A DNA stretch of 64,000 bases from Propionibacterium cyclohexanicum. Lineage in GTDB: Bacteria > Actinomycetota > Actinomycetes > Propionibacteriales > Propionibacteriaceae. The position numbers were made by a program, and so were the translations under genes. This document shows positions 1-64,000 of this stretch, piece after piece (positions within the stretch are counted from its first letter, which is position 1; each line of letters begins with the position of its first letter). The stretch is taken from contig NZ_FOGZ01000008.1 in the NCBI RefSeq assembly GCF_900111365.1, positions 1-64,000 on the forward strand. Reading direction: 5' to 3'. The notes under the pieces were generated by a model. The model saw nothing but the letters and a program-made list of their open reading frames with translations. It was not told where the DNA came from and did not search any database.

Positions 1-92
1 CCCTGGGCTTCCGCAACCTCACCAACTACATCGCCAGAAGCCTGCTCGAGACAGGCGGATTCAGACCCCAACTACACCCTCGATTGGGATGA
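1..92 (+). mobile_element. 3' end of an ISL3-family transposase (partial)
   Basis: The reading frame beginning at base 3 gives 29 codons and then TGA. It contains the stretch GFRNLTNYIARSLLETGGF, which resembles the C-terminal end of actinobacterial ISL3-type DDE transposases. Only this terminal fragment lies in the window, so the catalytic domain cannot be judged. The right inverted repeat of the element could not be recognised in the following 100 bases. The neighbouring UrtA/AmiC-like gene therefore begins about 130 bases after an insertion element. Confidence 0.7.
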
Positions 93-95
93 GCC

Positions 96-111
96 GTTAA
101 TTGCACGTTAC
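96..111 (+). promoter_or_regulatory. Weak GlnR-like half-site pair upstream of the UrtA/AmiC-like gene
   Basis: GTTAA, six bases, GTTAC. Both pentamers resemble the GTnAC half-site of GlnR at the correct six-base spacing. It lies directly after the transposase stop and 110 bases before the downstream start. It is weaker than the boxes of urtA and the amino acid transporter, and the claim is inference. Confidence 0.25.
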
Positions 112-220
112 AGCACCTTGGACAACGGCTCAATGGCGGGGCCGAACTCTAGGCTGTATCCGTGTTTGACCGTCGGCAGCGTCTGACGGGCCACAATGCC
201 GGATCGGAAGGCGACAGAAA

Positions 221-1282
221 ATGTCATACACAGTTGCAATGGTGATTCCCTTCCAGGGGCCTGGCGGCTTGTATGGGCCTTCCGCCATGGCCAGCGCAGA
301 ACTGGCCGCCGAAGAGATCAACGACGATGGTGGACTGCTCGGTCAGGATATCGAGTTGCGATGGGTCGATGGCGGCCAGGAACCACGGCGGGTGGCTTCG
401 GTGGTTGCTGGGCTCATCCGCGACCACTGCATCGATGCCATCGCCGGATGGCATATCTCATCGGTCCGAAATGCACTCGTCCCAGTGGTGTCCGGGCGGG
501 TTCCCTATGTCTATCCGGCGCTCTATGAGGGCGGCGAGAGCCGCTCTGGCGTCTACTGCACCGGAGAGTCTCCGCAGGACTACTTACTGCCTGCGCTGGA
601 ATGGTTCTGCGGCAACTTGGGAACTCGCCGGTGGTTCCTCATCGGGGATGACTATGTGTGGCCACGGCGGACCTACCAATGGCTGCGGGAGCGTGCCTCG
701 TCGTTGGGGATTGCGGTTGTCGGAAGCCAGTTCGTCAGTTATGGCCAACCTGACCCCGAGGGGATCAGCCGCGGGCTCGCCGCCATGCGCGACGAGCATT
801 GCGATGGAGTTGTTTCTCTGATGATCGGTCAGAACGCGGTCGAATTCAACCGGGCCTTCGGTCGATCCGGGCTGCAGGATCACATGATCCGGCTATGTCC
901 GCTCTCCGATGAGAATGTACTGCTGGCGAACAGCCCGAGAGAGAACTGCGAGCTGTACACGGTGAGCGGCTATTTCAGCACCCTTGTCACCGAGTCCGCG
1001 CTCGACTTCGTCGGGCGCTATCAACACTTCCACGGAGATGGCGCACCATCGCTCAGCGGACCCGCCGAGTCATGCTTGGAGAGTCTCGCTGCGCTCGCTG
1101 CCCTGGTACGCCAAGCGCACTCTACGGAGGTCCGCGATATCGATCGCGTGGTGGACGGAGCGACGTTCACAGGGCCTCGCGGGCGATTGCGCTTCAAGGG
1201 CAATCAAACCGTGCAGCCGGTGTACCTGGGCCGTTCTGAGGGACTGGAATTCGATGTCTTGGCGGATATCAAGGCATCGTGA
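221..1282 (+). CDS. UrtA/AmiC-like substrate-binding-fold protein without signal peptide
   Basis: A 353-residue type I periplasmic-binding fold (Peripla_BP family 5/6). It is visibly related to the UrtA of the convergent operon: the segment PALYEGGESRSGVYCTGESP aligns with the UrtA segment around PVQYEGMESSPNIYYTG, and the GDDYVWPR and GSDYVFPR stretches correspond. Unlike UrtA it starts directly with the first beta strand and has no signal peptide or lipobox, so it should be cytoplasmic. That is the arrangement of amide/urea sensors such as AmiC. An SD-like GGAAGG lies upstream. A role as an intracellular urea or amide sensor is inference; a decayed transport protein that lost its leader is the alternative. 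Confidence 0.75.
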   Translation: MSYTVAMVIPFQGPGGLYGPSAMASAELAAEEINDDGGLLGQDIELRWVDGGQEPRRVASVVAGLIRDHCIDAIAGWHISSVRNALVPVVSGRVPYVYPALYEGGESRSGVYCTGESPQDYLLPALEWFCGNLGTRRWFLIGDDYVWPRRTYQWLRERASSLGIAVVGSQFVSYGQPDPEGISRGLAAMRDEHCDGVVSLMIGQNAVEFNRAFGRSGLQDHMIRLCPLSDENVLLANSPRENCELYTVSGYFSTLVTESALDFVGRYQHFHGDGAPSLSGPAESCLESLAALAALVRQAHSTEVRDIDRVVDGATFTGPRGRLRFKGNQTVQPVYLGRSEGLEFDVLADIKAS

Positions 1283-1395
1283 TCGGGTGACATCGTCTGT
1301 GACGCGACCGGCCCTTGATCGCTGCCTATTGCCCTCAGACCGCACTCAGCCTGTGCCAATATCGGCCACGGGCGAGCATGCGCATTCCCGACAGG

Positions 1396-2091
1396 CTAGA
1401 TGGTCAGCACCTGGCGAACCTGCCCGACCGAGTTCGCCCCGCCCTCGCCGCGATCCACGATCCGCCCCGATGCGACAACGACGTACTGAGTGCAGTGGGA
1501 GACGGCAAAGTCGATCTGCTGTTCGACGAGCAGTACTTGGATGCCCGTCGCCGCAAGGTCGAGCATTGTCCGGCGGATGTCTGCGACAACCGATGGCTGG
1601 ATGCCCTCGCCGGGTTCATCCAGGATGAGCAGCCGAGGGCGGGTGAGCAGGGCCCGGGCGATGGCAAGCTGTTGTCGTTGCCCACCGCTCAGCAACTCGG
1701 CTCGACGCGAGCTGTACCGGCGAAGGTCAGGATAGCGGTCCATCATCTCGTCGATGAGTTCAGCCCGGCTCCGGTCGGATCCAGCAACGAGTTCCATGTT
1801 CTCCAGGGCCGTGAGCTGTCCAAAAGATTGCTGCCCCTGGGGCACGTACGCGATTCCCCGCTTCACGCGCTCGTTGGGGGCGAGACGACTGATCTCCTCA
1901 TCATTCCAGCGGATGGATCCCTGCTGTGCCCTCAACAGCCCCATGATCGTCTTCATCAGCGTGGTCTTGCCGGCACCGTTGTGGCCGAGTACCGCAACAA
2001 TGCCCGCATCGGGGACGCTCATCGAGATCCCGTGCAGCACCCTGGTCCTGCCATAGCCCGCGACGAGCCCTTCGACTGTCAACATCGTCAC
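1396..2091 (-). CDS. urtE: Urea ABC transporter ATP-binding protein UrtE
   Basis: The 231-residue second ATPase of the UrtABCDE urea importer, a branched-chain amino acid (LivF-like) type ABC protein that energises uptake at the inner face of the membrane. The Walker A motif GHNGAGKTT, the signature LSGGQRQQLAIARAL and the Walker B LLILDEP are intact. The start is the GTG whose last two bases and following A form the TGA of urtD (GTGA overlap); an in-frame ATG two codons on is an alternative. It is the last gene of the operon. No clear terminator hairpin is visible between it and the convergent UrtA/AmiC-like gene. Confidence 0.93.
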   Translation of the reverse strand: MTMLTVEGLVAGYGRTRVLHGISMSVPDAGIVAVLGHNGAGKTTLMKTIMGLLRAQQGSIRWNDEEISRLAPNERVKRGIAYVPQGQQSFGQLTALENMELVAGSDRSRAELIDEMMDRYPDLRRYSSRRAELLSGGQRQQLAIARALLTRPRLLILDEPGEGIQPSVVADIRRTMLDLAATGIQVLLVEQQIDFAVSHCTQYVVVASGRIVDRGEGGANSVGQVRQVLTI

Positions 2092-2855
2092 ACCGCCTCC
2101 GCTACACCGAGATACGTGTCCTGCACCTGCTGGTTCGCCTGGATCTGCTCCACCGAACCCTCCACGAGGACCTGGCCTCGGGACATCACCGTGACCGCGT
2201 CGGCAAACCGGCGCATGAAGTCCATGTCATGCTCCACAACCATCACGACCCTGTCGGGACAGATGCGCCTGAGCAGTTCGCCCGTGGCCTCACGTTCATC
2301 GAGAGTCATGCCGGCCACCGGCTCGTCGAGCAGAATGACCCGGGCATTCGCAGCAAGCACCATGCCGATCTCCAGCCATTGCTTCTGCCCATGCGAGAGC
2401 ACCCCCGCAAGCTCGTCAGCATGACCCGCGAGTCCGATAATCTCGAGGATCTCCTCGATCCGCTCCGGGACCTCCCGCCGCAGTGTGAGCAATGAGGCCC
2501 AGTGGCGGCCACCCCGCAGCGCGATATCCAGGTTCTGGACAACGGTCTGGCGCTCGAAGACCGTAGCGGTCTGGAAGGTCCGACCCACGCCGAAGCGCGC
2601 AATGTCCTGCACCGTCATCCTGGCCAATGCGCGTCCGCCCACGGAAATAGTCCCGGTATAGGGCACGAGCCCGGTGATGGCATCGATGAGGGTGGTCTTG
2701 CCTGCGCCGTTGGGGCCGATCAGGAAATGGAGATGATTGCCGCCCACCTCAAGGTCGACGTCGTCGATGGCATGGAAGGCGCCGAAGGCCACCGTAAGGC
2801 CCTTGACCCGCACAGCGAGGTCCTGCCCCTCCTCCATGGCTGCGATCTTCGTCAT
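2088..2855 (-). CDS. urtD: Urea ABC transporter ATP-binding protein UrtD
   Basis: The LivG-like ATPase of the urea importer, 255 residues from the chosen ATG. It shows Walker A GPNGAGKTT, the signature variant LSHGQKQWLEIGM common in UrtD, and Walker B VILLDEP. The ATG overlaps the urtC stop as ATGA. A longer in-frame ORF exists upstream, but it runs inside urtC and has Cys/Arg-rich, non-homologous sequence, so it was not used. It pairs with UrtE as the nucleotide-binding heterodimer. Confidence 0.93.
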   Translation of the reverse strand: MTKIAAMEEGQDLAVRVKGLTVAFGAFHAIDDVDLEVGGNHLHFLIGPNGAGKTTLIDAITGLVPYTGTISVGGRALARMTVQDIARFGVGRTFQTATVFERQTVVQNLDIALRGGRHWASLLTLRREVPERIEEILEIIGLAGHADELAGVLSHGQKQWLEIGMVLAANARVILLDEPVAGMTLDEREATGELLRRICPDRVVMVVEHDMDFMRRFADAVTVMSRGQVLVEGSVEQIQANQQVQDTYLGVAEAV

Positions 2856-4027
2856 CTGGACACCAGCTCCCCGGCACTGGCTTCGGGGACCGCATCGGTC
2901 TGGGACGCCCGACTCCCACCGCGTGCACCGGGGGCACCGGAAACACGCCGTCGCCACCGCCGAATCGAGGGCACAAGTGTGGCCACACCGCCCGGGAGCA
3001 GGGCGATCACCACGATGAACAGCGCTCCTTCGAGATATGACCAGAAGCTCGGGAATGCACTTGACAAGGAGTTCTGCGCGATCGACACAATGAGGGAACC
3101 GAGCACTGGACCCAAGAAGGTGCTGCGCCCGCCCAGAGCAACGCCCAGCAAGAAGATGATCGACGGAGTGACCCCGATGTCCGACGGCGAGATGATTCCA
3201 GCGACCGGGACGAACAGGGCCCCGCCGATGCTGGCCAGCAGGGCCGCATAGACGAAGGCAGCCGTCTTGATACTGGCCGGATCATAGCCAAGAAAGCGGA
3301 CCCTCTCCTCGGTGTCCCGCACTGCCAGGAGCACCTCACCGAATCTGCTGTACATGAGCAGGCCTGTGGCAAGCAGCATGACGAGCACCACGATCAGCAC
3401 TAAATAGTAGAGGGAACGCTGATTGACTGGGTCGTTGAGGACATATCCAAAGAACCCGGTGAAATCACTCAATCCGTTCGAGCCGCCAGTGCTGGTCTGG
3501 GCGCCGATGAGCAGCAGCGCAAAGGCGGCGACGAGCGCCTGACTGAGAATAGAGAAATACGCACCCTTCACCCTCCGCTTGAACACGGCTGCGCCCAGCG
3601 CCCACGCGACAAGCATCGGAACCACGGGTATTGCGATAAGCGTGACGACGCCGCTCCGGAATGGCAGCCACCACCCCGGCACGTGCCCATTGCCGTACAG
3701 CGACATGAATTCCGGGACTCCACTTCCTCCATTCGCAGAGGCATCCGCCAACTGCATGTGCATGGCCATGATGTAACCGCCCAACCCGAAGAAAACACCT
3801 TGCCCGAGACTCAGGACACCACCTCGCCCCCACAACAGCCCCAGGCCGATCGCCACCATGGAATAGCAGAGGAATTTGGCCAGCAGACCGATATTGAACT
3901 GATTGAGCACCATAGGGGCCAGGGCCAGCACCATAGCCAGCGCCGCAAAGAGTATCCAGCTGCTCCGCCCCGGCCCTGCGACCCGGCGGTCCCGCCTTGC
4001 GATCACGGCAGACATCGTCTTCTTCAT
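2852..4027 (-). CDS. urtC: Urea ABC transporter permease UrtC
   Basis: A branched-chain-type permease of 391 residues with many hydrophobic segments. It contains the stretches LGLLWGRGGVLSLGQGVFFG and MAMHMQLADA characteristic of UrtC/LivM proteins. The ATG was chosen because it overlaps the urtB stop as ATGA; the longer ORF has 27 extra residues lying within urtB. It forms the membrane channel together with UrtB. Two further ATPase genes follow with overlapping start and stop codons, so the five genes are a translationally coupled unit. Confidence 0.93.
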   Translation of the reverse strand: MKKTMSAVIARRDRRVAGPGRSSWILFAALAMVLALAPMVLNQFNIGLLAKFLCYSMVAIGLGLLWGRGGVLSLGQGVFFGLGGYIMAMHMQLADASANGGSGVPEFMSLYGNGHVPGWWLPFRSGVVTLIAIPVVPMLVAWALGAAVFKRRVKGAYFSILSQALVAAFALLLIGAQTSTGGSNGLSDFTGFFGYVLNDPVNQRSLYYLVLIVVLVMLLATGLLMYSRFGEVLLAVRDTEERVRFLGYDPASIKTAAFVYAALLASIGGALFVPVAGIISPSDIGVTPSIIFLLGVALGGRSTFLGPVLGSLIVSIAQNSLSSAFPSFWSYLEGALFIVVIALLPGGVATLVPSIRRWRRRVSGAPGARGGSRASQTDAVPEASAGELVSR

Positions 4028-4908
4028 GCCAGGCTCCTTGTCTTGAGACTGAAGATTCCCTGCGGCCGCCATTGAAGGAACAAGACAACCAGAAGGAAAC
4101 TGACCCAAGTCGCGATACTCTGCGTGGTGCCGAATGCGATTGCCGATTGCACGATGCCCAGCGCGACCGCCGCAATTACCGCGCCCCAGATGCTTGACAA
4201 ACCGCCAGCGACCACAACCAAGAACGCATAGACGATATAATTCGATCCGAGCGTCGGGGTCGTCGAGCCAATGAGCGTGATGGCTACTCCGGCAATACCT
4301 GCGAGCCCTGAGCCAAGGGCGAAAGTCAGCCGGTCGGTTCGACGAGTCGGGATGCCGCTGACTTCCGCAAGCTCCCGATTCACGGTGACGGCCCTCATCC
4401 GACGGCCCACCTGAGTGGCCTTGAGCAACCAGCTCACGAGCAGCACGAGAACCATTGCCAACACAATGATCAGAATCCGCGAAACAGGGATGGCAGCACC
4501 CAAGAGGCTCACATGACCAGACAGGAACTCAGGGATATTGATCGCCACTGCAGGAGCACCGAATATATCGCGTGCCGCCTGCTGGAGGATCAGCGAAACC
4601 CCGAAGGTCACCAGAAGTGTATCGAGAGGTCTGCGGTACATGAATTGCAGGACACCCTGCTCAAGCAGTACTCCGACTGCTGCCGCGAGCAGGAAGGCAC
4701 ACGGGATCGCAATCACATAGGACAGCGCCGCAACACTTACGAACTGCTGCACCATGTACACGGTGTAGGCGCCGATCATGATGAACTCGCCGTGTGCCAT
4801 GTTGATGATGCCCATTTGTCCGAACGTGAGACTCATGCCCACTGCGGCCAGCAGGAGCACTGACCCAACGCTCAGCCCCGCGAGGAGCTGACCTACGACG
4901 ACATCCAT
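4024..4908 (-). CDS. urtB: Urea ABC transporter permease UrtB
   Basis: A LivH-like permease of 294 residues with the conserved N-terminal stretch GMSLTFGQMGIINMAHGEF and the EVSGIPTRRTDRLTFALGSG loop typical of UrtB. The start is preceded by AAAGGTAGG at a good distance. It follows urtA after 29 bases, the only real gap in the operon, and overlaps urtC. It is the first of the two transmembrane subunits of the urea importer. Confidence 0.93.
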   Translation of the reverse strand: MDVVVGQLLAGLSVGSVLLLAAVGMSLTFGQMGIINMAHGEFIMIGAYTVYMVQQFVSVAALSYVIAIPCAFLLAAAVGVLLEQGVLQFMYRRPLDTLLVTFGVSLILQQAARDIFGAPAVAINIPEFLSGHVSLLGAAIPVSRILIIVLAMVLVLLVSWLLKATQVGRRMRAVTVNRELAEVSGIPTRRTDRLTFALGSGLAGIAGVAITLIGSTTPTLGSNYIVYAFLVVVAGGLSSIWGAVIAAVALGIVQSAIAFGTTQSIATWVSFLLVVLFLQWRPQGIFSLKTRSLA

Positions 4909-4937
4909 CGCGACCTACCTTTCGTCACGCCGGCAGA

Positions 4938-6209
4938 TCAACTGAGACCCTTTGCCCAGTCATAGTCCTTGAGATAGGGATCAGGCTTGAGCGGACTGGG
5001 GGTCTGCCAGATAGTATCGATGAGTCCTGCGCTGTTGACCTGACCGATGCGCGGTGTCTTGTACACATGGTGATTTTCGCCGTCGACCGTGACCTTGCCC
5101 TCTGGGGCATCAAAGCTAATGCCATCAGAATTGGCCTTCACTTTGTCCACATCAAAGGAATTGGCCTTCTCCACGGCCGCCTTCCACAGGTAGAGCGAGA
5201 CATAGGCAGCCTCCATCGGGTCACTGGTCACCCTATCCTGGCCATAACGGGCCTTGAAATCGCTCACGAATTTCTTGTTCTGCTCGGTGTCAAGCGTCTG
5301 GTAATAGTCCCAGGCGGTGTACTGGCCCTTCAGGTTGTCCAGCCCGACACCGGGTATCTCCTGTTCGGCGATTGAAACCGAGATGGTAGGCATAGTGGTG
5401 GAGTTGAACCCCATGGAAGCGAACTGACGGAAGAAGGCGACATTCGAGTCACCGTTGAGCGTGTTGAAGACCGCGTCCGCCCCCGAATCCTTCAGCTTGT
5501 TGACGATGGTGGTGAAGTCGGTACCGCCGAGCGGCACATACTGCTCGTCGACCACCGTCATGCCATTAGCCTTCGCGTACGCCTGGATGATCTTGTTGGC
5601 GGTACGCGGGAAGACGTAATCGCTACCGACCAAGAACAGCTTCTTAAAGCCCTTGCTTTTCATCCAGTCAAGCGCCGGAACGATTTGCTGATTCGGCGCG
5701 GCGCCAGTGTAGTAAATATTCGGCGACGACTCCATGCCCTCATACTGGACCGGGTAATAGAGCAATGAGTTGTCCTTCTCGAACACTGGCTTCATCGCCT
5801 TGCGGCTGGCCGAGGTCCAGCCTCCGAACACCGCCGCAACGCAGTTCTGGCGAATCAACTGATCCGCCTTCTGGGCAAAGGTATTCGGATCGCTGGCTCC
5901 GTCGGCGGCCTGCACATCCAGTTGCTTTCCGAGTACCCCACCGCTCTTGTTGATCTCATCGGCGGCCATATCGAGCGAATCGCGCACAGTCTTCTCGCTG
6001 ATCGCCATCGTCCCCGACAACGAGTTGATGAAGCCAATCTTGATCTTGCTGCCGCTCGTGTCGACGCAGGACTTCACCGATGCCGAAGCGGAGCCGCCGC
6101 TCGCCGTGGACACCTGGCTGCCACAGCCGGAAACCACGAGCCCCAGGGCCGCCACTGCTGTCATGAAGGGCAAGAGCGTCCGTCGACGCGAAGAAGTGTG
6201 GTCATGCAT
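4938..6209 (-). CDS. urtA: Urea ABC transporter substrate-binding lipoprotein UrtA
   Basis: A 423-residue extracytoplasmic urea-binding protein, first gene of urtABCDE. Residues 1-28 form a signal peptide with an arginine run (SRRRTLLPF) and a lipobox ending V-S-G-C, lipidated on Cys29. Family-typical segments are present: KIGFINSLSGTMAISE, QYEGMESSPNIYYTGA and GSDYVFPRTANKI. A strong GGAGGA lies seven bases before the ATG. The upstream 280-base region shared with the divergent prs gene carries a three-part GlnR-like box and a TAGCCT hexamer, so nitrogen control is likely. No urease genes are in the window. Confidence 0.95.
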   Translation of the reverse strand: MHDHTSSRRRTLLPFMTAVAALGLVVSGCGSQVSTASGGSASASVKSCVDTSGSKIKIGFINSLSGTMAISEKTVRDSLDMAADEINKSGGVLGKQLDVQAADGASDPNTFAQKADQLIRQNCVAAVFGGWTSASRKAMKPVFEKDNSLLYYPVQYEGMESSPNIYYTGAAPNQQIVPALDWMKSKGFKKLFLVGSDYVFPRTANKIIQAYAKANGMTVVDEQYVPLGGTDFTTIVNKLKDSGADAVFNTLNGDSNVAFFRQFASMGFNSTTMPTISVSIAEQEIPGVGLDNLKGQYTAWDYYQTLDTEQNKKFVSDFKARYGQDRVTSDPMEAAYVSLYLWKAAVEKANSFDVDKVKANSDGISFDAPEGKVTVDGENHHVYKTPRIGQVNSAGLIDTIWQTPSPLKPDPYLKDYDWAKGLS

Positions 6210-6300
6210 GACTGTCCTCCATGGTTTTGCTCAGGGAATTAATTCCAAATGGAACGAACACCGGAGAGGCTAACACCTCCCGACTCGCAGCACCGCAGGG

Positions 6301-6327
6301 TTAACACGACCGTAACGAGGCCGTCAC
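6301..6327 (-). promoter_or_regulatory. GlnR-like box upstream of urtABCDE
   Basis: Read on the minus strand: GTGAC, six bases, GTTAC, six bases, GTTAA. The GTnAC-n6 periodicity is that of actinobacterial GlnR boxes (GTnAC-n6-GaAAC repeats). It lies 92-118 bases before the urtA start. A TAGCCT hexamer (6267-6272) about 28 bases further downstream could be the -10 element, which puts the box in an activator-compatible position. Confidence 0.5.
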
Positions 6328-6492
6328 AGTGGCGAGGCCTCCCCGCGCGAGGCACCTCCGAACACCCCGCCGCTATCGGCGGGGCCGAGTCACCTGGCTG
6401 GCGCCACTCCTCCCGTGATGTCGCCTGGGCGATGTGAGGAGATGACCCTCTGCCCTGGCAATTAGGGTGAGGGGGTCGCAACCTTCGGAAGG

Positions 6493-7476
6493 ATGACCTT
6501 GAAGGACATCGTCGTGTTCTCCGGCTCGGCACACGAGAGTTTCACCCACAAGATCTGCACCCATCTGGGTCTGAGGATGTCACCGGTACGAATCAGCAGA
6601 TTCAGCAATGACTGCCTTCAGGCTCAGCTGCTGGTCAATGTGCGCCAGCGCGATGTCTACATCGTGCAGCCGCTCGTCGCACCGACCCAGGACCATCTCA
6701 TGGAACTGCTCCTCATGATCCAGGCAGCCCGTTCCGCCTCTGCGGCGCAGATCACCGCAGTCATCCCGCACTACGCCTACGCACGATCCGACAAGAAGGA
6801 TGCCTCCCGAATCAGCGTCGGCGGCCGTCTGGTCGCCGACCTGCTGAGCACCGCCGGTGTCGACCGGGTGCTCACCATGCAGTTGCATGCGCCACAGGTG
6901 CAGGGCTTCTTCTCGGTGCCGGTTGACCAGCTCACCGCGATGGGCACACTGGCCCAGTACCTGCGCGCGTACAACGACAACGCCGTCGTTGTCAGCCCCG
7001 ACTTCGGCAATGCCAAGAGCGCTTCCACCTTCGCGCGGCTGCTGGGCGTGCCCGTCGCCGCAGGCAGCAAGCGGCGACTGGGAGACAACGAGGTGGTGAT
7101 CGACACGATCGTGGGCGATGTGCTCGGCAAGCACTGCATCGTCATGGATGACGAGATCGCCACCGGCGGTTCGATCCTCGAGCTCATCCGCCAGCTGAAG
7201 GCCCACGGCGCACTCGATACCGTCGTCGCCTGCACGCACGGCCTGTTCGCCGGCGATGCCGTCGAGCGACTACGCGGTGAGCCCTTCATTCGCGAGGTGG
7301 TGACCACCGACACCGTGCCAGCGCCCAGCGGCTGGCCGGAGCTCACTGTGCTGAGCGTTGCACCGCTGTTCGCCGAAGCCATCGATCGGATTCATGGCGG
7401 AAAGTCGATATCCAAGATGTTCGAGGGAATCGACCCGGTCTATGCGCCTCCGAAGGGCCAGGACGAGCTGTTCTGA
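6493..7476 (+). CDS. prs: Ribose-phosphate pyrophosphokinase (PRPP synthetase) family
   Basis: A 327-residue PRPP synthetase-type protein, predicted to transfer pyrophosphate from ATP to ribose 5-phosphate in the cytoplasm. The N-terminal VVFSGSAHESF, the flexible-loop PHYAYARSDKKDASR, the MQLHAPQVQGFF segment and the PRPP-binding loop CIVMDDEIATGGSI are all recognisable. The loop and dimer segments deviate from the canonical bacterial housekeeping Prs (usually VDDMIDTAGT), so this may be a second, specialised copy. GGAAGG directly abuts the ATG, which is unusually close. It is divergent from urtA and followed by ugd. Confidence 0.85.
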   Translation: MTLKDIVVFSGSAHESFTHKICTHLGLRMSPVRISRFSNDCLQAQLLVNVRQRDVYIVQPLVAPTQDHLMELLLMIQAARSASAAQITAVIPHYAYARSDKKDASRISVGGRLVADLLSTAGVDRVLTMQLHAPQVQGFFSVPVDQLTAMGTLAQYLRAYNDNAVVVSPDFGNAKSASTFARLLGVPVAAGSKRRLGDNEVVIDTIVGDVLGKHCIVMDDEIATGGSILELIRQLKAHGALDTVVACTHGLFAGDAVERLRGEPFIREVVTTDTVPAPSGWPELTVLSVAPLFAEAIDRIHGGKSISKMFEGIDPVYAPPKGQDELF

Positions 7477-7545
7477 GCACGGGTTACATTCCATCGGATC
7501 ACCTTCGATATGCTCCGTGCGGATCCCAACACGAGGAGCAATTCC

Positions 7546-8712
7546 ATGCAGATCACCGTCGTCGGCGCGGGCTATGTCGGACTCTCGAATGCCGCGTTGC
7601 TGGCCACCCACAATGACGTGCTCCTCATGGACATCGATGCCTCGAAGATCGACAAGGTGGCACGCGGCGTCTCCCCGATCGTGGACGCCGAGTTGGAGCA
7701 GGCGCTGTCGGGGGCGGACCTTCGCCTGGAAGCCACCACCGAGCCCGACCGGGCCTATGACAGTCCCCAGGTCGTCATCATCGCCACCCCCACGAATTAC
7801 GACACGGTGACCAATCTGTTCGACACCCATTCGGTGGAGAGCGTCATCGACCAGGTCGTTTCCCGCAGCCCGCAGGCCATCGTCATCATCAAGTCCACCA
7901 TTCCCGTCGGCTTCACGGAGCAGATGCGCCAGGCCCATCCGGGCACCACGATCCTGTTCGCCCCGGAGTTCCTGCGGGAGGGCCATGCCCTGCGCGACAA
8001 CCAGTACCCCTCGCGCATCATCGTGGGCGACGAGGGCGAGGCGGGCGCCCTGTTCGCCTCCCTGATGGTCGAGGGTGCCCTTGCCGACGACGTGCCGGTG
8101 CTGCTCATGCCCTCGACCGAGGCCGAGGCGGTGAAGCTGTTCGCCAACACCTATCTGGCGCTGCGCGTGGCCTATTTCAACGAGCTCGATACCTACGCCG
8201 CCGTCCGCGGGCTCAACTCCGCCCGCATCATCGAGGGCGTCGGTCTGGACCCGCGTATTGGCCAGTACTACAACAATCCCTCGTTCGGCTACGGGGGATA
8301 CTGCCTGCCGAAGGACACCAAGCAGTTGCTGGCCAACTATGCCCAGGTGCCCCAGGACCTCATCTCGGCCGTCGTGGCCGCGAACACCACCCGCAAGGAT
8401 TTCATCGCCACCGATATCCTGGCTCGTCACCCCGGCGTGGTCGGAATCTACCGGCTCGTCATGAAATCCGGTTCGGACAACTTCCGGTCCTCGGCCATCC
8501 AGGGCATCATGAAGCGGATCAAGGCCAAGGGCATCGAGGTCATCGTCTACGAGCCGGCCCTTGACGCCGAGGACTTCTTCCACTCGGAAGTCGTGCGCGA
8601 TCTCGATGCGTTCAAGGCCCGGGCCGATGTCATCGTGAGCAACCGTCAGGCTCCCGAGCTCTCGGACGTGGCGGACAAGGTGTACACCCGCGACATCTAC
8701 GGCCGCGACTGA
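7546..8712 (+). CDS. ugd: UDP-glucose 6-dehydrogenase
   Basis: A 388-residue nucleotide-sugar dehydrogenase oxidising UDP-glucose to UDP-glucuronate in two NAD-dependent steps. The Rossmann start [15 protein letters not shown], the mid segment [10 protein letters not shown], and the catalytic cysteine in [14 protein letters not shown] are intact. Length and N-terminus match the short Ugd type found in enteric bacteria. The ATG was chosen over an in-frame ATG 12 codons upstream because GAGGAG lies seven bases before it. It probably supplies uronic acid for surface polysaccharide. Confidence 0.92.
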
Positions 8713-8734
8713 CGAACATCGGCGCCGCCCGGTC

Positions 8735-9523
8735 TCACTCGATCAATCCCACCCGTCGAGGGATCTCCTGGCGCTGTCCTCCGACATGGCGGATATGACT
8801 GTCCGCACCCTCGCCGACCACGGTGAGCTGGCTGCGATAGCAGCGCAGCGCCGCCAGGACCGCCTGGGCCACCGCCGGGTCGTCCGACTCGAACCAGCGG
8901 GCACGCGCAGTGTCCGTGCCCGGCACGTCATCGTTGGACAGCACCGCCACGAAACCCACCGCCTGGTGGCGCGCCGCCTGCTCGACGACCTGGTGCACCC
9001 GAAGATGGTCGGGATGCCCGTAACCTCCGCCCTCGTCGTAGCTGAGCACGATCTCGGGCGCCAGCTGCCGCAGACCTGCCAGCACGTCGGCCACTTCCTC
9101 GTCCAGGGACGCTCGGGTCAGCGAGAGCTCACTGGCGTCGCGCGCCGGGCCGGCGACGGTGGGCGTGACCCAGCGCATCCCGGAGTCCTCGTAGTGCCGC
9201 TCGGCGCGCCCGCGAGCACGCCACGGCGCCGCCCCGAGGAACCAGTGCTGCCGGACTCCCAGGGCCGTGCAGGCGGCGTCGAGCTCGCGTTCGCGCGCCT
9301 CCACCAGATCGACCGGGCTCGCCCCATCGGGCAGCACCCCCGGCACCACCTCGCCCCGCTCGCCACGGCAGCAGGTGAGCAGGCTCACGTCGGCCCCCTG
9401 CCGGGCCAGCCAGGCGATGAGCGGACCGGTCGACAAGGTGTCGTCGTCGGGGTGGGCGTGGACGAACAGCACCCGCAGGCCCCGAGCGTGCGTGAGCAGG
9501 TCCGCGATCGTCGGCGAGCTCAC
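8735..9523 (-). CDS. mshB: MshB-like N-acetylglucosaminyl-inositol deacetylase (PIG-L family)
   Basis: A 262-residue PIG-L/LmbE zinc deacetylase. The family motif appears as AHPDDDTLSTG, with the usual final Glu replaced by Asp, and the second metal motif as GGGYGHPDHLRVHQV, very close to mycothiol MshB proteins. The chosen GTG overlaps the mshA stop as GTGA. With MshA next to it, the expected role is deacetylation of GlcNAc-inositol in mycothiol synthesis. The next steps (mshC, mshD) are not in the window. It ends 22 bases from the convergent ugd. Confidence 0.85.
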   Translation of the reverse strand: MSSPTIADLLTHARGLRVLFVHAHPDDDTLSTGPLIAWLARQGADVSLLTCCRGERGEVVPGVLPDGASPVDLVEARERELDAACTALGVRQHWFLGAAPWRARGRAERHYEDSGMRWVTPTVAGPARDASELSLTRASLDEEVADVLAGLRQLAPEIVLSYDEGGGYGHPDHLRVHQVVEQAARHQAVGFVAVLSNDDVPGTDTARARWFESDDPAVAQAVLAALRCYRSQLTVVGEGADSHIRHVGGQRQEIPRRVGLIE

Positions 9524-10887
9524 TGCCCGGTCCGCTCGTCGCAACTGGCCTGGGTCTGCGATGGCTGGGCCTGTGAGGGCTGGGCGCGCAGCCGCTCGGA
9601 GGGTGCTGTCTGGCGGCCGAGCACCCGGTGATAGCTGTGCTCCAGCCCTGCCGCGGACACCTCCCAGGAGTGCTGCTGGGCGAATTCACGGGCGGCCCGC
9701 GACATCTGCGCATGAAGCCGCCGGTCACCCAGCAGGCGCTGCGCGGCGCCCGCCCAGCTCGACGGCTCCCGATCGGGAACCAGGAAGCCGGTTCGGCCGT
9801 CGGCGACCGCCTCGGGCAAACCGCCGACCCTGGAGGCGATGACCGGGCACCCGCTGGCCTCGGCCTCTAGGCAGATCAGTCCGAAGGTCTCGGAAAAACT
9901 GGGATTGAGCAGGGCAAACGCGCCTCGCAAGATGGTCGCCAGGGATTCACGACTCTGCGATCCCAGGAAGGTGACGTCCTCGGCGAGCCCGAGCTCCGCG
10001 ACGAGACGGTGCAGGCTGGCACCATAGGACGAGAAGTCCTCGGAGGGTTCCCCGGCAAGCACCAGGTGCGGGCGATGTGCCGCAGGGAATCGTGCGAGCA
10101 TACGCAGCGCCAGATCAGAGCCCTTGAGCGGCTGGGGACGCGCTGCGCACAACAGATAGGGGCGCTCGCCGCCCCAGCTCCACGGCCTTTCACCGGCCGC
10201 GAGGGGCCGGAAGAGTTCCAGATCGACTCCGGGCCGCACGACGTCGATCGTCGACATCGGGCGACCATAACGCTCGTGGACGGTCCGGCGCTCCGCCTCG
10301 CTCACGGCAATGACGAGCTGGGAGTGGGCTGCCACGAAGGCCTCGCCGGCGACCCGGCCGGCCGATTCGGGCGGCTCCCCCTCGAACAGCGATTCCGCAC
10401 CGGCGGGGGCCGCCACCGAGTGGAAGCTCTGGATGTGCGGCACCCCCCACGCCTGCGCCAGCGGCAGCGCCGCGACGCCGCTGAACCAGTGGTGGGAGTG
10501 AATGATGTCGTAGTCGGGGCTCAGCTGCGCCATCGCGCCCCGGAACGGCTCGATGAGCGACTCCGAGCGGCTCTTCGCCACCGGGCGGGCCGGACCAGCG
10601 GCAAGATTGATCAGTCGTACCCCCTCGGCGACCTGAACGACGGGCTGTGACTGCGGCTCGTCGCGGCGCGCAATGAGATCCACCCGGTGCCCTGCCCTGG
10701 CCAAGGCCAAGGCCGAGTTCAGTTCGACGACGTTCATGCCTCCGGCATCGGCACCACCCGGTGTGGCGATGGGGGACGTGTGCAACGAGACGAATGCGAT
10801 CCTCAGGTGCCCGCGAGGCGGCGCCGAGACGGGACATCGCCCTTCGCCGGACCCGTTTCTCGCCCCGCCCGCCAGCGCCACATCCAT
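9520..10887 (-). CDS. mshA: MshA-like D-inositol-3-phosphate glycosyltransferase
   Basis: A 455-residue GT4 glycosyltransferase with the MshA hallmarks SLHTSPIATPGGADAGGMNV near the N-terminus, HSHHWFSG in the middle and the donor-binding segment NPSFSETFGLICLEAEASG. It is expected to transfer GlcNAc to inositol phosphate, the first committed step to mycothiol. The ATG is preceded by GGAGAAGGAGC. The longer in-frame ORF upstream (217 extra residues) is antisense to the lipoprotein gene and was rejected. It is coupled to mshB. Confidence 0.88.
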   Translation of the reverse strand: MDVALAGGARNGSGEGRCPVSAPPRGHLRIAFVSLHTSPIATPGGADAGGMNVVELNSALALARAGHRVDLIARRDEPQSQPVVQVAEGVRLINLAAGPARPVAKSRSESLIEPFRGAMAQLSPDYDIIHSHHWFSGVAALPLAQAWGVPHIQSFHSVAAPAGAESLFEGEPPESAGRVAGEAFVAAHSQLVIAVSEAERRTVHERYGRPMSTIDVVRPGVDLELFRPLAAGERPWSWGGERPYLLCAARPQPLKGSDLALRMLARFPAAHRPHLVLAGEPSEDFSSYGASLHRLVAELGLAEDVTFLGSQSRESLATILRGAFALLNPSFSETFGLICLEAEASGCPVIASRVGGLPEAVADGRTGFLVPDREPSSWAGAAQRLLGDRRLHAQMSRAAREFAQQHSWEVSAAGLEHSYHRVLGRQTAPSERLRAQPSQAQPSQTQASCDERTGQ

Positions 10888-11001
10888 TGCCTGCTCCTTC
10901 TCCGGCCTTCGCCAAGCATTCCACAGCGCTGGGAACCGCCCAGCGCGCCGAGCGCGGGGAGCGCCGCCCCCCGAGGCGCCCAAGCCACCTAGTCTGGGCA
11001 C

Positions 11002-11835
11002 ATGACCCGCCGAATCGGACGTGCACCGGCCCTCCTCGCGCTGCTCCTTGCGGTGTGCACCGGATGCGCCGCTGCCCCGGGAGAACCGGCCCCCGCCCCG
11101 GCCCCGAGCACTGCCTCGGCCGATCTCAGCGGCCCCAAGGGCATCGAGCACTTCGACTTCGCCGATGCCGCCTGGTTCGACGCGCAGTCGGGCCAGACAC
11201 TGCAGCCCGGCTCGAATTCCAGCCCCGCGTCGGGTGCGGCATGGTGGAAGGTGGACGCCGCAAGCCAGGGCAATCCCACCCAGTACGCCGACCTCAACGG
11301 CGACGGGTACGAGGACGCAGTCGCCTGGCTGACCACCGGGAAGGGCACCGAATACTGGCATTACGCCTACATCTGGCTGTGGGATCCCGCGACGCGCAGC
11401 GCCCACCAGCTGGACCAGCCCATCACCGATGACAAGAACTGCGGGAACACCACGAAGAGCCTGTCCGTCTCGGGCGCCACGATCACCGTCACCCGGCTGA
11501 TCCGGCAGAATCAGGCATGCGACCAGCAACCCGACCATGAGGTGACCAACACGATCGCCCTGGAAAAGGGCGTTCCGGTCCGGACCGCTCCGATCAGGGC
11601 GTCCACGATGCCATGCCTCGCCCCCAGCTCCGATCCCGCCAAACCGAGCACCTTGAAGAACCCGCTGCGCCTGGCACCGACCTCAGATGCCCCGGTGGTG
11701 GGTCTGGACCAGATGCCCTATCTCGTGCTCGGTGGCCCTCGCGGAACGCTGACCGATGGCTTCCACCAGGTGCTCTACCACTCCAGCCAGGACCCGGTCA
11801 CCTGGTATTGCGCCTACACCGACGAGCTGAAGTAG
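11002..11835 (+). CDS. Predicted lipoprotein of unknown function
   Basis: A 277-residue secreted protein. The first 21 residues form a signal peptide ending V-C-T-G-C with Cys22 as the lipid anchor, followed by a Pro/Ala-rich linker. The mature part contains DLNGDGYEDAVAW, resembling FG-GAP or EF-hand-like calcium loops, and conserved-looking cysteines. I recognise no enzymatic family. There is no SD; TAGTCT lies six bases before the ATG, so the message is probably leaderless. It is divergent from mshA. Confidence 0.8.
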   Translation: MTRRIGRAPALLALLLAVCTGCAAAPGEPAPAPAPSTASADLSGPKGIEHFDFADAAWFDAQSGQTLQPGSNSSPASGAAWWKVDAASQGNPTQYADLNGDGYEDAVAWLTTGKGTEYWHYAYIWLWDPATRSAHQLDQPITDDKNCGNTTKSLSVSGATITVTRLIRQNQACDQQPDHEVTNTIALEKGVPVRTAPIRASTMPCLAPSSDPAKPSTLKNPLRLAPTSDAPVVGLDQMPYLVLGGPRGTLTDGFHQVLYHSSQDPVTWYCAYTDELK

Positions 11836-11872
11836 CCGGCTGAAGTGGCGAGTCGGAAGAGCTTGCCGGCCC

Positions 11873-12943
11873 TCAGCCACGGTCGAGGGCCAGCAGCTGA
11901 CCCGCCAAGGTATACCAGCCGACTCGCGCCGAGCTGCCCGCTCCCGAGCGGGCAGCGATGACCTGCTGCCCGAAACGCTCGGACCACGAGATGTGCACCG
12001 TCGTGATGTCAGTCTGGTAGGCCGGAAGCCCGGAGTCCGAGCTGAGCCCCTCCAACACAGCGGCATCGATGCGGCTCAGCAGGAGCGGATGTGCGAGCTG
12101 GGCCCGGGCGTCGCCGGGAGCCGCGACGACGCCGACCGGCAGATAGCCGCTGGGCTGTTCGGTGTAGCACAGCCTCGACTGGGTGATCCAGTGCGCGGCC
12201 CCGGCCATCTGCTGGCGCCAACTCGTCGCGATGCGGCAGCCCACTGCGTCCACCCCCGGCATCGTCAACTCCAGCGAGCCGACCGCAGGTGGACTGATCC
12301 TCGACAGATCGGTCATCATGACGGCCAGCGAGTAGCGCGTCGACAGTGTGCCCTGCAGCTCGACGGGCCGGGTCCCGATCCACTCGCGAGGTGGTGTCGC
12401 GCCGCTGTGGCAACTGGCCGTGAAGTGCATGGCGCCGCCCCAGGTGGCTGCGCCCACGACGGACAGATCGGCGTCCGGACAGTCGGAGGCAGTGGCCTTG
12501 TAATCGCTCCAGACCATCGCCAGATCGCCCGCCTGCTCGGCGGTGGCGGCGACGACCCCCTCGGTGGGGGTGAGTGGTCCGCTGCCCACCAGCTCCGGCA
12601 GGTCCTGGGGGAACACCCGCCAATGCTGTTCGACACTGCCCGTGCGCATCGTGAGGTTGAGCTCTCCCGCGTCCAGCTGCAGCCCGGCGAGCTGCTGCGT
12701 GCCGGCAGAGCGGCCGAGCTGGCCGAATGCCCACTCCAGGAAAGCCTTGCTCGAGGCAGAGCTGTCGAGCGGCACGGCGATGTGGGCCCGCTGCACCAGG
12801 CCGGGGGCCGCCACGGCGAGGAACACTGCCAGCGCCGCGACGAGCACCGCAGCGCTGCCCCACACATCGGGACGCGCCAGCACGCGACGATGGGTGGGTG
12901 CCGCGCTCTGAGGGCGGGCACCGGCCGGCGGAGGGTTCTTCAC
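11873..12943 (-). CDS. Single-pass membrane protein of unknown function
   Basis: 356 residues from a GTG that overlaps the stop of the upstream nucleotidyltransferase-like gene (GTGA). A short Pro/Ala-rich cytoplasmic tail is followed by one membrane helix (about residues 27-48) and a roughly 300-residue extracytoplasmic domain with several cysteines. I do not recognise the family. The large antisense frames over this region are shadows. Coupling to the upstream gene suggests a shared process, but none can be named. Confidence 0.7.
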   Translation of the reverse strand: MKNPPPAGARPQSAAPTHRRVLARPDVWGSAAVLVAALAVFLAVAAPGLVQRAHIAVPLDSSASSKAFLEWAFGQLGRSAGTQQLAGLQLDAGELNLTMRTGSVEQHWRVFPQDLPELVGSGPLTPTEGVVAATAEQAGDLAMVWSDYKATASDCPDADLSVVGAATWGGAMHFTASCHSGATPPREWIGTRPVELQGTLSTRYSLAVMMTDLSRISPPAVGSLELTMPGVDAVGCRIATSWRQQMAGAAHWITQSRLCYTEQPSGYLPVGVVAAPGDARAQLAHPLLLSRIDAAVLEGLSSDSGLPAYQTDITTVHISWSERFGQQVIAARSGAGSSARVGWYTLAGQLLALDRG

Positions 12944-13746
12944 TGCGCCCGGCCGCGGTCCTCGTCGGCGGCACTCTTCGGGGCCTGCGGCCGACAGACG
13001 CCGGCAAGCACACGGGCCGACAGCTCGTCCACGAAGGCCTGGACCTCGGGGAGCCTGTCGGGACCCTCGCTGCGGTCCTCGCCGTACCACCACTGCTCGG
13101 CCCAGCTGATCAGGGGCTCCCAGTCCGGCAGCTCCGCGGCGCAGTAGAGCGCCGCCTCGCGTTTGGTCACCTGGCTGCCGAGCCTGGCGGAATACCAGGC
13201 GCGGCACATCGTGAGCGTGGCATAGGCCTGCTGGCGCACCGAGGTGTGCTCGCGCACCCAGCCGGGCCAGCGTGCCGCATGTCCGCGCACCGCACGCTGG
13301 AACTCCTCGCGGCCGAAGGCCGGCAGCACCTGCGCTGCCGGCTCGCCGACCAGCGGAATCGACTGTTCGCGGGCAGCCTCCCAGCCGAGCACGTTGAGCT
13401 CTGTCAGGGGCTCGCGGTGCAGAGGTTCACCGGCCTCGCTACGCAGGCCGTGGTGTGTTCCGTCCCGGAATTCGCGCAGCCCAGTCAGCCCGACGTACTC
13501 GATGTCGATCCGATCACCCCAGTCGGGGAACTGTTCGTCGACGGCCTGGTGGGCCTCGCGCATGATCTCGAGGAGCTGCGCGTCGGGGTCCTCGTTGGTG
13601 ACGACGAGGATGTTCACGGTGGCGCTGTCGGGGCTGAAGTCGGGGTCAGCGAGCCCGCCGCCCAGATAGATGCCGACCACCCGATGGGCGATGGCACCCA
13701 TCACGGCACCAGTCAGCGCCATGAGCAGGTCTTCCTCGATGAGCAT
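12940..13746 (-). CDS. Nucleotidyltransferase-like protein (aminoglycoside adenylyltransferase fold)
   Basis: 268 residues. The N-terminus and the C-terminal helical part (RQQAYATLTMCRAWYSARLG, KREAALY, ISWAEQWWYG) match AadA-like/DUF4111 proteins. The nucleotidyltransferase signature, normally G-S followed by D-x-D, appears as YLGGGLADPDFSPDSATVN, so the metal-binding aspartates seem absent. The start was placed after AGAAGGGGG; an in-frame ATG eight codons upstream is possible. It is coupled to the following membrane protein gene. Enzymatic adenylyl transfer is doubtful given the missing residues. Confidence 0.7.
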   Translation of the reverse strand: MLIEEDLLMALTGAVMGAIAHRVVGIYLGGGLADPDFSPDSATVNILVVTNEDPDAQLLEIMREAHQAVDEQFPDWGDRIDIEYVGLTGLREFRDGTHHGLRSEAGEPLHREPLTELNVLGWEAAREQSIPLVGEPAAQVLPAFGREEFQRAVRGHAARWPGWVREHTSVRQQAYATLTMCRAWYSARLGSQVTKREAALYCAAELPDWEPLISWAEQWWYGEDRSEGPDRLPEVQAFVDELSARVLAGVCRPQAPKSAADEDRGRAQ

Positions 13747-13912
13747 GTCGACCCCCTTCTCTTCTCTCATCCTGCCTGCCCGCGACGTCCGGCACCAGCA
13801 AAGCGCCGGGTTTGCGAGCTGTCTGCTCGGTGAGGAACTCAGCGGACATCCAACGGCGCCGGCGCGGTGCCGGGCATGGGCGCGGTCGCCTCCGGGCCTG
13901 TGGGCCGTGTGC

Positions 13913-15103
13913 TCAGTGCAGCCCGGCGAGCCCGGCAGTGAGCAGGTCGAGGCCGTGGTCAACATTGGCCGGGGTGGTGGCCACGTTGAAGCGGACGAAG
14001 CCGCGGCACTGCTGACCAAACCATTCCCCGTAGTCAACGGCGAGTCGGCAGGTCTTCGTCATGAACTCCTGGACATGGGCCGGATCGAGATGCCCGCGCA
14101 GGTCAACCCACAGCAGATAGCTGCCCTCCAGCTCGGGTATGACGATGTGCGGTGTGAACTCCCCGAGACGGGCACGGAACTCGGCGTCGTTGCGACGCAC
14201 CACCGACAACAGGCCATCCAGCCACTCGTCGCCGTACAGCCAGCCCGCCTTGGCGGCCGTCGCGCCGAGGATATTGAGCTCGGTCTGCACGACGCCCTTG
14301 GCCCAGCGGTCGTAGCGCGCGCGCAGCCCGGCGTCGGGAATGATGATGTGGGAGTGGATGAGGCCGGCCAGGTTGAACGTCTTCGAGACGGCATTGAGCG
14401 TCACGAGGTTGCCCGCGTACTTGCCACCGGCCACTTCCTGGGCAGCGACGAAGGTCCGGTCCCCCACGATGATGTCCTGGTGGATCTCGTCGGAGACGAC
14501 CAGCACGCCGTGACGCTCGCACAGCTGCAAGACCTGCTCCAGCTCCTGCTCGGTCCACACCCGCCCGACCGGGTTGTGCGGCGAGCAGGCGATGAACAGC
14601 TTGACGTCGTTCTCGGCGATGACCTTCTCCATGTCGTCCAGGTCATAGCGGTAGACGCCGGACTCATCGCAGACCAGCTGCGTGGTCACCAGCTTGCGCC
14701 CGCTGTTGCGCACCGCGGCATGCATCGGGTAGTAGACCGGCGTGGCGAGCAGCACCGCGTCACCCGGCTCGGTGAAGGCGTTGACCATCCAGTGGAAGCC
14801 GTTCACCACACCGGTGGCGAAGCGCACCCAGTCACGCTCGACGCGGGCCTCGTGGTGGCGCACTGCCCACGCATCGAAGGCCTCGAAATAGGAATCATCG
14901 GGAATGCCATATCCGAAGGCGCCATGGTCGACCCTCTCGCGCAGGGCCTGGAGGATCTGTGGCGGGGAGCTGAACTCCATATCGGCCACCCACATGGGGA
15001 ACAGGTCCGGGTCGCCGAAGCGCTCCTGGAGCGCATCCCACTTGAGGCAGTTCGTTCCGCGGCGCTCGACCGCGAACCTCTCGACGAAGCTCTCCAGGTC
15101 CAT
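13913..15103 (-). CDS. MalY/PatB-type cystathionine beta-lyase (PLP aminotransferase fold)
   Basis: A 396-residue class I/II aminotransferase-fold enzyme of the MalY/PatB subgroup, expected to cleave C-S bonds of cystathionine or cysteine conjugates. It shows LFPMWVADMEF, CSPHNPVGRVWT, SDEIHQDII and the PLP lysine in SKTFNLAGL. The ATG lies seven bases after GAGGAG. Long frames on both strands over this gene are shadows. With mycothiol genes nearby, a role in cysteine or sulfur metabolism is plausible. Confidence 0.88.
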   Translation of the reverse strand: MDLESFVERFAVERRGTNCLKWDALQERFGDPDLFPMWVADMEFSSPPQILQALRERVDHGAFGYGIPDDSYFEAFDAWAVRHHEARVERDWVRFATGVVNGFHWMVNAFTEPGDAVLLATPVYYPMHAAVRNSGRKLVTTQLVCDESGVYRYDLDDMEKVIAENDVKLFIACSPHNPVGRVWTEQELEQVLQLCERHGVLVVSDEIHQDIIVGDRTFVAAQEVAGGKYAGNLVTLNAVSKTFNLAGLIHSHIIIPDAGLRARYDRWAKGVVQTELNILGATAAKAGWLYGDEWLDGLLSVVRRNDAEFRARLGEFTPHIVIPELEGSYLLWVDLRGHLDPAHVQEFMTKTCRLAVDYGEWFGQQCRGFVRFNVATTPANVDHGLDLLTAGLAGLH

Positions 15104-15175
15104 CCGACATCTCCTCGCGCTCTGGCTGACCATGGCATTGTGCCACTGGGCCGCTGCCCGGCCGCGCAACGAGGC

Positions 15176-15193
15176 TGGGCCGTTGCCCGGCCC
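15176..15193 (-). terminator. Candidate terminator after nirBD-hemD
   Basis: A perfect six-base inverted repeat, GGGCCG and CGGCCC around a five-base loop (15177-15193), 46 bases past the hemD/HTH stop. There is no T run, as is common for high-GC actinobacterial terminators. Confidence 0.35.
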
Positions 15194-15238
15194 TGCGCCG
15201 CGGCTGGGCGATCTCCCGGCTCCCGCCAAACCATCCGC

Positions 15239-16411
15239 TCAGCTGGTTGGGCCGGCTTCCAGCCGGTAGCCGTGCCGGGCGACCGTGGCGATGATCTCCG
15301 GGTCCGGCAGGGACGAGCGCAGGCGCCACACCGCGGCCTCCGCAGAGTGCGGATCGCTGGACTCGCCGGGCAGAACGCCGAGGATCGTCTCGCGGTCCAC
15401 CACGACACCGGGGCGCGAGGCGAGCAGGCGCAGCACCGCAAGACTGCCTGCAGACAGTCCCAGTGCGGTGTCCGCCACCGCGGCATCCTGCGCGAAGATC
15501 CTCAACAGGCCGGCGGGCGTGTCCACCGTGATGGCCCTGCGCGAGAGCTCGGCGACGATCAGCCGGACGAGGGAGCCCAGCCGGCTGCGCTCGGGCCATA
15601 CCGCGGGCATGGCGGCTGCGAGCAGAGGCTCGGCGGTCTGGGGGCCGACCGCGGCGAGCAGCAGCGATCCGTCGTCCACCCTGGCCCTCACCCGGTCCAC
15701 GCAGCCCGAATCGTGCAGCGAATTCAGCCAGCCGTCCGCGCCGGGGGCCGAGGTGAAGGCCACGGCATCGAAGCGCCCGTCCCCGAGCTCGCGGGCTGCC
15801 CGGCCAGTCGCCCGCGGATCGGCGGGCTCGGCGCAGCGATAGACCGGGAGTTCCACGACTGTGGCGCCAGCCCGGCGAAGGCCCTCGACGAGGGCGGGGT
15901 CACCGACGCCGTCGAGCTGCACGGCAATCCGCCGGCCGGTGACGCCCTCGTCGAGCAGCACCGCGAGGATCTCCTGGGAGCTTTCGCTGGGGGCCACCCA
16001 CTGGGCCCGCACCCCCACCTGCTGCAGTGCCCCGGCCGCCTTGGGGCCGCGGGCGAGAACGCGGGTACCGGCCAGCAACGCGGCGATGGCCTCGCCCAGC
16101 CCGCTCGCGTCCGCCGTCTCGATCCAACCCCGCAAACCGAAACCCGTGGTCACGACGATGACATCGGGGGCGGACGAGAGGAGCCGGCGGGTCTGCTCGA
16201 TGAGCCTCGCCTCGTCGGCGTGCCGCTGGACCGCCAAGGTGGGGACAATGGCCACCCCAGCTCCGCGCCGCGCCAGCGCAGAGGCCAGGTCGTCGGCGCG
16301 ACGTTGGGCGCTCACCCAGACCTCGGCCCCGGTCAGGGCCTGGCTCAGGCCGCCGACGACTGCCGGGACCTCGCCGGGAGCTGGTCTGCCCTTCGCGGCC
16401 CCCGCAGCCAT
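15239..16411 (-). CDS. Uroporphyrinogen-III synthase (HemD) fused to OmpR-type DNA-binding domain
   Basis: 390 residues. The N-terminal two thirds match HemD, which closes uroporphyrinogen III and so supplies the siroheme precursor for NirB. Roughly residues 290-390 form a winged helix like response regulators, ending TVARHGYRLEAG. Such fusions sit next to nirBD in several actinobacteria, where a regulator of the operon is the natural reading (inference). The ATG at 16411 lies inside the end of nirD, giving a 67-base overlap, and has AGGGGA just upstream. In-frame starts further upstream exist. Confidence 0.85.
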   Translation of the reverse strand: MAAGAAKGRPAPGEVPAVVGGLSQALTGAEVWVSAQRRADDLASALARRGAGVAIVPTLAVQRHADEARLIEQTRRLLSSAPDVIVVTTGFGLRGWIETADASGLGEAIAALLAGTRVLARGPKAAGALQQVGVRAQWVAPSESSQEILAVLLDEGVTGRRIAVQLDGVGDPALVEGLRRAGATVVELPVYRCAEPADPRATGRAARELGDGRFDAVAFTSAPGADGWLNSLHDSGCVDRVRARVDDGSLLLAAVGPQTAEPLLAAAMPAVWPERSRLGSLVRLIVAELSRRAITVDTPAGLLRIFAQDAAVADTALGLSAGSLAVLRLLASRPGVVVDRETILGVLPGESSDPHSAEAAVWRLRSSLPDPEIIATVARHGYRLEAGPTS

Positions 16412-16719
16412 ATCCCCTGCTCGTCGTGGCGAACTTCCCATGTCTTGAGCCTGCCACAACCCTCATTGAGGCATCGCCCCGTGCTCAGCTCGTAGACCTC
16501 CTTGTGCAGCGGCGACGCGACGGTGGGGACGCCCTCGTGGGAGCCCACCAGGCCGTGCGCCATGACATTGGCCCCGGTGACCGGATCCTTGTGGGAGACG
16601 GCGAACAGCCGCCCGTCACTCAGCCGGAAGACCGCGACCTGATCGGTGCCCACGAGCACCGCCGCCCCCCGGTCCGCGACGAGCTCGCTGGCTTCGCAGA
16701 CCTTCGTCCACTCGTTCAT
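16345..16719 (-). CDS. nirD: Nitrite reductase (NADH) small subunit NirD
   Basis: A 124-residue Rieske-fold subunit of assimilatory nitrite reductase that lacks the Fe-S ligands, as usual for NirD. It shows VCEASELVADRGAAVLVG, AVSHKDPVTGANVMAHGLVG and SPLHKEVYELSTGRCL. The start overlaps the nirB stop as ATGA and the end overlaps the hemD/HTH start. It works as partner of NirB in reducing nitrite to ammonium in the cytoplasm. Confidence 0.93.
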   Translation of the reverse strand: MNEWTKVCEASELVADRGAAVLVGTDQVAVFRLSDGRLFAVSHKDPVTGANVMAHGLVGSHEGVPTVASPLHKEVYELSTGRCLNEGCGRLKTWEVRHDEQGIWLRGPRRADQLPARSRQSSAA

Positions 16720-19340
16720 CGCTGCATCCCTCCTTGCGCGTGGGCCATCGGCGCCGGGGGGCCGGCAGCCACGAGACCCTCGCCACCGGACTCGCCGCCC
16801 GCCGTGGCGTCCGCCGCTGCGATGGCGGACGGCGGGAAGGGCCCGTCGGGACGGCGCTGACCCCTCTCCACGAGATAGCGCAGATCGGGGTCGGGAGTCC
16901 CGGGGGCATTGAGGAAGGAGGTGAACATGGCCCGCTTGCGGGGGTCATGCAGGGCATCGGCCCATTCGTCGCGGTAACCGGCCACGTGGGCGGCCATCGC
17001 TGCCTCCAGATCGGCGGCAAGACCCAGCGAGTCGTCCACGATGACCTCCTTGAGATGCTCGAGGCCCCCCGGCAGTGCCTGCAGCCACGGGGCGGTGCGC
17101 TGGAGCCGGTCGGCCGTGCGGATGTAGAAGATGATGAAGCGATCGATGAGCGTGACCAGTCGCTCGTCGTCGAGATCCTCGGCGAGCAGCTGGGCGTGCA
17201 CCGGTGTGAAACCGCCGTTGCCGCAGACGTAGAGGTTCCAGCCCTTCTCGGTGGCGATGACACCGATGTCCTTGGCCTGCGCCTCGGCGCACTCCCTGGC
17301 GCAGCCCGACACGCCGAGCTTGAGTTTGTGGGGGGAGCGCACTCCCCGGTAGCGGTTCTCCAGCCGGATCGCCATCGAGGTGGAGTCCTGCACGCCATAG
17401 CGGCACCAGCTGGCACCGACGCACGATTTCACGGTGCGCATCGCCTTCCCGTAGGCGTGTCCGCATTCGAATCCGGCATCGAGGAGCCGCTGCCAGATGA
17501 GCGGGAGCTGCTCCAGTCGGGCGCCGAGCAGGTCGATGCGCTGGCCGCCGGTGATCTTGGTGTACAGATCGAAATCGGAGGCGATCTGCCCGATCGCGAT
17601 GAGCCCGGCCGGGGTGATCTCCCCGCCGGGGACCCGCGGCACCACCGAGTAGCTGCCGTCCTTTTGCATATTGGCCAGGAAGTGGTCGTTGGTGTCCTGC
17701 AGGGCGGCGTTCTCGCCGTCCAGGAGCTGGCCCCGGCCCAGCGAGCTGAAGATCGATGCCACGGTGGGCCGGCAGATGTCACAGCCCAGCCCGGTGCCGT
17801 ATCGGGAGATGAGCTCGCTGAAGGTGGTGATCCCGCTGGCGCGCACGATCTCGAACAGCTCTGCACGGCTGTGGTCGAAGTGCTCGCACAGCGCATTGCT
17901 GACCTCGACCCCCATGCTCAGCAGCTGCGCATCGAGGATCTTCTTGACCAGTGGGATGCACGAGCCGCAGGTGGTGCCGGCCCGGGTGCACTTCTTGACG
18001 GCGGCGAGATCGGTTGCCCCGTCGACGACGGCAGTGCGTATGGTTCCCGCACTGACGTTGTTGCACGAGCAGACCTTGGCGTCGTCGGGCAGGTCGACGG
18101 CACCGGGACGCTCGGCTCCCCCCGGCACCAGCCAGGCCGCCGGATCGCAGCCCAACGGCCTGCCGACGCCCAGGCGCAGCGCCGCATAGTCGCTGGCATC
18201 ACCGACCAGGATGCCCCCGAGCAGTACCGAGGCGTCGTCGCTGAGCACGAGCTTCTTGTAGACCTTCGCCAAGGGATCGGAGTAGACCACTTCCAGGGCA
18301 TGCTCGGTCTTGGCGAAGGCGTCACCGAAACTCGCCACATCGACACCGAGCAGCTTGAGCTTCGTCGACAGATCGGCCCCGGTGAAGGTGGCGTCACCGC
18401 CCAGCAGACGCGAGGCCGCCACCTCGGCCATCTCGTTGCCGGGGGCGACAAGTCCCCAGACACGCCCGGCAATGCAGGCCACCTCGCCGATCGCCACGAT
18501 GTCGGGATCGCTCGTCGCGCAATCCTCCCCGGCCAGCACGCCGCCGCGCGGGTGAACGTCCAGCCCGGCCTGCCTGGCCAGCTCGTCGCGGGGACGCACA
18601 CCGGTGGCGAAGACGACGACGTCCACATCGAGCCCCGAGCCGTCGGCGAACTCCATCCTCGTCACGCCGGTGTCATCGCCCAGCAGCTGCTTCGAGGCGG
18701 TCGAGGTACGCACCTGCACGCCGAGCTGCTCGATCATCCGCACAAGGGCCTGCCCGCCGGCCTGATCCACCTGGAGCGGCATGAGCCGGTCGGCGAACTC
18801 GACGACGGTGGTCTCGACCCCCATGCCGTGCAGCGCACCTGCCGCCTCGAGCCCCAGCAGGCCACCTCCGACGACCGCTCCCCGCACCGTCCGATCGAGC
18901 CTCCGTTCGTGCTCGCGTACCCAGTCGCGCAGCGCACAGACATCGTCGATGGTGCGGTAGACGAAACAGCCCGCCATGTCGTTGCCGGGCACGGGGGGCT
19001 TCGCGGCATAGGAGCCGGTGGCCAGGACGAGTTTGTCGTAGTGGTGCTCGCCACCGTCCGAGGTGCGGACGAGGTGCGCCGTGGGGTCGACCTGGACGAT
19101 GCGCGAGCCGAGGTGCAGGTCCACTCCCTCGGTGTGCCACAGGCTCCGCTCGCCGAGGACCAGCTCGTCGGGGCTGCTCGCATGGAAGAAGGAGGTCAGC
19201 GCGACCCTGTCGTAGGGTTCGCGCGACTCCTCACCGAAGACCTCGACTCGCCAGTGTTCCAGACCGCCCTGGGCCACCAGGGTCTCCACAAAGTGCTGGG
19301 CGACCATTCCGGCACCCGCGACAACGACTGTGCTCCTCAT
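16716..19340 (-). CDS. nirB: Nitrite reductase (NADH) large subunit NirB
   Basis: About 874 residues: an N-terminal FAD/NAD-binding module (VVVAGAGMVAQHFVE), a BFD-type [2Fe-2S] domain around residues 420-465 (VCSCNNVSAGTIR and TTCGSCIPLVKKI), and a C-terminal sulfite/nitrite reductase region with the siroheme/[4Fe-4S] cysteines CVGASWC and SGCAREC. It reduces nitrite to ammonium with NADH. I placed the start at the second of two nearby ATGs because AATGAT sits seven bases before it, fitting a leaderless message; the ATG at 19352 is the alternative. A GlnR-like box lies 35-61 bases upstream. Confidence 0.94.
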   Translation of the reverse strand: MRSTVVVAGAGMVAQHFVETLVAQGGLEHWRVEVFGEESREPYDRVALTSFFHASSPDELVLGERSLWHTEGVDLHLGSRIVQVDPTAHLVRTSDGGEHHYDKLVLATGSYAAKPPVPGNDMAGCFVYRTIDDVCALRDWVREHERRLDRTVRGAVVGGGLLGLEAAGALHGMGVETTVVEFADRLMPLQVDQAGGQALVRMIEQLGVQVRTSTASKQLLGDDTGVTRMEFADGSGLDVDVVVFATGVRPRDELARQAGLDVHPRGGVLAGEDCATSDPDIVAIGEVACIAGRVWGLVAPGNEMAEVAASRLLGGDATFTGADLSTKLKLLGVDVASFGDAFAKTEHALEVVYSDPLAKVYKKLVLSDDASVLLGGILVGDASDYAALRLGVGRPLGCDPAAWLVPGGAERPGAVDLPDDAKVCSCNNVSAGTIRTAVVDGATDLAAVKKCTRAGTTCGSCIPLVKKILDAQLLSMGVEVSNALCEHFDHSRAELFEIVRASGITTFSELISRYGTGLGCDICRPTVASIFSSLGRGQLLDGENAALQDTNDHFLANMQKDGSYSVVPRVPGGEITPAGLIAIGQIASDFDLYTKITGGQRIDLLGARLEQLPLIWQRLLDAGFECGHAYGKAMRTVKSCVGASWCRYGVQDSTSMAIRLENRYRGVRSPHKLKLGVSGCARECAEAQAKDIGVIATEKGWNLYVCGNGGFTPVHAQLLAEDLDDERLVTLIDRFIIFYIRTADRLQRTAPWLQALPGGLEHLKEVIVDDSLGLAADLEAAMAAHVAGYRDEWADALHDPRKRAMFTSFLNAPGTPDPDLRYLVERGQRRPDGPFPPSAIAAADATAGGESGGEGLVAAGPPAPMAHAQGGMQR

Positions 19341-19374
19341 AGCCCTGATCATTCCCGCGAAATCCGGCGAGCGG

Positions 19375-19401
19375 GTTACGCCCGCTGAACAGCTTGCTCA
19401 C
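19375..19401 (-). promoter_or_regulatory. GlnR-like box upstream of nirB
   Basis: On the plus strand: GTTAC, six bases, TGAAC, six bases, CTCAC, the spacing of GlnR half-sites though two of the three are imperfect. Relative to a leaderless nirB transcript starting at 19340 the box spans about -35 to -61, suitable for activation. nirB is a known GlnR target in streptomycetes. Confidence 0.4.
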
Positions 19402-19752
19402 GCGCAGTCATGACCCGGTGTGAGGTTTTACGGGGTCAGCCCCGCCAAATCGTGGCGGGCACGCGAAGGGGCCCGCACGACCCGGAGCGACGCCCAGCCC
19501 GGGTGTTCGCCCGCCGCTTACTCGCCGGATGTCCACAAGATCGGCCGTCAAGGACGCGGAGGCGCACGCCGTGCTCAAATGGATAAAAGACCGACGATAT
19601 GTGTTGTGGATGGGCAGTTCAACTGTGCCGACATTCTCGCCACATGATGGAAACATTCGTGCGCCGATCGGGCCGGGCGCTCCATACTCTGGACGAGCGT
19701 CACCACGGCACCCGATCCCCGGCGCCGCCGATACAGCCCCGCAGGAGAGGCA
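19402..19752 (+). other. Intergenic region upstream of the peptide-type ABC operon
   Basis: About 350 bases between the nirB regulatory region and the binding-protein gene. I see no supported gene, no strong hairpin and no confident promoter. AGGAGAGG just before 19753 is the SD of the next gene. CATACT near 19689 is a possible -10 without a good -35. Confidence 0.4.
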
Positions 19753-21459
19753 ATGATCCAGACTCGCAGAACCGTTCTTGGACTCGGTGCACTGTCAGTG
19801 CTCAGCATGGCGGGGCTGTCGGCCTGTAACGCGAACCCGAAGGGCCCGGGGGCCGCTTCGGCATCCGCCGGCGTGGGAGTCGGCGCAACGGCGGCCCCGA
19901 GCACCGGCGGCACGATCCACATCCTGTCAGGTGCCACCTCCAAGGAAATCCACCTCGACCCGGCCAAGTCGCAGAATCTCGGCACGAGCACCCTGCACCT
20001 CGTGGTACGCGGCCTGACCTCCTGGAAGACCGATCCCGCTGCCGACACCACGGTGGTCCCCGACCTGGCAACCGACACCGGCACGCCCAGTGACGGCGGC
20101 AAGACGTGGACCTACACCCTCAAGTCGGGCCTCAAGTACGCCGACGGCAGCGAGATCAGCGCCGCGGACGTGAAGTTCGGCGTCGAACGGTCCTTCGACG
20201 CCCAGCTGCAGGGCGGCCTGAGCTACCACAAGTCCCTCCTCGTGGGCGGCGCCGACTACAAGGGCCCAGCCGGCGGTGCCCATCTCGACTCCGTCGAGGT
20301 GTCCGGCAATACGATCGTCTTCCATCTCGTGAGGGCCTTCGCGGACTGGCCGTGGATCGTCTCGATGCCCGCCTTCGCCCCGATCCCGGTCGACAAGGGC
20401 ATGGGCATCCCCGCCTACGATCACAATCCGCCGAGCTCGGGTCCCTACCAGGTCACTGACTACCAGCTGGGGTCCAGGGTCGAGATGTCCCGCAACCCGC
20501 ACTGGGACAAGTCGACCGACGAGGCCAGGCTGGCCGCCCCCGACCACTATGTCTTCGAAATGGGCCTCAACGCCGACACCGCGTCCCAGCGCCTCATCAA
20601 CGATCAGGGCGACGACAAAAACGCCGCATTCGCTTCGATCTCCACATCGGTGATCCCCAAGATCAACGCCGACGAGGCCGTGAAGGCGCGCGCTGCCGTC
20701 TCCTCGTCCGGCGCCGTGAACTATCTCGCCTTCAACACCACCCGCCCGGGGCTCAAGGACATCGCCGTGCGCAAGGCGATCTCCTATGTCATCAACAAGC
20801 AGCAGATCCAGACGATCAACGGCGGCCCCACCTTCGGCGGTGCCATCGCCTCGACCCTGCTGCCGCCCGGATTGCAGGGCCACCAGCAGTTCAACCTGTA
20901 CGACGGCGGCGACACCGGAAGTCTCGACAAGGCCAAGCAGGCGCTCGGCTCGGCGCAGGTCGGTCCTCTCACCCTTCTCATCGATTCCGGGGTGGACGAA
21001 CAGAGCCAGATGGCCTCCTCGATCACCCAGGACCTCAAGACCCTCGGCATCGAGGTCAAGGTCGTGTCCCAGGACTCCGACACCTTCCAGGCCACCCAGA
21101 CCGAATCGGGTGACTTCGATCTCAGCTTCGGGGGCTGGCAGGCCGACTATCCCGGCGCCTACGCCGCGCTGTCCCCGCTGTTCTCCTCCGATCAGATCGG
21201 CAACGGCAACTACAACATTTCGCGACTGGCCGATCCGGCCATCGACGCCGCGATCGCCGCCGCCCAGACCGAGACGGATTCCGCCAAGGCGGCCAGCCTG
21301 TGGGGTGCGCTCGACAAGCAGATCATGGAACATGCCCCGGTCGTTCCGCTCTACTACGGCCATCAGGCCTATATCAACGGATCCAATACGACCAATACCT
21401 ACATCCCCACGTTCCCGACCTATCCCAATGTGCTCATCGTGGGGCTGAAGGCGCAGTGA
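19753..21459 (+). CDS. ABC transporter family 5 substrate-binding lipoprotein (peptide/nickel type)
   Basis: 568 residues, SBP_bac_5 family (DppA/OppA/NikA-like). The signal peptide carries a twin arginine (TRRTVLGLGA) and lipobox L-S-A-C with Cys25, suggesting Tat export and lipid anchoring. The family segments KTWTYTLKSGLKYADGSEI and PPSSGPYQVTDY are present. It opens a five-gene operon. Substrate cannot be told from sequence; peptides are most likely. SD AGGAGAGG precedes the ATG. Confidence 0.9.
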   Translation: MIQTRRTVLGLGALSVLSMAGLSACNANPKGPGAASASAGVGVGATAAPSTGGTIHILSGATSKEIHLDPAKSQNLGTSTLHLVVRGLTSWKTDPAADTTVVPDLATDTGTPSDGGKTWTYTLKSGLKYADGSEISAADVKFGVERSFDAQLQGGLSYHKSLLVGGADYKGPAGGAHLDSVEVSGNTIVFHLVRAFADWPWIVSMPAFAPIPVDKGMGIPAYDHNPPSSGPYQVTDYQLGSRVEMSRNPHWDKSTDEARLAAPDHYVFEMGLNADTASQRLINDQGDDKNAAFASISTSVIPKINADEAVKARAAVSSSGAVNYLAFNTTRPGLKDIAVRKAISYVINKQQIQTINGGPTFGGAIASTLLPPGLQGHQQFNLYDGGDTGSLDKAKQALGSAQVGPLTLLIDSGVDEQSQMASSITQDLKTLGIEVKVVSQDSDTFQATQTESGDFDLSFGGWQADYPGAYAALSPLFSSDQIGNGNYNISRLADPAIDAAIAAAQTETDSAKAASLWGALDKQIMEHAPVVPLYYGHQAYINGSNTTNTYIPTFPTYPNVLIVGLKAQ

Positions 21460-22415
21460 GTCAGGCTCCCGTCTCCCTCGCGCAGTCGCCCGGGGACTCC
21501 GGGCGGCGTCTGCGAGGACCCTTCGCCGAGGCGCTCGGACAGCTGCGTCACGACCGGATGGGCATGATCGGGCTCGGCTGTGTCCTGCTGGTGGTCGGCG
21601 CCGGGCTCTTCGCCCCGGTGCTGGCCGCCATCGCGGGACAGGATCCGTACACCTTCCACAGCGATCTCATCGACGCCGCGAACGGTGGCCAGCCGATCGG
21701 ACCGTTGGGCGGCGTGTCCTCGACCCACTGGTTCGGGGTCGAACCCCAGACCGGCCGCGACCTGTTCGCACTGGTCGTCTACGGCATCCGCACCTCGGTG
21801 CTCATCGCACTGGGGGCAACCTTCCTGTCGGTCACCTTCGGCGTGCTGCTCGGCCTGGCAATGGGCTACTTCGGCGGTGTCTTCGAGTACGTCATGGGAC
21901 GATTCGTCGACTTCATGTTCGGATTCCCCTCGCTGCTCTTCCTCATCGCGATCCAGCTCATCGTGCCTCCCGAGTTCCCGCGCACCGTGCTGCTGGCGCT
22001 CTCGCTGGCCGTGTTCGGCTGGGTCAGCACCGCACGTCTCATCCACGGACAGGCGAAGAGCCTGGTGAATCGCGATTTCATCGAAGCTGCACGATCCACC
22101 GGCACCCCGCCCGGACGAATCCTGCGCGCCGAGATGCTGCCGAACCTGGTGGGCACCGTGGCGGTCATCACAGCCCTCAGCTTCCCGACCACCATCTCGA
22201 CGGCAGCCGGCCTGTCCTTCCTCGGCGTGGGGGTCTCCCCGACCACCCCCGAACTGGGGCGGCTCATCGGCCAGTCGGTCACCTGGACCTATACCGGTGC
22301 CGATGTCGGTTTCCTGCTGTTCCCCGGCGCAGCGCTGCTGATCCTCATGCTCGGCTCCACCCTGCTGGGTGACGCGCTGCGCGACGCCTTCGACGTGCGG
22401 ATGGGGGAACGCTGA
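21456..22415 (+). CDS. Peptide/nickel-type ABC permease (DppC-like)
   Basis: A 319-residue inner-membrane permease with an N-terminal extension, then HDRMGMIGLGCVLLVV and the EAA loop FIEAARSTGTPPGRILRAEM that docks to the ATPase. The GTG start overlaps the upstream stop (GTGA); a longer in-frame frame lies inside the binding-protein gene. The DppC-like subunit precedes the DppB-like one, the reverse of the usual order. Confidence 0.9.
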   Translation: MSQAPVSLAQSPGDSGRRLRGPFAEALGQLRHDRMGMIGLGCVLLVVGAGLFAPVLAAIAGQDPYTFHSDLIDAANGGQPIGPLGGVSSTHWFGVEPQTGRDLFALVVYGIRTSVLIALGATFLSVTFGVLLGLAMGYFGGVFEYVMGRFVDFMFGFPSLLFLIAIQLIVPPEFPRTVLLALSLAVFGWVSTARLIHGQAKSLVNRDFIEAARSTGTPPGRILRAEMLPNLVGTVAVITALSFPTTISTAAGLSFLGVGVSPTTPELGRLIGQSVTWTYTGADVGFLLFPGAALLILMLGSTLLGDALRDAFDVRMGER

Positions 22416-23401
22416 TGGTTCGGTTCATCGTGCGCCGCGTCATCATCTCGGTGTTCGTGCTGCTCGCGATCTCGCTGTGCGTCTACCTGATCTTCTACTC
22501 CTCCACCGTCGACCCCGCGCGGGTGATCTGCGGGCGGCCCTGCCAGCCGGAACGACTCACCCAGATCCACCAGCTGATGGACATCGACAAGCCCGCCTTC
22601 GCCCAGTGGCTCGACTTCGTCAAGGGCCTGTTCGTGGGACGCACCTTCGGCACCGGCCCGAGCGCGATGATCTGCTCGGCACCCTGCCTGGGCTACTCCT
22701 TCGACCTTCGCCAGTCGGTGACGAGCCTCATCGTGGCCAGGCTGCCGATCACCGCCTCCATCGCGGTAGGTGGCGCAGTGCTGGCGCTGTTCGCCGGGAT
22801 GGCGTCGGGCATTCTCGCTGCGCGGCACCGCAATCGGCTGCCCGATCATCTGGTCCGTGGCAGCTCCCTGGTGCTGCTCGCCACTCCCACCTATCTGCTG
22901 GGGCTGATCGCCATCCTCGTCTTCGGTTTCTGGCTCAACATGGTCCCGGTCTCCGGCTACGTGCCGTTCGGCGAATCCCCAGTGGAGTGGCTGTGGCATC
23001 TGGTGCTCCCATGGTGCGTCATCGCCGCCCTGTCGGGATCCAGCTATGCGCGCTACGCCCGCAACCAGATGCTCGACGAACTCGGCGCCGAGCACCTGCT
23101 CGCGCTGCGCGCCACCGGTGCGTCCCCGCGCACGGTGGGGCGCACCGCACGTCGCGGCGTGTGGGTTCCCATCATCACGCTCTTCGGGCTCGATCTGGCC
23201 GGGCTGCTGGGTGGGGCGGTCTTCACCGAGAGGGTGTTCGGCATGCACGGCATCGGGGATTTGCTCATCGACGGCGTGGGCCGCCACGACCTGGGGGTCG
23301 TCGTGGGCACCGCGCTGTTCGGGGCTGCGCTCATCATCGCCGCCAATCTGGTCGTCGACATCGCCTACGGGTTCATCGATCCGAGGGTCCGCCGTGGCTG
23401 A
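22415..23401 (+). CDS. Peptide/nickel-type ABC permease (DppB-like)
   Basis: A 328-residue DppB-type permease starting MVRFIVRRVIISVFVLLAI, with the extracytoplasmic loop after the first helix and the EAA-type segment LLALRATGASPRTVGRTA. The start and upstream stop share bases as TGATG. It contains an unusual four-cysteine loop, two closely spaced pairs (ICGRPCQ and ICSAPC), in the first external region, which could form disulfides or bind metal. Confidence 0.9.
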   Translation: MVRFIVRRVIISVFVLLAISLCVYLIFYSSTVDPARVICGRPCQPERLTQIHQLMDIDKPAFAQWLDFVKGLFVGRTFGTGPSAMICSAPCLGYSFDLRQSVTSLIVARLPITASIAVGGAVLALFAGMASGILAARHRNRLPDHLVRGSSLVLLATPTYLLGLIAILVFGFWLNMVPVSGYVPFGESPVEWLWHLVLPWCVIAALSGSSYARYARNQMLDELGAEHLLALRATGASPRTVGRTARRGVWVPIITLFGLDLAGLLGGAVFTERVFGMHGIGDLLIDGVGRHDLGVVVGTALFGAALIIAANLVVDIAYGFIDPRVRRG

Positions 23402-24398
23402 GACCGAGCAGTTCCCGCTGCGGGTCGACGACCTGCGTGTCGACTTCGCGACACGTCAGGGCACCGTCAGCGCCGTCGACGGTGTGAGCTTCCAGGTGGA
23501 GCGCGGGCACGTCCTGGCCATCGTGGGCGAGTCGGGTTCTGGCAAGTCGGTGACGAGCCGGGCATGTCTGGGCCTCATCGACGACAACGCCACGACGCGC
23601 GGATCGATCCTCGTCGAGGGGCAGGACATGCTCGCCCTCACGGAACGCGAACGCAACAAGCTACGGGGCCAGCGGATCTCGATGGTCTTCCAGGATGCCC
23701 TGGCCGCCCTCAATCCCTTCGCGACGGTGGGCCGCCAGGTGGCCGATGCCTATCGGGTGCACCACCCCTCAGCGAACCGCAAGCAGGCCCACGCGCGGGC
23801 GGTCGAGGCGCTGGCAGCGGTCGGAGTTCCCGAGCCGGCGCAGCGCGCCGCCCAGTTCCCCCACGAATTCTCCGGGGGGATGCGCCAGCGCGTCATGATC
23901 GCCATGGCGATCGTCAACGAGCCGGCGGTGCTCATCGCGGACGAACCCACGACGGCCCTCGACGTCACCGTGCAGGCCCAGGTGCTCCAGGTGCTCGACG
24001 AGCTGCGCGAGCGGATGGGGATGGCCATGGTGCTGGTCACCCATGACCTGGGGGTGGTGGCCCAGATCGCCGATGAGGTGGCTGTGATGTATTGCGGTCA
24101 TTTCGTCGAGAAGGGCACGGTCTTCGACATCTTCGACCGGCCCAGCCACCCCTACACGCTCGGGCTGCTCAACTCGACACCCGACCCCGAGGCCGACGGC
24201 AAACGGCTCAAGGCCATCCCCGGCGTCCCCGCCTCAGGCAGCTCCCGCCCCTCCGGTTGCCCTTTCCACCCTCGATGCGCCTATCAGCCCGAGGTCGGGG
24301 AACGCTGCCTGGTGGAGCGCCCTGAGCTTGGCGAGCGGCCGGGATCGGAGCAGCACCGGGCCGCCTGCCATCTCGGCCCCGAGAGGAAGCTGCCATGA
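23394..24398 (+). CDS. Peptide/nickel-type ABC ATP-binding protein (DppD-like)
   Basis: 334 residues from a GTG overlapping the permease end. Walker A GESGSGKSVTSRA, signature FSGGMRQRVMIAMAI and Walker B VLIADEPTTALD are intact. The C-terminal oligopeptide transporter extension includes GCPFHPRCAYQ, the cysteine-containing segment typical of DppD/OppD. It energises import with the next gene's product. Confidence 0.92.
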   Translation: MAETEQFPLRVDDLRVDFATRQGTVSAVDGVSFQVERGHVLAIVGESGSGKSVTSRACLGLIDDNATTRGSILVEGQDMLALTERERNKLRGQRISMVFQDALAALNPFATVGRQVADAYRVHHPSANRKQAHARAVEALAAVGVPEPAQRAAQFPHEFSGGMRQRVMIAMAIVNEPAVLIADEPTTALDVTVQAQVLQVLDELRERMGMAMVLVTHDLGVVAQIADEVAVMYCGHFVEKGTVFDIFDRPSHPYTLGLLNSTPDPEADGKRLKAIPGVPASGSSRPSGCPFHPRCAYQPEVGERCLVERPELGERPGSEQHRAACHLGPERKLP

Positions 24399-25240
24399 GC
24401 ACCCATGCCGGCGAGACGCTGCTGTCCGTGGACCATGTGAGCAAGGTCTTCGTGCGCCGCAGCGATTTCTCGCGCACGACCATCCGGGTCGCCGCCGTCG
24501 ACGACGTCTCGTTGAGCGTGCACGCCCACGAAACGCTGGCGCTCGTCGGTGAATCCGGCTCGGGCAAGTCGACACTGGCCAGGATCTGCCTTCGGCTGCT
24601 CGATCCGGACTCGGGGGTTGTGCGCTGGAACGGCACCGAGGTGACCCGCTGGCCCGAGCGCCGGCTGCGCCCGCTTCGGGCATCCAAGGCAATGGTTTTC
24701 CAGGACCCCTACAACTCGCTCAACCCGCGTCACTCGGTGGGGCGCATCCTGGCCGGTCCCCTGCTCAATCACCACATGCCGCACGACCGAGGGGTCCTCG
24801 AGGAGCTCCTTGCATCCACTGGGCTGCGAGCGCGCGATGTGGATCGCCACCCCTACGAGTTCTCGGGTGGGCAGCGCCAGCGCATCGGGATCGCCCGGGC
24901 GCTCGCAACCGGGCCCGAACTCATTGTGGCGGACGAGCCGGTGTCGGCCCTGGACGTCTCGATCAGGGCCCAGGTGCTCAATCTGCTCAACGATGCCCAG
25001 CAGGAGAGGGGCCTGGGGATCCTGCTCGTCTCCCATGACCTCGGGCTGGTGCACTCCATAGCGGACACGGTCGCCGTGATGAAGTCCGGCCGAATCGTCG
25101 AGCACGGGCCGGTGAGCGAGGTCTACGAGCATCCGAGCCACCCCTACACTCAAGCCCTGCTCGACGCAGTGCCGATTCCCAACCCCCACCGGCGCAGGAT
25201 CCGGCACACAGCTGCCGTCCCGCCAGGGCAGGGCGGCTAG
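24395..25240 (+). CDS. Peptide/nickel-type ABC ATP-binding protein (DppF-like)
   Basis: 281 residues, started by an ATGA overlap with the upstream ATPase. Walker A GESGSGKSTLARI, the family segment MVFQDPYNSLNPRHSVG, signature FSGGQRQRIGIARAL and Walker B LIVADEPVSALD are all present. It is shorter at the C-terminus than many DppF proteins and lacks the cysteine-rich tail. It is the last gene of the operon. No convincing terminator hairpin is visible in the 71 bases before the convergent CDF gene. Confidence 0.9.
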   Translation: MSTHAGETLLSVDHVSKVFVRRSDFSRTTIRVAAVDDVSLSVHAHETLALVGESGSGKSTLARICLRLLDPDSGVVRWNGTEVTRWPERRLRPLRASKAMVFQDPYNSLNPRHSVGRILAGPLLNHHMPHDRGVLEELLASTGLRARDVDRHPYEFSGGQRQRIGIARALATGPELIVADEPVSALDVSIRAQVLNLLNDAQQERGLGILLVSHDLGLVHSIADTVAVMKSGRIVEHGPVSEVYEHPSHPYTQALLDAVPIPNPHRRRIRHTAAVPPGQGG

Positions 25241-25311
25241 ATTCGGGCGTTCCTTACTCTGCCTCGCCGTGCACCCAAGCGTCCGCGGGAACCGGATTTC
25301 GCCGAGGTGAA

Positions 25312-25950
25312 TCAGTCGTGTCTCACCGGGTCGCGCCCTGTCTGGCGCCAGGCCTCCAGCCCCTCGCGCACCGCGAAGACGGCAATGACCAGCCCCGCAA
25401 GCGGATCCGCCCATGTCCATCCCAGGGTGAGGTTGAGGAGCAGACCGGCGAGGACTGCCACCGACAATGCCGCACAGACCAGGGTCTGCGTGGAATCGGC
25501 CACCGCGGACGCCGAGCCCAGCTGTCTGCCGGCGCGCAGCTCCAGCACGCTCAATCCCGGCATGACAATCATGGACACCACCGCCGGGGCAATGCCCACC
25601 GCGGACTGCTCGGGTGTGCGCCGCCCGGCGAGGGTGAGTGCCGCGTCGAGACAGACGAACGCCGCCACCCCGAGGAAGGAGATGGCGATGAGCCGCAGGG
25701 CCGTCCTCTCCCGGGTTGCGGGATCCGGTGCCGCGAACTGCCAGGCGACTGCCGCCGCGGACAGGACCTCGACGATCGAGTCGAGCCCGAATCCCAGCAG
25801 CGCGGTCGAGCCGGCGGCCGAGCCCGCCGCAAGCGCGACGACCGCCTCGACCACGTTGTAGGCGACGGTCGCGGCCACGATCTGACGGATTCTGCGCTCG
25901 AGGAGACGCCTCCTGGCATCGCTCGGCGCGGCAGCGGTCGGGGCCGTCAT
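25312..25950 (-). CDS. Cation diffusion facilitator-like metal transporter
   Basis: A 212-residue hydrophobic protein with about six membrane segments and the CDF-like motifs GFGLDSIVEV in an early helix and VADSTQTLVC in a later one. It lacks a long C-terminal cytoplasmic domain, like the short CDF proteins found behind ArsR genes. Efflux of a divalent metal is expected. The start overlaps the stop of the CmtR-like regulator (ATGA), so expression depends on reading through that gene, which is disrupted. Confidence 0.8.
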   Translation of the reverse strand: MTAPTAAAPSDARRRLLERRIRQIVAATVAYNVVEAVVALAAGSAAGSTALLGFGLDSIVEVLSAAAVAWQFAAPDPATRERTALRLIAISFLGVAAFVCLDAALTLAGRRTPEQSAVGIAPAVVSMIVMPGLSVLELRAGRQLGSASAVADSTQTLVCAALSVAVLAGLLLNLTLGWTWADPLAGLVIAVFAVREGLEAWRQTGRDPVRHD

Positions 25951-26430
25951 GCCGATTCCCGGCTGCGCAGCGCGCCGCAGTCATGTCCGCAGTCCCCGCT
26001 GCGTCCCTGCCTGCTGCATCCACACGTGGCATGGACTCCCGTTCGCGCCCCCGCGTCGCGAAGGCAGCGATGGCCGGTGTCGACCGCCAGGACGACCTCG
26101 AAGAGGTCCGAGAGGGCCGCGCCGATGTGGGAATCGGCGAGTTCATAGCGGGTCGAGCGCCCCTGGGGCAGCGCCACGAGGATCCCGCAGCCCCTCAGGC
26201 AGGCGAGGTGATTCGAGACGTTGGTCCTTGTCAGGCCAAGATCATCGGCGATGGCGCCTGGACTCGCGGGCGCGTCGAGCACTCGGAGCAGGATCCGTGC
26301 GCGGGTGGGATCGGCCAGACATGGCCAGAATCATTAAGGCATGGAACGGCAGGATCCGTGCGCGGGTGGGATCGGCCATCGCACGGCCGATCCTCGTCAT
26401 CGCGTCGAGCCTTTGGGAACTGGTCAGCAC
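25947..26430 (-). pseudogene. CmtR-like ArsR/SmtB metal-responsive repressor, split by a 61-bp insertion
   Basis: The intact C-terminal part (111 residues from 26282) has the winged helix LGLTRTNVSNHLACLRGCG, with the C-x3-C pair used for Cd/Pb binding in CmtR, then LAVDTGHRC and an extra Cys-rich tail. Its N-terminus, MLTSSQRLDAMTRIGRAMAD (GTG at 26430, TATGGT six bases upstream), lies in another frame. Between them is a 61-base insertion: a 30-base direct repeat (26288-26317 and 26349-26378) and 31 bases of filler. Deleting 61 bases restores a continuous CmtR-like protein. It could be a pseudogene, an assembly error or a reversible switch. Confidence 0.75.
26288..26378. repeat. 30-bp direct repeat, 61-bp period, inside the CmtR-like gene
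   Basis: Two exact 30-base copies (26288-26317, 26349-26378) separated by 31 bases that contain an imperfect inverted repeat (CATGGCC and GGCATG around 11 bases). The period of 61 is not a multiple of three, so loss of one copy plus filler would restore the reading frame. Confidence 0.95.
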
Positions 26431-26513
26431 AGGCTGACCATACAGCGAGTGCCCACGCGTTCCCCGCGCGCCACGTCGCCATGGCGTGACCGGCGATCTG
26501 CGAGCACTCGAGC

Positions 26514-26542
26514 TGGCGACCCGGGGAATGCGGTGCTAAAAT
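26514..26542 (+). promoter_or_regulatory. Candidate promoter of the orphan ABC transporter leader
   Basis: TGGCGA and TAAAAT separated by 17 bases. Transcription from here would give a leader of about 180 bases before the permease start. Confidence 0.45.
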
Positions 26543-26551
26543 GTCGGCGCC

Positions 26552-26723
26552 GCCGGGTCGCCAGGGCTTCTGGCTCCGGCATGTGTGCTGCGCCAGGAGG
26601 TGAGAACGATGGACGCCGACAGTAGTAGTCCCCGATCGACATTCCATTCATCCCACCCCGTGCGGTGCACTCTCGACTGACCTGAGCGTCGGGCCTCCTC
26701 GTGCCGTACGGGCGATCGGAGGC
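26552..26723 (+). ncRNA. Structured 5' leader with small ORF and SD-sequestering hairpin
   Basis: Three elements in order. First, a hairpin at 26552-26580 with outer stem GCCGG/CCGGC and inner CCAG/CTGG. Second, a 23-codon ORF at 26609-26680. Third, a hairpin pairing GCCTCC (26693-26698) with GGAGGC (26718-26723), which contains the SD of the permease gene. No riboswitch class I know (M-box, yybP-ykoY, ykkC, cobalamin) matches its conserved bases. Translation of the small ORF or a ligand could decide whether the SD is free; this is inference. Confidence 0.5.
26609..26680 (+). CDS. Putative 23-residue leader peptide
   Basis: An ATG preceded by the near-ideal SD AGGAGGTGAG at five bases. The peptide begins MDADSSSPR, contains six serines and one cysteine, and ends CTLD. 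It stops 47 bases before the permease ATG. The strong SD argues for real translation. The acidic, Ser/Pro start superficially recalls MgtL-type leader peptides (inference only). Confidence 0.5.
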   Translation: MDADSSSPRSTFHSSHPVRCTLD

Positions 26724-26727
26724 TGTC

Positions 26728-28470
26728 ATGACCCTCATCACTCCAACCGGACGCGCCGCGCGTCCCACCGACCGCACAGGCGGCGTGCTGGCCGATCTGT
26801 GCATCCTCATCGTCGCCGCCGCCCTGCTGTGGGGCCTCGTCCAGATGGGTCAGCGCGCCAGCGCGCCGGCCAGCATGGCTGCCGCGCAGGGCACACTCGA
26901 CACGAACCCATGGCTGCTGCCGGGATACACCGGCCAGTCACTGGTGCGGATGTTCGCCGCCCTGGCGGCATCCGTCGTGTTCACCTTCGTCTATGCCACC
27001 GCCGCCGCCCGATCCCGGCGTCTCGGTGCGGTACTCATCCCGCTGCTGGACGTCCTGCAATCGGTGCCCGTGCTCGGCTTCCTCTCGGTGACGGTCACCT
27101 TCTGGATAGCGCTGTTCCCGGGCAGCCGGATGGGGCTGGAATGCGCGTCGGTCTTCGCGATCTTCACCTCCCAGGCGTGGAACATGACCTTTGCGCTGCA
27201 CGACTCGATGATCGCCCAGAAGCAGGACCTCGTGGAATCCGCGCGCCTGTTGCGCCTGACCCGGTGGCAGCGCTTCTGGACGCTCGATCTGCCCGGCGGC
27301 ATGATTCCGCTCACCTGGAACGCCATGATGAGCTTCGGTGGCGGCTGGTTCTTCCTCACCGCATCCGAGGCCATCTCCGTCAACGGGCACTCCTATGTGC
27401 TTCCCGGTATCGGCAGCTATGTGGCCGCCGCGTCCCAACAGCGCCAGCTCGGGCGGCTGTGCCTCGCCATTGCCGTGATGCTCGTCACGGTCTGGCTGCT
27501 CAACGCCGTCGTGTGGAGCCCCCTGTTGACCTGGGCCCAGAAGTTCCGCCTCGGCGACACCGGCTCCTCCGAGAACTCCCGCTCCGTGGTGCTCGATCTG
27601 CTGCGCCGCTCGCACCTGGCCGCCCTGGCCACAGCGCTCGGGCGGAGCCTCAGCGAGGTCTTCGACACCCTCACCAGGCCATTCGGCGCCGGGACCGGCT
27701 GGCCGGCAGCCGCCCGCCCGCGCCGGCGGGTGGGCGACATCGTGTGTGCCGCTGCCATTGCGGTGCCGTGCGTGTGGGGTGCCCTCGCGATGGTGGGCAC
27801 TGTACAGGCCGGACCCGGGCTCGGGGAGTTCGGACGCGCCTTCGCGCTCGGGCTCGCGACCCTGGGGAGGGTGGTTGCGGTCATCGTGCTCGGGACCCTC
27901 ATCTGGGTGCCGGTGGGTGCAGTGATCGGCATGAACACCAGACTGCGTACCATTGCCCAGCCCATTGTCCAGATGCTGGCCAGCTTCCCGGCGAACTTCC
28001 TGTTCCCCTTCGTGACGCTGCTGCTGGTCAGGCACCACTGGAGCCTGAACTGGGGCGGCATCGTGCTCATGGCGCTGGGCTCGCAGTGGTACATCCTGTT
28101 CAACGTCATCGCCGCTGCCAGCGCGATGCCGGCCGACCTGAGGGAGGCCGCCACGAGCCTAGGGCTGCCCCGCGCGCTGCGGTGGCGCACGCTGATCCTC
28201 CCAGCGATCTTCCCTGCCTGGGTCACCGGGGCGCTCACCGCCGCCGGCGGCGCCTGGAACGCATCGATCGTGGCCGAGGTGGTCAGCTATGGCGATACGA
28301 CCTTGCGCGCCACCGGACTCGGGGCCTATGTCGCCGACGCGACGGCAGCCGGAGACTTCCCCCGCGTCCTCGTCGGAGTGCTCGTCATGTGCGTCTACGT
28401 CGTGGGACTCAACCGCCTCGTCTGGCGCCCGCTCGGCGCCCTCGCCAACCGCCGTTTCAGCATTGCGTGA
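26728..28470 (+). CDS. ABC transporter permease with two fused permease domains (NitT/TauT-like)
   Basis: 580 residues containing two BPD_transp_1 halves: the first has its EAA-like loop at LVESARLLRLTRWQRFWTLD, the second at LREAATSLGLPRALRWRTLI. This fused architecture belongs to the nitrate/sulfonate/taurine superfamily. The ATG follows CGGAGG, which is paired in a leader hairpin; a GTG nine codons upstream is the ORF limit but lacks an SD. No substrate-binding protein is encoded next to it, so the substrate is unknown. Confidence 0.85.
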   Translation: MTLITPTGRAARPTDRTGGVLADLCILIVAAALLWGLVQMGQRASAPASMAAAQGTLDTNPWLLPGYTGQSLVRMFAALAASVVFTFVYATAAARSRRLGAVLIPLLDVLQSVPVLGFLSVTVTFWIALFPGSRMGLECASVFAIFTSQAWNMTFALHDSMIAQKQDLVESARLLRLTRWQRFWTLDLPGGMIPLTWNAMMSFGGGWFFLTASEAISVNGHSYVLPGIGSYVAAASQQRQLGRLCLAIAVMLVTVWLLNAVVWSPLLTWAQKFRLGDTGSSENSRSVVLDLLRRSHLAALATALGRSLSEVFDTLTRPFGAGTGWPAAARPRRRVGDIVCAAAIAVPCVWGALAMVGTVQAGPGLGEFGRAFALGLATLGRVVAVIVLGTLIWVPVGAVIGMNTRLRTIAQPIVQMLASFPANFLFPFVTLLLVRHHWSLNWGGIVLMALGSQWYILFNVIAAASAMPADLREAATSLGLPRALRWRTLILPAIFPAWVTGALTAAGGAWNASIVAEVVSYGDTTLRATGLGAYVADATAAGDFPRVLVGVLVMCVYVVGLNRLVWRPLGALANRRFSIA

Positions 28471-28483
28471 AGGAGGATCTGCC

Positions 28484-29755
28484 ATGACCAACCAGGCACT
28501 CATCGAAGTGGACGATGTCACCAAGGCCTTTCCCGCCCAGGAAGGCGGCACCTTCACGGTGCTCGACCACGTGGACCTCCGCCTCGAGGACGGCGAGATC
28601 CTGGCCATCCTCGGCAAGTCGGGATCGGGGAAGTCGACCCTGCTGCGCTGCATCGCCGGGCTCATCGCCCCCAGCGAGGGTACCATCCGTTACCGGGGAG
28701 CCGAGCTGGCAGGTGCCAATCCCGGCGTCGGCATGGTCTTCCAGACCTTCGGCCTGATGCCCTGGCTGGACGTCCGTGAGAACGTCGAACTGGGCCTGCG
28801 GGCGCGCGGCGTCGCCCGGGCTGAGCGCACCGCGCGCGCGGAGGAGCTCATCGATGTGATCGGGCTGAGCGGATTCGAGAATGCCTATCCCCGGGAACTG
28901 TCGGGCGGCATGCGCCAGCGGGTCGGCTTCGCCCGCGCCCTGGTCACCCAGCCGGATGCCCTGCTCATGGACGAACCCTTCTCTGCCCTGGACGTGCTCA
29001 CGGCAGAGAACCTGCGGACCGAGATCGTTCGTCTGTGGTCCGAGCCCGACTTCCCCACGAAGAGCATCTGCATCGTCACGCACAACATCGAGGAGGCCGT
29101 GCTGCTCGCCGACCGTGTCGTGGTGCTGGGCTCCAACCCCGGGCGGGTGCGTCACGAGACACGCATCGATCTGGCACGTCCGCGCGAGCGCCGCAGCGAA
29201 GCGTTCGGAGCCTATGTGGACGAGCTCTATGCTGTCCTCACCGGTCAGCCGGTCGACCCCGCCGCGCCGGCCACGAGCCCGGCCAGCAATCCGCTGCCGC
29301 AGGCCAGCGTCGGCGGCATGGCCGGTCTCGTCTCGCTCGTGGCGGGCGGCCCGAACGGCGGCGACCTGGCCGACCTGGCGGCGAGCCTCAAGTTCGAGGT
29401 GGACGATCTGCTCCCCCTGGTGGACGGGGCGACGATGCTGGGACTGCTCCATGTGGACGCCGGGCAGGCGCAGGTGACCGATGACGGGCTCGCATGGGTG
29501 CGCAGCGACATCGACGAGGGCAAGCGGCTGTTCGGGCGGCTCGCCGCCCAGCGGGCGCCGCTCGTGCACGCCATATGCGCAGCACTGGATTCCAGCGATG
29601 AGGGCACCTTGCGGCTCGATTTCTTCCGCGACCTGCTGCGACGCTCGTTCACGCGTGAGGCGCTCGAGGAGCAGCTGGCAACCGCCATCGACTGGGGCCG
29701 GCATGGCGAGCTGTTCGACCTGGAGCCCGACGGCGAGGTGCTGAGCCGCGGGTAG
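28484..29755 (+). CDS. ABC transporter ATP-binding protein with AAA-associated C-terminal domain
   Basis: 423 residues, starting after AAGGAGGATCTGCC. The first 260 residues are a NitT/TauT-type ATPase (Walker A GKSGSGKSTLLRC, signature LSGGMRQRVGFARAL, Walker B ALLMDEPFSALD). The rest matches the AAA-associated C-terminal domain, which I place from about residue 280 (MAGLVSLVAGGPNGGDLADL) to the end. The added domain probably acts as a regulatory or substrate-sensing part. The gene is 13 bases behind the permease. Confidence 0.85.
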   Translation: MTNQALIEVDDVTKAFPAQEGGTFTVLDHVDLRLEDGEILAILGKSGSGKSTLLRCIAGLIAPSEGTIRYRGAELAGANPGVGMVFQTFGLMPWLDVRENVELGLRARGVARAERTARAEELIDVIGLSGFENAYPRELSGGMRQRVGFARALVTQPDALLMDEPFSALDVLTAENLRTEIVRLWSEPDFPTKSICIVTHNIEEAVLLADRVVVLGSNPGRVRHETRIDLARPRERRSEAFGAYVDELYAVLTGQPVDPAAPATSPASNPLPQASVGGMAGLVSLVAGGPNGGDLADLAASLKFEVDDLLPLVDGATMLGLLHVDAGQAQVTDDGLAWVRSDIDEGKRLFGRLAAQRAPLVHAICAALDSSDEGTLRLDFFRDLLRRSFTREALEEQLATAIDWGRHGELFDLEPDGEVLSRG

Positions 29756-29774
29756 CCGAACCGGACGTGCACAA

Positions 29775-29828
29775 CGGATGGTCCCGGCCACCCACCCGCC
29801 CGAGGACGGGAAGAGCCGGGACCATCCG
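29775..29828. terminator. Bidirectional terminator between the ABC operon and gap
   Basis: A perfect 14-base inverted repeat, CGGATGGTCCCGGC at 29775-29788 and its complement at 29815-29828, between two convergent genes. The inner CCCG/CGGG can extend the structure. No T run follows. Confidence 0.75.
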
Positions 29829-29854
29829 GTATCCGCTGGGTCAGTGACTCACAC

Positions 29855-30859
29855 TCACAACTGCGCACCGATGATCTGCGAGAGCTCGACGAGCCGGTTC
29901 GAGAAGCCCCACTCGTTGTCGTACCAGCCGAGCACCTTCACCTGGGAACCGATGACCTCGGTCAACGGCGCGTCGAAGATCACCGAGTGCGGGTTTCCCA
30001 CAATGTCCGAGGAGACGATCGGGGCCTGCGAGTAGGCGAGATAGCGGGAGAGTCCCTGGGACTCAGAGGCCGCCCGGAAGGCGTCCTTCACGTCCTGCTC
30101 GCTGACCTTCTTGCTCACCACCGCCGTGAGATCGGTGATCGAACCGACCGGTACCGGTACGCGCAAGGCGAAGCCGGTGAGCTTGCCGTCCAGCTCGGGG
30201 ATGATCTTGCCGATGGTCCTCGCTGCACCCGAGGAGGTCGGGATGGTGGACAGCGCGGCAGCCCTTGCTCGACGAAGATCCTTGTGAGGTGCGTCGTGCA
30301 GACGCTGGTCACTGGTATAGGCGTGCACCGTGGTCATGAGCCCGCTCTCCAGCCCGAAGGCGTCGTGCAGCACCTTGACCATCGGTGCCAGGCAGTTCGT
30401 GGTGCACGAGCCGTTCGAGAAGACGTCCGCCGAGCTGACGTCCAGCCCATCGGAGTTGACGCCGAGCACGACGGCGGGCACATCGCCCTTGGCCGGAGCC
30501 GAGACGATCACCTTGCGGGCACCGCCGCTCAGATGGGCCCTCGCGGTCTCGGCAGTCGTGAAGCGCCCGGTCGACTCGATGACGACATCGGCGCCGACCT
30601 CAGCCCAGGGGATCTGGGCCGGGTCCCGCTGGGCGAAGACCTTGAAGGACTGATTTCCCACGGTGATCGTGTCGTCCCCGGCACTGACCCCGTCGAGATG
30701 ACCGGAGATCGAGTCCCATTCCAGCAGGTCGGCGAGTGTCTGCACGTCGGCGATGTCGTTGACGCCGACCACCTGCACGTCCGCGTCGTTCTTGAGCGCG
30801 GCCCGCAGGTAGGTACGCCCGATCCGTCCGAATCCGTTGATGCCGATACGAATGGTCAT
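29855..30859 (-). CDS. gap: Glyceraldehyde-3-phosphate dehydrogenase
   Basis: 334 residues. NAD-binding INGFGRIGRTYLRAAL, the catalytic cysteine in NGSCTTNCLAPM, and WYDNEWGFSNRLVEL are diagnostic. It oxidises glyceraldehyde 3-phosphate in glycolysis. The ATG has its own AAGGAG six bases upstream but also overlaps the stop of a tetR gene as ATGA, so it is co-transcribed with a regulator. It lacks the usual pgk-tpi neighbours, so it may be a second, conditionally expressed copy (inference). Confidence 0.95.
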   Translation of the reverse strand: MTIRIGINGFGRIGRTYLRAALKNDADVQVVGVNDIADVQTLADLLEWDSISGHLDGVSAGDDTITVGNQSFKVFAQRDPAQIPWAEVGADVVIESTGRFTTAETARAHLSGGARKVIVSAPAKGDVPAVVLGVNSDGLDVSSADVFSNGSCTTNCLAPMVKVLHDAFGLESGLMTTVHAYTSDQRLHDAPHKDLRRARAAALSTIPTSSGAARTIGKIIPELDGKLTGFALRVPVPVGSITDLTAVVSKKVSEQDVKDAFRAASESQGLSRYLAYSQAPIVSSDIVGNPHSVIFDAPLTEVIGSQVKVLGWYDNEWGFSNRLVELSQIIGAQL

Positions 30860-31512
30860 GCTGACTCCTTCTTGTCGATGTGTTCGCCCCTGTCCAGGCC
30901 TGGTCCGAGGGCGGCTGTGTGGTTTCGAGGGGCTTTGGGCGCGGGGTCGCGACAGTCTGCCGCGGCATCGAGCAGCGCGACCGCGCCCCGCATGGCGGCG
31001 TCCATCGGGGCCTGCTCGCCCTGGGCACGGGAGAGCACATAGCCGCCCTGGAGGACTGCCTGGAGGGTGCTCGCCAGATCTTCCGGATCGAGCTGGGGCG
31101 GAAGCTGGCCGGCATCGATTGCCTCGCGGATCGTGTCGGCCCACAGCCGGTGCATCTGCTCGAAGGCCTCGCCCACCAAGCCGAGCAGCTCGGGATCGGC
31201 GAGGACCTCGGGGTCCTGGGTCATCCGGCCCACGCGGCATCCCTTGGTGCCGGGCCGAGGTGCCAGGAGGTTGGCCTTGAGCCGATCGAGGGGGTCGCCA
31301 TCTGCGGTGAGGGTGGCATTCCTGGCCATCGCCGTATCGATGCTCAGGCGCATCGCCTGGACGGCGAGATCGTGCTTGCCGCTGAAGTGGTGGTACATGC
31401 TGCCCTGGCCCACTCCGGCAGCCGCCATCACCTCACGAGGGCTCGTGGCCGCATAGCCGCGCTCCCACAGCAGCGAGGCCATCGCCTCGATGAGCTTCTC
31501 CTTGGACCCCAT
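30856..31512 (-). CDS. TetR-family transcriptional regulator coupled to gap
   Basis: 218 residues. The N-terminal helix-turn-helix reads GYAATSPREVMAAAGVGQGSMYHHFSGK in two parts, with Tyr-His-His-Phe typical of TetR. The C-terminal ligand domain resembles the YxaF/AcrR-like group (TKGCRVGRM, ADPELLGLVGEAF). The ATG follows AAGGAG. A perfect 20-base palindrome lies 108 bases upstream and is the likely operator. The stop overlaps the gap ATG. Confidence 0.9.
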   Translation of the reverse strand: MGSKEKLIEAMASLLWERGYAATSPREVMAAAGVGQGSMYHHFSGKHDLAVQAMRLSIDTAMARNATLTADGDPLDRLKANLLAPRPGTKGCRVGRMTQDPEVLADPELLGLVGEAFEQMHRLWADTIREAIDAGQLPPQLDPEDLASTLQAVLQGGYVLSRAQGEQAPMDAAMRGAVALLDAAADCRDPAPKAPRNHTAALGPGLDRGEHIDKKESA

Positions 31513-31620
31513 CAGCTCCTTCTCCGCCCCCCGTGCCGAATACCGTGCCAGCCAGATTCCGCCATCCCCTCGTGACACCAGGACCGCAGGCCTGAATACC
31601 GACTCGCCAGCCAACCCAAC

Positions 31621-31640
31621 TGTACCTACTAGTAGGTACA
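31621..31640. promoter_or_regulatory. Perfect 20-bp palindrome, candidate TetR operator
   Basis: TGTACCTACTAGTAGGTACA reads the same on both strands. Length and symmetry fit a TetR dimer site. It lies upstream of the tetR-gap pair, implying autoregulation and control of gap. Confidence 0.7.
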
Positions 31641-31734
31641 AACTCAAGACACCTCACCCCACGCCAGCGAGCTGCCGCGCTGGGGTCTCGGCCTGGGATC
31701 TTCGAGGCGCTAGCGGTCCGCGCCACCGCGACTC

Positions 31735-31762
31735 GGCTGCCTGCGGGGCCCCGCAGGCAGCC
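31735..31762. repeat. Perfect 28-bp palindrome
   Basis: GGCTGCCTGCGGGG followed immediately by its exact complement. With no loop it would form a strong hairpin with a forced four-base turn. It may be a terminator, or a protein site. Confidence 0.85.
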
Positions 31763-31798
31763 GTTCCCGGGTTGCCTGGCCCGGCGTACCCGGCGAAG

Positions 31799-31877
31799 GC
31801 GTGCTTTTTCTGCCCGAAGTTGGACCGCACAGCTCGCTGGCGCCGATTTCACCCGACTTGGGGCAGAAAAAGCACGC
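31799..31877. repeat. Inverted repeat with 22-bp arms and 35-bp loop
   Basis: Arms at 31799-31820 and 31856-31877 match at 21 of 22 positions; the core GCGTGCTTTTTCTGCCC is perfect. The T/A run within the stem is unlike the surrounding GC-rich DNA. It could be a terminator for fluC or a small non-autonomous element. Confidence 0.8.
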
Positions 31878-32000
31878 ACAGGCGATCTGGCCAGCCAGCT
31901 TCTCGCCCCCCACACACCTGTCCGTGAGCTGCCCACTCACATACCTGCCCGTGGGCTGCCCTGTCTGCCTGCCCGGACCTTCTGCCGAGGCCACCCGCCC

Positions 32001-32372
32001 TCAGCCGATGAGCGCGCCGAGCCACCACCCGAACAGGGCCACTGCCACTGCGACGACCGCCATTGCGATCTGCAGCGTGACTGCCACCCCACCGCGCCCG
32101 GCCAGCGCGAGGCGCGTCACCTCGACATTGGCAGTGCTGAAGGTGGTGAATCCCCCCAGCAAGCCGGTGCCCAGCACGGCCAGCAGAGATGCCTCGCCGC
32201 CGTGGGCAAGGGCCTGGCCGCTCAGCAAGCCGAGCAGGAAGGAGCCGAGGACGTTGATGACCAATGTCCCCACGGGCACCGAGTGCCGCCAGAAACGCCC
32301 GATGAGCCCATCGAGCCGGAAGCGGCACCAGGCACCGATTCCGCCCGCGAGGAAGACGAATACCCAGCTCAT
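32001..32372 (-). CDS. fluC: Fluoride channel FluC (CrcB), second subunit
   Basis: A 123-residue four-helix protein with GGIGAWCRFRLDGLI, VGTLVINVLGSFLLG and LGGFTTFSTANVE, the conserved pore and sodium-site segments of Fluc channels. It exports fluoride passively. The ATG overlaps the stop of the other fluC gene (ATGA). Paired fluC genes usually give a heterodimer. Confidence 0.93.
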   Translation of the reverse strand: MSWVFVFLAGGIGAWCRFRLDGLIGRFWRHSVPVGTLVINVLGSFLLGLLSGQALAHGGEASLLAVLGTGLLGGFTTFSTANVEVTRLALAGRGGVAVTLQIAMAVVAVAVALFGWWLGALIG

Positions 32373-32809
32373 ATCGTCCCCTCGCGGTGTGAGCGCGCGC
32401 GCCGCGCCCGATGGTGGCGGTCGGCGGTCATCGTGCCGGCCAAGCAGCACAGGAAGCCACCGGCCAAGCTGGCCAGCAGATAGCCGAGGGCCAGGGCCCA
32501 CAGCCCGGATCGCAGCAGGGAGACCGTCTGGACGGCAAAGCTGCTGTAGGTGGTGAACCCGCCCATCACTCCGGTGCCGACACCGAGCCGGAGCTCGCGC
32601 CGCCAGCCCTCGTCCGGGCCGGTGAGCACCAGCTCGCGGAGCAGCCAGCCAAGGATGAATGCACCGAGCAGATTGATCGTCAGCACAGTGGCCGGGAAGT
32701 GGCCGGCGTGATCGGGCCACCGGGCGGCAGCCAGCGCCCGCAGGAGCGTTCCGACGCCACCCCCGGCAATGACGAGCAGGCCGTCGGGGATGCGGTGCTG
32801 TGGGTTCAC
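32369..32809 (-). CDS. fluC: Fluoride channel FluC (CrcB), first subunit
   Basis: 146 residues with GGGVGTLLRALAAARW, VLTINLLGAFILGWL and MGGFTTYSSFAVQT. The GTG start overlaps the upstream universal stress gene stop (GTGA). It has a basic, His/Arg-rich C-terminal tail (RHHRARRARSHREG). With the next gene it forms the fluoride exporter of a riboswitch-controlled operon. Confidence 0.93.
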   Translation of the reverse strand: MNPQHRIPDGLLVIAGGGVGTLLRALAAARWPDHAGHFPATVLTINLLGAFILGWLLRELVLTGPDEGWRRELRLGVGTGVMGGFTTYSSFAVQTVSLLRSGLWALALGYLLASLAGGFLCCLAGTMTADRHHRARRARSHREGTI

Positions 32810-33333
32810 AGCAGGGGTTCCTTCCAGTCCACCACCGCCACCGGCACCAGAAGCACCGGCCGGTGCTGGTGATGGGACAGCTGGGCACCGACAGAGCTGC
32901 CGAGGAAGGTGCGCGGATCGCGGCGGTTCCGTCGTTTCGCACCCACCACGATGGCCGCTGCCTCCACGGTGCGGGCCAGGTGGGTCAGGGCCCGATCGGC
33001 TCGACCGGCGAGATAGCGGAACTGCCAACCGACCTCGCTGCCCGCGCAGAGTTCATCAAGGAATTCGTGCAGCTGCCGGTCACGGTCGTGCCAGGCGTCG
33101 TCCGGCACATCGGGGTCGATCTCGGTGTGCCGGACACTTCCGTCGGCGCGCTCCTCGACGGCGACCCGGGAGGGGTCTGCATAGCCGAAGTACAAGATGC
33201 TGCCACTCACCCGGGCCCACTCGAGTGCGGTGGCCACCACGAGCCCGGTCGTGCCGGGTTCGATGCCGACGACGAAAGGATGCCCAGCGAGCGGGACGAT
33301 ACGCTCCACACTCGGCTGCGGTGTCGTTGTCAT
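32806..33333 (-). CDS. Universal stress protein family member
   Basis: 175 residues, UspA fold. The ATP-binding segment near the C-terminus is VVGAKRRNRRDPRTFLGSSVGAQL followed by HHQHRPVLLVPV, a reasonable G-x2-G-x9-G(S/T) variant. It is the first gene behind the fluoride riboswitch and coupled to the fluC pair, so a role under fluoride stress is likely. The ATG after GGTGAAACGC was chosen; a GTG three codons upstream is possible. Confidence 0.85.
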   Translation of the reverse strand: MTTTPQPSVERIVPLAGHPFVVGIEPGTTGLVVATALEWARVSGSILYFGYADPSRVAVEERADGSVRHTEIDPDVPDDAWHDRDRQLHEFLDELCAGSEVGWQFRYLAGRADRALTHLARTVEAAAIVVGAKRRNRRDPRTFLGSSVGAQLSHHQHRPVLLVPVAVVDWKEPLL

Positions 33334-33366
33334 GCGTTTCACCTATCCGGGGCACAGTCCGCCCCT

Positions 33367-33436
33367 CTACAGGAGCAGGAGTCATCAGCCGGACGGCGGT
33401 TCGGGCAGGGCCCTGGCGGAATCCATCGCCGCAACA
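33367..33436 (-). ncRNA. Fluoride riboswitch (crcB motif)
   Basis: The minus strand shows GGCGATGGATTCCGCC, then CGAACCGCC, then CTGATGACTCCTGC, the conserved order of the crcB aptamer. A short hairpin (GGGGC/GCCCC, 33349-33365) follows directly before the start region of the universal stress gene. There is no T-rich terminator, so translational control is more likely. It should turn on usp-fluC-fluC when fluoride enters the cell. Confidence 0.92.
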
Positions 33437-33694
33437 AAGCCTAGCCGGGGCGAGCCAGTGACAAGGCCAGGACCGCGCAGTGGCATTCCCACTGGCCAGG
33501 CCAGGGCCGCTGGGTGACCGGGCCAGCGTGTCCCAGTGGGCCTCGCTGAGGCTCCGAGAGCAACCAGAGTGCCGCGCCGACCAGGATCCGCCGTCGGCCC
33601 TGCCGGGCCTCCGCGCGCCCAACGTCCCTCACAGCACATCGAGGGCGACGCCGCGGGCGTCAGGCCTCGCCGCCCAAGGATGCCAGCCAGCCCC
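33437..33694. other. Intergenic region without recognised gene
   Basis: About 260 bases between the riboswitch and the truncated MFS pseudogene. It should contain the promoter of the fluoride operon on the minus strand, but I could not pick it with confidence. It may also hold the eroded 3' half of the MFS gene, of which no sequence is recognisable. Confidence 0.4.
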
Positions 33695-34292
33695 TCAGGC
33701 CGTCGGGGCCGCGACCACCATGAGGACGCCCGCCAGGACGAAGGGGCCCGGATAGCCGAAGCGTCCCCCAAGAAGGCCACCAACGGCGAACATGAGGACA
33801 CTGCCCAGGCTCCCCATGAAGTTGATCACCCATTGGCCCGCGAGCGGTGCGCGGATTCGGTGAGATCGGGCATGAGCGCCACCATGGGCGCTCGCCACAT
33901 GGCCATCACCAGGGCATAGACAACGACAACGGCAATGAGTCCGGGGACCGCGGATTTCGGCACGAAGGGCATGGTGGCCAGCGCGACCGCCGCCACCGGA
34001 GCGCAGAAGAGCGCAAAGGGAATGCGACGGCCCCACGGGCTCATGGTGTGATCGCTCACCATGCCGATCAAGGGCTGGACAGTGAGGCCGAAGACATTGT
34101 CCAGGGCCATCACCGCCCCGATCCCCGTGGTCGACAATCCCGCTCCGCTGAGGATGAAGGGCAGATAGGCGTTGTAGGCCCCCAGGAGACGCTGATGGCG
34201 AAGAAGCCCAGACCGATGAGCACGAGTCCGACGAATCGCCGATGGGCCCGCCCAGCTGCCGGCGCACCTTCCACCTCCCGGACAGCTGTCAT
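33695..34292 (-). pseudogene. MFS/GPH-type transporter, truncated and frameshifted
   Basis: Three frames joined give about 200 residues of an N-terminal MFS half: MTAVREVEG... GFFAISVSWG, then AYNAYLPFILSGAGLS...LMPDLTESAHRSRANG, then VINFMGSLGSVLMFAVGG. The breaks are at G runs (minus strand) at 34179-34183 and 33829-33831, each one base short. The C-terminal six helices are missing. The start overlaps the upstream glycerophosphodiesterase remnant as ATGA, so both were once an operon. Confidence 0.8.
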
Positions 34293-34848
34293 GAGCCACC
34301 GCCGTGCAGCTGACCGGCACGTTCGGCAAGCGCTCTGGCCGGATCGTCGGTGATGATGACGTCCACCTGGGCCGCGAAGAGCTGGCGCCATACAGCGGGA
34401 TCGTTGACCGTCCAGGCGCGCACAGCGATGCCCCGCTGCTGGAAGCCGCTCAGGACACCGGGAGCCATGAGGTTGAGGTAGAAGGGGTGCACGGCCTCCA
34501 TCCCCAGATGCTCGACATAGAGCCAGGGATCGACCAGGCCCGTGGTGTAGAGCGGCGCGAGCCGAGCCCCAGGATCGAGCTCGCGAAGGGCAAGCAGGCT
34601 GAAGTGGTTGCCAGCTCGGCGAGGCTCAGCTGCGCAATGCCCACCGTGGTGCCGTCGGGCCTTGTCACGGTCGGATCATGGCGCACCACCAGCTCGCCAT
34701 CCCCGCTGAGGTGGACGTCGAGTTCAATGCCATCGGCGTGCTGCTCGACGGCAAGCTCGAAGGCTCGCATCGTATTGGCCGGGGCATATGCGCTGGCCCC
34801 GGCATGCGCCCAGATGGCGGTCATCCAGACGGGATCCATGATCGACAT
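34289..34848 (-). pseudogene. Glycerophosphodiester phosphodiesterase, internally deleted and catalytically degenerate
   Basis: The N-terminal frame has [15 protein letters not shown] where active enzymes have H-R-G...P-E-N-T, so the catalytic Arg and Glu are both Ala. It continues [20 protein letters not shown] to LAEL near 34620. The C-terminal part ([20 protein letters not shown] to VDVIITDDPARALAERAG) follows in another frame with roughly 70-80 residues missing between. A functional product is very unlikely. Confidence 0.8.
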
Positions 34849-35038
34849 GGCCCATCCCTAACACCGTCCGATGAACGCCCGAGGGCAGGCAGATGAACGA
34901 GATGCGCAGCACCGCGAGCCCTGGTGCGTGGCGATCCGGTGTCTTTGCCCTGTTGTTAGCCTTCCTCTGTGTGCCCGCCACTCGGGCCGAACCAGCACCC
35001 GGGGCACAGTCACCACATGATTCTGGAGGTCATCCACC

Positions 35039-36680
35039 ATGCCCACCGAGACGCCCACGGGGCCTGCGCTGCTCAACGATCCCGTCCTCAACAGGGGAAC
35101 CGCCTTCACGCTCGAGGAGCGACACGAGTTCGGCCTCGATGGCCTGCTACCACCGGCGGTGGAGACGATCGACAGGCAGCTCGAACGCATTCTGCGTCAC
35201 CTCGACTCCAAGTCCACCGACCTGGAGCGCTATATCTATCTCATCGGTCTTGCCGATCGCAATGAGACGCTCTTCTTCAAGACGATCATGTCCGACCCAA
35301 AGCGCTTCATGCCGATCGTCTACGACCCCACCGTCGGACTGGCCTGCCAGACCTTCGGCGACATCTTCCGCCGGGCTCGTGGCGTCTACCTGCCCCGGGA
35401 CCGCACCTCGGAATTCGCCCGGATGCTGCGCAACTGGCGTGCCGACGATGTGCGCTTCATCTGCGTCTCCACCGGCGGGCGCATCCTCGGGCTCGGCGAC
35501 CTGGGCCTCAACGGAATGGCCATCCCGATCGGCAAGCTGCAGCTGTACACCGCCTGCGCCGCGGTACCGCCGAATGTCCTCCTGCCGGTGCTGCTCGATA
35601 TCGGTACGACGAACTCGAAGCTGCGCGCCGATCCCCTCTACCTCGGCTCGCGCACCACGCCGCCCACCGACGAGGAGCTGGACGAGATCACCGATGCCTT
35701 CGTGGCCGCGGCCAACGAGGTCTTCCCCGGCGTGTGCATCCACTTCGAGGACTGGAAGGGCACCGATGCCATGCGCCTGCTGGCCCGATACAGGCAGCGG
35801 GTGCGGTGCTTCAACGACGACATCCAAGGCACCTCGGCAATCGTCGTCGCCGGCCTGACGACAGCCCTGCAGATCAAGCACGAGCGCTTCTCGGACCAGC
35901 GCTTCCTGCTGCTGGGCGCCGGCTCGGCCGGCATCGGGGATCGCCACCATGCTCGTCTCCGCGATGACCATGGAAGGTCTCACCGAGAAGCAGGCCCGTT
36001 CGCGCATCGCGCTCATGGACGTCAAGGGGCTCCTCGAGTCCAGCCGCGACGACCTCAACGAGTGGCAGCAGCCCTTCGCCCGCCATGATGCCCCCAGCTC
36101 ACAGCTGGTGGACGTCGTGAAGTCATTCAAGCCCACCGTGCTCATCGGGGTGAGCACCCAGGGCGGCGCCTTCGACGAGAAGGTCGTACGGGAGATGGCC
36201 TCGATCACCGAGCGCCCGGTCATCTTCCCCATCTCCAATCCCACCGACCACGCCGAGTGCACGGCCGAGCAGGCCTACACGTGGACCGATGGCAAGGCAT
36301 TGTTCGCGGCCGGAGTGCAATTCGACACCGTGCACCTCAACGGCACGACCCTGTACCCCGGACAGGCCAACAATTTCTACATCTTCCCGGCGATCGGCCT
36401 GGCGGTCTATGCCACCCGACCCGCGCTCATCACCGACGAGATGTTCGTCGAGGCGGCACGGGCGGTGGCCGACCAGGTCTCGCCGCTGGCCCGGGAGCGC
36501 GGCCTGCTCTTCCCCGAGCAGACCAACATCCTGCAGACCGAGGTGACCACGGCGACGCGAGTGGCCGACTACATCTTCGAGACCGGCCAGGCCACCGTCG
36601 AACGTCCCGATGATGTCCGGGCATGGATCGAGTCGATGCTCTACACGCCGGAATACCTGCCACTGACGCCGCAGGACTGA
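35039..36680 (+). pseudogene. NAD-type malic enzyme interrupted by one frameshift
   Basis: The first frame (from ATG 35039, SD GGAGGT) runs through the malic domain to LLLGAGSAGIG; the rest (IATMLVSAMTMEGLTEKQAR to the stop at 36680) is in the next frame. Removing one G from the run at 35936-35939 joins them into a full-length, about 546-residue enzyme with FEDWKGTDAM, CFNDDIQGT and SNPTDHAECTAEQAY intact. The enzyme would decarboxylate malate to pyruvate. It may be a real recent mutation or a homopolymer sequencing error. Confidence 0.85.
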
Positions 36681-36717
36681 TCCGGCACCGGCACGTGGCG
36701 CGCGGGCCTGCCCCGAG

Positions 36718-36765
36718 GCGTACGATCCGGCGGGATGATGCGTCCCGCACCACTGGGTCGTACGC
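36718..36765. terminator. Nested inverted repeat after the malic enzyme gene
   Basis: Outer arms GCGTACGA/TCGTACGC (36718-36725, 36758-36765) and inner arms CGGGA/TCCCG. It lies 38 bases past the malic enzyme stop and 60 before nadE, so it may be a terminator or an operator for nadE. Confidence 0.45.
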
Positions 36766-36825
36766 TCGGGGTCCGGACGCGCACAGCACACAGCACAGCT
36801 CGGCGCGAGATCGGATCGGAGTGCC

Positions 36826-38844
36826 ATGGTCTTCTCATCCCTGTACGACCAGGGTTTCGCGCGCATCGCGGCGTGTACGAGCGCCACGACTGTTGCCGAT
36901 CCCCTCGCCAACACTGCGCGCATCATCGACCAGCTTCGGCAGTTGAGCGAGCAGGGCACGGCGGTGGCGGCCTTCCCCGAGCTGTGCCTCAGTGGCTATG
37001 CGATCGATGACCTGCTCCTGCAAGATCCGGTCCTGGACGCCACGGTGGCGTCCATCGAGACACTGCGCGCCGCAAGCGAGTCCCTCCTCCCGTTGATCAT
37101 CGTCGGAGCCCCGCTGCGCCATAGCAACCGGCTGTACAACTGCGCGGTCGTGGTGCACCGCGGCCGAGTTCTCGGCGTCGTTCCCAAGAGCTATCTGCCG
37201 AACTACCGCGAGTTCTACGAACGCCGCCACTTCGCCAGCGGAGCCGGCATCGACACGCAGATCACCATCAACGGCACAGCGGTCCCGTTCGGGCCCGCAC
37301 TGCTGTTCGAAGCCGACGACGTGCCCGGGCTGACCGTCCACGTCGAGGTGTGCGAGGACCGCTGGGTTCCGGTGCCCCCCAGCTCGCTCGCCGCGCTGGG
37401 CGGAGCCACCGTCCTGGTGAACATCTCCGGTTCCCCCATCACCATCGGCAAGGCTCGCGACCGCCACATGCTGTGCGCCAGCGCCAGCGCCACCGACCTG
37501 GCGGCCTATGTCTACTGCGCGGCTGGCATCGGCGAATCGTCGACAGACCTGTCGTGGGACGGCCAGACGATGGTCTACGAGCGCGGCCAGCTGCTCGCCC
37601 AGACCGAACGCTTCCCCAGTTCACCGGGGTATTCACTGGCCGACGTCGACCTCGACCTCGTGCGCCAGGACCGGCTGCGCCAAGGCACCTTCGACGACAA
37701 TGCGCGCCAGCAGGCGTCCAGCTTCCGGCGGATCGGCTTCACTCTCGCTCCACCCCGCACCGATCTGGGGCTGCATCGCGAGGTGGCGCGCTTCCCGTTC
37801 GTACCGGCCGACAGCGCTCAGCTCGACCAGGACTGCTACGAGGGCTACAACATTCAGGTCTTCGGGCTGGGTAAGCGGCTGGCAGCCATCGGCGATGCCA
37901 AGGTGGTGATCGGCGTCTCGGGCGGGCTCGACTCCACCCATGCCCTGCTCGTCGCGGCCAAGGCGATGGATCGCGCCGGGCGCCCCCGCTCCGACATCCT
38001 CGCATTCACGATGCCCGGCTTCGCCACCAGTGCGCACACCAAGGACAACGCGACCGCGCTGGCCACTGCGCTCGGCACCACCTTCGAGACCCTGGACATC
38101 CGACCGGCGGCCGAGCAGATGCTGCGTGACCTGGGGCACCCGACCGATGTCTACGACGTCACCTATGAGAACGTCCAGGCGGGCCTGCGCACCGACTATC
38201 TCTTCCGGATCGCGAACCAGCGCGGCGGCATCGTCCTGGGCACCGGCGATCTCTCGGAGTTGGCGCTGGGCTGGTGCACCTACGGCGTGGGCGACCAGAT
38301 GAGCCACTATGCGGTGAACTGCGGCGTGCCCAAGACCCTCATGCAGCACCTGATCCGGTGGGTCATCGCATCGGATCAGTTCGACGAGCCGGCCGGACAG
38401 ATCCTGCAGTCGATCCTCGACACGGAGATCACCCCGGAGCTCGTGCCGGTGGCCGAGGGGCACAGGCCGCAGAGCACCCAGGACACCATCGGCCCCTATG
38501 CGCTGCATGACTTCTTCCTCTACTATCTGCTGCGCCACGGGCTGCGCCCCAGCAAGATCGCCTTCCTGGCCCAGCATGCCTGGTCGGACCCCCACTCGGG
38601 CCCCTGGCCGGCCAACTTCCCCGCCGAGGAACGGATCGCCTATCGGCTTCCCGAGATCAAGAAGTGGCTGGCCGTCTTCTACCGACGGTTCATGGCCAGC
38701 CAGTTCAAGCGCACGGCCATCCCGAACGGTCCGAAGGTGCTTGCCGGGGGTTCTTTGTCACCGCGCGGCGATTGGCGTTCGCCTTCGGACGCCACGGCAA
38801 AGGTCTGGCTCGACGAACTGGCCGCGGTGCCCGAGGAGGGCTGA
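36826..38844 (+). CDS. nadE: Glutamine-dependent NAD+ synthetase
   Basis: 672 residues in two domains. The N-terminal nitrilase-like glutaminase has its Glu-Lys-Cys triad in FPELCLSGYAIDD, VPKSYLPNYREFYE and VEVCEDRW. The C-terminal synthetase has the pyrophosphate-binding loop GVSGGLDSTHALL around residue 365 and GTGDLSELALGWCTYG. It amidates nicotinic acid adenine dinucleotide using ammonia channelled from glutamine. The length is typical for the actinobacterial type. GGAG precedes the ATG. Confidence 0.95.
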   Translation: MVFSSLYDQGFARIAACTSATTVADPLANTARIIDQLRQLSEQGTAVAAFPELCLSGYAIDDLLLQDPVLDATVASIETLRAASESLLPLIIVGAPLRHSNRLYNCAVVVHRGRVLGVVPKSYLPNYREFYERRHFASGAGIDTQITINGTAVPFGPALLFEADDVPGLTVHVEVCEDRWVPVPPSSLAALGGATVLVNISGSPITIGKARDRHMLCASASATDLAAYVYCAAGIGESSTDLSWDGQTMVYERGQLLAQTERFPSSPGYSLADVDLDLVRQDRLRQGTFDDNARQQASSFRRIGFTLAPPRTDLGLHREVARFPFVPADSAQLDQDCYEGYNIQVFGLGKRLAAIGDAKVVIGVSGGLDSTHALLVAAKAMDRAGRPRSDILAFTMPGFATSAHTKDNATALATALGTTFETLDIRPAAEQMLRDLGHPTDVYDVTYENVQAGLRTDYLFRIANQRGGIVLGTGDLSELALGWCTYGVGDQMSHYAVNCGVPKTLMQHLIRWVIASDQFDEPAGQILQSILDTEITPELVPVAEGHRPQSTQDTIGPYALHDFFLYYLLRHGLRPSKIAFLAQHAWSDPHSGPWPANFPAEERIAYRLPEIKKWLAVFYRRFMASQFKRTAIPNGPKVLAGGSLSPRGDWRSPSDATAKVWLDELAAVPEEG

Positions 38845-38895
38845 GCGGCTGCACGCCAGCGGCGGCCCGCGCACTGCGCTGGTACCCTCCGGGCC

Positions 38896-39492
38896 ATGGC
38901 CCATCCCCGTGTCTACGATGCGCAGCTGCGGGCAAGACTGCTCGAGGGGGCGATCGCCATGGCGGACTGTGGAGGGGCGGCCGGCGTCTCGCTGCGGGCC
39001 CTCGCCGCGGACGCCGGCACGTCCACCAACGCCATCTACACCCTCTTCGGCGGCAAGGAAGCGTTGCTGCGGCTGGTCTTCAGATCCGCTGTGGACGATT
39101 TCGTGGCCGCGCAACGGGCCTTCGAGCGGACCGGCGACGCCCTGGCGGAGCTGTCCTGCCTGGCCCACAACTACCGGCGATGGGCCCTGCGGCATGCACC
39201 GCTGTACCACGAGATGCTGGGCTCCCATGCATCCGAGCGGCGGGGCGCCGAACTCCCGGCCAAGGTGGCCGGGGCACTCACCCAGCCCCTGCGCGAGGTG
39301 GTGGGGCAGCTGGTCGACGAGGGCATCTTCTGGCACTTCGACCCCAGCCAGATCGCCAGCTCCATCTGGATGTCCTGGCACGGCTTCATCTGCCTCGAGA
39401 CGGCCCAGCGGGCACCTCGCGAGACGATGGACGCTCTCTACCAGATCCACCTCGACACGATCCGGCGCGGGTGGACACATACCCCGCTGTGA
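38896..39492 (+). CDS. TetR-family transcriptional regulator
   Basis: 198 residues. HTH at about residues 28-52 (GVSLRALAADAGTSTNAIYT, then LFGGKEALLRLVF). The C-terminal part contains HAPLYHEMLG and WMSWHGFICLE, like the WHG-domain TetR group. No SD; TACCCT lies seven bases before the ATG, fitting a leaderless message. It follows nadE by 51 bases and converges with the amino acid ABC operon. Target unknown. Confidence 0.85.
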   Translation: MAHPRVYDAQLRARLLEGAIAMADCGGAAGVSLRALAADAGTSTNAIYTLFGGKEALLRLVFRSAVDDFVAAQRAFERTGDALAELSCLAHNYRRWALRHAPLYHEMLGSHASERRGAELPAKVAGALTQPLREVVGQLVDEGIFWHFDPSQIASSIWMSWHGFICLETAQRAPRETMDALYQIHLDTIRRGWTHTPL

Positions 39493-39514
39493 GCCCAGCC
39501 GGCCCAACCCCGCC

Positions 39515-40348
39515 TCACACCGCGCCGGAGGATCCCCTGGGGCTGGCGGGCGAGGAGACCATCCGGCTGAGGAACTGCTGGGTGCGCTCCTGGCCCGGAT
39601 GGTTGATCACCTGATCGGGCGAGCCCTGTTCCACAACGACACCAGCGTCCATGAACACGACGTGGTCTGCCACATCGCGAGCGAAGGTCATCTCGTGGGT
39701 CACCACGATCATCGTCATGCCCTCCTCCGCCAGCTCGCGCATCACCGCGAGCACCTCACCGACCAGCTCGGGATCCAGCGCCGAGGTCGGCTCGTCGAAG
39801 AGCATGAGCTGGGGGTGCATGGCCAGCGCCCTGGCGATGGCCACCCGCTGCTGCTGACCTCCCGACAGCTGGGACGGATAGGCGTCACCGCGGTCGCCCA
39901 GCCCGACGCGCTCCAGCAGCTCGTGGGCCTCCTGCACTGCCTGGCCCCGCGGTGTGCGGAGCACCTGGGTGGGAGCCTCGATGATGTTCTGCACAGCTGT
40001 CATGTGCGGGAAGAGGTTGAAGCGCTGGAAGACCATCCCGATGGGACGCCGCTGCCGGGCGCGTGCTGCGTCATCGAGGGTGTGCAGGGTTCCCGCGCGA
40101 TCCTCGTATCCCATGAGCTGATCACCGACGAAGATGCGTCCCTCGTCGATGTCCTCCAGCAGATTGATGCAGCGAAGGAAGGTGGTCTTGCCCGAGCCGG
40201 ATGGTCCGATGAGACAGACCACCTCGCTCGGCGCGACCGCCATGTCGATGCCCTTGAGCACGCGATGGCGGCCGAAGCTCTTGTGCACGTTGACGGCACG
40301 CACGATCGGCGTGTCAACGGCCGGGCGCGTGGCCGGCTGGGTCGTCAT
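39515..40348 (-). CDS. Polar amino acid ABC transporter ATP-binding protein
   Basis: 277 residues of the GlnQ/HisP type. Walker [28 protein letters not shown], signature [15 protein letters not shown] and Walker [18 protein letters not shown] are diagnostic. It is separated from the permease stop by one base (TGAGATG). Substrate most likely glutamate/glutamine or another polar amino acid, supported by the GlnR-like box at the operon start. Confidence 0.92.
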
Positions 40349-40349
40349 C

Positions 40350-41306
40350 TCAGTGCTCCCCTGTCTTGTCGAGCAATCTGCGGGCCCGGGGATTCACGTC
40401 CTGCCTGCCGAAGCCTCGCCCGAAGCGGCGTTCGAGGAAGGCCTGGGCGACCATGAGGATCGAGCACACGAGCAGATACCAGATGGTGGCAGCCACATAG
40501 GCCGACATCACCTTGTATGTCCGGTTGGCGATGATGGTGGCCTGGTTGAACAATTCCATTCCCACCGGGATGGCGGTCAGCAGCGAGGTGTCCTTGATCA
40601 TGGCAATGGCCTCATTGCCGGTGGGCGGCACAATCACCCGCATCGCCTGCGGAAGGACGATCCGCTGGGTGGTCTTGCGCGAGCTCATCCCCAGCGCCAT
40701 CGCCGCCTCGGTCTGGCCGCGGTCCACCGAGACGATTCCCGCCCGCGCGATCTCGGCCATGTAGGCGGCCTCGGACAGCCCCAGGCCGATGGCCCCGATA
40801 CCGATGCCGCTCGAGATGGTCCGCATGTCGATGTGCCACCAGGTCAGCTGGGTCTGCAGGCCGAGAATGCGCTCGATGCTCTGGCCGAAGGGCACGCCGA
40901 CATCGATGCTCGGGTACAAGAAGATGAGGCCGACGCCCAGGATGGTGAGCAGCACATAGCGGGGAATGGCGCGGAAGAACCACGTGTACACCGCAGCCGT
41001 GTATTTCAGCACCGGGTTCGAGCTGAGCCTCATGACGGCCAGCAGGACGCCGAGCACGACGCCGATGATCATGGCGAGCACAGTGCCCAAGAGGGTGCCC
41101 TGGATGAGCCCCTGGACCATCGCCGGCTTGAACATGTAGCTGAAGGTGCTCGCCCAGTCCCACCTGGGATTCGTCACGAAGGAGTGCACGAGCATTGCCA
41201 GCAGAATGCCCACGACAACCACCGCCACCCATCGCCACGGGTGACGCACCGGAACGGCATCAATGCGGCCCGGTCGTTCCTCGGTGTGTTTCTGGTCGTC
41301 CTTCAT
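40350..41306 (-). CDS. Polar amino acid ABC transporter permease
   Basis: 318 residues with a long N-terminal extension before the first helix, then the HisM/GlnP-type permease with the EAA loop [20 protein letters not shown] and [19 protein letters not shown]. The ATG was chosen after GGGATGTG; the longer ORF adds 32 unrelated residues. It is the only permease in the operon, so it should act as a homodimer. Confidence 0.92.
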
Positions 41307-41383
41307 GCTCACATCCCGGATATAGAAATCTGTGCGCCCAGGCCCTGCCGCAGCCCATGGGCGGGGATGACACCACACGATCT

Positions 41384-41420
41384 GGCGCCGGTCCGCCGCC
41401 ACAACTGCCGGACCGGCGCC
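41384..41420 (-). terminator. Intercistronic hairpin between binding-protein and permease genes
   Basis: Perfect 12-base arms, GGCGCCGGTCCG (41384-41395) and its complement (41409-41420), 28 bases after the binding-protein stop. Such hairpins commonly stabilise or partly terminate transcripts so that the binding protein is made in excess. Confidence 0.6.
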
Positions 41421-41447
41421 CGCCCTGACTCTACCGTGCTGCCCGCC

Positions 41448-42374
41448 TCAGCCGGCGACGGAGGGATTCACCGGGAACTCGCTCACCGCGCCGCTCGCAT
41501 TCCCCCACTTCGCGAGGATCGCCTGGTAGGAGCCGTCGTCCTTCAGCTCGCCGAGTGCCTTGCCGACCAGTTCGGCCATCTCGGTGTCTTCCTTGGCGAA
41601 CACGAGTCCATAGGGTGCCGCGTCGTAGATATCGCCCACGGTCTCCAGCGCCCCCTCGGACTGCTCCACCGCATAGGACGTGACCGGCGAATCGGCCAGC
41701 ATCGCATCGGCCTTTCCGCTGACCAGGTCGGCGGTGGCCTTCGACTGCTCGACCTCGACGATCTGGTTGATGGCGGGCTTGCCGGCGTCCGTGCACTTCT
41801 TGTCGCGCGCCGCGAGGTCGTCCACCTGAACGGTGTCCTTCTGCACGGCGACGGTCAGGCCGCAGGGATTCTGCGGATCGACCTTCTTCGGATTGCCCTT
41901 CTGCACCGCCCACAGCGTGCCGGCCTTCAGATACTGCACCATGTTCACCTGCTGGAGACGCTCGCTGTTGATCGTGAACGAGCTGGCGCCCATGTCGTAC
42001 TTCCCGGACGAGACGCCGAGGATGATGGTGCCGAAATCGGCATTCTGGAATTCCGACTTCAACCCGAGCTTCGCCGAGACGGCCGCCACCAGATCGACAT
42101 CCATGCCGATCACCGTCTTCCCGTCCTCGGCAATGAACTCGTTGGGGGCATAGCTCGCGTCGGCACCGACCGTCAGCGTGCCCTTGCTCTTGAACTTCTG
42201 GGGCACCTGGCCGGCGAGGGCGGCGTCCGGGCTGACCGCAGGAAGAGCCGAAGACGCCGAGCTGGCGCCACTCGGTTCTGCCGGCGAGCCAGACCCGCTG
42301 CAGGCGCTCAGCGAGAAGAAGGTCAAGATGGCGACGCCAGCAGTGGCGGCGCGCAGCGACAGGGTGCGGGACAT
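41448..42374 (-). CDS. Polar amino acid ABC transporter substrate-binding lipoprotein
   Basis: 308 residues, SBP_bac_3 family. Signal peptide with lipobox L-S-A-C, Cys25 lipidated. Mature segments VGADASYAPNEFIAEDGKTV, GMDVDLVAAVSAKLGLK and GLVFAKEDTEMAELV are typical. ATG follows AAGGAGCCCC. It heads the operon and lies 85 bases downstream of a GlnR-like box, so glutamine/glutamate-type uptake under nitrogen control is the best guess. Confidence 0.92.
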   Translation of the reverse strand: MSRTLSLRAATAGVAILTFFSLSACSGSGSPAEPSGASSASSALPAVSPDAALAGQVPQKFKSKGTLTVGADASYAPNEFIAEDGKTVIGMDVDLVAAVSAKLGLKSEFQNADFGTIILGVSSGKYDMGASSFTINSERLQQVNMVQYLKAGTLWAVQKGNPKKVDPQNPCGLTVAVQKDTVQVDDLAARDKKCTDAGKPAINQIVEVEQSKATADLVSGKADAMLADSPVTSYAVEQSEGALETVGDIYDAAPYGLVFAKEDTEMAELVGKALGELKDDGSYQAILAKWGNASGAVSEFPVNPSVAG

Positions 42375-42458
42375 GGGGCTCCTTCGTGCGAATGACGTGG
42401 GGAAGCTTGCCACGCACGGCGCCGCATATTCTCGTGGTCCGGATGGCGAAGGCGAACT

Positions 42459-42474
42459 GTAACGAGCCTGAAAC
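42459..42474 (-). promoter_or_regulatory. GlnR-like box upstream of the amino acid ABC operon
   Basis: On the plus strand GTAAC, six bases, GAAAC: an exact match to the GTnAC-n6-GaAAC GlnR consensus. A possible -10 (AGAATA on the minus strand, about 42427-42432) lies 27 bases on the gene side, the same spacing as at urtA. Confidence 0.55.
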
Positions 42475-42618
42475 CTCCGATCGGCGCCCGGCACCGAAGA
42501 TTCTTGCGCCTCCGCGGATCAGCGGCGGCTCGCATCTGCCCACCGGCCGGGAACGCGGCGGTGCCCTGACTCACACCTTCCCGGGTCCAGCGATGATTCC
42601 GCGGACCCGGACATCGGG

Positions 42619-43188
42619 TCACTCGGCCAGCTCGACGCCGGCCTGCGCAAGCTCATCGAGCGCCCGCCTGCTGGTGTCTGCGGCGACACCGACGCACAGG
42701 CCGGTGAGCAGGCGGACGGCGAATCCCAGCCGGCGTGCGTCCAGCGCGGAGGCCCGCACGCAGTGGTCAGTGGCGATACCGCAGATGTCGAGCTGATCGA
42801 CCCCGGCATCGCGCAGGGTCTGCTCGAGCGTGCGACCGGAGGTCGTCGTGCCCTCGAAGGCCGAATAGGCGGGCACCCCCTGCCCCTTGAGCACCTCGAT
42901 GTCCTTGCGGGCCGCCGCGAACGCCCCGGCGTAGTCCTGACCGGGGGTGCCGTCGATGCAGTGCGGTGGCCATGTGTCGACGAAGTCCGGATGCGGGCTG
43001 ATGTGACCGCCGTTCGTGCTGTGCGGCTCGTGGTCGTCGCGGGAGGCGACCACCAGGACGCCGGGATCACTTCGAGCCACGTACTCGGCGATCCGATCGG
43101 CCAGCTCACGGCCTCCGGCGCAGGCCAGCGAACCGCCCTCGACGAAGTCATTCTGCACATCGACCACCAGCAGCGCCGTAGCGTTCAT
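42619..43188 (-). CDS. pncA: Nicotinamidase (PncA-like isochorismatase family)
   Basis: 189 residues. Catalytic Asp in LLVVDVQNDFVEGGSL, metal site DDHEPHSTNGGHI, VDTWPPHCIDGTPG, and the nucleophilic Cys in GIATDHCVRASALDA are all present, matching PncA. It hydrolyses nicotinamide to nicotinate for NAD salvage, feeding the pathway that ends with NadE encoded 4 kb away. ATG preceded by AGGAGGACGCCC. Confidence 0.9.
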   Translation of the reverse strand: MNATALLVVDVQNDFVEGGSLACAGGRELADRIAEYVARSDPGVLVVASRDDHEPHSTNGGHISPHPDFVDTWPPHCIDGTPGQDYAGAFAAARKDIEVLKGQGVPAYSAFEGTTTSGRTLEQTLRDAGVDQLDICGIATDHCVRASALDARRLGFAVRLLTGLCVGVAADTSRRALDELAQAGVELAE

Positions 43189-43328
43189 GGGCGTCCTCCT
43201 CAGCTGCCTCCATTGTCTCGCCGCGGGCAATCACCACCGCGGGCACTCACCAGCGCGGGGACCCGCGCAGCGGGCGAGATCACCAGATCCCCGCAGCGGG
43301 TGGGCGAGTGGTTGCCGGCGCCGCCCAC

Positions 43329-43367
43329 GACGACTCTGTGAGACGACTCTGTGAGACGACTCTGTGA
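43329..43367. repeat. 13-bp tandem repeat, three copies
   Basis: GACGACTCTGTGA repeated exactly three times in the gap behind the luxR gene. Copy number could vary by slippage; the location outside coding sequence makes a phase-variation role unlikely. Confidence 0.95.
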
Positions 43368-43372
43368 GCGGC

Positions 43373-44854
43373 TCAGCCGGATTGACCGGGCTCCCCCGCT
43401 GCGGGGCGCTGCTCCGGCCCCTCCACGAGCCCCGTCTCGAGCAGCCGAGCCTTGGCTTCGGCCCGTGACGAGACACCAAGTTTCCGGTAGAGGTGGCGGA
43501 TATGGGTCTTCGCGGTGTTCGCCGAGATCCGCAACTCGTCGGCAATGTCGGTGAGTGCCAGATTTCCGGAGAGCAGCTGCGCGATCGCCTTCTCCCGTGG
43601 CGTGAGCCGGATGAAGGATGTCCCGGTCGCCGGGCCGGCCCCGTGCTCCAGGTCCTCGCGGATCTTGTCTGTCACCCGGGCAGCGAAACTGGGTTCATTG
43701 AGGTTGAGGCGATGCACGAGGACGCCCACGATCTCGGGGCTGAGCCCACGCACGGAGGTCACCCACCCCAAGGTGTGGCACAGGTGGATCCCCCGCGAGA
43801 ACTCGGTGTCCGCCAGCTCGTGCAGACCCAGCAGCTCGAGCGCGGCCGCCCGCCGGACCCGCACCAGGGGCATCGTCCTGGGCGAGTGCATCGAATCCAC
43901 CCGAAGGCAGCGCTCGGTCACCCGAAGGGCTTCTCGCGGCTCGTTGAGCTGAAGGTGCGCCGCGGCCCGCAGCCATTCGAAACACACATTGTGATCGGGC
44001 AGCGAGTGCAGGCCAGCCAGCGCGGTGGCGGCATTGCGTGCCTGCCCCAGCTGGAGCAGAGCCTCGGCCTCGGTGCGCAACGCCAGCGCACGGAACAGTG
44101 GCGGACAGCCCGAGATGAACACGCCGGAGACGAAGCTCTCCGCCTCGGCAACCGCCCCACGGGCGTCCCCACCGGCCAGCGCCGACCACATGGCCAGCAG
44201 TGAGGCCACCGCATTGTCGAGGATCTCGGGCCCAGTTGCCGTCGGCCCGCTCACCGCCGTCTCGGCGATGATGTCACCGAGCAGCCCCCGATCGGCTCTG
44301 TCGCTGGCGACGAAACCTCTCGAGAAGGCCACGTACCACGGGAGGACCCCGGGCTTCAGGACGCCGGTGCGCTCGATCTGCGTCCAACAGCTCCGGGCGG
44401 CTGCGAATCGCCCGTTGAGGGCCAGCGCAGCCGACATGAGCCCATTGCCCTCCACGAGGGCATCCGCATCTGCGGCCTGTTCGGCCTGGTCGATGGCGCT
44501 CTGCGCTAGCTCGGCGCAGGCCCGGCCGTGGCCCGACAGCAGATAGCTCTCGGCGAGCACGCAGTGACATTTCGCCAAATAGCCGGCATCCGCACCTCCG
44601 GCAGCCTCCCGCAGGTATTCGCGCGCCTCGTCGGCCGCCTTGACCGCCTCGGCAAAGTGGCCCGAGAAAGCCAGCGCCCGGGTCGCCGCAGCGGTGAAGC
44701 CAGCCCGCTCGGCCCGCGTCCATTCCGACCGGTCCTCGTTGCGTGCCGCAAGGACGACGTCGATGCTCCAGGCGTGCGCACCGCCGCTGCCCGCCAGCCC
44801 GGCGCCGATCAGCGCCCCTACCGACGACGACAACTCCGAGGACTGTCCCGTCAT
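43373..44854 (-). CDS. LuxR-family regulator with tetratricopeptide-like N-terminal region
   Basis: 493 residues. The C-terminal LuxR HTH (about 415-475) reads LTPREKAIAQLLSGNLALTD, then ELRISANTAKTHIRHLYRKL. The long N-terminal part is Ala/Leu-rich with repeating helical pairs, like the TPR sensor half of MalT/LAL regulators, but no P-loop ATPase is visible. ATG follows GGGAGG. It is divergent from pfk. Signal and targets unknown. Confidence 0.85.
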   Translation of the reverse strand: MTGQSSELSSSVGALIGAGLAGSGGAHAWSIDVVLAARNEDRSEWTRAERAGFTAAATRALAFSGHFAEAVKAADEAREYLREAAGGADAGYLAKCHCVLAESYLLSGHGRACAELAQSAIDQAEQAADADALVEGNGLMSAALALNGRFAAARSCWTQIERTGVLKPGVLPWYVAFSRGFVASDRADRGLLGDIIAETAVSGPTATGPEILDNAVASLLAMWSALAGGDARGAVAEAESFVSGVFISGCPPLFRALALRTEAEALLQLGQARNAATALAGLHSLPDHNVCFEWLRAAAHLQLNEPREALRVTERCLRVDSMHSPRTMPLVRVRRAAALELLGLHELADTEFSRGIHLCHTLGWVTSVRGLSPEIVGVLVHRLNLNEPSFAARVTDKIREDLEHGAGPATGTSFIRLTPREKAIAQLLSGNLALTDIADELRISANTAKTHIRHLYRKLGVSSRAEAKARLLETGLVEGPEQRPAAGEPGQSG

Positions 44855-44970
44855 CAGAACCTCCCGGTGAGCATCGCATGAACTGACCGCCACGCCGTGT
44901 CTCGCAGCGAGCCACCCCGGCGCAGCGCCCAAACCTCGGAGTCGACCCGCATCTGGCGCGATACGACCAT
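44854..44970 (-). CDS. Possible 38-codon upstream ORF ending at the luxR start
   Basis: From ATG 44970 the frame reads MVVSRQMRVDSEVWALRRGG and onward to TGA, which shares its A with the luxR ATG (TGATG). A TAGACT hexamer (44975-44980) lies just upstream. It could couple luxR translation or be chance. No homology recognised. Confidence 0.25.
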   Translation of the reverse strand: MVVSRQMRVDSEVWALRRGGSLRDTAWRSVHAMLTGRF

Positions 44971-45079
44971 CCCGAGTCTAGGGACCTGAGGTGCCGCCGG
45001 CATCAGTCCCTCGCCCGAGGAGCCCGGGTGTGGGCGGATGCCGGTGCGGGTCCTTCCGCGGTGCGCAAAGATGGTGCTC

Positions 45080-47308
45080 GTGAGCCAGGCGACAGCTACT
45101 TCACCGGTCCGTATCGGGGTATTGACATCTGGCGGGGACGCGCAGGGGATGAACGCCGCGGTACGCGCGGTCGTGCGGACGGCCCTCACCCGCCACGCCG
45201 AGGTCTTCGTCATCTACGAGGGTTACCAGGGCATGATCGACGGCGGCGAGGGTATCCGCCAGTTCCAGTGGGACGACGTGGGGGCCATCCTGGGCAAGGG
45301 CGGCACAGTCATCGGCACCTATCGCAGCAAGGAGTTCCGGGAGCGCGAGGGCCGGTTGAAGGCCGCACGCAATCTGGTGGACCGTGGCATAGACCGGCTC
45401 GTCGTGGTCGGCGGCGACGGTTCACTGACCGGCCTGGACACCTTCCGCAGCGAATGGCCGGGCCTACTGGACGATCTCGTGAGGGACGGCCGGCTCAGCG
45501 CACAGCAGGTCGCCGATCATCCCGCGCTGATGATCGCCGGGCTGGTCGGTTCCATCGACAACGACCTGGTGGGCACCGATTCCACCATCGGCGCCGACTC
45601 CGCCCTGCACCGCATCATCGAGGCGATCGATGCGATCACGAGCACGGCGGCCAGCCATCAGCGCAGCTTCGTCGTGGAGGTCATGGGGCGCCACTGCGGC
45701 TATCTCGCTCTCATGGCTGCCGTCGCCGGCGGCTGCGACTATGTGCTCATTCCCGAGGATCCGCCGCAGCCGGGCTGGGAGGAGGACATGTGCGCCCAGC
45801 TGCGCCGCGGCCGCCAGGCCGGACGCCGCGAGTCGATCGTCATCGTGGCAGAGGGCGCCCGCGACCGTGACGGTAAGCCCATCACCTCCAGCTATGTGCG
45901 CGACACGATCGACCGGATCAATCACGAGGACGCGCGCGTCACCATCCTCGGCCACGTGCAGCGTGGCGGCAGGCCGAGCGCCTTCGACCGCTGGGCAAGC
46001 ACCTGGCTGGGTTACGAAGCTGCCCAGCAGGTGATCAACTCGGACAAGGACTCCCCCGCGATGGTGCTGGGCATGCGTGGCGCGGCAGTGGTCCGCCTGC
46101 CCCTCATGGACGCGGTGAGCGCCACCCGGCGGGTGCCCGAGCTCATCGAGGCCCGCAAGTACGAGGACGCCATGGCGCTGCGCAGCGCCGACTTCACCGA
46201 GATGGTGAAGATCTTCGAGGAACTGGCCCACCCGCTCCATGTCACCACCACCGCGGGTAGCCCGCGGATCGCCATCGTGCACCTGGGCGGCCTTGCCCCG
46301 GGCATGAACACCGCAGCGCGGGCGGCGGTGAGACTGGGGATCGCCCGCGATTTCACGATGCTCGGGGTGCGCAATGGGTTCGCCGGGCTGCTCAAGGGCG
46401 AGATCGACGAACTCGGCTGGGAGGACGTCGAGGGCTGGACGGGCGAGGGCGGCGCCGAGCTGGGGCTGCGCCGCACAGTGCCGCCACTGGGCGACTACTA
46501 CGCCATCAGCCGCGCCCTGGAGGAGAACCAGATCGCCGGACTGCTCGTGATCGGCGGCTGGAATGCCTACATCGCAGCCTTCCAGATCCATCGCGAGGCG
46601 GAGCGCTACCCGGGTTTCCGCATCCCGATCGTCTGCGTGCCGGCAAGCATCGACAACAACCTGCCAGGCAGCGATCAGGCAATCGGGGCGGACACCGCCC
46701 TCAATGAGATCACCGACGACATCGACCGCATCAAGCAGTCGGGCGCGGCAACCACCAGGTCGTTCGTCATCGAGACGATGGGCCGCCGATGCGGCTATCT
46801 TGCGCTCATGGGGGGCATGGCCGGTGGTGCGGAGCGGGTCTACCTGCACGAGGACGGCATCACTCTCGACCAGCTGAATAAGGATGTGAAGTGGCTGCGG
46901 ATGTCCTTCGAGCGCGGCCGCAGGCTATTCGTCGCGGTACGTTCGGAGATGGCCAGCGATGCCTATACCAGCGACTTCCTGGCCCGGCTGTTCGAGGGCG
47001 AGAGTCACGGGCTCTATGACGTGCGGATGAACATCATCGGGCACGTGCAGCAGGGTGGTGAGCCCAGTCCGGCCGATCGCCTCCTCGCCACCCGGATGGT
47101 CTCCCATGCCCTCGACGTCCTCAAGGGCGAGCTGGATGCCCACAGCACCGGCAGCTGGTTCGTCGGCCTCCATGAGTCGCAGGTCCAGGCGCAGCCGCTG
47201 CGCCACATGGAGGACCAGGTGGACATCGGCAACCGGCGCCCCCGCTACCAGTGGTGGATGAAGCTGCGGCCGGTGAGCGAGGCGGTGAGCGGCGAGCCCC
47301 TCGAATGA
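45080..47308 (+). CDS. pfkA: 6-phosphofructokinase, eukaryote-like tandem-domain type
   Basis: About 742 residues, two PFK domains in one chain. The N-half has the ATP-type motif VVGGDGSLTG, the catalytic VGSIDNDLVGTD and FVVEVMGRHCGYLALM, nearly identical to animal and fungal PFK. The C-half keeps VPASIDNNLPGSDQAIGADT and ETMGRRCGYLALMGG, but its GGDGS is GGWNA, so it should be a regulatory half. It phosphorylates fructose 6-phosphate with ATP. Start is uncertain: GTG 45080 has AAAGAT seven bases upstream; ATG 45071 has no SD. Confidence 0.93.
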   Translation: MSQATATSPVRIGVLTSGGDAQGMNAAVRAVVRTALTRHAEVFVIYEGYQGMIDGGEGIRQFQWDDVGAILGKGGTVIGTYRSKEFREREGRLKAARNLVDRGIDRLVVVGGDGSLTGLDTFRSEWPGLLDDLVRDGRLSAQQVADHPALMIAGLVGSIDNDLVGTDSTIGADSALHRIIEAIDAITSTAASHQRSFVVEVMGRHCGYLALMAAVAGGCDYVLIPEDPPQPGWEEDMCAQLRRGRQAGRRESIVIVAEGARDRDGKPITSSYVRDTIDRINHEDARVTILGHVQRGGRPSAFDRWASTWLGYEAAQQVINSDKDSPAMVLGMRGAAVVRLPLMDAVSATRRVPELIEARKYEDAMALRSADFTEMVKIFEELAHPLHVTTTAGSPRIAIVHLGGLAPGMNTAARAAVRLGIARDFTMLGVRNGFAGLLKGEIDELGWEDVEGWTGEGGAELGLRRTVPPLGDYYAISRALEENQIAGLLVIGGWNAYIAAFQIHREAERYPGFRIPIVCVPASIDNNLPGSDQAIGADTALNEITDDIDRIKQSGAATTRSFVIETMGRRCGYLALMGGMAGGAERVYLHEDGITLDQLNKDVKWLRMSFERGRRLFVAVRSEMASDAYTSDFLARLFEGESHGLYDVRMNIIGHVQQGGEPSPADRLLATRMVSHALDVLKGELDAHSTGSWFVGLHESQVQAQPLRHMEDQVDIGNRRPRYQWWMKLRPVSEAVSGEPLE

Positions 47309-47368
47309 GGAGGAGCAGGAGGTGATGCGCCGCCCCGCTCCCGGGCGCCGGGCCGATAGCCTGGAGTC

Positions 47369-48010
47369 ATGGACGCCTCAGACGCCGGCTCAGACAGCGC
47401 CGTTCCCGCTCCCGCAGCTCAGCGGATCCGCGCCTCGGATCAGGACCGAACCACCACGGTGGCAACTCTCGGCGACGCCTACGCCGAGGGCCGGCTGGAT
47501 TATGCCGAGTTCCAGGAACGCAGCGAGAAGGCCTGGCAGTCGGTCTTCACGAGCGAGCTCCAGGGTCTCGTGAGGGACCTGCGGCCGGCTGCCGCCGAGC
47601 ATCCTGGCTCGATCGCCAGCGCGGGGCACCGGCTCGCGCGAGCCGGCGGCGCACCCGGCCCCGGGATCTCCTTCGCGATGATGAGCGGCCAGGAACGCAG
47701 CGGGCGGTGGAACTGTCCTGCCCAGCACACGGTCATCACGACGATGGGCGGGGTGGATCTCGATCTTCGCCAAGCGGTCTTCGAGTCGGCCGACACCACG
47801 ATCACCTGCATCTGCCTCATGGGCGGGGTGAGCATCACGGTGCCCGATGATGTCGACATCGACGTAAGCGGCCTGGGGCTGATGGGCGGCTTCGGGAGCA
47901 GCAGGAAGGCCCGTGAGGTGGTGCGCCCCAAGGATGGCGTCCGCGTCCGGATCAACGGCGTCGCCATCATGGGGGGCGTCGAGATCACCCGCAAGGACGA
48001 GGAAGGCTAG
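47369..48010 (+). CDS. DUF1707 protein with LiaF-like C-terminal domain
   Basis: 213 residues. Residues 18-70 form the DUF1707 domain (RIRASDQDRTTTVATLGDAY, GRLDYAEFQERSEKAW). The C-terminal half is a beta-helix-like LiaF/DUF2154-type domain with repeated IMGGV motifs (TTMGGVDLDLR, CLMGGVSITVP, IMGGVEITRK). No membrane helix lies between them. A role in envelope-stress sensing is inferred from the LiaF likeness. TAGCCT lies six bases before the ATG, so it is probably leaderless. Confidence 0.85.
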   Translation: MDASDAGSDSAVPAPAAQRIRASDQDRTTTVATLGDAYAEGRLDYAEFQERSEKAWQSVFTSELQGLVRDLRPAAAEHPGSIASAGHRLARAGGAPGPGISFAMMSGQERSGRWNCPAQHTVITTMGGVDLDLRQAVFESADTTITCICLMGGVSITVPDDVDIDVSGLGLMGGFGSSRKAREVVRPKDGVRVRINGVAIMGGVEITRKDEEG

Positions 48011-48031
48011 ACACCCGCCCAGGGCCCCCGA

Positions 48032-48144
48032 CCAGGCGGGCGGGCGAGATCACGAGCACAGGCGCCCGACCAGGCGGGCGGGCGAGATCACGAGCACAGG
48101 CGCCCGACCAGGCGGGCGGGCGAGATCACGAGCACAGGCGCCCG
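48032..48144. repeat. 38-bp tandem repeat, three copies
   Basis: Copies start at 48032, 48070 and 48108 and contain CAGGCGGGCGGGCGAGATCA; the last base of copy three differs. The 14-mer GCGGGCGAGATCAC also occurs once near 43268, suggesting a dispersed family. No spacer variation, so it is not CRISPR. Confidence 0.95.
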
Positions 48145-48154
48145 GCACGACGAC

Positions 48155-48198
48155 TGCCCGCGGGCGCCACCGGGAGTTCCGGGTGCAGCCCGCGGGCA
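48155..48198. terminator. Bidirectional terminator hairpin
   Basis: TGCCCGCGGGC (48155-48165) pairs with GCCCGCGGGCA (48188-48198), extended inside by CACC/GGTG. It separates the convergent DUF1707 gene and the 42-residue gene. Confidence 0.7.
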
Positions 48199-48219
48199 AT
48201 GCAGTGTCCTCGCGGAAAA

Positions 48220-48348
48220 CTACTTGGTGGAGGCCGGCCCCGGGTTCTCGGTGGGCTGCGCGACATGCTTGCGCAGAATCTCCAAGATCTCGTCCAGCTT
48301 CGCGTTCAGGATCTCGTGCTCCTTGGCATCATTGTTCTGATCGGCCAT
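48220..48348 (-). CDS. Small 42-residue coiled-coil-like protein
   Basis: ATG with GAGAGGA upstream, then MADQNNDAKEHEILNAKLDE followed by ILEILRKHV and a Pro-rich tail, stop TAG. Leu/Ile residues every three to four positions suggest one amphipathic helix that could dimerise. It is bracketed by two terminator hairpins, so it is likely its own transcript. Function unknown. GC-rich codon use matches neighbours. Confidence 0.65.
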   Translation of the reverse strand: MADQNNDAKEHEILNAKLDEILEILRKHVAQPTENPGPASTK

Positions 48349-48384
48349 CTCGGTCCTCTCGTTGACCTGCAGGGGGCAGCTGCC

Positions 48385-48407
48385 CAGGGCTGACGAGCTC
48401 AGCCCTG
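48385..48407 (-). terminator. Terminator hairpin after the fatty acyl-CoA ligase gene
   Basis: Perfect nine-base stem CAGGGCTGA/TCAGCCCTG with a five-base loop, 77 bases past the ligase stop on the minus strand. The palindrome GGGCAGCTGCCC adjoins it. Confidence 0.6.
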
Positions 48408-48483
48408 CATCTCATCCTGCTACAGATTCACACCAATTAGGCGGGTTGGAGCCCAACTTTTTCGCTGCCGAAGGCTTCCCGGT

Positions 48484-50364
48484 CTATGCCTCGCCCCCGG
48501 ATCTGCTGGAGCTGTGGGGGGCAGGCGTCTCGGCCGGCTTCTCGTCGCGGCGCAGCTTCGTGTACATCTCCTCGATCAGCTCGTGGAAGTGCTTCTCCAC
48601 CTCACGGCGGCGCACCTTGAGCGTTGGGGTCAGCAGTCCATTGGCTACCGAGAACTCCTCGAGGCTGACCCGCATGTCCTTGAACTGCATGTGCTTGGGC
48701 AGCTTCTCGGTGAGCCGGGCGGCACGCGCGCGCAGCTCCTCGTTGATCCGGGAGTCGCTGAGCAACTCACTGACATGCTCGTAGTTCACCTGCAGGCTGT
48801 CGGCGATCTGCGACAGATTCGGCAGCGAGGGACGCAGGATGAGTGTGAGGAAAGGCTTGTTGTCACCGAGCAGGACCGCGTACTCGAACAGCGGGTCGGC
48901 GCGCAGCATCTCCTCGATGGGCTGGGGCGCCACATTCTTGCCGCCATTCGTGACGATGATGTCCTTGAGCCGATCCGTGATGAACAGATAGCCGTCCTTG
49001 TCGATCTCGCCCACGTCACCGGTGCGCAGCCAGGTGCCACTCGCATCGGTGACGAGAGCCTCCTGGGTGTCGTGGGGCCGGCCCCAGTAGCCGTCCATGA
49101 GGTTCGGGCCGCTGTATTGCACCTCGTCGTCCTCGCCCAGCCTCAGCCGGCCTGCGGGCATCACCCGCCCGACGCTGCCGATGCGGGTACCGCTGGGGGA
49201 ATTGAAGGAGATCAGCGGCGCCGCCTCCGTCATGCCGTAGCCGTTCTGCAGCGGCAGGCCGGCAGCCGCGAAGAATTCCTCGACCTCGCGAGCCAGCGGT
49301 GCGCCGCCGCAGGCCAGTACCTTCTTCGGCCCCCCCAGAGCCTCGCGGATCGAGCGGAACACCAGCAGATCGGCCAGCGGCAGCGCAGCGAGGCCGGCTG
49401 CCCGGCGCAGCCGGGAAGCTCCCGGTACGCGCGCCGCCCGCCCGACGCGAAGAGCCCACTCGAACAGCCTCTTCTTCACGGGCGAGGACGCGGCCTTCTT
49501 GGTGGCGGCCTCGACCACGGCCTCGTAGAGCTTCGGGACCCCGACCATCATCGTGGTATGCGCCAGGGGCATCGTCTCGGCGATCTGGCGGGTGTCGGTG
49601 AGATAGGTGTTCATGCAGCCATGCGTCCACAGGAAGCTCGACCAGGCCCGCTCCAGGGCATGCGAGAGGGGCAGGAAGCACAGGGAGTCGTCCTCGGGGC
49701 GGATGTCGAAGAATCTGTCGAGCGCCGCGAACTGGGCCATCATCGCCCGGTGCGAGATCATGACGCCCTTGGGATCGCCCGTGGTTCCCGAGGTGTAGAT
49801 GATGCTGTACAGATCCTCGGGGCTGGCCTTGGCGAGCCGCTTGCCGACCCGATCGACGACCTCCGCGGCGGCCGGCCGGTCGCTGGGGGCGAACTGCTCG
49901 AGGCTGGCGACGTACTCGGATCCCGAGTCGTCGAAGCTGATCACCCGGCGCAGGCTGGGCACTTGGGTACTGGCCTCCAGGAATCGGCTCGCCTCCTCGC
50001 GGTCGCCGGCGAAGGCCAGCACGACACCGGAGTCGGTGCACTCCCTGGCCACCTGGGACACGCTGTCGGTGGCGTACAACGGCACCGACACGGCACCGAT
50101 GACCATGATGGCCAGGTCGACCTGGGACCACTCGGGGCGATTGCGGGCGTAGATCGCCACTCGGTCACCGCGCTCGACCCCTGCGAGCAGCAGCGCGCAG
50201 GCGATCTGGGTGACGCGCTCGTCCAGCTCGCGATAGCTCGTGGTGTGCCAGGCACCACCCTCGCGTACCCGGGTCGCGGGCCGGTCCGGATAGCGCGCGA
50301 CGGTCGCCTTGAATGCCCATGCCACATGGTTGCGCTGGGCCACCGGGAGATGGTTGTTGATCAA
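48484..50364 (-). CDS. Long-chain fatty acid--CoA ligase (FadD15-like AMP-binding enzyme)
   Basis: 626 residues. AMP-binding motif YTSGTTGDPKGVMISH, GYGMTEAAPLISFN and the C-terminal hinge TGDVGEIDKDGYLFITDRLK with KDIIVTNGGKNVAPQ are diagnostic. It activates fatty acids to acyl-CoA. The start is a TTG one base after the stop of the endonuclease IV gene (TGAGTTG), with GAGAAAGG upstream; the longer ORF would run into that gene. No ATG fits near this N-terminus. Confidence 0.92.
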   Translation of the reverse strand: MINNHLPVAQRNHVAWAFKATVARYPDRPATRVREGGAWHTTSYRELDERVTQIACALLLAGVERGDRVAIYARNRPEWSQVDLAIMVIGAVSVPLYATDSVSQVARECTDSGVVLAFAGDREEASRFLEASTQVPSLRRVISFDDSGSEYVASLEQFAPSDRPAAAEVVDRVGKRLAKASPEDLYSIIYTSGTTGDPKGVMISHRAMMAQFAALDRFFDIRPEDDSLCFLPLSHALERAWSSFLWTHGCMNTYLTDTRQIAETMPLAHTTMMVGVPKLYEAVVEAATKKAASSPVKKRLFEWALRVGRAARVPGASRLRRAAGLAALPLADLLVFRSIREALGGPKKVLACGGAPLAREVEEFFAAAGLPLQNGYGMTEAAPLISFNSPSGTRIGSVGRVMPAGRLRLGEDDEVQYSGPNLMDGYWGRPHDTQEALVTDASGTWLRTGDVGEIDKDGYLFITDRLKDIIVTNGGKNVAPQPIEEMLRADPLFEYAVLLGDNKPFLTLILRPSLPNLSQIADSLQVNYEHVSELLSDSRINEELRARAARLTEKLPKHMQFKDMRVSLEEFSVANGLLTPTLKVRRREVEKHFHELIEEMYTKLRRDEKPAETPAPHSSSRSGGEA

Positions 50365-50365
50365 C

Positions 50366-51160
50366 TCAGAGCCTTTCTCGCAGCCACAAGATATCCGCTG
50401 CCTGATCCGAGGACTCACCCGGAGTCTCCACGACAGCAGGTGCGCCGGCGGTGGCCACCACTTCGACGAGGCCGGCAGGGTCTACCTGACCCTTGCCCAG
50501 ATTCGCGTGCCGGTCGGCGCCGCTGCCCTCGGCGTCCCGGGAATCGTTGGCGTGCACGAGATCGATCCGGCCGGTGATCGCCCGGATCCGGTCGACCAAT
50601 CCGGACAGCCCGAGCCCGGCCGCATGCGCATGACAGGTGTCCAGGCAGAAGCCAACCTTCTCGAAACCCTCCGCGTGGCTGATCGCCTCCCACAGCCGGG
50701 CGATGGACTCCAACTGGCGAGCCATCGCATGCTGTCCGCCCGCGGTGTTCTCGATGAAGATGGGCACTGCGGCGTCGAGCCCCTCGACCGCCTTGCGCCA
50801 GTTGTCGAAGCCCTGCTCGGGGTCATCGTCCTTGGTCACATGACCTCCGTGCACCACCACGCCGATGGCGCCGAGCTGGGCGGCCGCATCGACGGTCTGC
50901 TGCAGCAGCTTGCGACCGGGGATCCGGATCCGGTTGTTCGTGCTGGCCACATTGATCACATAGGGCGCATGGACCACCAGGGTCAGCCCGCTGTGCTGGA
51001 TCGCGTCGCGCAGGGCCCCGGCCCCGCCGGGAAACTCGACAGCGGGTTTCTTCCAGCTCTGCGGGTCGCTCAGCGAGATCTGGACAACCTGGGCTCCGCG
51101 CTGCTGAGCCCCCTCGATGGGGTCCAGGGCGTCGACGTGCGAACCGATCGTCACAGTCAT
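50366..51160 (-). CDS. nfo: Deoxyribonuclease IV (AP endonuclease)
   Basis: 264 residues, TIM-barrel AP endonuclease family 2. Metal-ligand segments VVHAPYVINVAS, VVVHGGHVTKD, IFIENTAGG, CLDTCHAHAAG, LVHANDSRDAEGSGADRHAN and VVETPGE occur in order. It incises DNA at abasic sites. No SD; TAGGCT lies seven bases before the ATG, fitting a leaderless transcript. Coupled to the ligase gene downstream. Confidence 0.92.
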   Translation of the reverse strand: MTVTIGSHVDALDPIEGAQQRGAQVVQISLSDPQSWKKPAVEFPGGAGALRDAIQHSGLTLVVHAPYVINVASTNNRIRIPGRKLLQQTVDAAAQLGAIGVVVHGGHVTKDDDPEQGFDNWRKAVEGLDAAVPIFIENTAGGQHAMARQLESIARLWEAISHAEGFEKVGFCLDTCHAHAAGLGLSGLVDRIRAITGRIDLVHANDSRDAEGSGADRHANLGKGQVDPAGLVEVVATAGAPAVVETPGESSDQAADILWLRERL

Positions 51161-51342
51161 AGGGCGAAGCCTAGTGCGCGGCATCGACGCCGCGGCGCAC
51201 CGCCCAGCGCAATGGCGGGTATCCCCCGATATCCGGGTGGGATTGGGGGGTGGCACCCCGAGGAACACCGAGCCGGTGGGATGGCGGTGTGCGACGCGGG
51301 TCGCCCCGCCGGGCTTTGAGAAGCGAACGTACTGTGGTGGGG

Positions 51343-54300
51343 ATGAGTGCTTCCCCGTCCCAGACCCCCGTGCTCCCCGGGTGGATCGCAGCACTGGACG
51401 ATGACACGATCGAGGAGCACTACGGCGCCACAGCCTTCTCCCGAGGTGTGCACTACTCGCGCGAATCCCACCGGGTCAGTGAGCTCTCGGTGACCGGCCA
51501 GGAGCTCAGCGCCCTGGTGCAGGGCACCCGCGCCACCCCTTACCGCACCCGCGTCTTCCCGGCGGCCAGCGGCTGGTCCGATGAGTGCAGCTGCCCGGTG
51601 CGCCACGGCTGCAAGCATGCGGTTGCCCTGCTCCTCGTGGCCATCGGCACACCGCCCGGGCTCGCGCCCGTCCGCCACATGCCGGCCGAGTGGGAGCAGG
51701 CGCTGTCCAAGGCGATCCCGCTGGCCGGCGCCGGCGGTGACCGGCGTCTGGCACTGCAGTTCGATCGTCCCTCGGGCCTCATGGGTTTCGACCGCGGCTC
51801 GCGCTGGCGGATCAGGCCGCTGCGCAGCGGACGCGACGGGGAGTGGTTGCAATCGCCGGTGAGCTGGTCGGATCTCACCGCACCCGCGGACCGCCTGTCC
51901 CTTCTGCCGGGCCAGCGGGCGGCGGTCCGCGAGATCGCGCAGTTGAGCCACACCGTGTCCAGCTATTCCACCTCCGGCGATGTCTTCCTGGAGAGCATGC
52001 CCTCCGAGCTGTGGGATCGGCTGCGCCGTGCGCTCGACGCCGGTGTCATCCTGGTGCACAAGATCGGCGAGGGTTCCTGGGCGCCGGTCCGCCTCGATCC
52101 CGATCCGGTGTCCCTGGCCATGGACCTCATCAGCGCCCCAGAGGGAGAGGGTTTCCAGCTGCGCACCGTCGTATGCGATGTCGAAGGGGCGCACCCCTAC
52201 CGCCCGGCCTGGACGCTCATCGGCAACCCGGCACATGGGGTGCTGCGCGCCGGACCGCGCGGTGCCCTGCGGCTGACCGCCTTCACGCACAGCGTGGACG
52301 ATTCCCTGCGCGGATTGCTCGGCGAGGCCAGCCAGCTGAACCTGCCGGCCGACGATGTGCCGCGCTTCCTCGGCCTCTATGCCCCCGTGCTGCGCTCCCG
52401 CTTCGGTCTGGGCAGCAGCGACGACTCCGTCGACGTGAACCACCAGCCGGCGCCCCGGCCCTGGATGCAGGTGCGGTTCATCGCCCACGACAGGGCCGAG
52501 GTGCTTGTCGGAGTGGCCCTGGAGGCGGCCGGCCAGATCACCCGGCTGGCGCCGGGGGAGGCCAACCCGACGGCCGGCGACGAGCTGCTCGCGGCTCGCA
52601 CCGCGAAACTGCGCGCGCTCATCGGCAACGAACCGCGTGCCCGGCTGGAGGGCCGCACGCTGCTCAACTTCGTGAGCAATGTCCTGCCCGGTGTCGAGGC
52701 CGACGGCACGACGCTTGTGGACATCGTGGGTGAGCGGCCCGGCTACACCGAGCTCGCCGGGACGGCACAGCTGCGGCTCGCCCTGACCGACGACGACTCC
52801 ACCGATCTCGACGAGGTGGCCTACACGGCAACCGAGGAAGCGTCCCTGCGCCGTCCCATGGACTGGTTCGGCCTCGACGTCGAGTTCACGCTCGGTACCC
52901 ACACGGTGCCGGTACGCGAACTGCTCGGCGCACTCGTGGCAGGCAAGGACTATCTCATTCTCGATTCGGGCGAGTGGCTCGATCTCGACCGCACCGAACT
53001 CGACCCACTGCGCACGCTGCTGGCCGAGGCGTCGACTCGGGTCGACCCGAGCACCGGCACGCTCAGCCTCAACCGCTGGCAGCTGGGCCTGTGGCAGGAG
53101 CTGCAGTCCAGTGGCGTCATCGTGGCGCAGTCCGCGCGCTGGCGGCGCAGCGTGCAGACACTCATCAACCTCGATGCGGGGCCGCGCCCCGAGGTGCCCA
53201 GCGGCGTGCGGGCAAGGCTGCGCGACTACCAGGTCGAGGGTTTCGAATGGCTCGCCACCCTGTGGGACGCCCGGCTGGGGGGGATCCTCGCCGACGACAT
53301 GGGGCTGGGCAAGACCTTGCAGACACTGTGCCTGGTGGAGCATCTGAAGGCCACCGGAAGGCTGGGGGCACCCGCACTCGTCATCGCACCGACCTCGGTG
53401 ATGGGAGCCTGGCACAGTGAGGCGGCGAAGTTCTGCCCCGAGCTCGACGTGGCCATCATCGACAAGACGAGCTCGAAATCTGGGCTCAGCCTCTCCCAGG
53501 CCATCGGGGACGCCCAGCTGGTGATCACCTCCTACACGCTGACGAGGCTGGACGCCGAGGAATTCCAGGCCCTGGACTGGAGCGTCGTCGTGCTCGACGA
53601 GGCTCAGTTCGTGAAGAATCACCAGGCGAAGACCTATACGGTGATCCGCGAGCTGCGCGCCCAGATGCGGCTGGCGATCACCGGGACCCCCCTCGAGAAC
53701 TCCCTCATGGACCTGTGGTCGCTGCTGTCGATCGCGGCGCCGGGGGTGTTTCCCGACCCGGGCCGGTTCACTGCCGACTATGTGAAGCCCATCGAGTCGG
53801 GATCCCAGCCCGGTCTTCTGGAACAGCTCAAGCGGCGCGTCCATCCTCTCGTGCTGCGCCGCACGAAGGGCCAGGTGGCGGCCGAGCTGCCGCCCAAGCA
53901 GGAGTTCCTGCTGCCGGTGACGCTGACTCCCGAGCATCGCAAGATCTACGACCGTCAGCTGCACGCCGAACGGCTGCGCACCATGGGGCTGCTCGACGAC
54001 GCTGGCAAGCACCGCATCGAGATTCTCGCCGCGCTCACCCGGCTGCGTCAGCTGAGCCTGCACGCGGGACTCGTCGACCCTGCGCACGGCGAGGTCGCCT
54101 CGGCCAAGATCGACCTGCTCGTCGAGCATCTCAGATCGCTGCGCTCGGAGGGCCATCGGGCACTGGTGTTCAGCCAGTTCACCAGTTTCCTTCACCTGGT
54201 GCGCAGCCGGCTGAGCGCCGAGGAGATCAGCTGGGAGTATCTCGACGGACGCACCCGCCACCGTGAGGAGCGCGTCCAGGATTTCAAGGACGGCGATGCG

Positions 54301-54603
54301 ACGGCCTTCCTCATCAGCCTCAAAGCCGGCGGTTTCGGCCTGACGCTCACCGAGGCCGACTATGTCTTCGTGCTCGACCCGTGGTGGAATCCCGCGGCCG
54401 AGGCGCAGGCCATCGATCGCACGCACCGCATCGGCCAGGACAAGCAGGTGATGGTCTACCGAATGGTGTGCGTCGACACGATCGAGGAGAAGGTCGTGGC
54501 GCTGCAGGAGCACAAGCGCGAGTTGTTCGACCAGGTGCTCGGTGACGAGGCGCTGTCGTCCGGGGCGATCAGCATGGATGACATCCGCAGCCTGCTGGCC
54601 TGA
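51343..54603 (+). CDS. SNF2-family helicase with SWIM zinc finger
   Basis: 1086 residues. A SWIM finger (CSCPVRHGCKH, near residue 80) is followed by a long linker, the SNF2 ATPase from about 615 with ADDMGLGKTLQTL and the DEAQ box, and a helicase C-terminal domain to about 1050 (VFSQFTSFLH, LKAGGFGLTLTEADYV, QAIDRTHRIGQ). It is an ATP-driven DNA translocase, function in the cell unknown. TACTGT lies seven bases before the ATG. The 1174-residue antisense frame over it is a shadow. Confidence 0.93.
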   Translation: MSASPSQTPVLPGWIAALDDDTIEEHYGATAFSRGVHYSRESHRVSELSVTGQELSALVQGTRATPYRTRVFPAASGWSDECSCPVRHGCKHAVALLLVAIGTPPGLAPVRHMPAEWEQALSKAIPLAGAGGDRRLALQFDRPSGLMGFDRGSRWRIRPLRSGRDGEWLQSPVSWSDLTAPADRLSLLPGQRAAVREIAQLSHTVSSYSTSGDVFLESMPSELWDRLRRALDAGVILVHKIGEGSWAPVRLDPDPVSLAMDLISAPEGEGFQLRTVVCDVEGAHPYRPAWTLIGNPAHGVLRAGPRGALRLTAFTHSVDDSLRGLLGEASQLNLPADDVPRFLGLYAPVLRSRFGLGSSDDSVDVNHQPAPRPWMQVRFIAHDRAEVLVGVALEAAGQITRLAPGEANPTAGDELLAARTAKLRALIGNEPRARLEGRTLLNFVSNVLPGVEADGTTLVDIVGERPGYTELAGTAQLRLALTDDDSTDLDEVAYTATEEASLRRPMDWFGLDVEFTLGTHTVPVRELLGALVAGKDYLILDSGEWLDLDRTELDPLRTLLAEASTRVDPSTGTLSLNRWQLGLWQELQSSGVIVAQSARWRRSVQTLINLDAGPRPEVPSGVRARLRDYQVEGFEWLATLWDARLGGILADDMGLGKTLQTLCLVEHLKATGRLGAPALVIAPTSVMGAWHSEAAKFCPELDVAIIDKTSSKSGLSLSQAIGDAQLVITSYTLTRLDAEEFQALDWSVVVLDEAQFVKNHQAKTYTVIRELRAQMRLAITGTPLENSLMDLWSLLSIAAPGVFPDPGRFTADYVKPIESGSQPGLLEQLKRRVHPLVLRRTKGQVAAELPPKQEFLLPVTLTPEHRKIYDRQLHAERLRTMGLLDDAGKHRIEILAALTRLRQLSLHAGLVDPAHGEVASAKIDLLVEHLRSLRSEGHRALVFSQFTSFLHLVRSRLSAEEISWEYLDGRTRHREERVQDFKDGDATAFLISLKAGGFGLTLTEADYVFVLDPWWNPAAEAQAIDRTHRIGQDKQVMVYRMVCVDTIEEKVVALQEHKRELFDQVLGDEALSSGAISMDDIRSLLA

Positions 54604-54641
54604 ACGGGCGGAGCATGGCCTTGACGGCGTAGCGTTAGCCC

Positions 54642-56213
54642 GTGAGCACCCGCCTTTACGTCGCCTCCGTCGACTCTGCATCCGACCTGCGCGCCGCTGC
54701 GCAAGCCATCGTTGACGCCGCTGCGCGCCGATCCGACCAGGTCACTGTCTTCCGTCCACTCTGCGACTCCCAACCCGAGGGCGACATCGTCGGTGCGTCC
54801 TACCAGGCCTTTCAGGCCGATCGCGAGCTCACCGAGTCGACGATCATCACCGCCTTCGAATCCGCCGTGGGCGAGAACGATTCGGCGGTGGCGATCGGTA
54901 CCGACCACACCGGCGTGACCGCCCCGATCGATCTGCTGCTCGACGCCCAGTTCGCCGCCGATCTAGCGCTGCCGGTGATCCTCGTCGTGGACGCCAGCGC
55001 CGGTCCCGAGCGTGCCAGGGGTCTTGCCGCGACAGCAGCGGATGCCCTTGCCGGCCACCATGCCACGGTCGTCGGGCTGCTGGCCACCGGGGCGGGAGAT
55101 CGGGCCGAGGCCACCCGCACGGCGCTGGCGGGCCTGGGCCTTCCGGCGGCGGTACTGGGGGATGAGCTCGGCACGCTGCTCGATGCCGCCGGGGCCGCCA
55201 CGATCACCACGAGGACGCCGGCCCGGTTCAGCAACGAGTTGATGGCCAAGGCCCAGAGCCAGCTGCGGACGATCGTGCTGCCCGAGAGCGAGGACCTGCG
55301 GATCCTCGAGGCGGCGAGCATTGTCGCCGCCCGTGGGGTGGCGAAGGTCATCCTGCTGGGCGAGCGTGAGCGCGTGCTCGCCGACGCGTCCGCGCATGGA
55401 TTCGACCTCACCGGAGTCGAGATCACCTCGATGAACGACCCGGAGCGCGTGGAGCGCTATGCGGCCAAGTACGCCGAGTTGCGCGCCGCCAAGGGCATCA
55501 CCCTCGATGAGGCACGCGAGGCGATGAGGGACGGCGCCTATTTCGGCACCATGATGGTCTACCTCGGCGGTGCCGACGGTCTGGTGTCGGGCGCCAACCA
55601 CACCACTGCCAATACGATCCGCCCGGCCTTGCAGTTCATCAAGACCGAGCCCGACACCCATACGGTCTCCGGGGCCCTGCTCATGTCGCTGGCCGACCGG
55701 GTGCTGTTGTTCGCTGACTGCGCGGTGACCCCCAATCCCACCCCGGAGCAGCTCGCCGACATCGCGATCGCCTCGGACCGCACGGCCCGGTTGTTCGGCA
55801 TCGAACCGCGGATCGCCATGCTGAGCTATTCCACCGGCGCGAGCGGCAAGGGGCCCGATGTCGATCTCGTGCGCGAGGGCTTCGAGATCACCCGCTCGCG
55901 GGCACCTCAGCTGGCGATCGCCGGGCCGATCCAGTTCGACGCCGCCATCGACGAGGTGGTGGGAGCCAAGAAGCTGCCGGGCTCGCCGGTGGCCGGCCGC
56001 GCCACGGTCTTCGTCTTCCCCGATCTCAATACGGGCAACAACACCTACAAGGCCGTCCAGCGCACCGCGGGCGCACTGGCCATCGGACCGCTGCTCCAGG
56101 GCCTGCGCCGCCCGGTGAATGACCTGTCTCGCGGAGCCCTCGTCGAGGACATCGTGAATACCATCATCATGACGGCCATCCAGGCCCAGGGAACCCCCAG
56201 CCCGCTCGCCTGA
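54642..56213 (+). CDS. pta: Phosphate acetyltransferase (shortened N-terminal region)
   Basis: 523 residues; the catalytic PTA_PTB domain fills residues 200-515 (TIVLPESEDLRILEAASIVA, GLVSGANHTTANTIRPALQF, SYSTGASGKGPDVD). Actinobacterial Pta proteins usually have about 690 residues with a P-loop and a DRTGG domain; here only a reduced N-terminal domain remains. It interconverts acetyl-CoA and acetyl phosphate and precedes ackA. GTG start, TAGCGT six bases upstream. Confidence 0.9.
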   Translation: MSTRLYVASVDSASDLRAAAQAIVDAAARRSDQVTVFRPLCDSQPEGDIVGASYQAFQADRELTESTIITAFESAVGENDSAVAIGTDHTGVTAPIDLLLDAQFAADLALPVILVVDASAGPERARGLAATAADALAGHHATVVGLLATGAGDRAEATRTALAGLGLPAAVLGDELGTLLDAAGAATITTRTPARFSNELMAKAQSQLRTIVLPESEDLRILEAASIVAARGVAKVILLGERERVLADASAHGFDLTGVEITSMNDPERVERYAAKYAELRAAKGITLDEAREAMRDGAYFGTMMVYLGGADGLVSGANHTTANTIRPALQFIKTEPDTHTVSGALLMSLADRVLLFADCAVTPNPTPEQLADIAIASDRTARLFGIEPRIAMLSYSTGASGKGPDVDLVREGFEITRSRAPQLAIAGPIQFDAAIDEVVGAKKLPGSPVAGRATVFVFPDLNTGNNTYKAVQRTAGALAIGPLLQGLRRPVNDLSRGALVEDIVNTIIMTAIQAQGTPSPLA

Positions 56214-56241
56214 ATGCCGCACCGAACTCATCGCCAGATCG

Positions 56242-56259
56242 GTCGGCCACCGGGCCGAC
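56242..56259 (+). terminator. Hairpin between pta and ackA
   Basis: GTCGGCC/GGCCGAC with a four-base loop, 29 bases after pta. It may act as an attenuating or stabilising element within the operon. Confidence 0.4.
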
Positions 56260-56323
56260 GAGGACGCGGTTATCGTCGACACTGTCTGTCGATGCTGCCC
56301 GCGTCCGCCTGACAAGGAGAAGC

Positions 56324-57514
56324 ATGCCCAAGCACATTTTGGTGCTGAACTGCGGTTCCAGCTCCATCAAGTACCAGCTCATCGACCCCGACTCCGAGGA
56401 AGTGCTCGCAAAGGGGCTCGGGGAGCGGATCGGCGGAGCCACCGATGGCATCGTCACCCACGAAGTTGGCGACCAGAAGTGGAGTGTCACCCCGCGGCTG
56501 CCCGACCACACGACGGCGCTGGCGGTGGTCTTCCACATGTTCGGCCAGCATGGTCCCTCGCTCAAGGGTGTTGCCGCAGTGGCACACCGGACAGTGCACG
56601 GCGGCGACCGCTTCTCCTCGCCGACCGTCATCACCGATGACGTGGTGCACACCATGCAGGAGCTCATCCCGCTGGCGCCGCTTCACAATCCGGCAGGCAT
56701 CGAGGGGATCCGGGCCGCCCGCTCGCTGCTGCCCGACGTGCCCCATGTGGGCATCTTCGACACCGCCTTCTTCGTCAACCTGCCGAAGGCTGCGCACAGC
56801 TATGCGGTGAACAAGGAGCTGGCCGAACGCAACAAGATCCGCAAGTACGGTTTCCACGGCACGAGCCACCAGTACGTGTCCGGGATCGTCCCGATCGCGC
56901 TGGGGGCCGACCCGGCGACGCTGCGCCAGATCGTGTGCCATCTGGGCAACGGCGCCTCTGTCTCGGCGATCAAGGGCGGCCAGCCCATCGAGACGAGCAT
57001 GGGCCTCACCCCGCTCGCGGGGCTCGTGATGGGCACCCGAAGCGGCGACATCGATCCCGGGATCTTCGCCTATCTGGGGCGCGCCGAGGGTTGGAACATC
57101 CACCGCATCGACACCGAGCTCAACCTGAAGTCGGGCATGGTAGGGATGGCCGGGGTCAGCGATATGCGCGACGTCGAGGCCCGATTCGAAGCGGGTGACC
57201 CCGATGCCATCGATGCGATGGATGTGTACACCCACCGCCTGGGCTTCTACATCGGCGGCTACGCCAATCTGCTGGGCGGGGTCGAGGCCATCACCTTCAC
57301 GGCAGGGGTGGGCGAGAACTCGGCCTTCGCGCGCCGCGAGATCTGCAAGAAGCTCGCCGGGATCGGCGTGGTGCTCGACGAGGAGCGCAATATGATCCGC
57401 GACCGTTCCCCCCATCTCATCTCGGCCCCCGAATCGGCGGTGAAGGTGCTCGTGGTCTGCACGAACGAGGAACTGGCCATGGCACAGCAGACCGCCGCAT
57501 TGCTGTCCTTGTAG
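56324..57514 (+). CDS. ackA: Acetate kinase
   Basis: 396 residues. LVLNCGSSSIKYQLID at the N-terminus, HRTVHGGDRFSSP, FHGTSHQYVS, HLGNGASVSAI and the GTRSGDIDPG loop are intact. It makes ATP from acetyl phosphate, the last step of acetate formation after Pta. AAGGAGAAGC precedes the ATG. The 110-base spacing to pta includes a hairpin. Confidence 0.96.
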   Translation: MPKHILVLNCGSSSIKYQLIDPDSEEVLAKGLGERIGGATDGIVTHEVGDQKWSVTPRLPDHTTALAVVFHMFGQHGPSLKGVAAVAHRTVHGGDRFSSPTVITDDVVHTMQELIPLAPLHNPAGIEGIRAARSLLPDVPHVGIFDTAFFVNLPKAAHSYAVNKELAERNKIRKYGFHGTSHQYVSGIVPIALGADPATLRQIVCHLGNGASVSAIKGGQPIETSMGLTPLAGLVMGTRSGDIDPGIFAYLGRAEGWNIHRIDTELNLKSGMVGMAGVSDMRDVEARFEAGDPDAIDAMDVYTHRLGFYIGGYANLLGGVEAITFTAGVGENSAFARREICKKLAGIGVVLDEERNMIRDRSPHLISAPESAVKVLVVCTNEELAMAQQTAALLSL

Positions 57515-57570
57515 GGAGCGCTGGCAGGGGTGCCGGCCAGGGGCCAGGTAGCCCTCGGAGGGTGGCGCGG

Positions 57571-57601
57571 TGCGTCCGGGAAGGACTCGCGGCAGGACGC
57601 A
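57571..57601 (+). terminator. Candidate terminator after ackA
   Basis: TGCGTCC/GGACGCA arms with a 17-base loop, 57 bases past ackA and before the TAGATT box of the next gene. Confidence 0.4.
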
Positions 57602-57629
57602 TGTCCCGTACTCCGATAGATTGGGGCCC

Positions 57630-58406
57630 ATGGCTACTGCACTGGTCACCGGAGGCAGCAGCGGCATCGGCTATGCGTTCGCCCAACAGCTCGCGGCCCG
57701 CGGGGACGATCTCGTCCTGGTGGCCCGCGACGAGCCCAAGCTCCGTTCGGCCGCGGAAACCCTGCACACTCTTTTCGGTGTCGATGTCGAGACCGTCGTG
57801 GCAGATCTTTCAGTGCGCGAGGATCTGGTCCGCGTCGAGCGGCTGCTCGGTGACCGCGAGATCGACACGCTGGTCAATGACGCAGGCTTCGCCTGCCACG
57901 GGGACCTGCTCGACGAGGACTGGTCGGTCCAGGCGGCCGCATTCGATGTGATGTGCCTCGCGGTGCTCGTGCTGTCGGGCTCGGCGGGGCGGGCGATGAG
58001 CGCCCGGGGTCGAGGGGAGATCATCAATGTCTCCTCGATCAATGCGCTGCTGGGAGCCGACAACTATTCGGCGGTGAAACGCTGGATGGTCAGCTACACC
58101 GAGGCTCTGGCTGGACGGCTGGCCGGCACCGGGGTGCGGGCCAGCGTGGTTCTGCCCGGCTGGGTCAAGACGAACTTCCATTCCGCCGCAGGCCTGGAGC
58201 GTCCCCATATCCCTGGCTGGCTGTGGGTCAAGCCATCGCAGGTGGCCGCCTCGGCGCTCGATGCAGTGCGGCGCGGCGCGGTGATCTGCGTACCGACCGT
58301 TCGCTGGCGTATCGCCGCGTGGGCGCTGAGGCATGGTCCGGACGCCCTGCCCCGGGTCGTGGCGCGCTCGGTGCGTTCGGGGCACCGGCCGAAGGCGGGC
58401 CACTGA
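57630..58406 (+). CDS. Short-chain dehydrogenase/reductase
   Basis: 258 residues. Cofactor motif TGGSSGIGYAFA and LVARDE suggest NADP preference; the catalytic serine region is NVSSINALLG and the Y-x3-K motif is YSAVK. Substrate unknown. TAGATT lies seven bases before the ATG, so it is probably leaderless. The stop overlaps the acyltransferase start (TGATG), suggesting lipid metabolism. Confidence 0.9.
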   Translation: MATALVTGGSSGIGYAFAQQLAARGDDLVLVARDEPKLRSAAETLHTLFGVDVETVVADLSVREDLVRVERLLGDREIDTLVNDAGFACHGDLLDEDWSVQAAAFDVMCLAVLVLSGSAGRAMSARGRGEIINVSSINALLGADNYSAVKRWMVSYTEALAGRLAGTGVRASVVLPGWVKTNFHSAAGLERPHIPGWLWVKPSQVAASALDAVRRGAVICVPTVRWRIAAWALRHGPDALPRVVARSVRSGHRPKAGH

Positions 58407-59173
58407 TGGAGTACGGCCGCAGCAACTGGCGGTACAAGTCCGTCTTCACCGCCCTGGCGCGCAATGCCGTGCAGTTCACCGTGATGAAGCCGGCCATCGA
58501 CACGGCCATCAAGGTGCACAAGCATGGGCTGGAGCATCTCGACGGGATCGACTCCCCGGTGATTGTCAACGCCAACCATTCGGGTCATTTCGACGCTCCG
58601 CTCGTGATGCTCACCATGCCGCGCCGCATCACGAACAAGCTCGCCACCGGCGCCGCGGCCGACTACTTCTTCGACAAGTGGTACAAGGCGGCGTTCACCG
58701 AGCTCATCGTCAACGCCTTCCCGGTGGACCGCACGGGCACCCGTAATCACCGGGGTCTGTCCGGCGATCTCCTGGACGCGGGTGTCTCGCTGCTCATCTT
58801 CCCCGAGGGCACGCGTTCTCGCACCGGAGGGATGGGGCGCTTCAAGCCCGGCTCCGCCGCCCTGGCGATCTCGCACAATGTACCCGTCGTGCCGGTGGCG
58901 ATGGTGGGGGCGTGGGCAGCCTGGCCACCGAAGCAGGCCCGCTGGACTCCCGGTCGCCCCGATGTGCACGTGGTCTATGGCGCGCCGATGCGTGCAGAGC
59001 CTGGCGAGATCGCCCACGAGTTCAGCGAACGGGTGCGCCGGCGAATCATCGATCTGCACGACGCAACGGCGCGGGCGTATCACATGCCCACCCAGGCCCA
59101 GATGCTCCATCTGGCGGCGATCGAAGGCATCCGCACTGGCGAACTCCCCAAGGGCAAGCACCGCCGCATTTAG
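58406..59173 (+). CDS. 1-acyl-sn-glycerol-3-phosphate acyltransferase family (PlsC-like)
   Basis: 255 residues. The H-x4-D motif is NHSGHFD near residue 55, and the acceptor site is FPEGTRSRTG. These define PlsC-like acyltransferases that work on phospholipid or other lipid precursors at the membrane. The longer in-frame frame upstream is antisense-like sequence within the SDR gene and was rejected. Confidence 0.88.
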   Translation: MEYGRSNWRYKSVFTALARNAVQFTVMKPAIDTAIKVHKHGLEHLDGIDSPVIVNANHSGHFDAPLVMLTMPRRITNKLATGAAADYFFDKWYKAAFTELIVNAFPVDRTGTRNHRGLSGDLLDAGVSLLIFPEGTRSRTGGMGRFKPGSAALAISHNVPVVPVAMVGAWAAWPPKQARWTPGRPDVHVVYGAPMRAEPGEIAHEFSERVRRRIIDLHDATARAYHMPTQAQMLHLAAIEGIRTGELPKGKHRRI

Positions 59174-59311
59174 CGGCAGACATCCCGCCCGCCCAGCGGC
59201 AGGCATCCGAGTCCCGGCCGCTCCGCCGTCTGACTCATGGCGTCATCCCACAGCAGATCCATCGCTTGCGCGTCCGGTCCGGGCGCCGAAGGGGATGCTA
59301 GCCTCGGGGTC

Positions 59312-59377
59312 ATGAGTGCAGATCGCGCAGTCTCCCCCGAGGCCATGGCGTCGGTGCACATCTGTTGTCCGCGCTGA
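59312..59377 (+). CDS. Putative cysteine-responsive leader peptide (21 residues)
   Basis: A 21-codon ORF ending VHICCPR, with two consecutive Cys codons just before the end. TAGCCT ends seven bases before its ATG, so the transcript should be leaderless. A hairpin (CGAATC/GATTCG, 59379-59404) follows the stop. The next gene encodes DUF4395, and polycysteine leaderless ORFs control DUF4395/sulfurtransferase operons in mycobacteria. Ribosome stalling at the Cys codons under cysteine shortage should free the downstream SD. Confidence 0.7.
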   Translation: MSADRAVSPEAMASVHICCPR

Positions 59378-59531
59378 TCGAATCGCGCGTCGCCGCCCGA
59401 TTCGGTGGGTATCGGCATCAACGGCTCCTCCTGCCTCTGTTCCGGCGCATGAGCCTGCTGGCCCCCGGACCGGCACAGAATCCACCGCCCCGTGCGGCTG
59501 CCTTCCTTCTGGAATCTTGGAGGTTGTTCCC
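59378..59531 (+). promoter_or_regulatory. Attenuator region between Cys leader peptide and DUF4395 gene
   Basis: Holds the post-uORF hairpin and a CTCCTCC segment (about 59426-59432) that can pair with the SD GGAGG at 59519-59523. This matches a translational attenuation layout; the pairing is inferred, not measured. Confidence 0.45.
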
Positions 59532-60002
59532 ATGTCCAACCCACCCGCCGTCCATGGCGAGGTCGTGGATCCGCGAGGTCCACGATTCGCTGCCGGCGTC
59601 ACCTCTGTTGTGCTCATCGTCGCCCTGGCAGCCGGCCCACGATGGGGGCTCCTGCCCCTGCTGATCCAGTTGCTGGCCTTCGCCGCCGGTTCGCTGCTGG
59701 GCCTGCGCTACCAGCCCTACGGGCTGTTCTTCCGGAAGGCGATCCGGCCCCGGCTGAGCCAGCCCGCCGAGCTGGAGGACGCCCGCCCGCCGCGTTTCGC
59801 CCAGACGGTCGGCCTGGTCTTCGCGGTGGCGGGGGTTCTCGGATCGCTGTTCGCGCTGCCGGCGCTGTTCTATGTCGCGGTCGGTTTCGCGCTCCTCGCG
59901 GCCCTGCTCAATGCGATCTTCGCCTTCTGCCTGGGGTGCGAGATGTACCTGCTGGGCAAGCGGCTGTTCGACCGGCCGGCCCGCCCCGGCGTCGCGGGCT
60001 GA
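59532..60002 (+). CDS. DUF4395 membrane protein
   Basis: 156 residues with about four membrane helices. DUF4395 hallmarks are VDPRGPRFAAGV at the start and FCLGCEMYLLGKRLF at the end, the latter with a conserved cysteine. In related actinobacteria the family sits with thioredoxin-like and sulfurtransferase genes and is linked to sulfur or thiol metabolism. SD GGAGG at nine bases. Confidence 0.88.
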   Translation: MSNPPAVHGEVVDPRGPRFAAGVTSVVLIVALAAGPRWGLLPLLIQLLAFAAGSLLGLRYQPYGLFFRKAIRPRLSQPAELEDARPPRFAQTVGLVFAVAGVLGSLFALPALFYVAVGFALLAALLNAIFAFCLGCEMYLLGKRLFDRPARPGVAG

Positions 60003-60006
60003 GCCG

Positions 60007-60420
60007 ATGACAGGCCTGTGGATCGCGCTGGGAATCGTGGCACTGGCGCTGCTCATCGGCGCTGTGAGAAGAATCACCGATGGGCGCGCCCGCACGGCGC
60101 GGAAGTCCTCGCAACGCGTGGATGCTGCTGAGCTGGGAATCGAGTTGGCCCCGCACGGCACCTTCGTGCAGTTCTCCACGAGCATCTGCGCACCCTGCCG
60201 GGCCACGGCCAGGTTGCTCTCCCAGATCACCGAGGAAAACCCCGCGGTTGCCCATGTCGAGATCGACGCCGAGCACCGGATGGATCTCGTGGAGCGCTTC
60301 GGTGTGCTGCGCACCCCCACCGTGCTGCTCGTCGACGCCAAGGGCGCGGTGCGCTACCGATTCACCGGGCCGTCCAGGCGCGCTGAGCTCGTGGACGCGC
60401 TGGCGCGCCTGGAGGACTGA
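60007..60420 (+). CDS. Membrane-anchored thioredoxin-like protein
   Basis: 137 residues. One N-terminal membrane helix (residues 3-20), then a thioredoxin fold with the active-site C-A-P-C at residues 61-64 and the cis-proline in RTPTVLLVD. It starts four bases after DUF4395. A redox role with DUF4395 at the membrane is inferred. The thioredoxin domain may face either side; the helix lacks a clear lipobox. Confidence 0.88.
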   Translation: MTGLWIALGIVALALLIGAVRRITDGRARTARKSSQRVDAAELGIELAPHGTFVQFSTSICAPCRATARLLSQITEENPAVAHVEIDAEHRMDLVERFGVLRTPTVLLVDAKGAVRYRFTGPSRRAELVDALARLED

Positions 60421-60447
60421 GCCGCAGGCCTGCTTCCATCGCCGGCA

Positions 60448-60465
60448 GCCGGGAGCGATCCCGGC
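60448..60465 (+). terminator. Terminator after the DUF4395-thioredoxin operon
   Basis: GCCGGGA/TCCCGGC with a four-base loop, 28 bases past the thioredoxin stop. Confidence 0.6.
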
Positions 60466-60522
60466 ACCGGACCGGGGCCGCGCAAGATGTCGCGCACAGT
60501 ACGGCTCGGTAGGGTAGAGGCC

Positions 60523-61503
60523 ATGCCCGGCTCCCCCCTCATCGACGACAGCGTGGCCGCTCCCGGCGAACGAGTGGTGGCAGTGGTGGTGGCCTGGAAC
60601 CGGCGCGAGCTGCTTGGCCAATGCCTGGATGCCTTGGCCGCCCAGCGCCGCCCGGCGAACGCCATCGTTGTCGTGGACAATGCCTCCACCGATGGTTCGG
60701 CAGACCTGGCGGCCGCTCGGGATGTCGTGGACGAGGTCATTGCGATGCCCCGCAATACCGGCGGGGCCGGGGGTTTCACAGCCGGGATCGCGGTGGCGGT
60801 GGTGCGCCAGCACGCCGATCTGGTGTGGATCATGGACGATGACACGATCCCCGGGCCCGGCTGCCTGGAGTCCCTGCTGGACGTGCGGGCTCTGTACCCG
60901 GGCCGGCTGGCCTTGCTGGCGAGCCGGGCGGACTGGAAGGACGGGCGCGAGCACCCGATGAACACCCCGCGGTCCAGGCTTGGCGCCTCCAGCGCCGAGC
61001 GTTCGCGGGCCGCCTCGCTGGGCTGCCGTCCGATCCGCAGCTCCTCGTTCGTCTCGGTGCTCATCGATGCAATGGCGATCCGTGCCGAGGGGCTCCCCGT
61101 GGCGGACTACTTCTTGTGGAACGACGACTTCGAGTACACCGCGCGGCTGCTGCGGCACCGTCGCGGGCTCTATGTGCCGGCTGCCCGCGCGAGGCATCTC
61201 ACGAAAGCGTTCGGCGACTCGTCCGCCGATCCCGGCCCGCGCTTCTATCGGGAGGTGCGCAACAAGATCTGGCTGTTCACCCATTCGCAGGCACTGAACG
61301 GCTGGGAAAGGGTGGTCTACGGCGCCTCGACGCTGCGACGGTGGGCGCGTACCGTGCGAGCATCCCGCGAGCGCGCGACGCTGGGCTCCGGACTGTGGCG
61401 AGGGCTCGTCGACGGCCTCACCGCCCGTCCGCGGCGCAACGACGAGGTGTTGGCGGACTGCCCTGTGGCCCACGAGATCCAAGAGCTGGAGAACCCACGA
61501 TGA
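60523..61503 (+). CDS. GT2 glycosyltransferase (GlfT1-like)
   Basis: 326 residues. Nucleotide-sugar site VVVAWNRRELL and VVDNASTDGS, metal-binding D-D-D in IMDDDTIPG, and acceptor motif WNDDFEYTARL resemble rhamnosyl/galactofuranosyl transferases of actinobacterial cell walls. TAGGGT lies seven bases before the ATG. It overlaps the next glycosyltransferase (ATGA). Confidence 0.88.
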   Translation: MPGSPLIDDSVAAPGERVVAVVVAWNRRELLGQCLDALAAQRRPANAIVVVDNASTDGSADLAAARDVVDEVIAMPRNTGGAGGFTAGIAVAVVRQHADLVWIMDDDTIPGPGCLESLLDVRALYPGRLALLASRADWKDGREHPMNTPRSRLGASSAERSRAASLGCRPIRSSSFVSVLIDAMAIRAEGLPVADYFLWNDDFEYTARLLRHRRGLYVPAARARHLTKAFGDSSADPGPRFYREVRNKIWLFTHSQALNGWERVVYGASTLRRWARTVRASRERATLGSGLWRGLVDGLTARPRRNDEVLADCPVAHEIQELENPR

Positions 61504-62351
61504 GCACCGACTTCAGCGTCCTCATGCCCGTCTACCGCGGCGATGTGCCGGCCCACTTCGCCCGGGCACTGCGCTCGGTGAGCACCGACCAGACCCGGCG
61601 TCCCAGCGAGATCGTCATCGTGCGCGACGGCGCGGTGAGCGCCGAGCTCGACGGCCTCATCGACGCCGCGCTGGCCGGTGAGGCCGTCGGCGGGGTGCCG
61701 GTCACCGCTGTGCGCCTCACGCACCATCGCGGCCTGGCGGGCGCGCTCAGCGAGGGACTCAAGGCCTGCCGCCATGAGATCGTGGCCCGAGCCGACGCCG
61801 ACGACATCTCCGTTCCGATTCGGTTCGCCGCGCAGCTGCCGTTCGTGGCAGGGGAGCACCACCATGAACCGCTTGATCTGCTCGGAGGAGCGATCCGGGA
61901 GTTCGAAGACGACGAGTCACAGCTGGGAATCGCCCGCGTGCTGCCCACCGACGCGGACGAGATCCGCCGGGTGGCGCGCTTCCGCGACCCTTTCAACCAC
62001 CCAACCGTCGTCTATCGCAGAAGCGCAGTGGACACCGCGGGCGGCTACCAGGAGCTCGCCCGGATGGAGGACTACTGGCTGTTCGCGCGGATGCTCGCTG
62101 CCGGTGCGCGGGTCGCGAACCTTGCGGAATCCGTGGTGCTGTACCGGGTGGGTGCAGGCGCGTACCAGCGTCGTGGCGGACTGGGCATGGTGCGCAGCGA
62201 GTTGGCTCTGCAGCGCGCCTTTGTCGGTTCCGGCTTCGTCAGTCCGCTGCAGGGCGCGCGCAATGTGCTGGTGCGGGGGGGCTACCGGATAGTGCCCACC
62301 GCGCTGCGCCAGGCGGGCTATCGGGCGATGCTGCGCATGGCTGGGCGCTGA
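61500..62351 (+). CDS. GT2 glycosyltransferase
   Basis: 283 residues. SVLMPVYRGD at the start and ARADADDISVPIRF with the D-x-D motif define the GT-A fold; the acceptor-side motif is RMEDYWLFARML. It resembles amylovoran or capsule-type transferases. Coupled to the preceding gene, so both probably build one surface glycan. Confidence 0.88.
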   Translation: MSTDFSVLMPVYRGDVPAHFARALRSVSTDQTRRPSEIVIVRDGAVSAELDGLIDAALAGEAVGGVPVTAVRLTHHRGLAGALSEGLKACRHEIVARADADDISVPIRFAAQLPFVAGEHHHEPLDLLGGAIREFEDDESQLGIARVLPTDADEIRRVARFRDPFNHPTVVYRRSAVDTAGGYQELARMEDYWLFARMLAAGARVANLAESVVLYRVGAGAYQRRGGLGMVRSELALQRAFVGSGFVSPLQGARNVLVRGGYRIVPTALRQAGYRAMLRMAGR

Positions 62352-62464
62352 TCGGTGGCTCTGGGGCCTGCGTCGTCAACACGCTGACCGATTCTCACAG
62401 GGTCGGCACATGTTCAGCACAGCCTGTGAACACAACTGAGCGCTTGACTGGTCTTCTATGAGCG

Positions 62465-63850
62465 GTGGACGACGACACGCTCGTCCGACACGCACGCCGG
62501 CTGGTCTCCACGGACTCTGCGCCAGCTCTCGCAGCGATCTCGGGTGCCGACCACACGCGACGACAGGGGGGGAGCTTGCTCCGCATGTGGGGATTTGGCC
62601 ATACCAGGAAGACGTCACGGCAGAGTCCACACATCTATCTGCTGGCGACTTCGGGACATCCCAACTATGGCGACGAGTTCATCGTGCGGTCATGGCTGGA
62701 ATTCCTGAACCGCGAGCTACCGATGGCACAGGTCTGGCTCGACTCGCCCAATCCGGGGCTGTGCACCCAGCTGTTCAGCGATTCCCACCCGGGCCTGCGA
62801 TGCACGGACACCCTGTGGAGACTCGCAGATCAGGTGAGCCGCCACGCGCCTGTGGCGCAATGGCGCAATGAGCTCGAATCGTATCTGGTGAACTTGGGCA
62901 CTCCGCTGATCGATGCCGGCATCCAGCGGCTCGACCAGATGTCGCGAGTGCACATGCTCGGCGGGGGCTATCTGAACAGCATCTGGCCCCAGAACTGTCT
63001 TCTCACAGTTGCTGCTGCGGCCCTGAGCGGCAACCTCCGGATACCTGCAGTGGCGACGGGGCTCGGGCTGGAACCTCAGTCCGCCGACACCGCCGGGCTG
63101 CTGGGCGAGGCGTTCGGAGCATTCGATTTCGTGGAGTCTCGCGACGGGAGTGGACCAGTTGAGACGGCATTCCCTATGGCCACGCCCGGTTTCGATGACG
63201 CCTTTCTCGGTCTGGGCCCGGCAGTCGAGGGCTTCTGGCGCAAGCCCCAGGATCGGACTCCACCCCACTTCATGCTCCTGATCCAAGGCGACCAGTACGG
63301 TGACGAATCGTCACGCACCGATGTCGTGGAGACCGCGTTGGCAGAGCTGCGGCGGGCGGGATGGGCTCCGGACGAGCCTGTGGGGCTTGTCGAGGCCATC
63401 CCGCCCGATGACGCCTGGGCGCTGGCCGCACTGAGGGAGGAGCGTCACCTCACGGTGGAGTTCTACCCCTTCTTGGATTTGTGGAACAACGGGTTACCAT
63501 TCGCCGCCGACCAGTACTGGGTGTCCACCCGTTTTCATTTCCACCTGCTGGCAGCTGCCTGCGGGATCGATGGCACAGCGGTGTCCATCTCCGGGAACTA
63601 TTACTCACCGAAACACCATTCCCTCATCGAGCTGGGCACCGGGTGGCGCCTCGTCGACGCGCACGGCGCAACGATGTGCGAAGCCGACCGCACCGCGACC
63701 TGCTCGTTCCCCCGCGTGGCGGGCGAAATCGCCCAGGCAAAGACGGAACTGGCCCGGCTGGTCGCGCACGGCTATGGTGACCGGGAGCTCCTGAGAGAGC
63801 CGATCACGGCGCTGCGCGGCCGGCTGGCAGGCGGCAACCAGCCGAGGTGA
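62465..63850 (+). CDS. Polysaccharide pyruvyl transferase family protein
   Basis: 461 residues from GTG. The family start is LATSGHPNYGDEFIV near residue 60, with HMLGGGYLNS and STRFHFHLLAAACGI later. Such enzymes add ketal pyruvate to glycan residues or act in their assembly. An ATG at residue 41 (after GGGGGGAG) would remove a poorly conserved N-terminus and is a good alternative start. Confidence 0.78.
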   Translation: MDDDTLVRHARRLVSTDSAPALAAISGADHTRRQGGSLLRMWGFGHTRKTSRQSPHIYLLATSGHPNYGDEFIVRSWLEFLNRELPMAQVWLDSPNPGLCTQLFSDSHPGLRCTDTLWRLADQVSRHAPVAQWRNELESYLVNLGTPLIDAGIQRLDQMSRVHMLGGGYLNSIWPQNCLLTVAAAALSGNLRIPAVATGLGLEPQSADTAGLLGEAFGAFDFVESRDGSGPVETAFPMATPGFDDAFLGLGPAVEGFWRKPQDRTPPHFMLLIQGDQYGDESSRTDVVETALAELRRAGWAPDEPVGLVEAIPPDDAWALAALREERHLTVEFYPFLDLWNNGLPFAADQYWVSTRFHFHLLAAACGIDGTAVSISGNYYSPKHHSLIELGTGWRLVDAHGATMCEADRTATCSFPRVAGEIAQAKTELARLVAHGYGDRELLREPITALRGRLAGGNQPR

Positions 63851-63876
63851 GCCACGCCTTCGACCGGCTCACCTCG
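63843..63876. terminator. Terminator hairpin after the pyruvyl transferase gene
   Basis: CGAGGTGAGCC/GGCTCACCTCG, 11-base perfect stem overlapping the stop codon region. A second hairpin, CTGTCCC/GGGACAG (63883-63906), serves the opposite strand. Confidence 0.7.
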
Positions 63877-63921
63877 GGCGCACTGTCCCTTCGCGGATAG
63901 GGACAGCCGATGAGCAGCGCC

Positions 63922-64000
63922 TCAGATGCTGTCGGGCGGGCCGCCGACGCGCACCCGCACCGGCACCTCGGCTCGTTCCTCGTCGGTGAACAAGCGTTCT
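63922..64000 (-). CDS. 3' end of an unidentified gene (partial)
   Basis: The minus-strand frame reads ERLFTDEERAEVPVRVRVGG then PPDSI and TGA, with actinobacterial codon use. It runs off the window edge. A hairpin follows the stop. Too short to name. Confidence 0.45.
   Translation of the reverse strand, partial: ERLFTDEERAEVPVRVRVGGPPDSI

Follow-up and report, generated by a model that had tools for sequence, protein, structure and literature searches.

The stretch analysed here, referred to as the window, comprises 64,000 nucleotides of the Propionibacterium cyclohexanicum contig NZ_FOGZ01000008.1. The segment under study is the leader of an ABC transporter operon, with the following features:

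26534–26542, forward strand: extended −10-like element TGcTAAAAT, read from the sequence, with a poor −35; putative
26552–26580, forward strand: first hairpin in the short 5′ UTR, predicted from the MFE fold alone
26595–26603, forward strand: Shine-Dalgarno (SD) sequence of the leader ORF, AGGAGGTGA, read in the sequence and ending 5 nt before the ATG
26609–26680, forward strand: leader ORF (uORF) of 23 codons, peptide MDADSSSPRSTFHSSHPVRCTLD*, a member of an acid/Pro/Ser(AGU) leader-ORF family
26621–26629, forward strand: three consecutive in-frame AGU Ser codons (codons 5–7), a conserved codon-level signature
26636–26715, forward strand: C-rich, G-poor (rut-like) stretch following codon 9, where Rho may load, C-G skew 0.19
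26692–26724, forward strand: SD-masking hairpin from the fold, in which the anti-SD GGCCTCC (26692–26698) pairs with GGAGGCT over 7 bp
26728–28470, forward strand: fused double permease of 580 aa, with BPD_transp_1 (PF00528) twice
28484–29755, forward strand: ABC ATPase (PF00005) with a C-terminal AAA_assoc_C domain (PF09821), the partner of the permease; start taken from the translation

No binding protein is encoded between the permease and ATPase genes. The same double-TMD, binding-protein-less architecture with a PF09821-type C-terminal domain was described in a survey of Ca. Liberibacter, where its function was left open (PMC3688454). The best curated models for the permease are nitrate and taurine permeases, with NtrB at 63.5 bits against a cut-off of 209 and TauC at 47 bits against 342, and none of the named NitT/TauT equivalogs (nitrate/sulfonate/taurine) scored over its curated cut-off. 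With the curated transporter models so far under their cut-offs, homology does not give the substrate. Divergent from the operon, a CmtR-like ArsR gene (25950–26400, reverse strand) carries a 61-nt insertion with repeated GCAGGATCCGTGCGCGGGTGGGATCGGCCA in its 5′ part; its frame is shifted and the gene looks broken.

The initial annotation had read this leader as a good promoter, a first hairpin, a 23-codon ORF with a near-perfect SD and a hairpin burying the permease SD, with no known riboswitch core in sight. The ORF and its SD AGGAGGTGA are present as described. What stands of the promoter is the extended −10, which would put the start of transcription near 26549, ∼46 nt ahead of the uORF SD; the −35 is poor and a consensus promoter scan of the leader scored no full promoter. 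The first hairpin is predicted by the fold, with nothing further to speak for it, and over its full 200 nt the leader is no more stably folded than its shuffles (z = −0.45). An Rfam scan of the window gave no family matching the leader, which led us to reject a known riboswitch as its identity. Moreover, the 5′ UTR ahead of the uORF is short both in the window and in relatives with recognizable promoters, so there is little room for an aptamer. Rfam matches the window at one place alone, 33369–33439 on the reverse strand, with a fluoride riboswitch (RF01734, 46.1 bits).

The permease SD (GGAGG, 26718–26722, ahead of the ATG at 26728) is indeed buried in the predicted fold of the window, with a P_unpaired of 0.00 versus 0.28 in shuffles (p = 0.035). 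This part of the earlier description holds for the window, but closure of the hairpin across 13 short-spacer relatives was not significant (Fisher p = 0.21), and an SD-sequestering hairpin was set aside as the conserved element. Folding with the ribosome placed at successive codons likewise revealed no permease-SD switch common to the relatives, and a shared ribosome-position switch was also rejected. SD burial as a conserved switch thus finds no support in the folds of the relatives. Stop codons of the uORFs favor TGA without a strong pattern, and a conserved stop-codon context was discarded as an element. In two relatives (L006 and L004) the 3′ half of the uORF holds a TCACCTCC-like anti-SD that pairs with the uORF's own SD, which suggests self-masking of uORF initiation.

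About 90 permease orthologs were collected at 46–62% identity, nearly all of them from Actinobacteria. The permease is carried by only a few Propionibacteriaceae genomes and is absent from the three genomes of the same genus that were sampled. Many orthologs are preceded by a short ORF with an AGGAGG or GGAGGT SD, the same SD as in the window in most relatives, and a start resembling MxxD[P/G]xS (MGADPHSPC, VSSDPASCR, MSPDDSRPR, MTGDAHSSSPR, VSPDPHSPC, MKSDSHSPC, MGADPPSSS). The initial annotation had staked its proposal on conservation of the ORF in relatives, and the ORF is found conserved, as uORFs ahead of permease orthologs. The window peptide has D2, D4 and P8, placing acidic and Pro residues among its first codons as in MgtL/MgtQ-type leader peptides. 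Its single Cys is not conserved, and a Cys or other amino-acid attenuator was rejected. Members of the family are 10 to 43 codons long with unrelated C-termini, and the spacers between uORF and permease run from 14 to >200 nt with unrelated folds. With a profile trained on uORFs found behind M-boxes (see below), the window peptide outscored all but 5 of 236 background SD-ORFs, and the top scorers shown were mostly leader ORFs of Mg2+ operons too (L091, L094, L134). As it compares residues strictly by position, such a profile fails to pick up members offset by one residue, for example MGADPPSSS. At many mycobacterial permease loci no uORF was found by the criteria used here.

Several loci merit separate mention. 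In Granulicoccus (L005 and L038, an identical locus) the uORF SD and stop-side sequence are still there, but the start codon has been lost together with the AGT codons, which, as read from the locus, is a natural loss of the leader ORF. Outside Actinobacteria, an Armatimonadetes MAG (L108) carries a permease ortholog with a MDSSPSHSCS uORF containing AGT codons, a possible case of transfer or of a binning error. A conserved operator/promoter, CATTTGCGCAAnnnnTTGAATG, lies over the −35 upstream of the uORFs in L042, L043, L046, L049, L072, L114, L154 and L035. It sits upstream of permease and mgtA, in several cases beside a divergent ArsR gene, is absent from the window, and probably marks a metal- or Mg2+-related ArsR regulon.

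The most distinctive property of the family lies in its serine codons, which the initial annotation had passed over in omitting the in-frame AGU codons at 26621–26629. Codons were counted in 75 non-redundant uORFs that had been chosen, in part by eye, for their SD, position and amino-acid resemblance, without regard to Ser codon choice. In this set of related, and thus not phylogenetically independent, loci, AGT at codons 2–10 occurs 129 times in frame and once out of frame, and 72 of the 75 uORFs contain at least one in-frame AGT, with three uORFs lacking AGU. AGT accounts for 126 of 178 Ser codons at positions 2–9, compared with 3% for the permease genes and 5% for the remaining codons of these uORFs. 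At codons 3–9 the proportion is 97/144 (67%) versus 0/42 in control genes with good SDs (Fisher 4.6e-17). The AGU:AGC ratio at codons 2–9 is 126:23, and AGU is also preferred over UCN. Asp or Glu is found within codons 2–9 of 69/75 uORFs and Pro in 65/75; their codons vary synonymously, which the Ser codons do not. Because AGT changes position in steps of whole codons, it is unlikely to belong to a fixed RNA motif; what is kept is the codon. This near-universal use of AGU, a rare Ser codon, near the uORF start suggests that the ribosome itself is the regulatory sensor. A literature search for AGU codons in connection with leader peptides or drop-off returned nothing relevant.

Gene neighborhoods tie the operon to magnesium. 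MgtA-type ATPases, which score 903 and 888 bits with TIGR01524 (cut-off 611), are encoded directly upstream of permease orthologs, as is an MgtC-family protein (NF011912, 209 bits). Of 38 ortholog loci scanned, 8 have an M-box (RF00380) ahead of the permease operon, scoring 107–140 bits against a gathering score of 44. The same type of uORF lies 50–140 nt downstream of those M-boxes, and likewise behind mycobacterial and other M-boxes, an order seen in several genera; at the mycobacterial loci the uORF begins MSPGDSPYP..., with Pro7, which fits the uORF2/Rv1805A peptide of PMC12810186. It is also found before MgtA-first and MgtC-first operons (MTGDGSSPA, MTGEGSSRS, MPDGDSPDS), and none was seen ahead of more distant MgtA/MgtC homologs, which served as an internal control. 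Neither the window nor its own genome contains a match to RF00380; the genome also lacks MgtC and has no MgtA that scores over the cut-off.

Two pattern searches with SD+start+AGTAGTC covered 147 family genomes and 297 class genomes. Among the matches in short in-frame ORFs no shorter than 10 codons were the window itself, leaders of CorA (VSDDVSSSHSPRR) and MgtA (MEPGSSHQR...), one each, and M-box-linked leaders, together with one unclear match lacking a recognizable downstream gene (L241). The pattern occurs a single time in the window's own genome. Further members, of 10–13 codons and all with AGT (MPSEPPSPRN, MSNEPPSPAN, MNGQPPSTR, MSDQPPSRPS), came from a separate search of the family for CorA, in which most CorA loci had no such uORF. 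The pattern SAYAGTC was dropped, as in 138 class genomes it gave mainly out-of-frame or in-gene chance matches and one M-box CorA leader. The early hunch that the peptide recalls leader peptides acting at low Mg2+ has gained support from homologous uORFs before MgtA, MgtC, CorA and M-box operons and from permease orthologs adjoining MgtA and MgtC. Comparison of these loci leaves the leader element and its Mg2+ link well supported, and the double permease is predicted to be an ABC transporter of the Mg2+ regulon.

Directly after the AGU codons the C>G skew of the family reaches its maximum. Over the 80 nt following codon 9 the mean C-G skew is 0.160, compared with 0.013 in random 80-mers of the same loci (p about 2e-19). 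In composition this stretch resembles a Rho-loading (rut) site, and Rho-dependent termination has been reported for mycobacterial M-box leaders (PMC12810186).

How much of this has been seen before? The uORF2 behind mycobacterial M-boxes (Rv1805A, Rv1535A, Rv0115A) was called mycobacteria-specific and its role was unexplained (PMC12810186). It resembles the family in its strong SD, in being a conserved short ORF behind M-box leaders and in N-terminal conservation with Pro7, and it appears to belong to it. The window shares the short ORF, strong SD, N-terminal pattern and AGU codons of uORF2/Rv1805A but has no upstream M-box. Unlike uORF2 as described, many relatives lack an M-box and the range extends over Actinobacteria, before CorA, MgtA, MgtC and ABC genes; conservation of AGU codons was not reported for uORF2 in PMC12810186. 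The initial annotation's "undescribed system" was therefore in part already seen, in mycobacteria, whereas its range, codon signature and occurrence without an M-box were not. Judged from the loci compared, the leader-ORF family is widespread in Actinobacteria and largely unrecognized.

Parallels also exist in leaders of E. coli and Salmonella, for which acid-driven ribosome drop-off has been reported (MgtL, PMC11282234; MgtQ, PMC8092293). MgtQ of Salmonella, like the window uORF, is a short ORF with an AGGAGG SD, early acidic residues, a Mg2+ transporter downstream and the RBS in a hairpin (PMC8092293). It differs in lying between mgtC and mgtB and in working by alternative stems, whereas here the stems are not significantly conserved and AGU is the hallmark. 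In E. coli and Salmonella, the leader peptide MgtL likewise precedes a Mg2+ transporter; its N-terminus is of the acid/Pro type and its readout is Rho-dependent (PMC11282234). It belongs to another phylum and the likeness is one of composition only. We know of no AGU signature in MgtL. In TnaC, as presented in the discussion of PMC8092293, a ribosome kept close to a rut site prevents Rho from acting, which is the logic we propose below; signal, peptide and stall site differ, so that this is an analogy only.

The comparison of loci shows a conserved strong-SD uORF with an acidic/Pro/Ser N-terminus and AGU Ser at codons 2–9, followed by a C-rich, G-poor stretch, ahead of actinobacterial Mg2+ transporter genes with or without an M-box. 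We propose, with a probability of roughly one half, that the segment attenuates a Mg2+-transport operon in cis by means of its leader ORF, through Mg2+-sensitive pausing or drop-off at the acid/Pro/AGU stretch with mainly a Rho readout. Ribosomes would initiate efficiently on the uORF. At low Mg2+ the acid/Pro nascent chain and the G-U-wobble-decoded AGU would cause them to pause or drop off within the first ten codons, which would keep Rho from the rut-like stretch just downstream; in the window this early event may also avoid the fold that buries the permease SD, and the ABC transporter would be made. With ample Mg2+, ribosomes would run to the stop codon and leave, Rho would terminate transcription and the SD hairpin would close. 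Both the low-Mg2+ event (pause or drop-off) and the readout (Rho or SD hairpin) are inferred, and the "on at low Mg2+" sign is borrowed from MgtL and the M-box. The logic would be of the MgtL/TnaC type with an added AGU codon component, which has no description in the MgtL and MgtQ literature examined. It speaks against this proposal that an isolated acidic residue is a weaker feature than MgtL's EPDP, and that ribosome destabilization has not been reported to involve any bias toward AGU.

Other readings account for parts of these data. The uORF could be a Rho shield or translational coupler that senses nothing, with Mg2+ sensed elsewhere by an M-box or by an ArsR-type repressor at the promoter. 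Consistent with such a shield, some members of the family carry an M-box whose regulated ORF is the uORF (PMC12810186), several relatives have the conserved ArsR-type operator CATTTGCGCAA..TTGAATG at their promoter, and the leader is C-rich. It leaves the 129:1 in-frame AGU conservation and the acidic/Pro N-terminus unexplained, however, and the window has neither M-box nor ArsR-type operator, its divergent CmtR-like gene appearing frameshifted; we regard it as unlikely. A purely translational switch of the MgtQ kind, independent of Rho, would have early ribosome occupancy let the uORF 3′ half (about 26655–26666) pair with 26701–26712 and prevent the hairpin at 26692–26724, which would form upon full or no translation. 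The MgtQ precedent (PMC8092293), the window hairpin (p = 0.035) and a 12-bp alternative helix predicted on folding the uORF region are in its favor. In the window, masking of the permease SD is complete (P_unpaired 0.00) with the P-site beyond codon 13, and this SD is slightly open (about 0.2) with the ribosome at codon 11 or earlier. This effect is modest and is not shared by the relatives, whose spacers of 14 to >200 nt and unrelated folds also speak against such a switch; we consider it distinctly unlikely.

Alternatively, the leader might sense AGU decoding as such, that is the state or modification of tRNA-Ser(GCU), with Mg2+ involved only indirectly. The extreme preference for AGU over AGC and UCN would suit this, but charging alone does not fit because AGC, read by the same tRNA, is not favored; no serine-related genes were seen downstream and Asp/Pro are conserved too, and we consider the idea improbable. 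It is more doubtful still that the transporter is an ordinary NitT/TauT-type importer whose Mg2+ link is coincidental: nitrate and taurine permeases are its best curated models, yet all scores are far under cut-off (NtrB about 63 of 209 bits), a binding protein is missing and the association with MgtA, MgtC and M-boxes is repeated. Least weight of all is given to a small peptide acting in trans, as has been suggested for Rv1805A, for instance through binding to the transporter. Its N-terminal residues are conserved and a peptide role has been proposed (PMC12810186), but members of 10 to 43 codons with unrelated C-termini argue otherwise, and conservation of Ser at the codon level indicates decoding in cis.

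Within the Mg2+-sensitive attenuator that we favor, we raise one further and rather speculative possibility, which we think fairly unlikely: AGU decoding by tRNA-Ser(GCU) via G-U wobble may itself be Mg2+-sensitive, such that Actinobacteria would monitor cytosolic Mg2+ by how well the ribosome reads AGU beside acid/Pro residues, as a general attenuator for CorA, MgtA, MgtC and the new ABC-type Mg2+ transporter. As AGU is conserved in frame, the question is directly testable by synonymous mutations.

The comparison widens uORF2/Rv1805A to Actinobacteria and argues for a cis role. If the proposal is true, Actinobacteria would gain a counterpart of MgtL/MgtQ, uORF2/Rv1805A of mycobacteria a testable cis-acting role, and the orphan double-permease ABC system a predicted place in the Mg2+ regulon, and a codon-level (AGU) element would be added to ribosome-based ion sensing.
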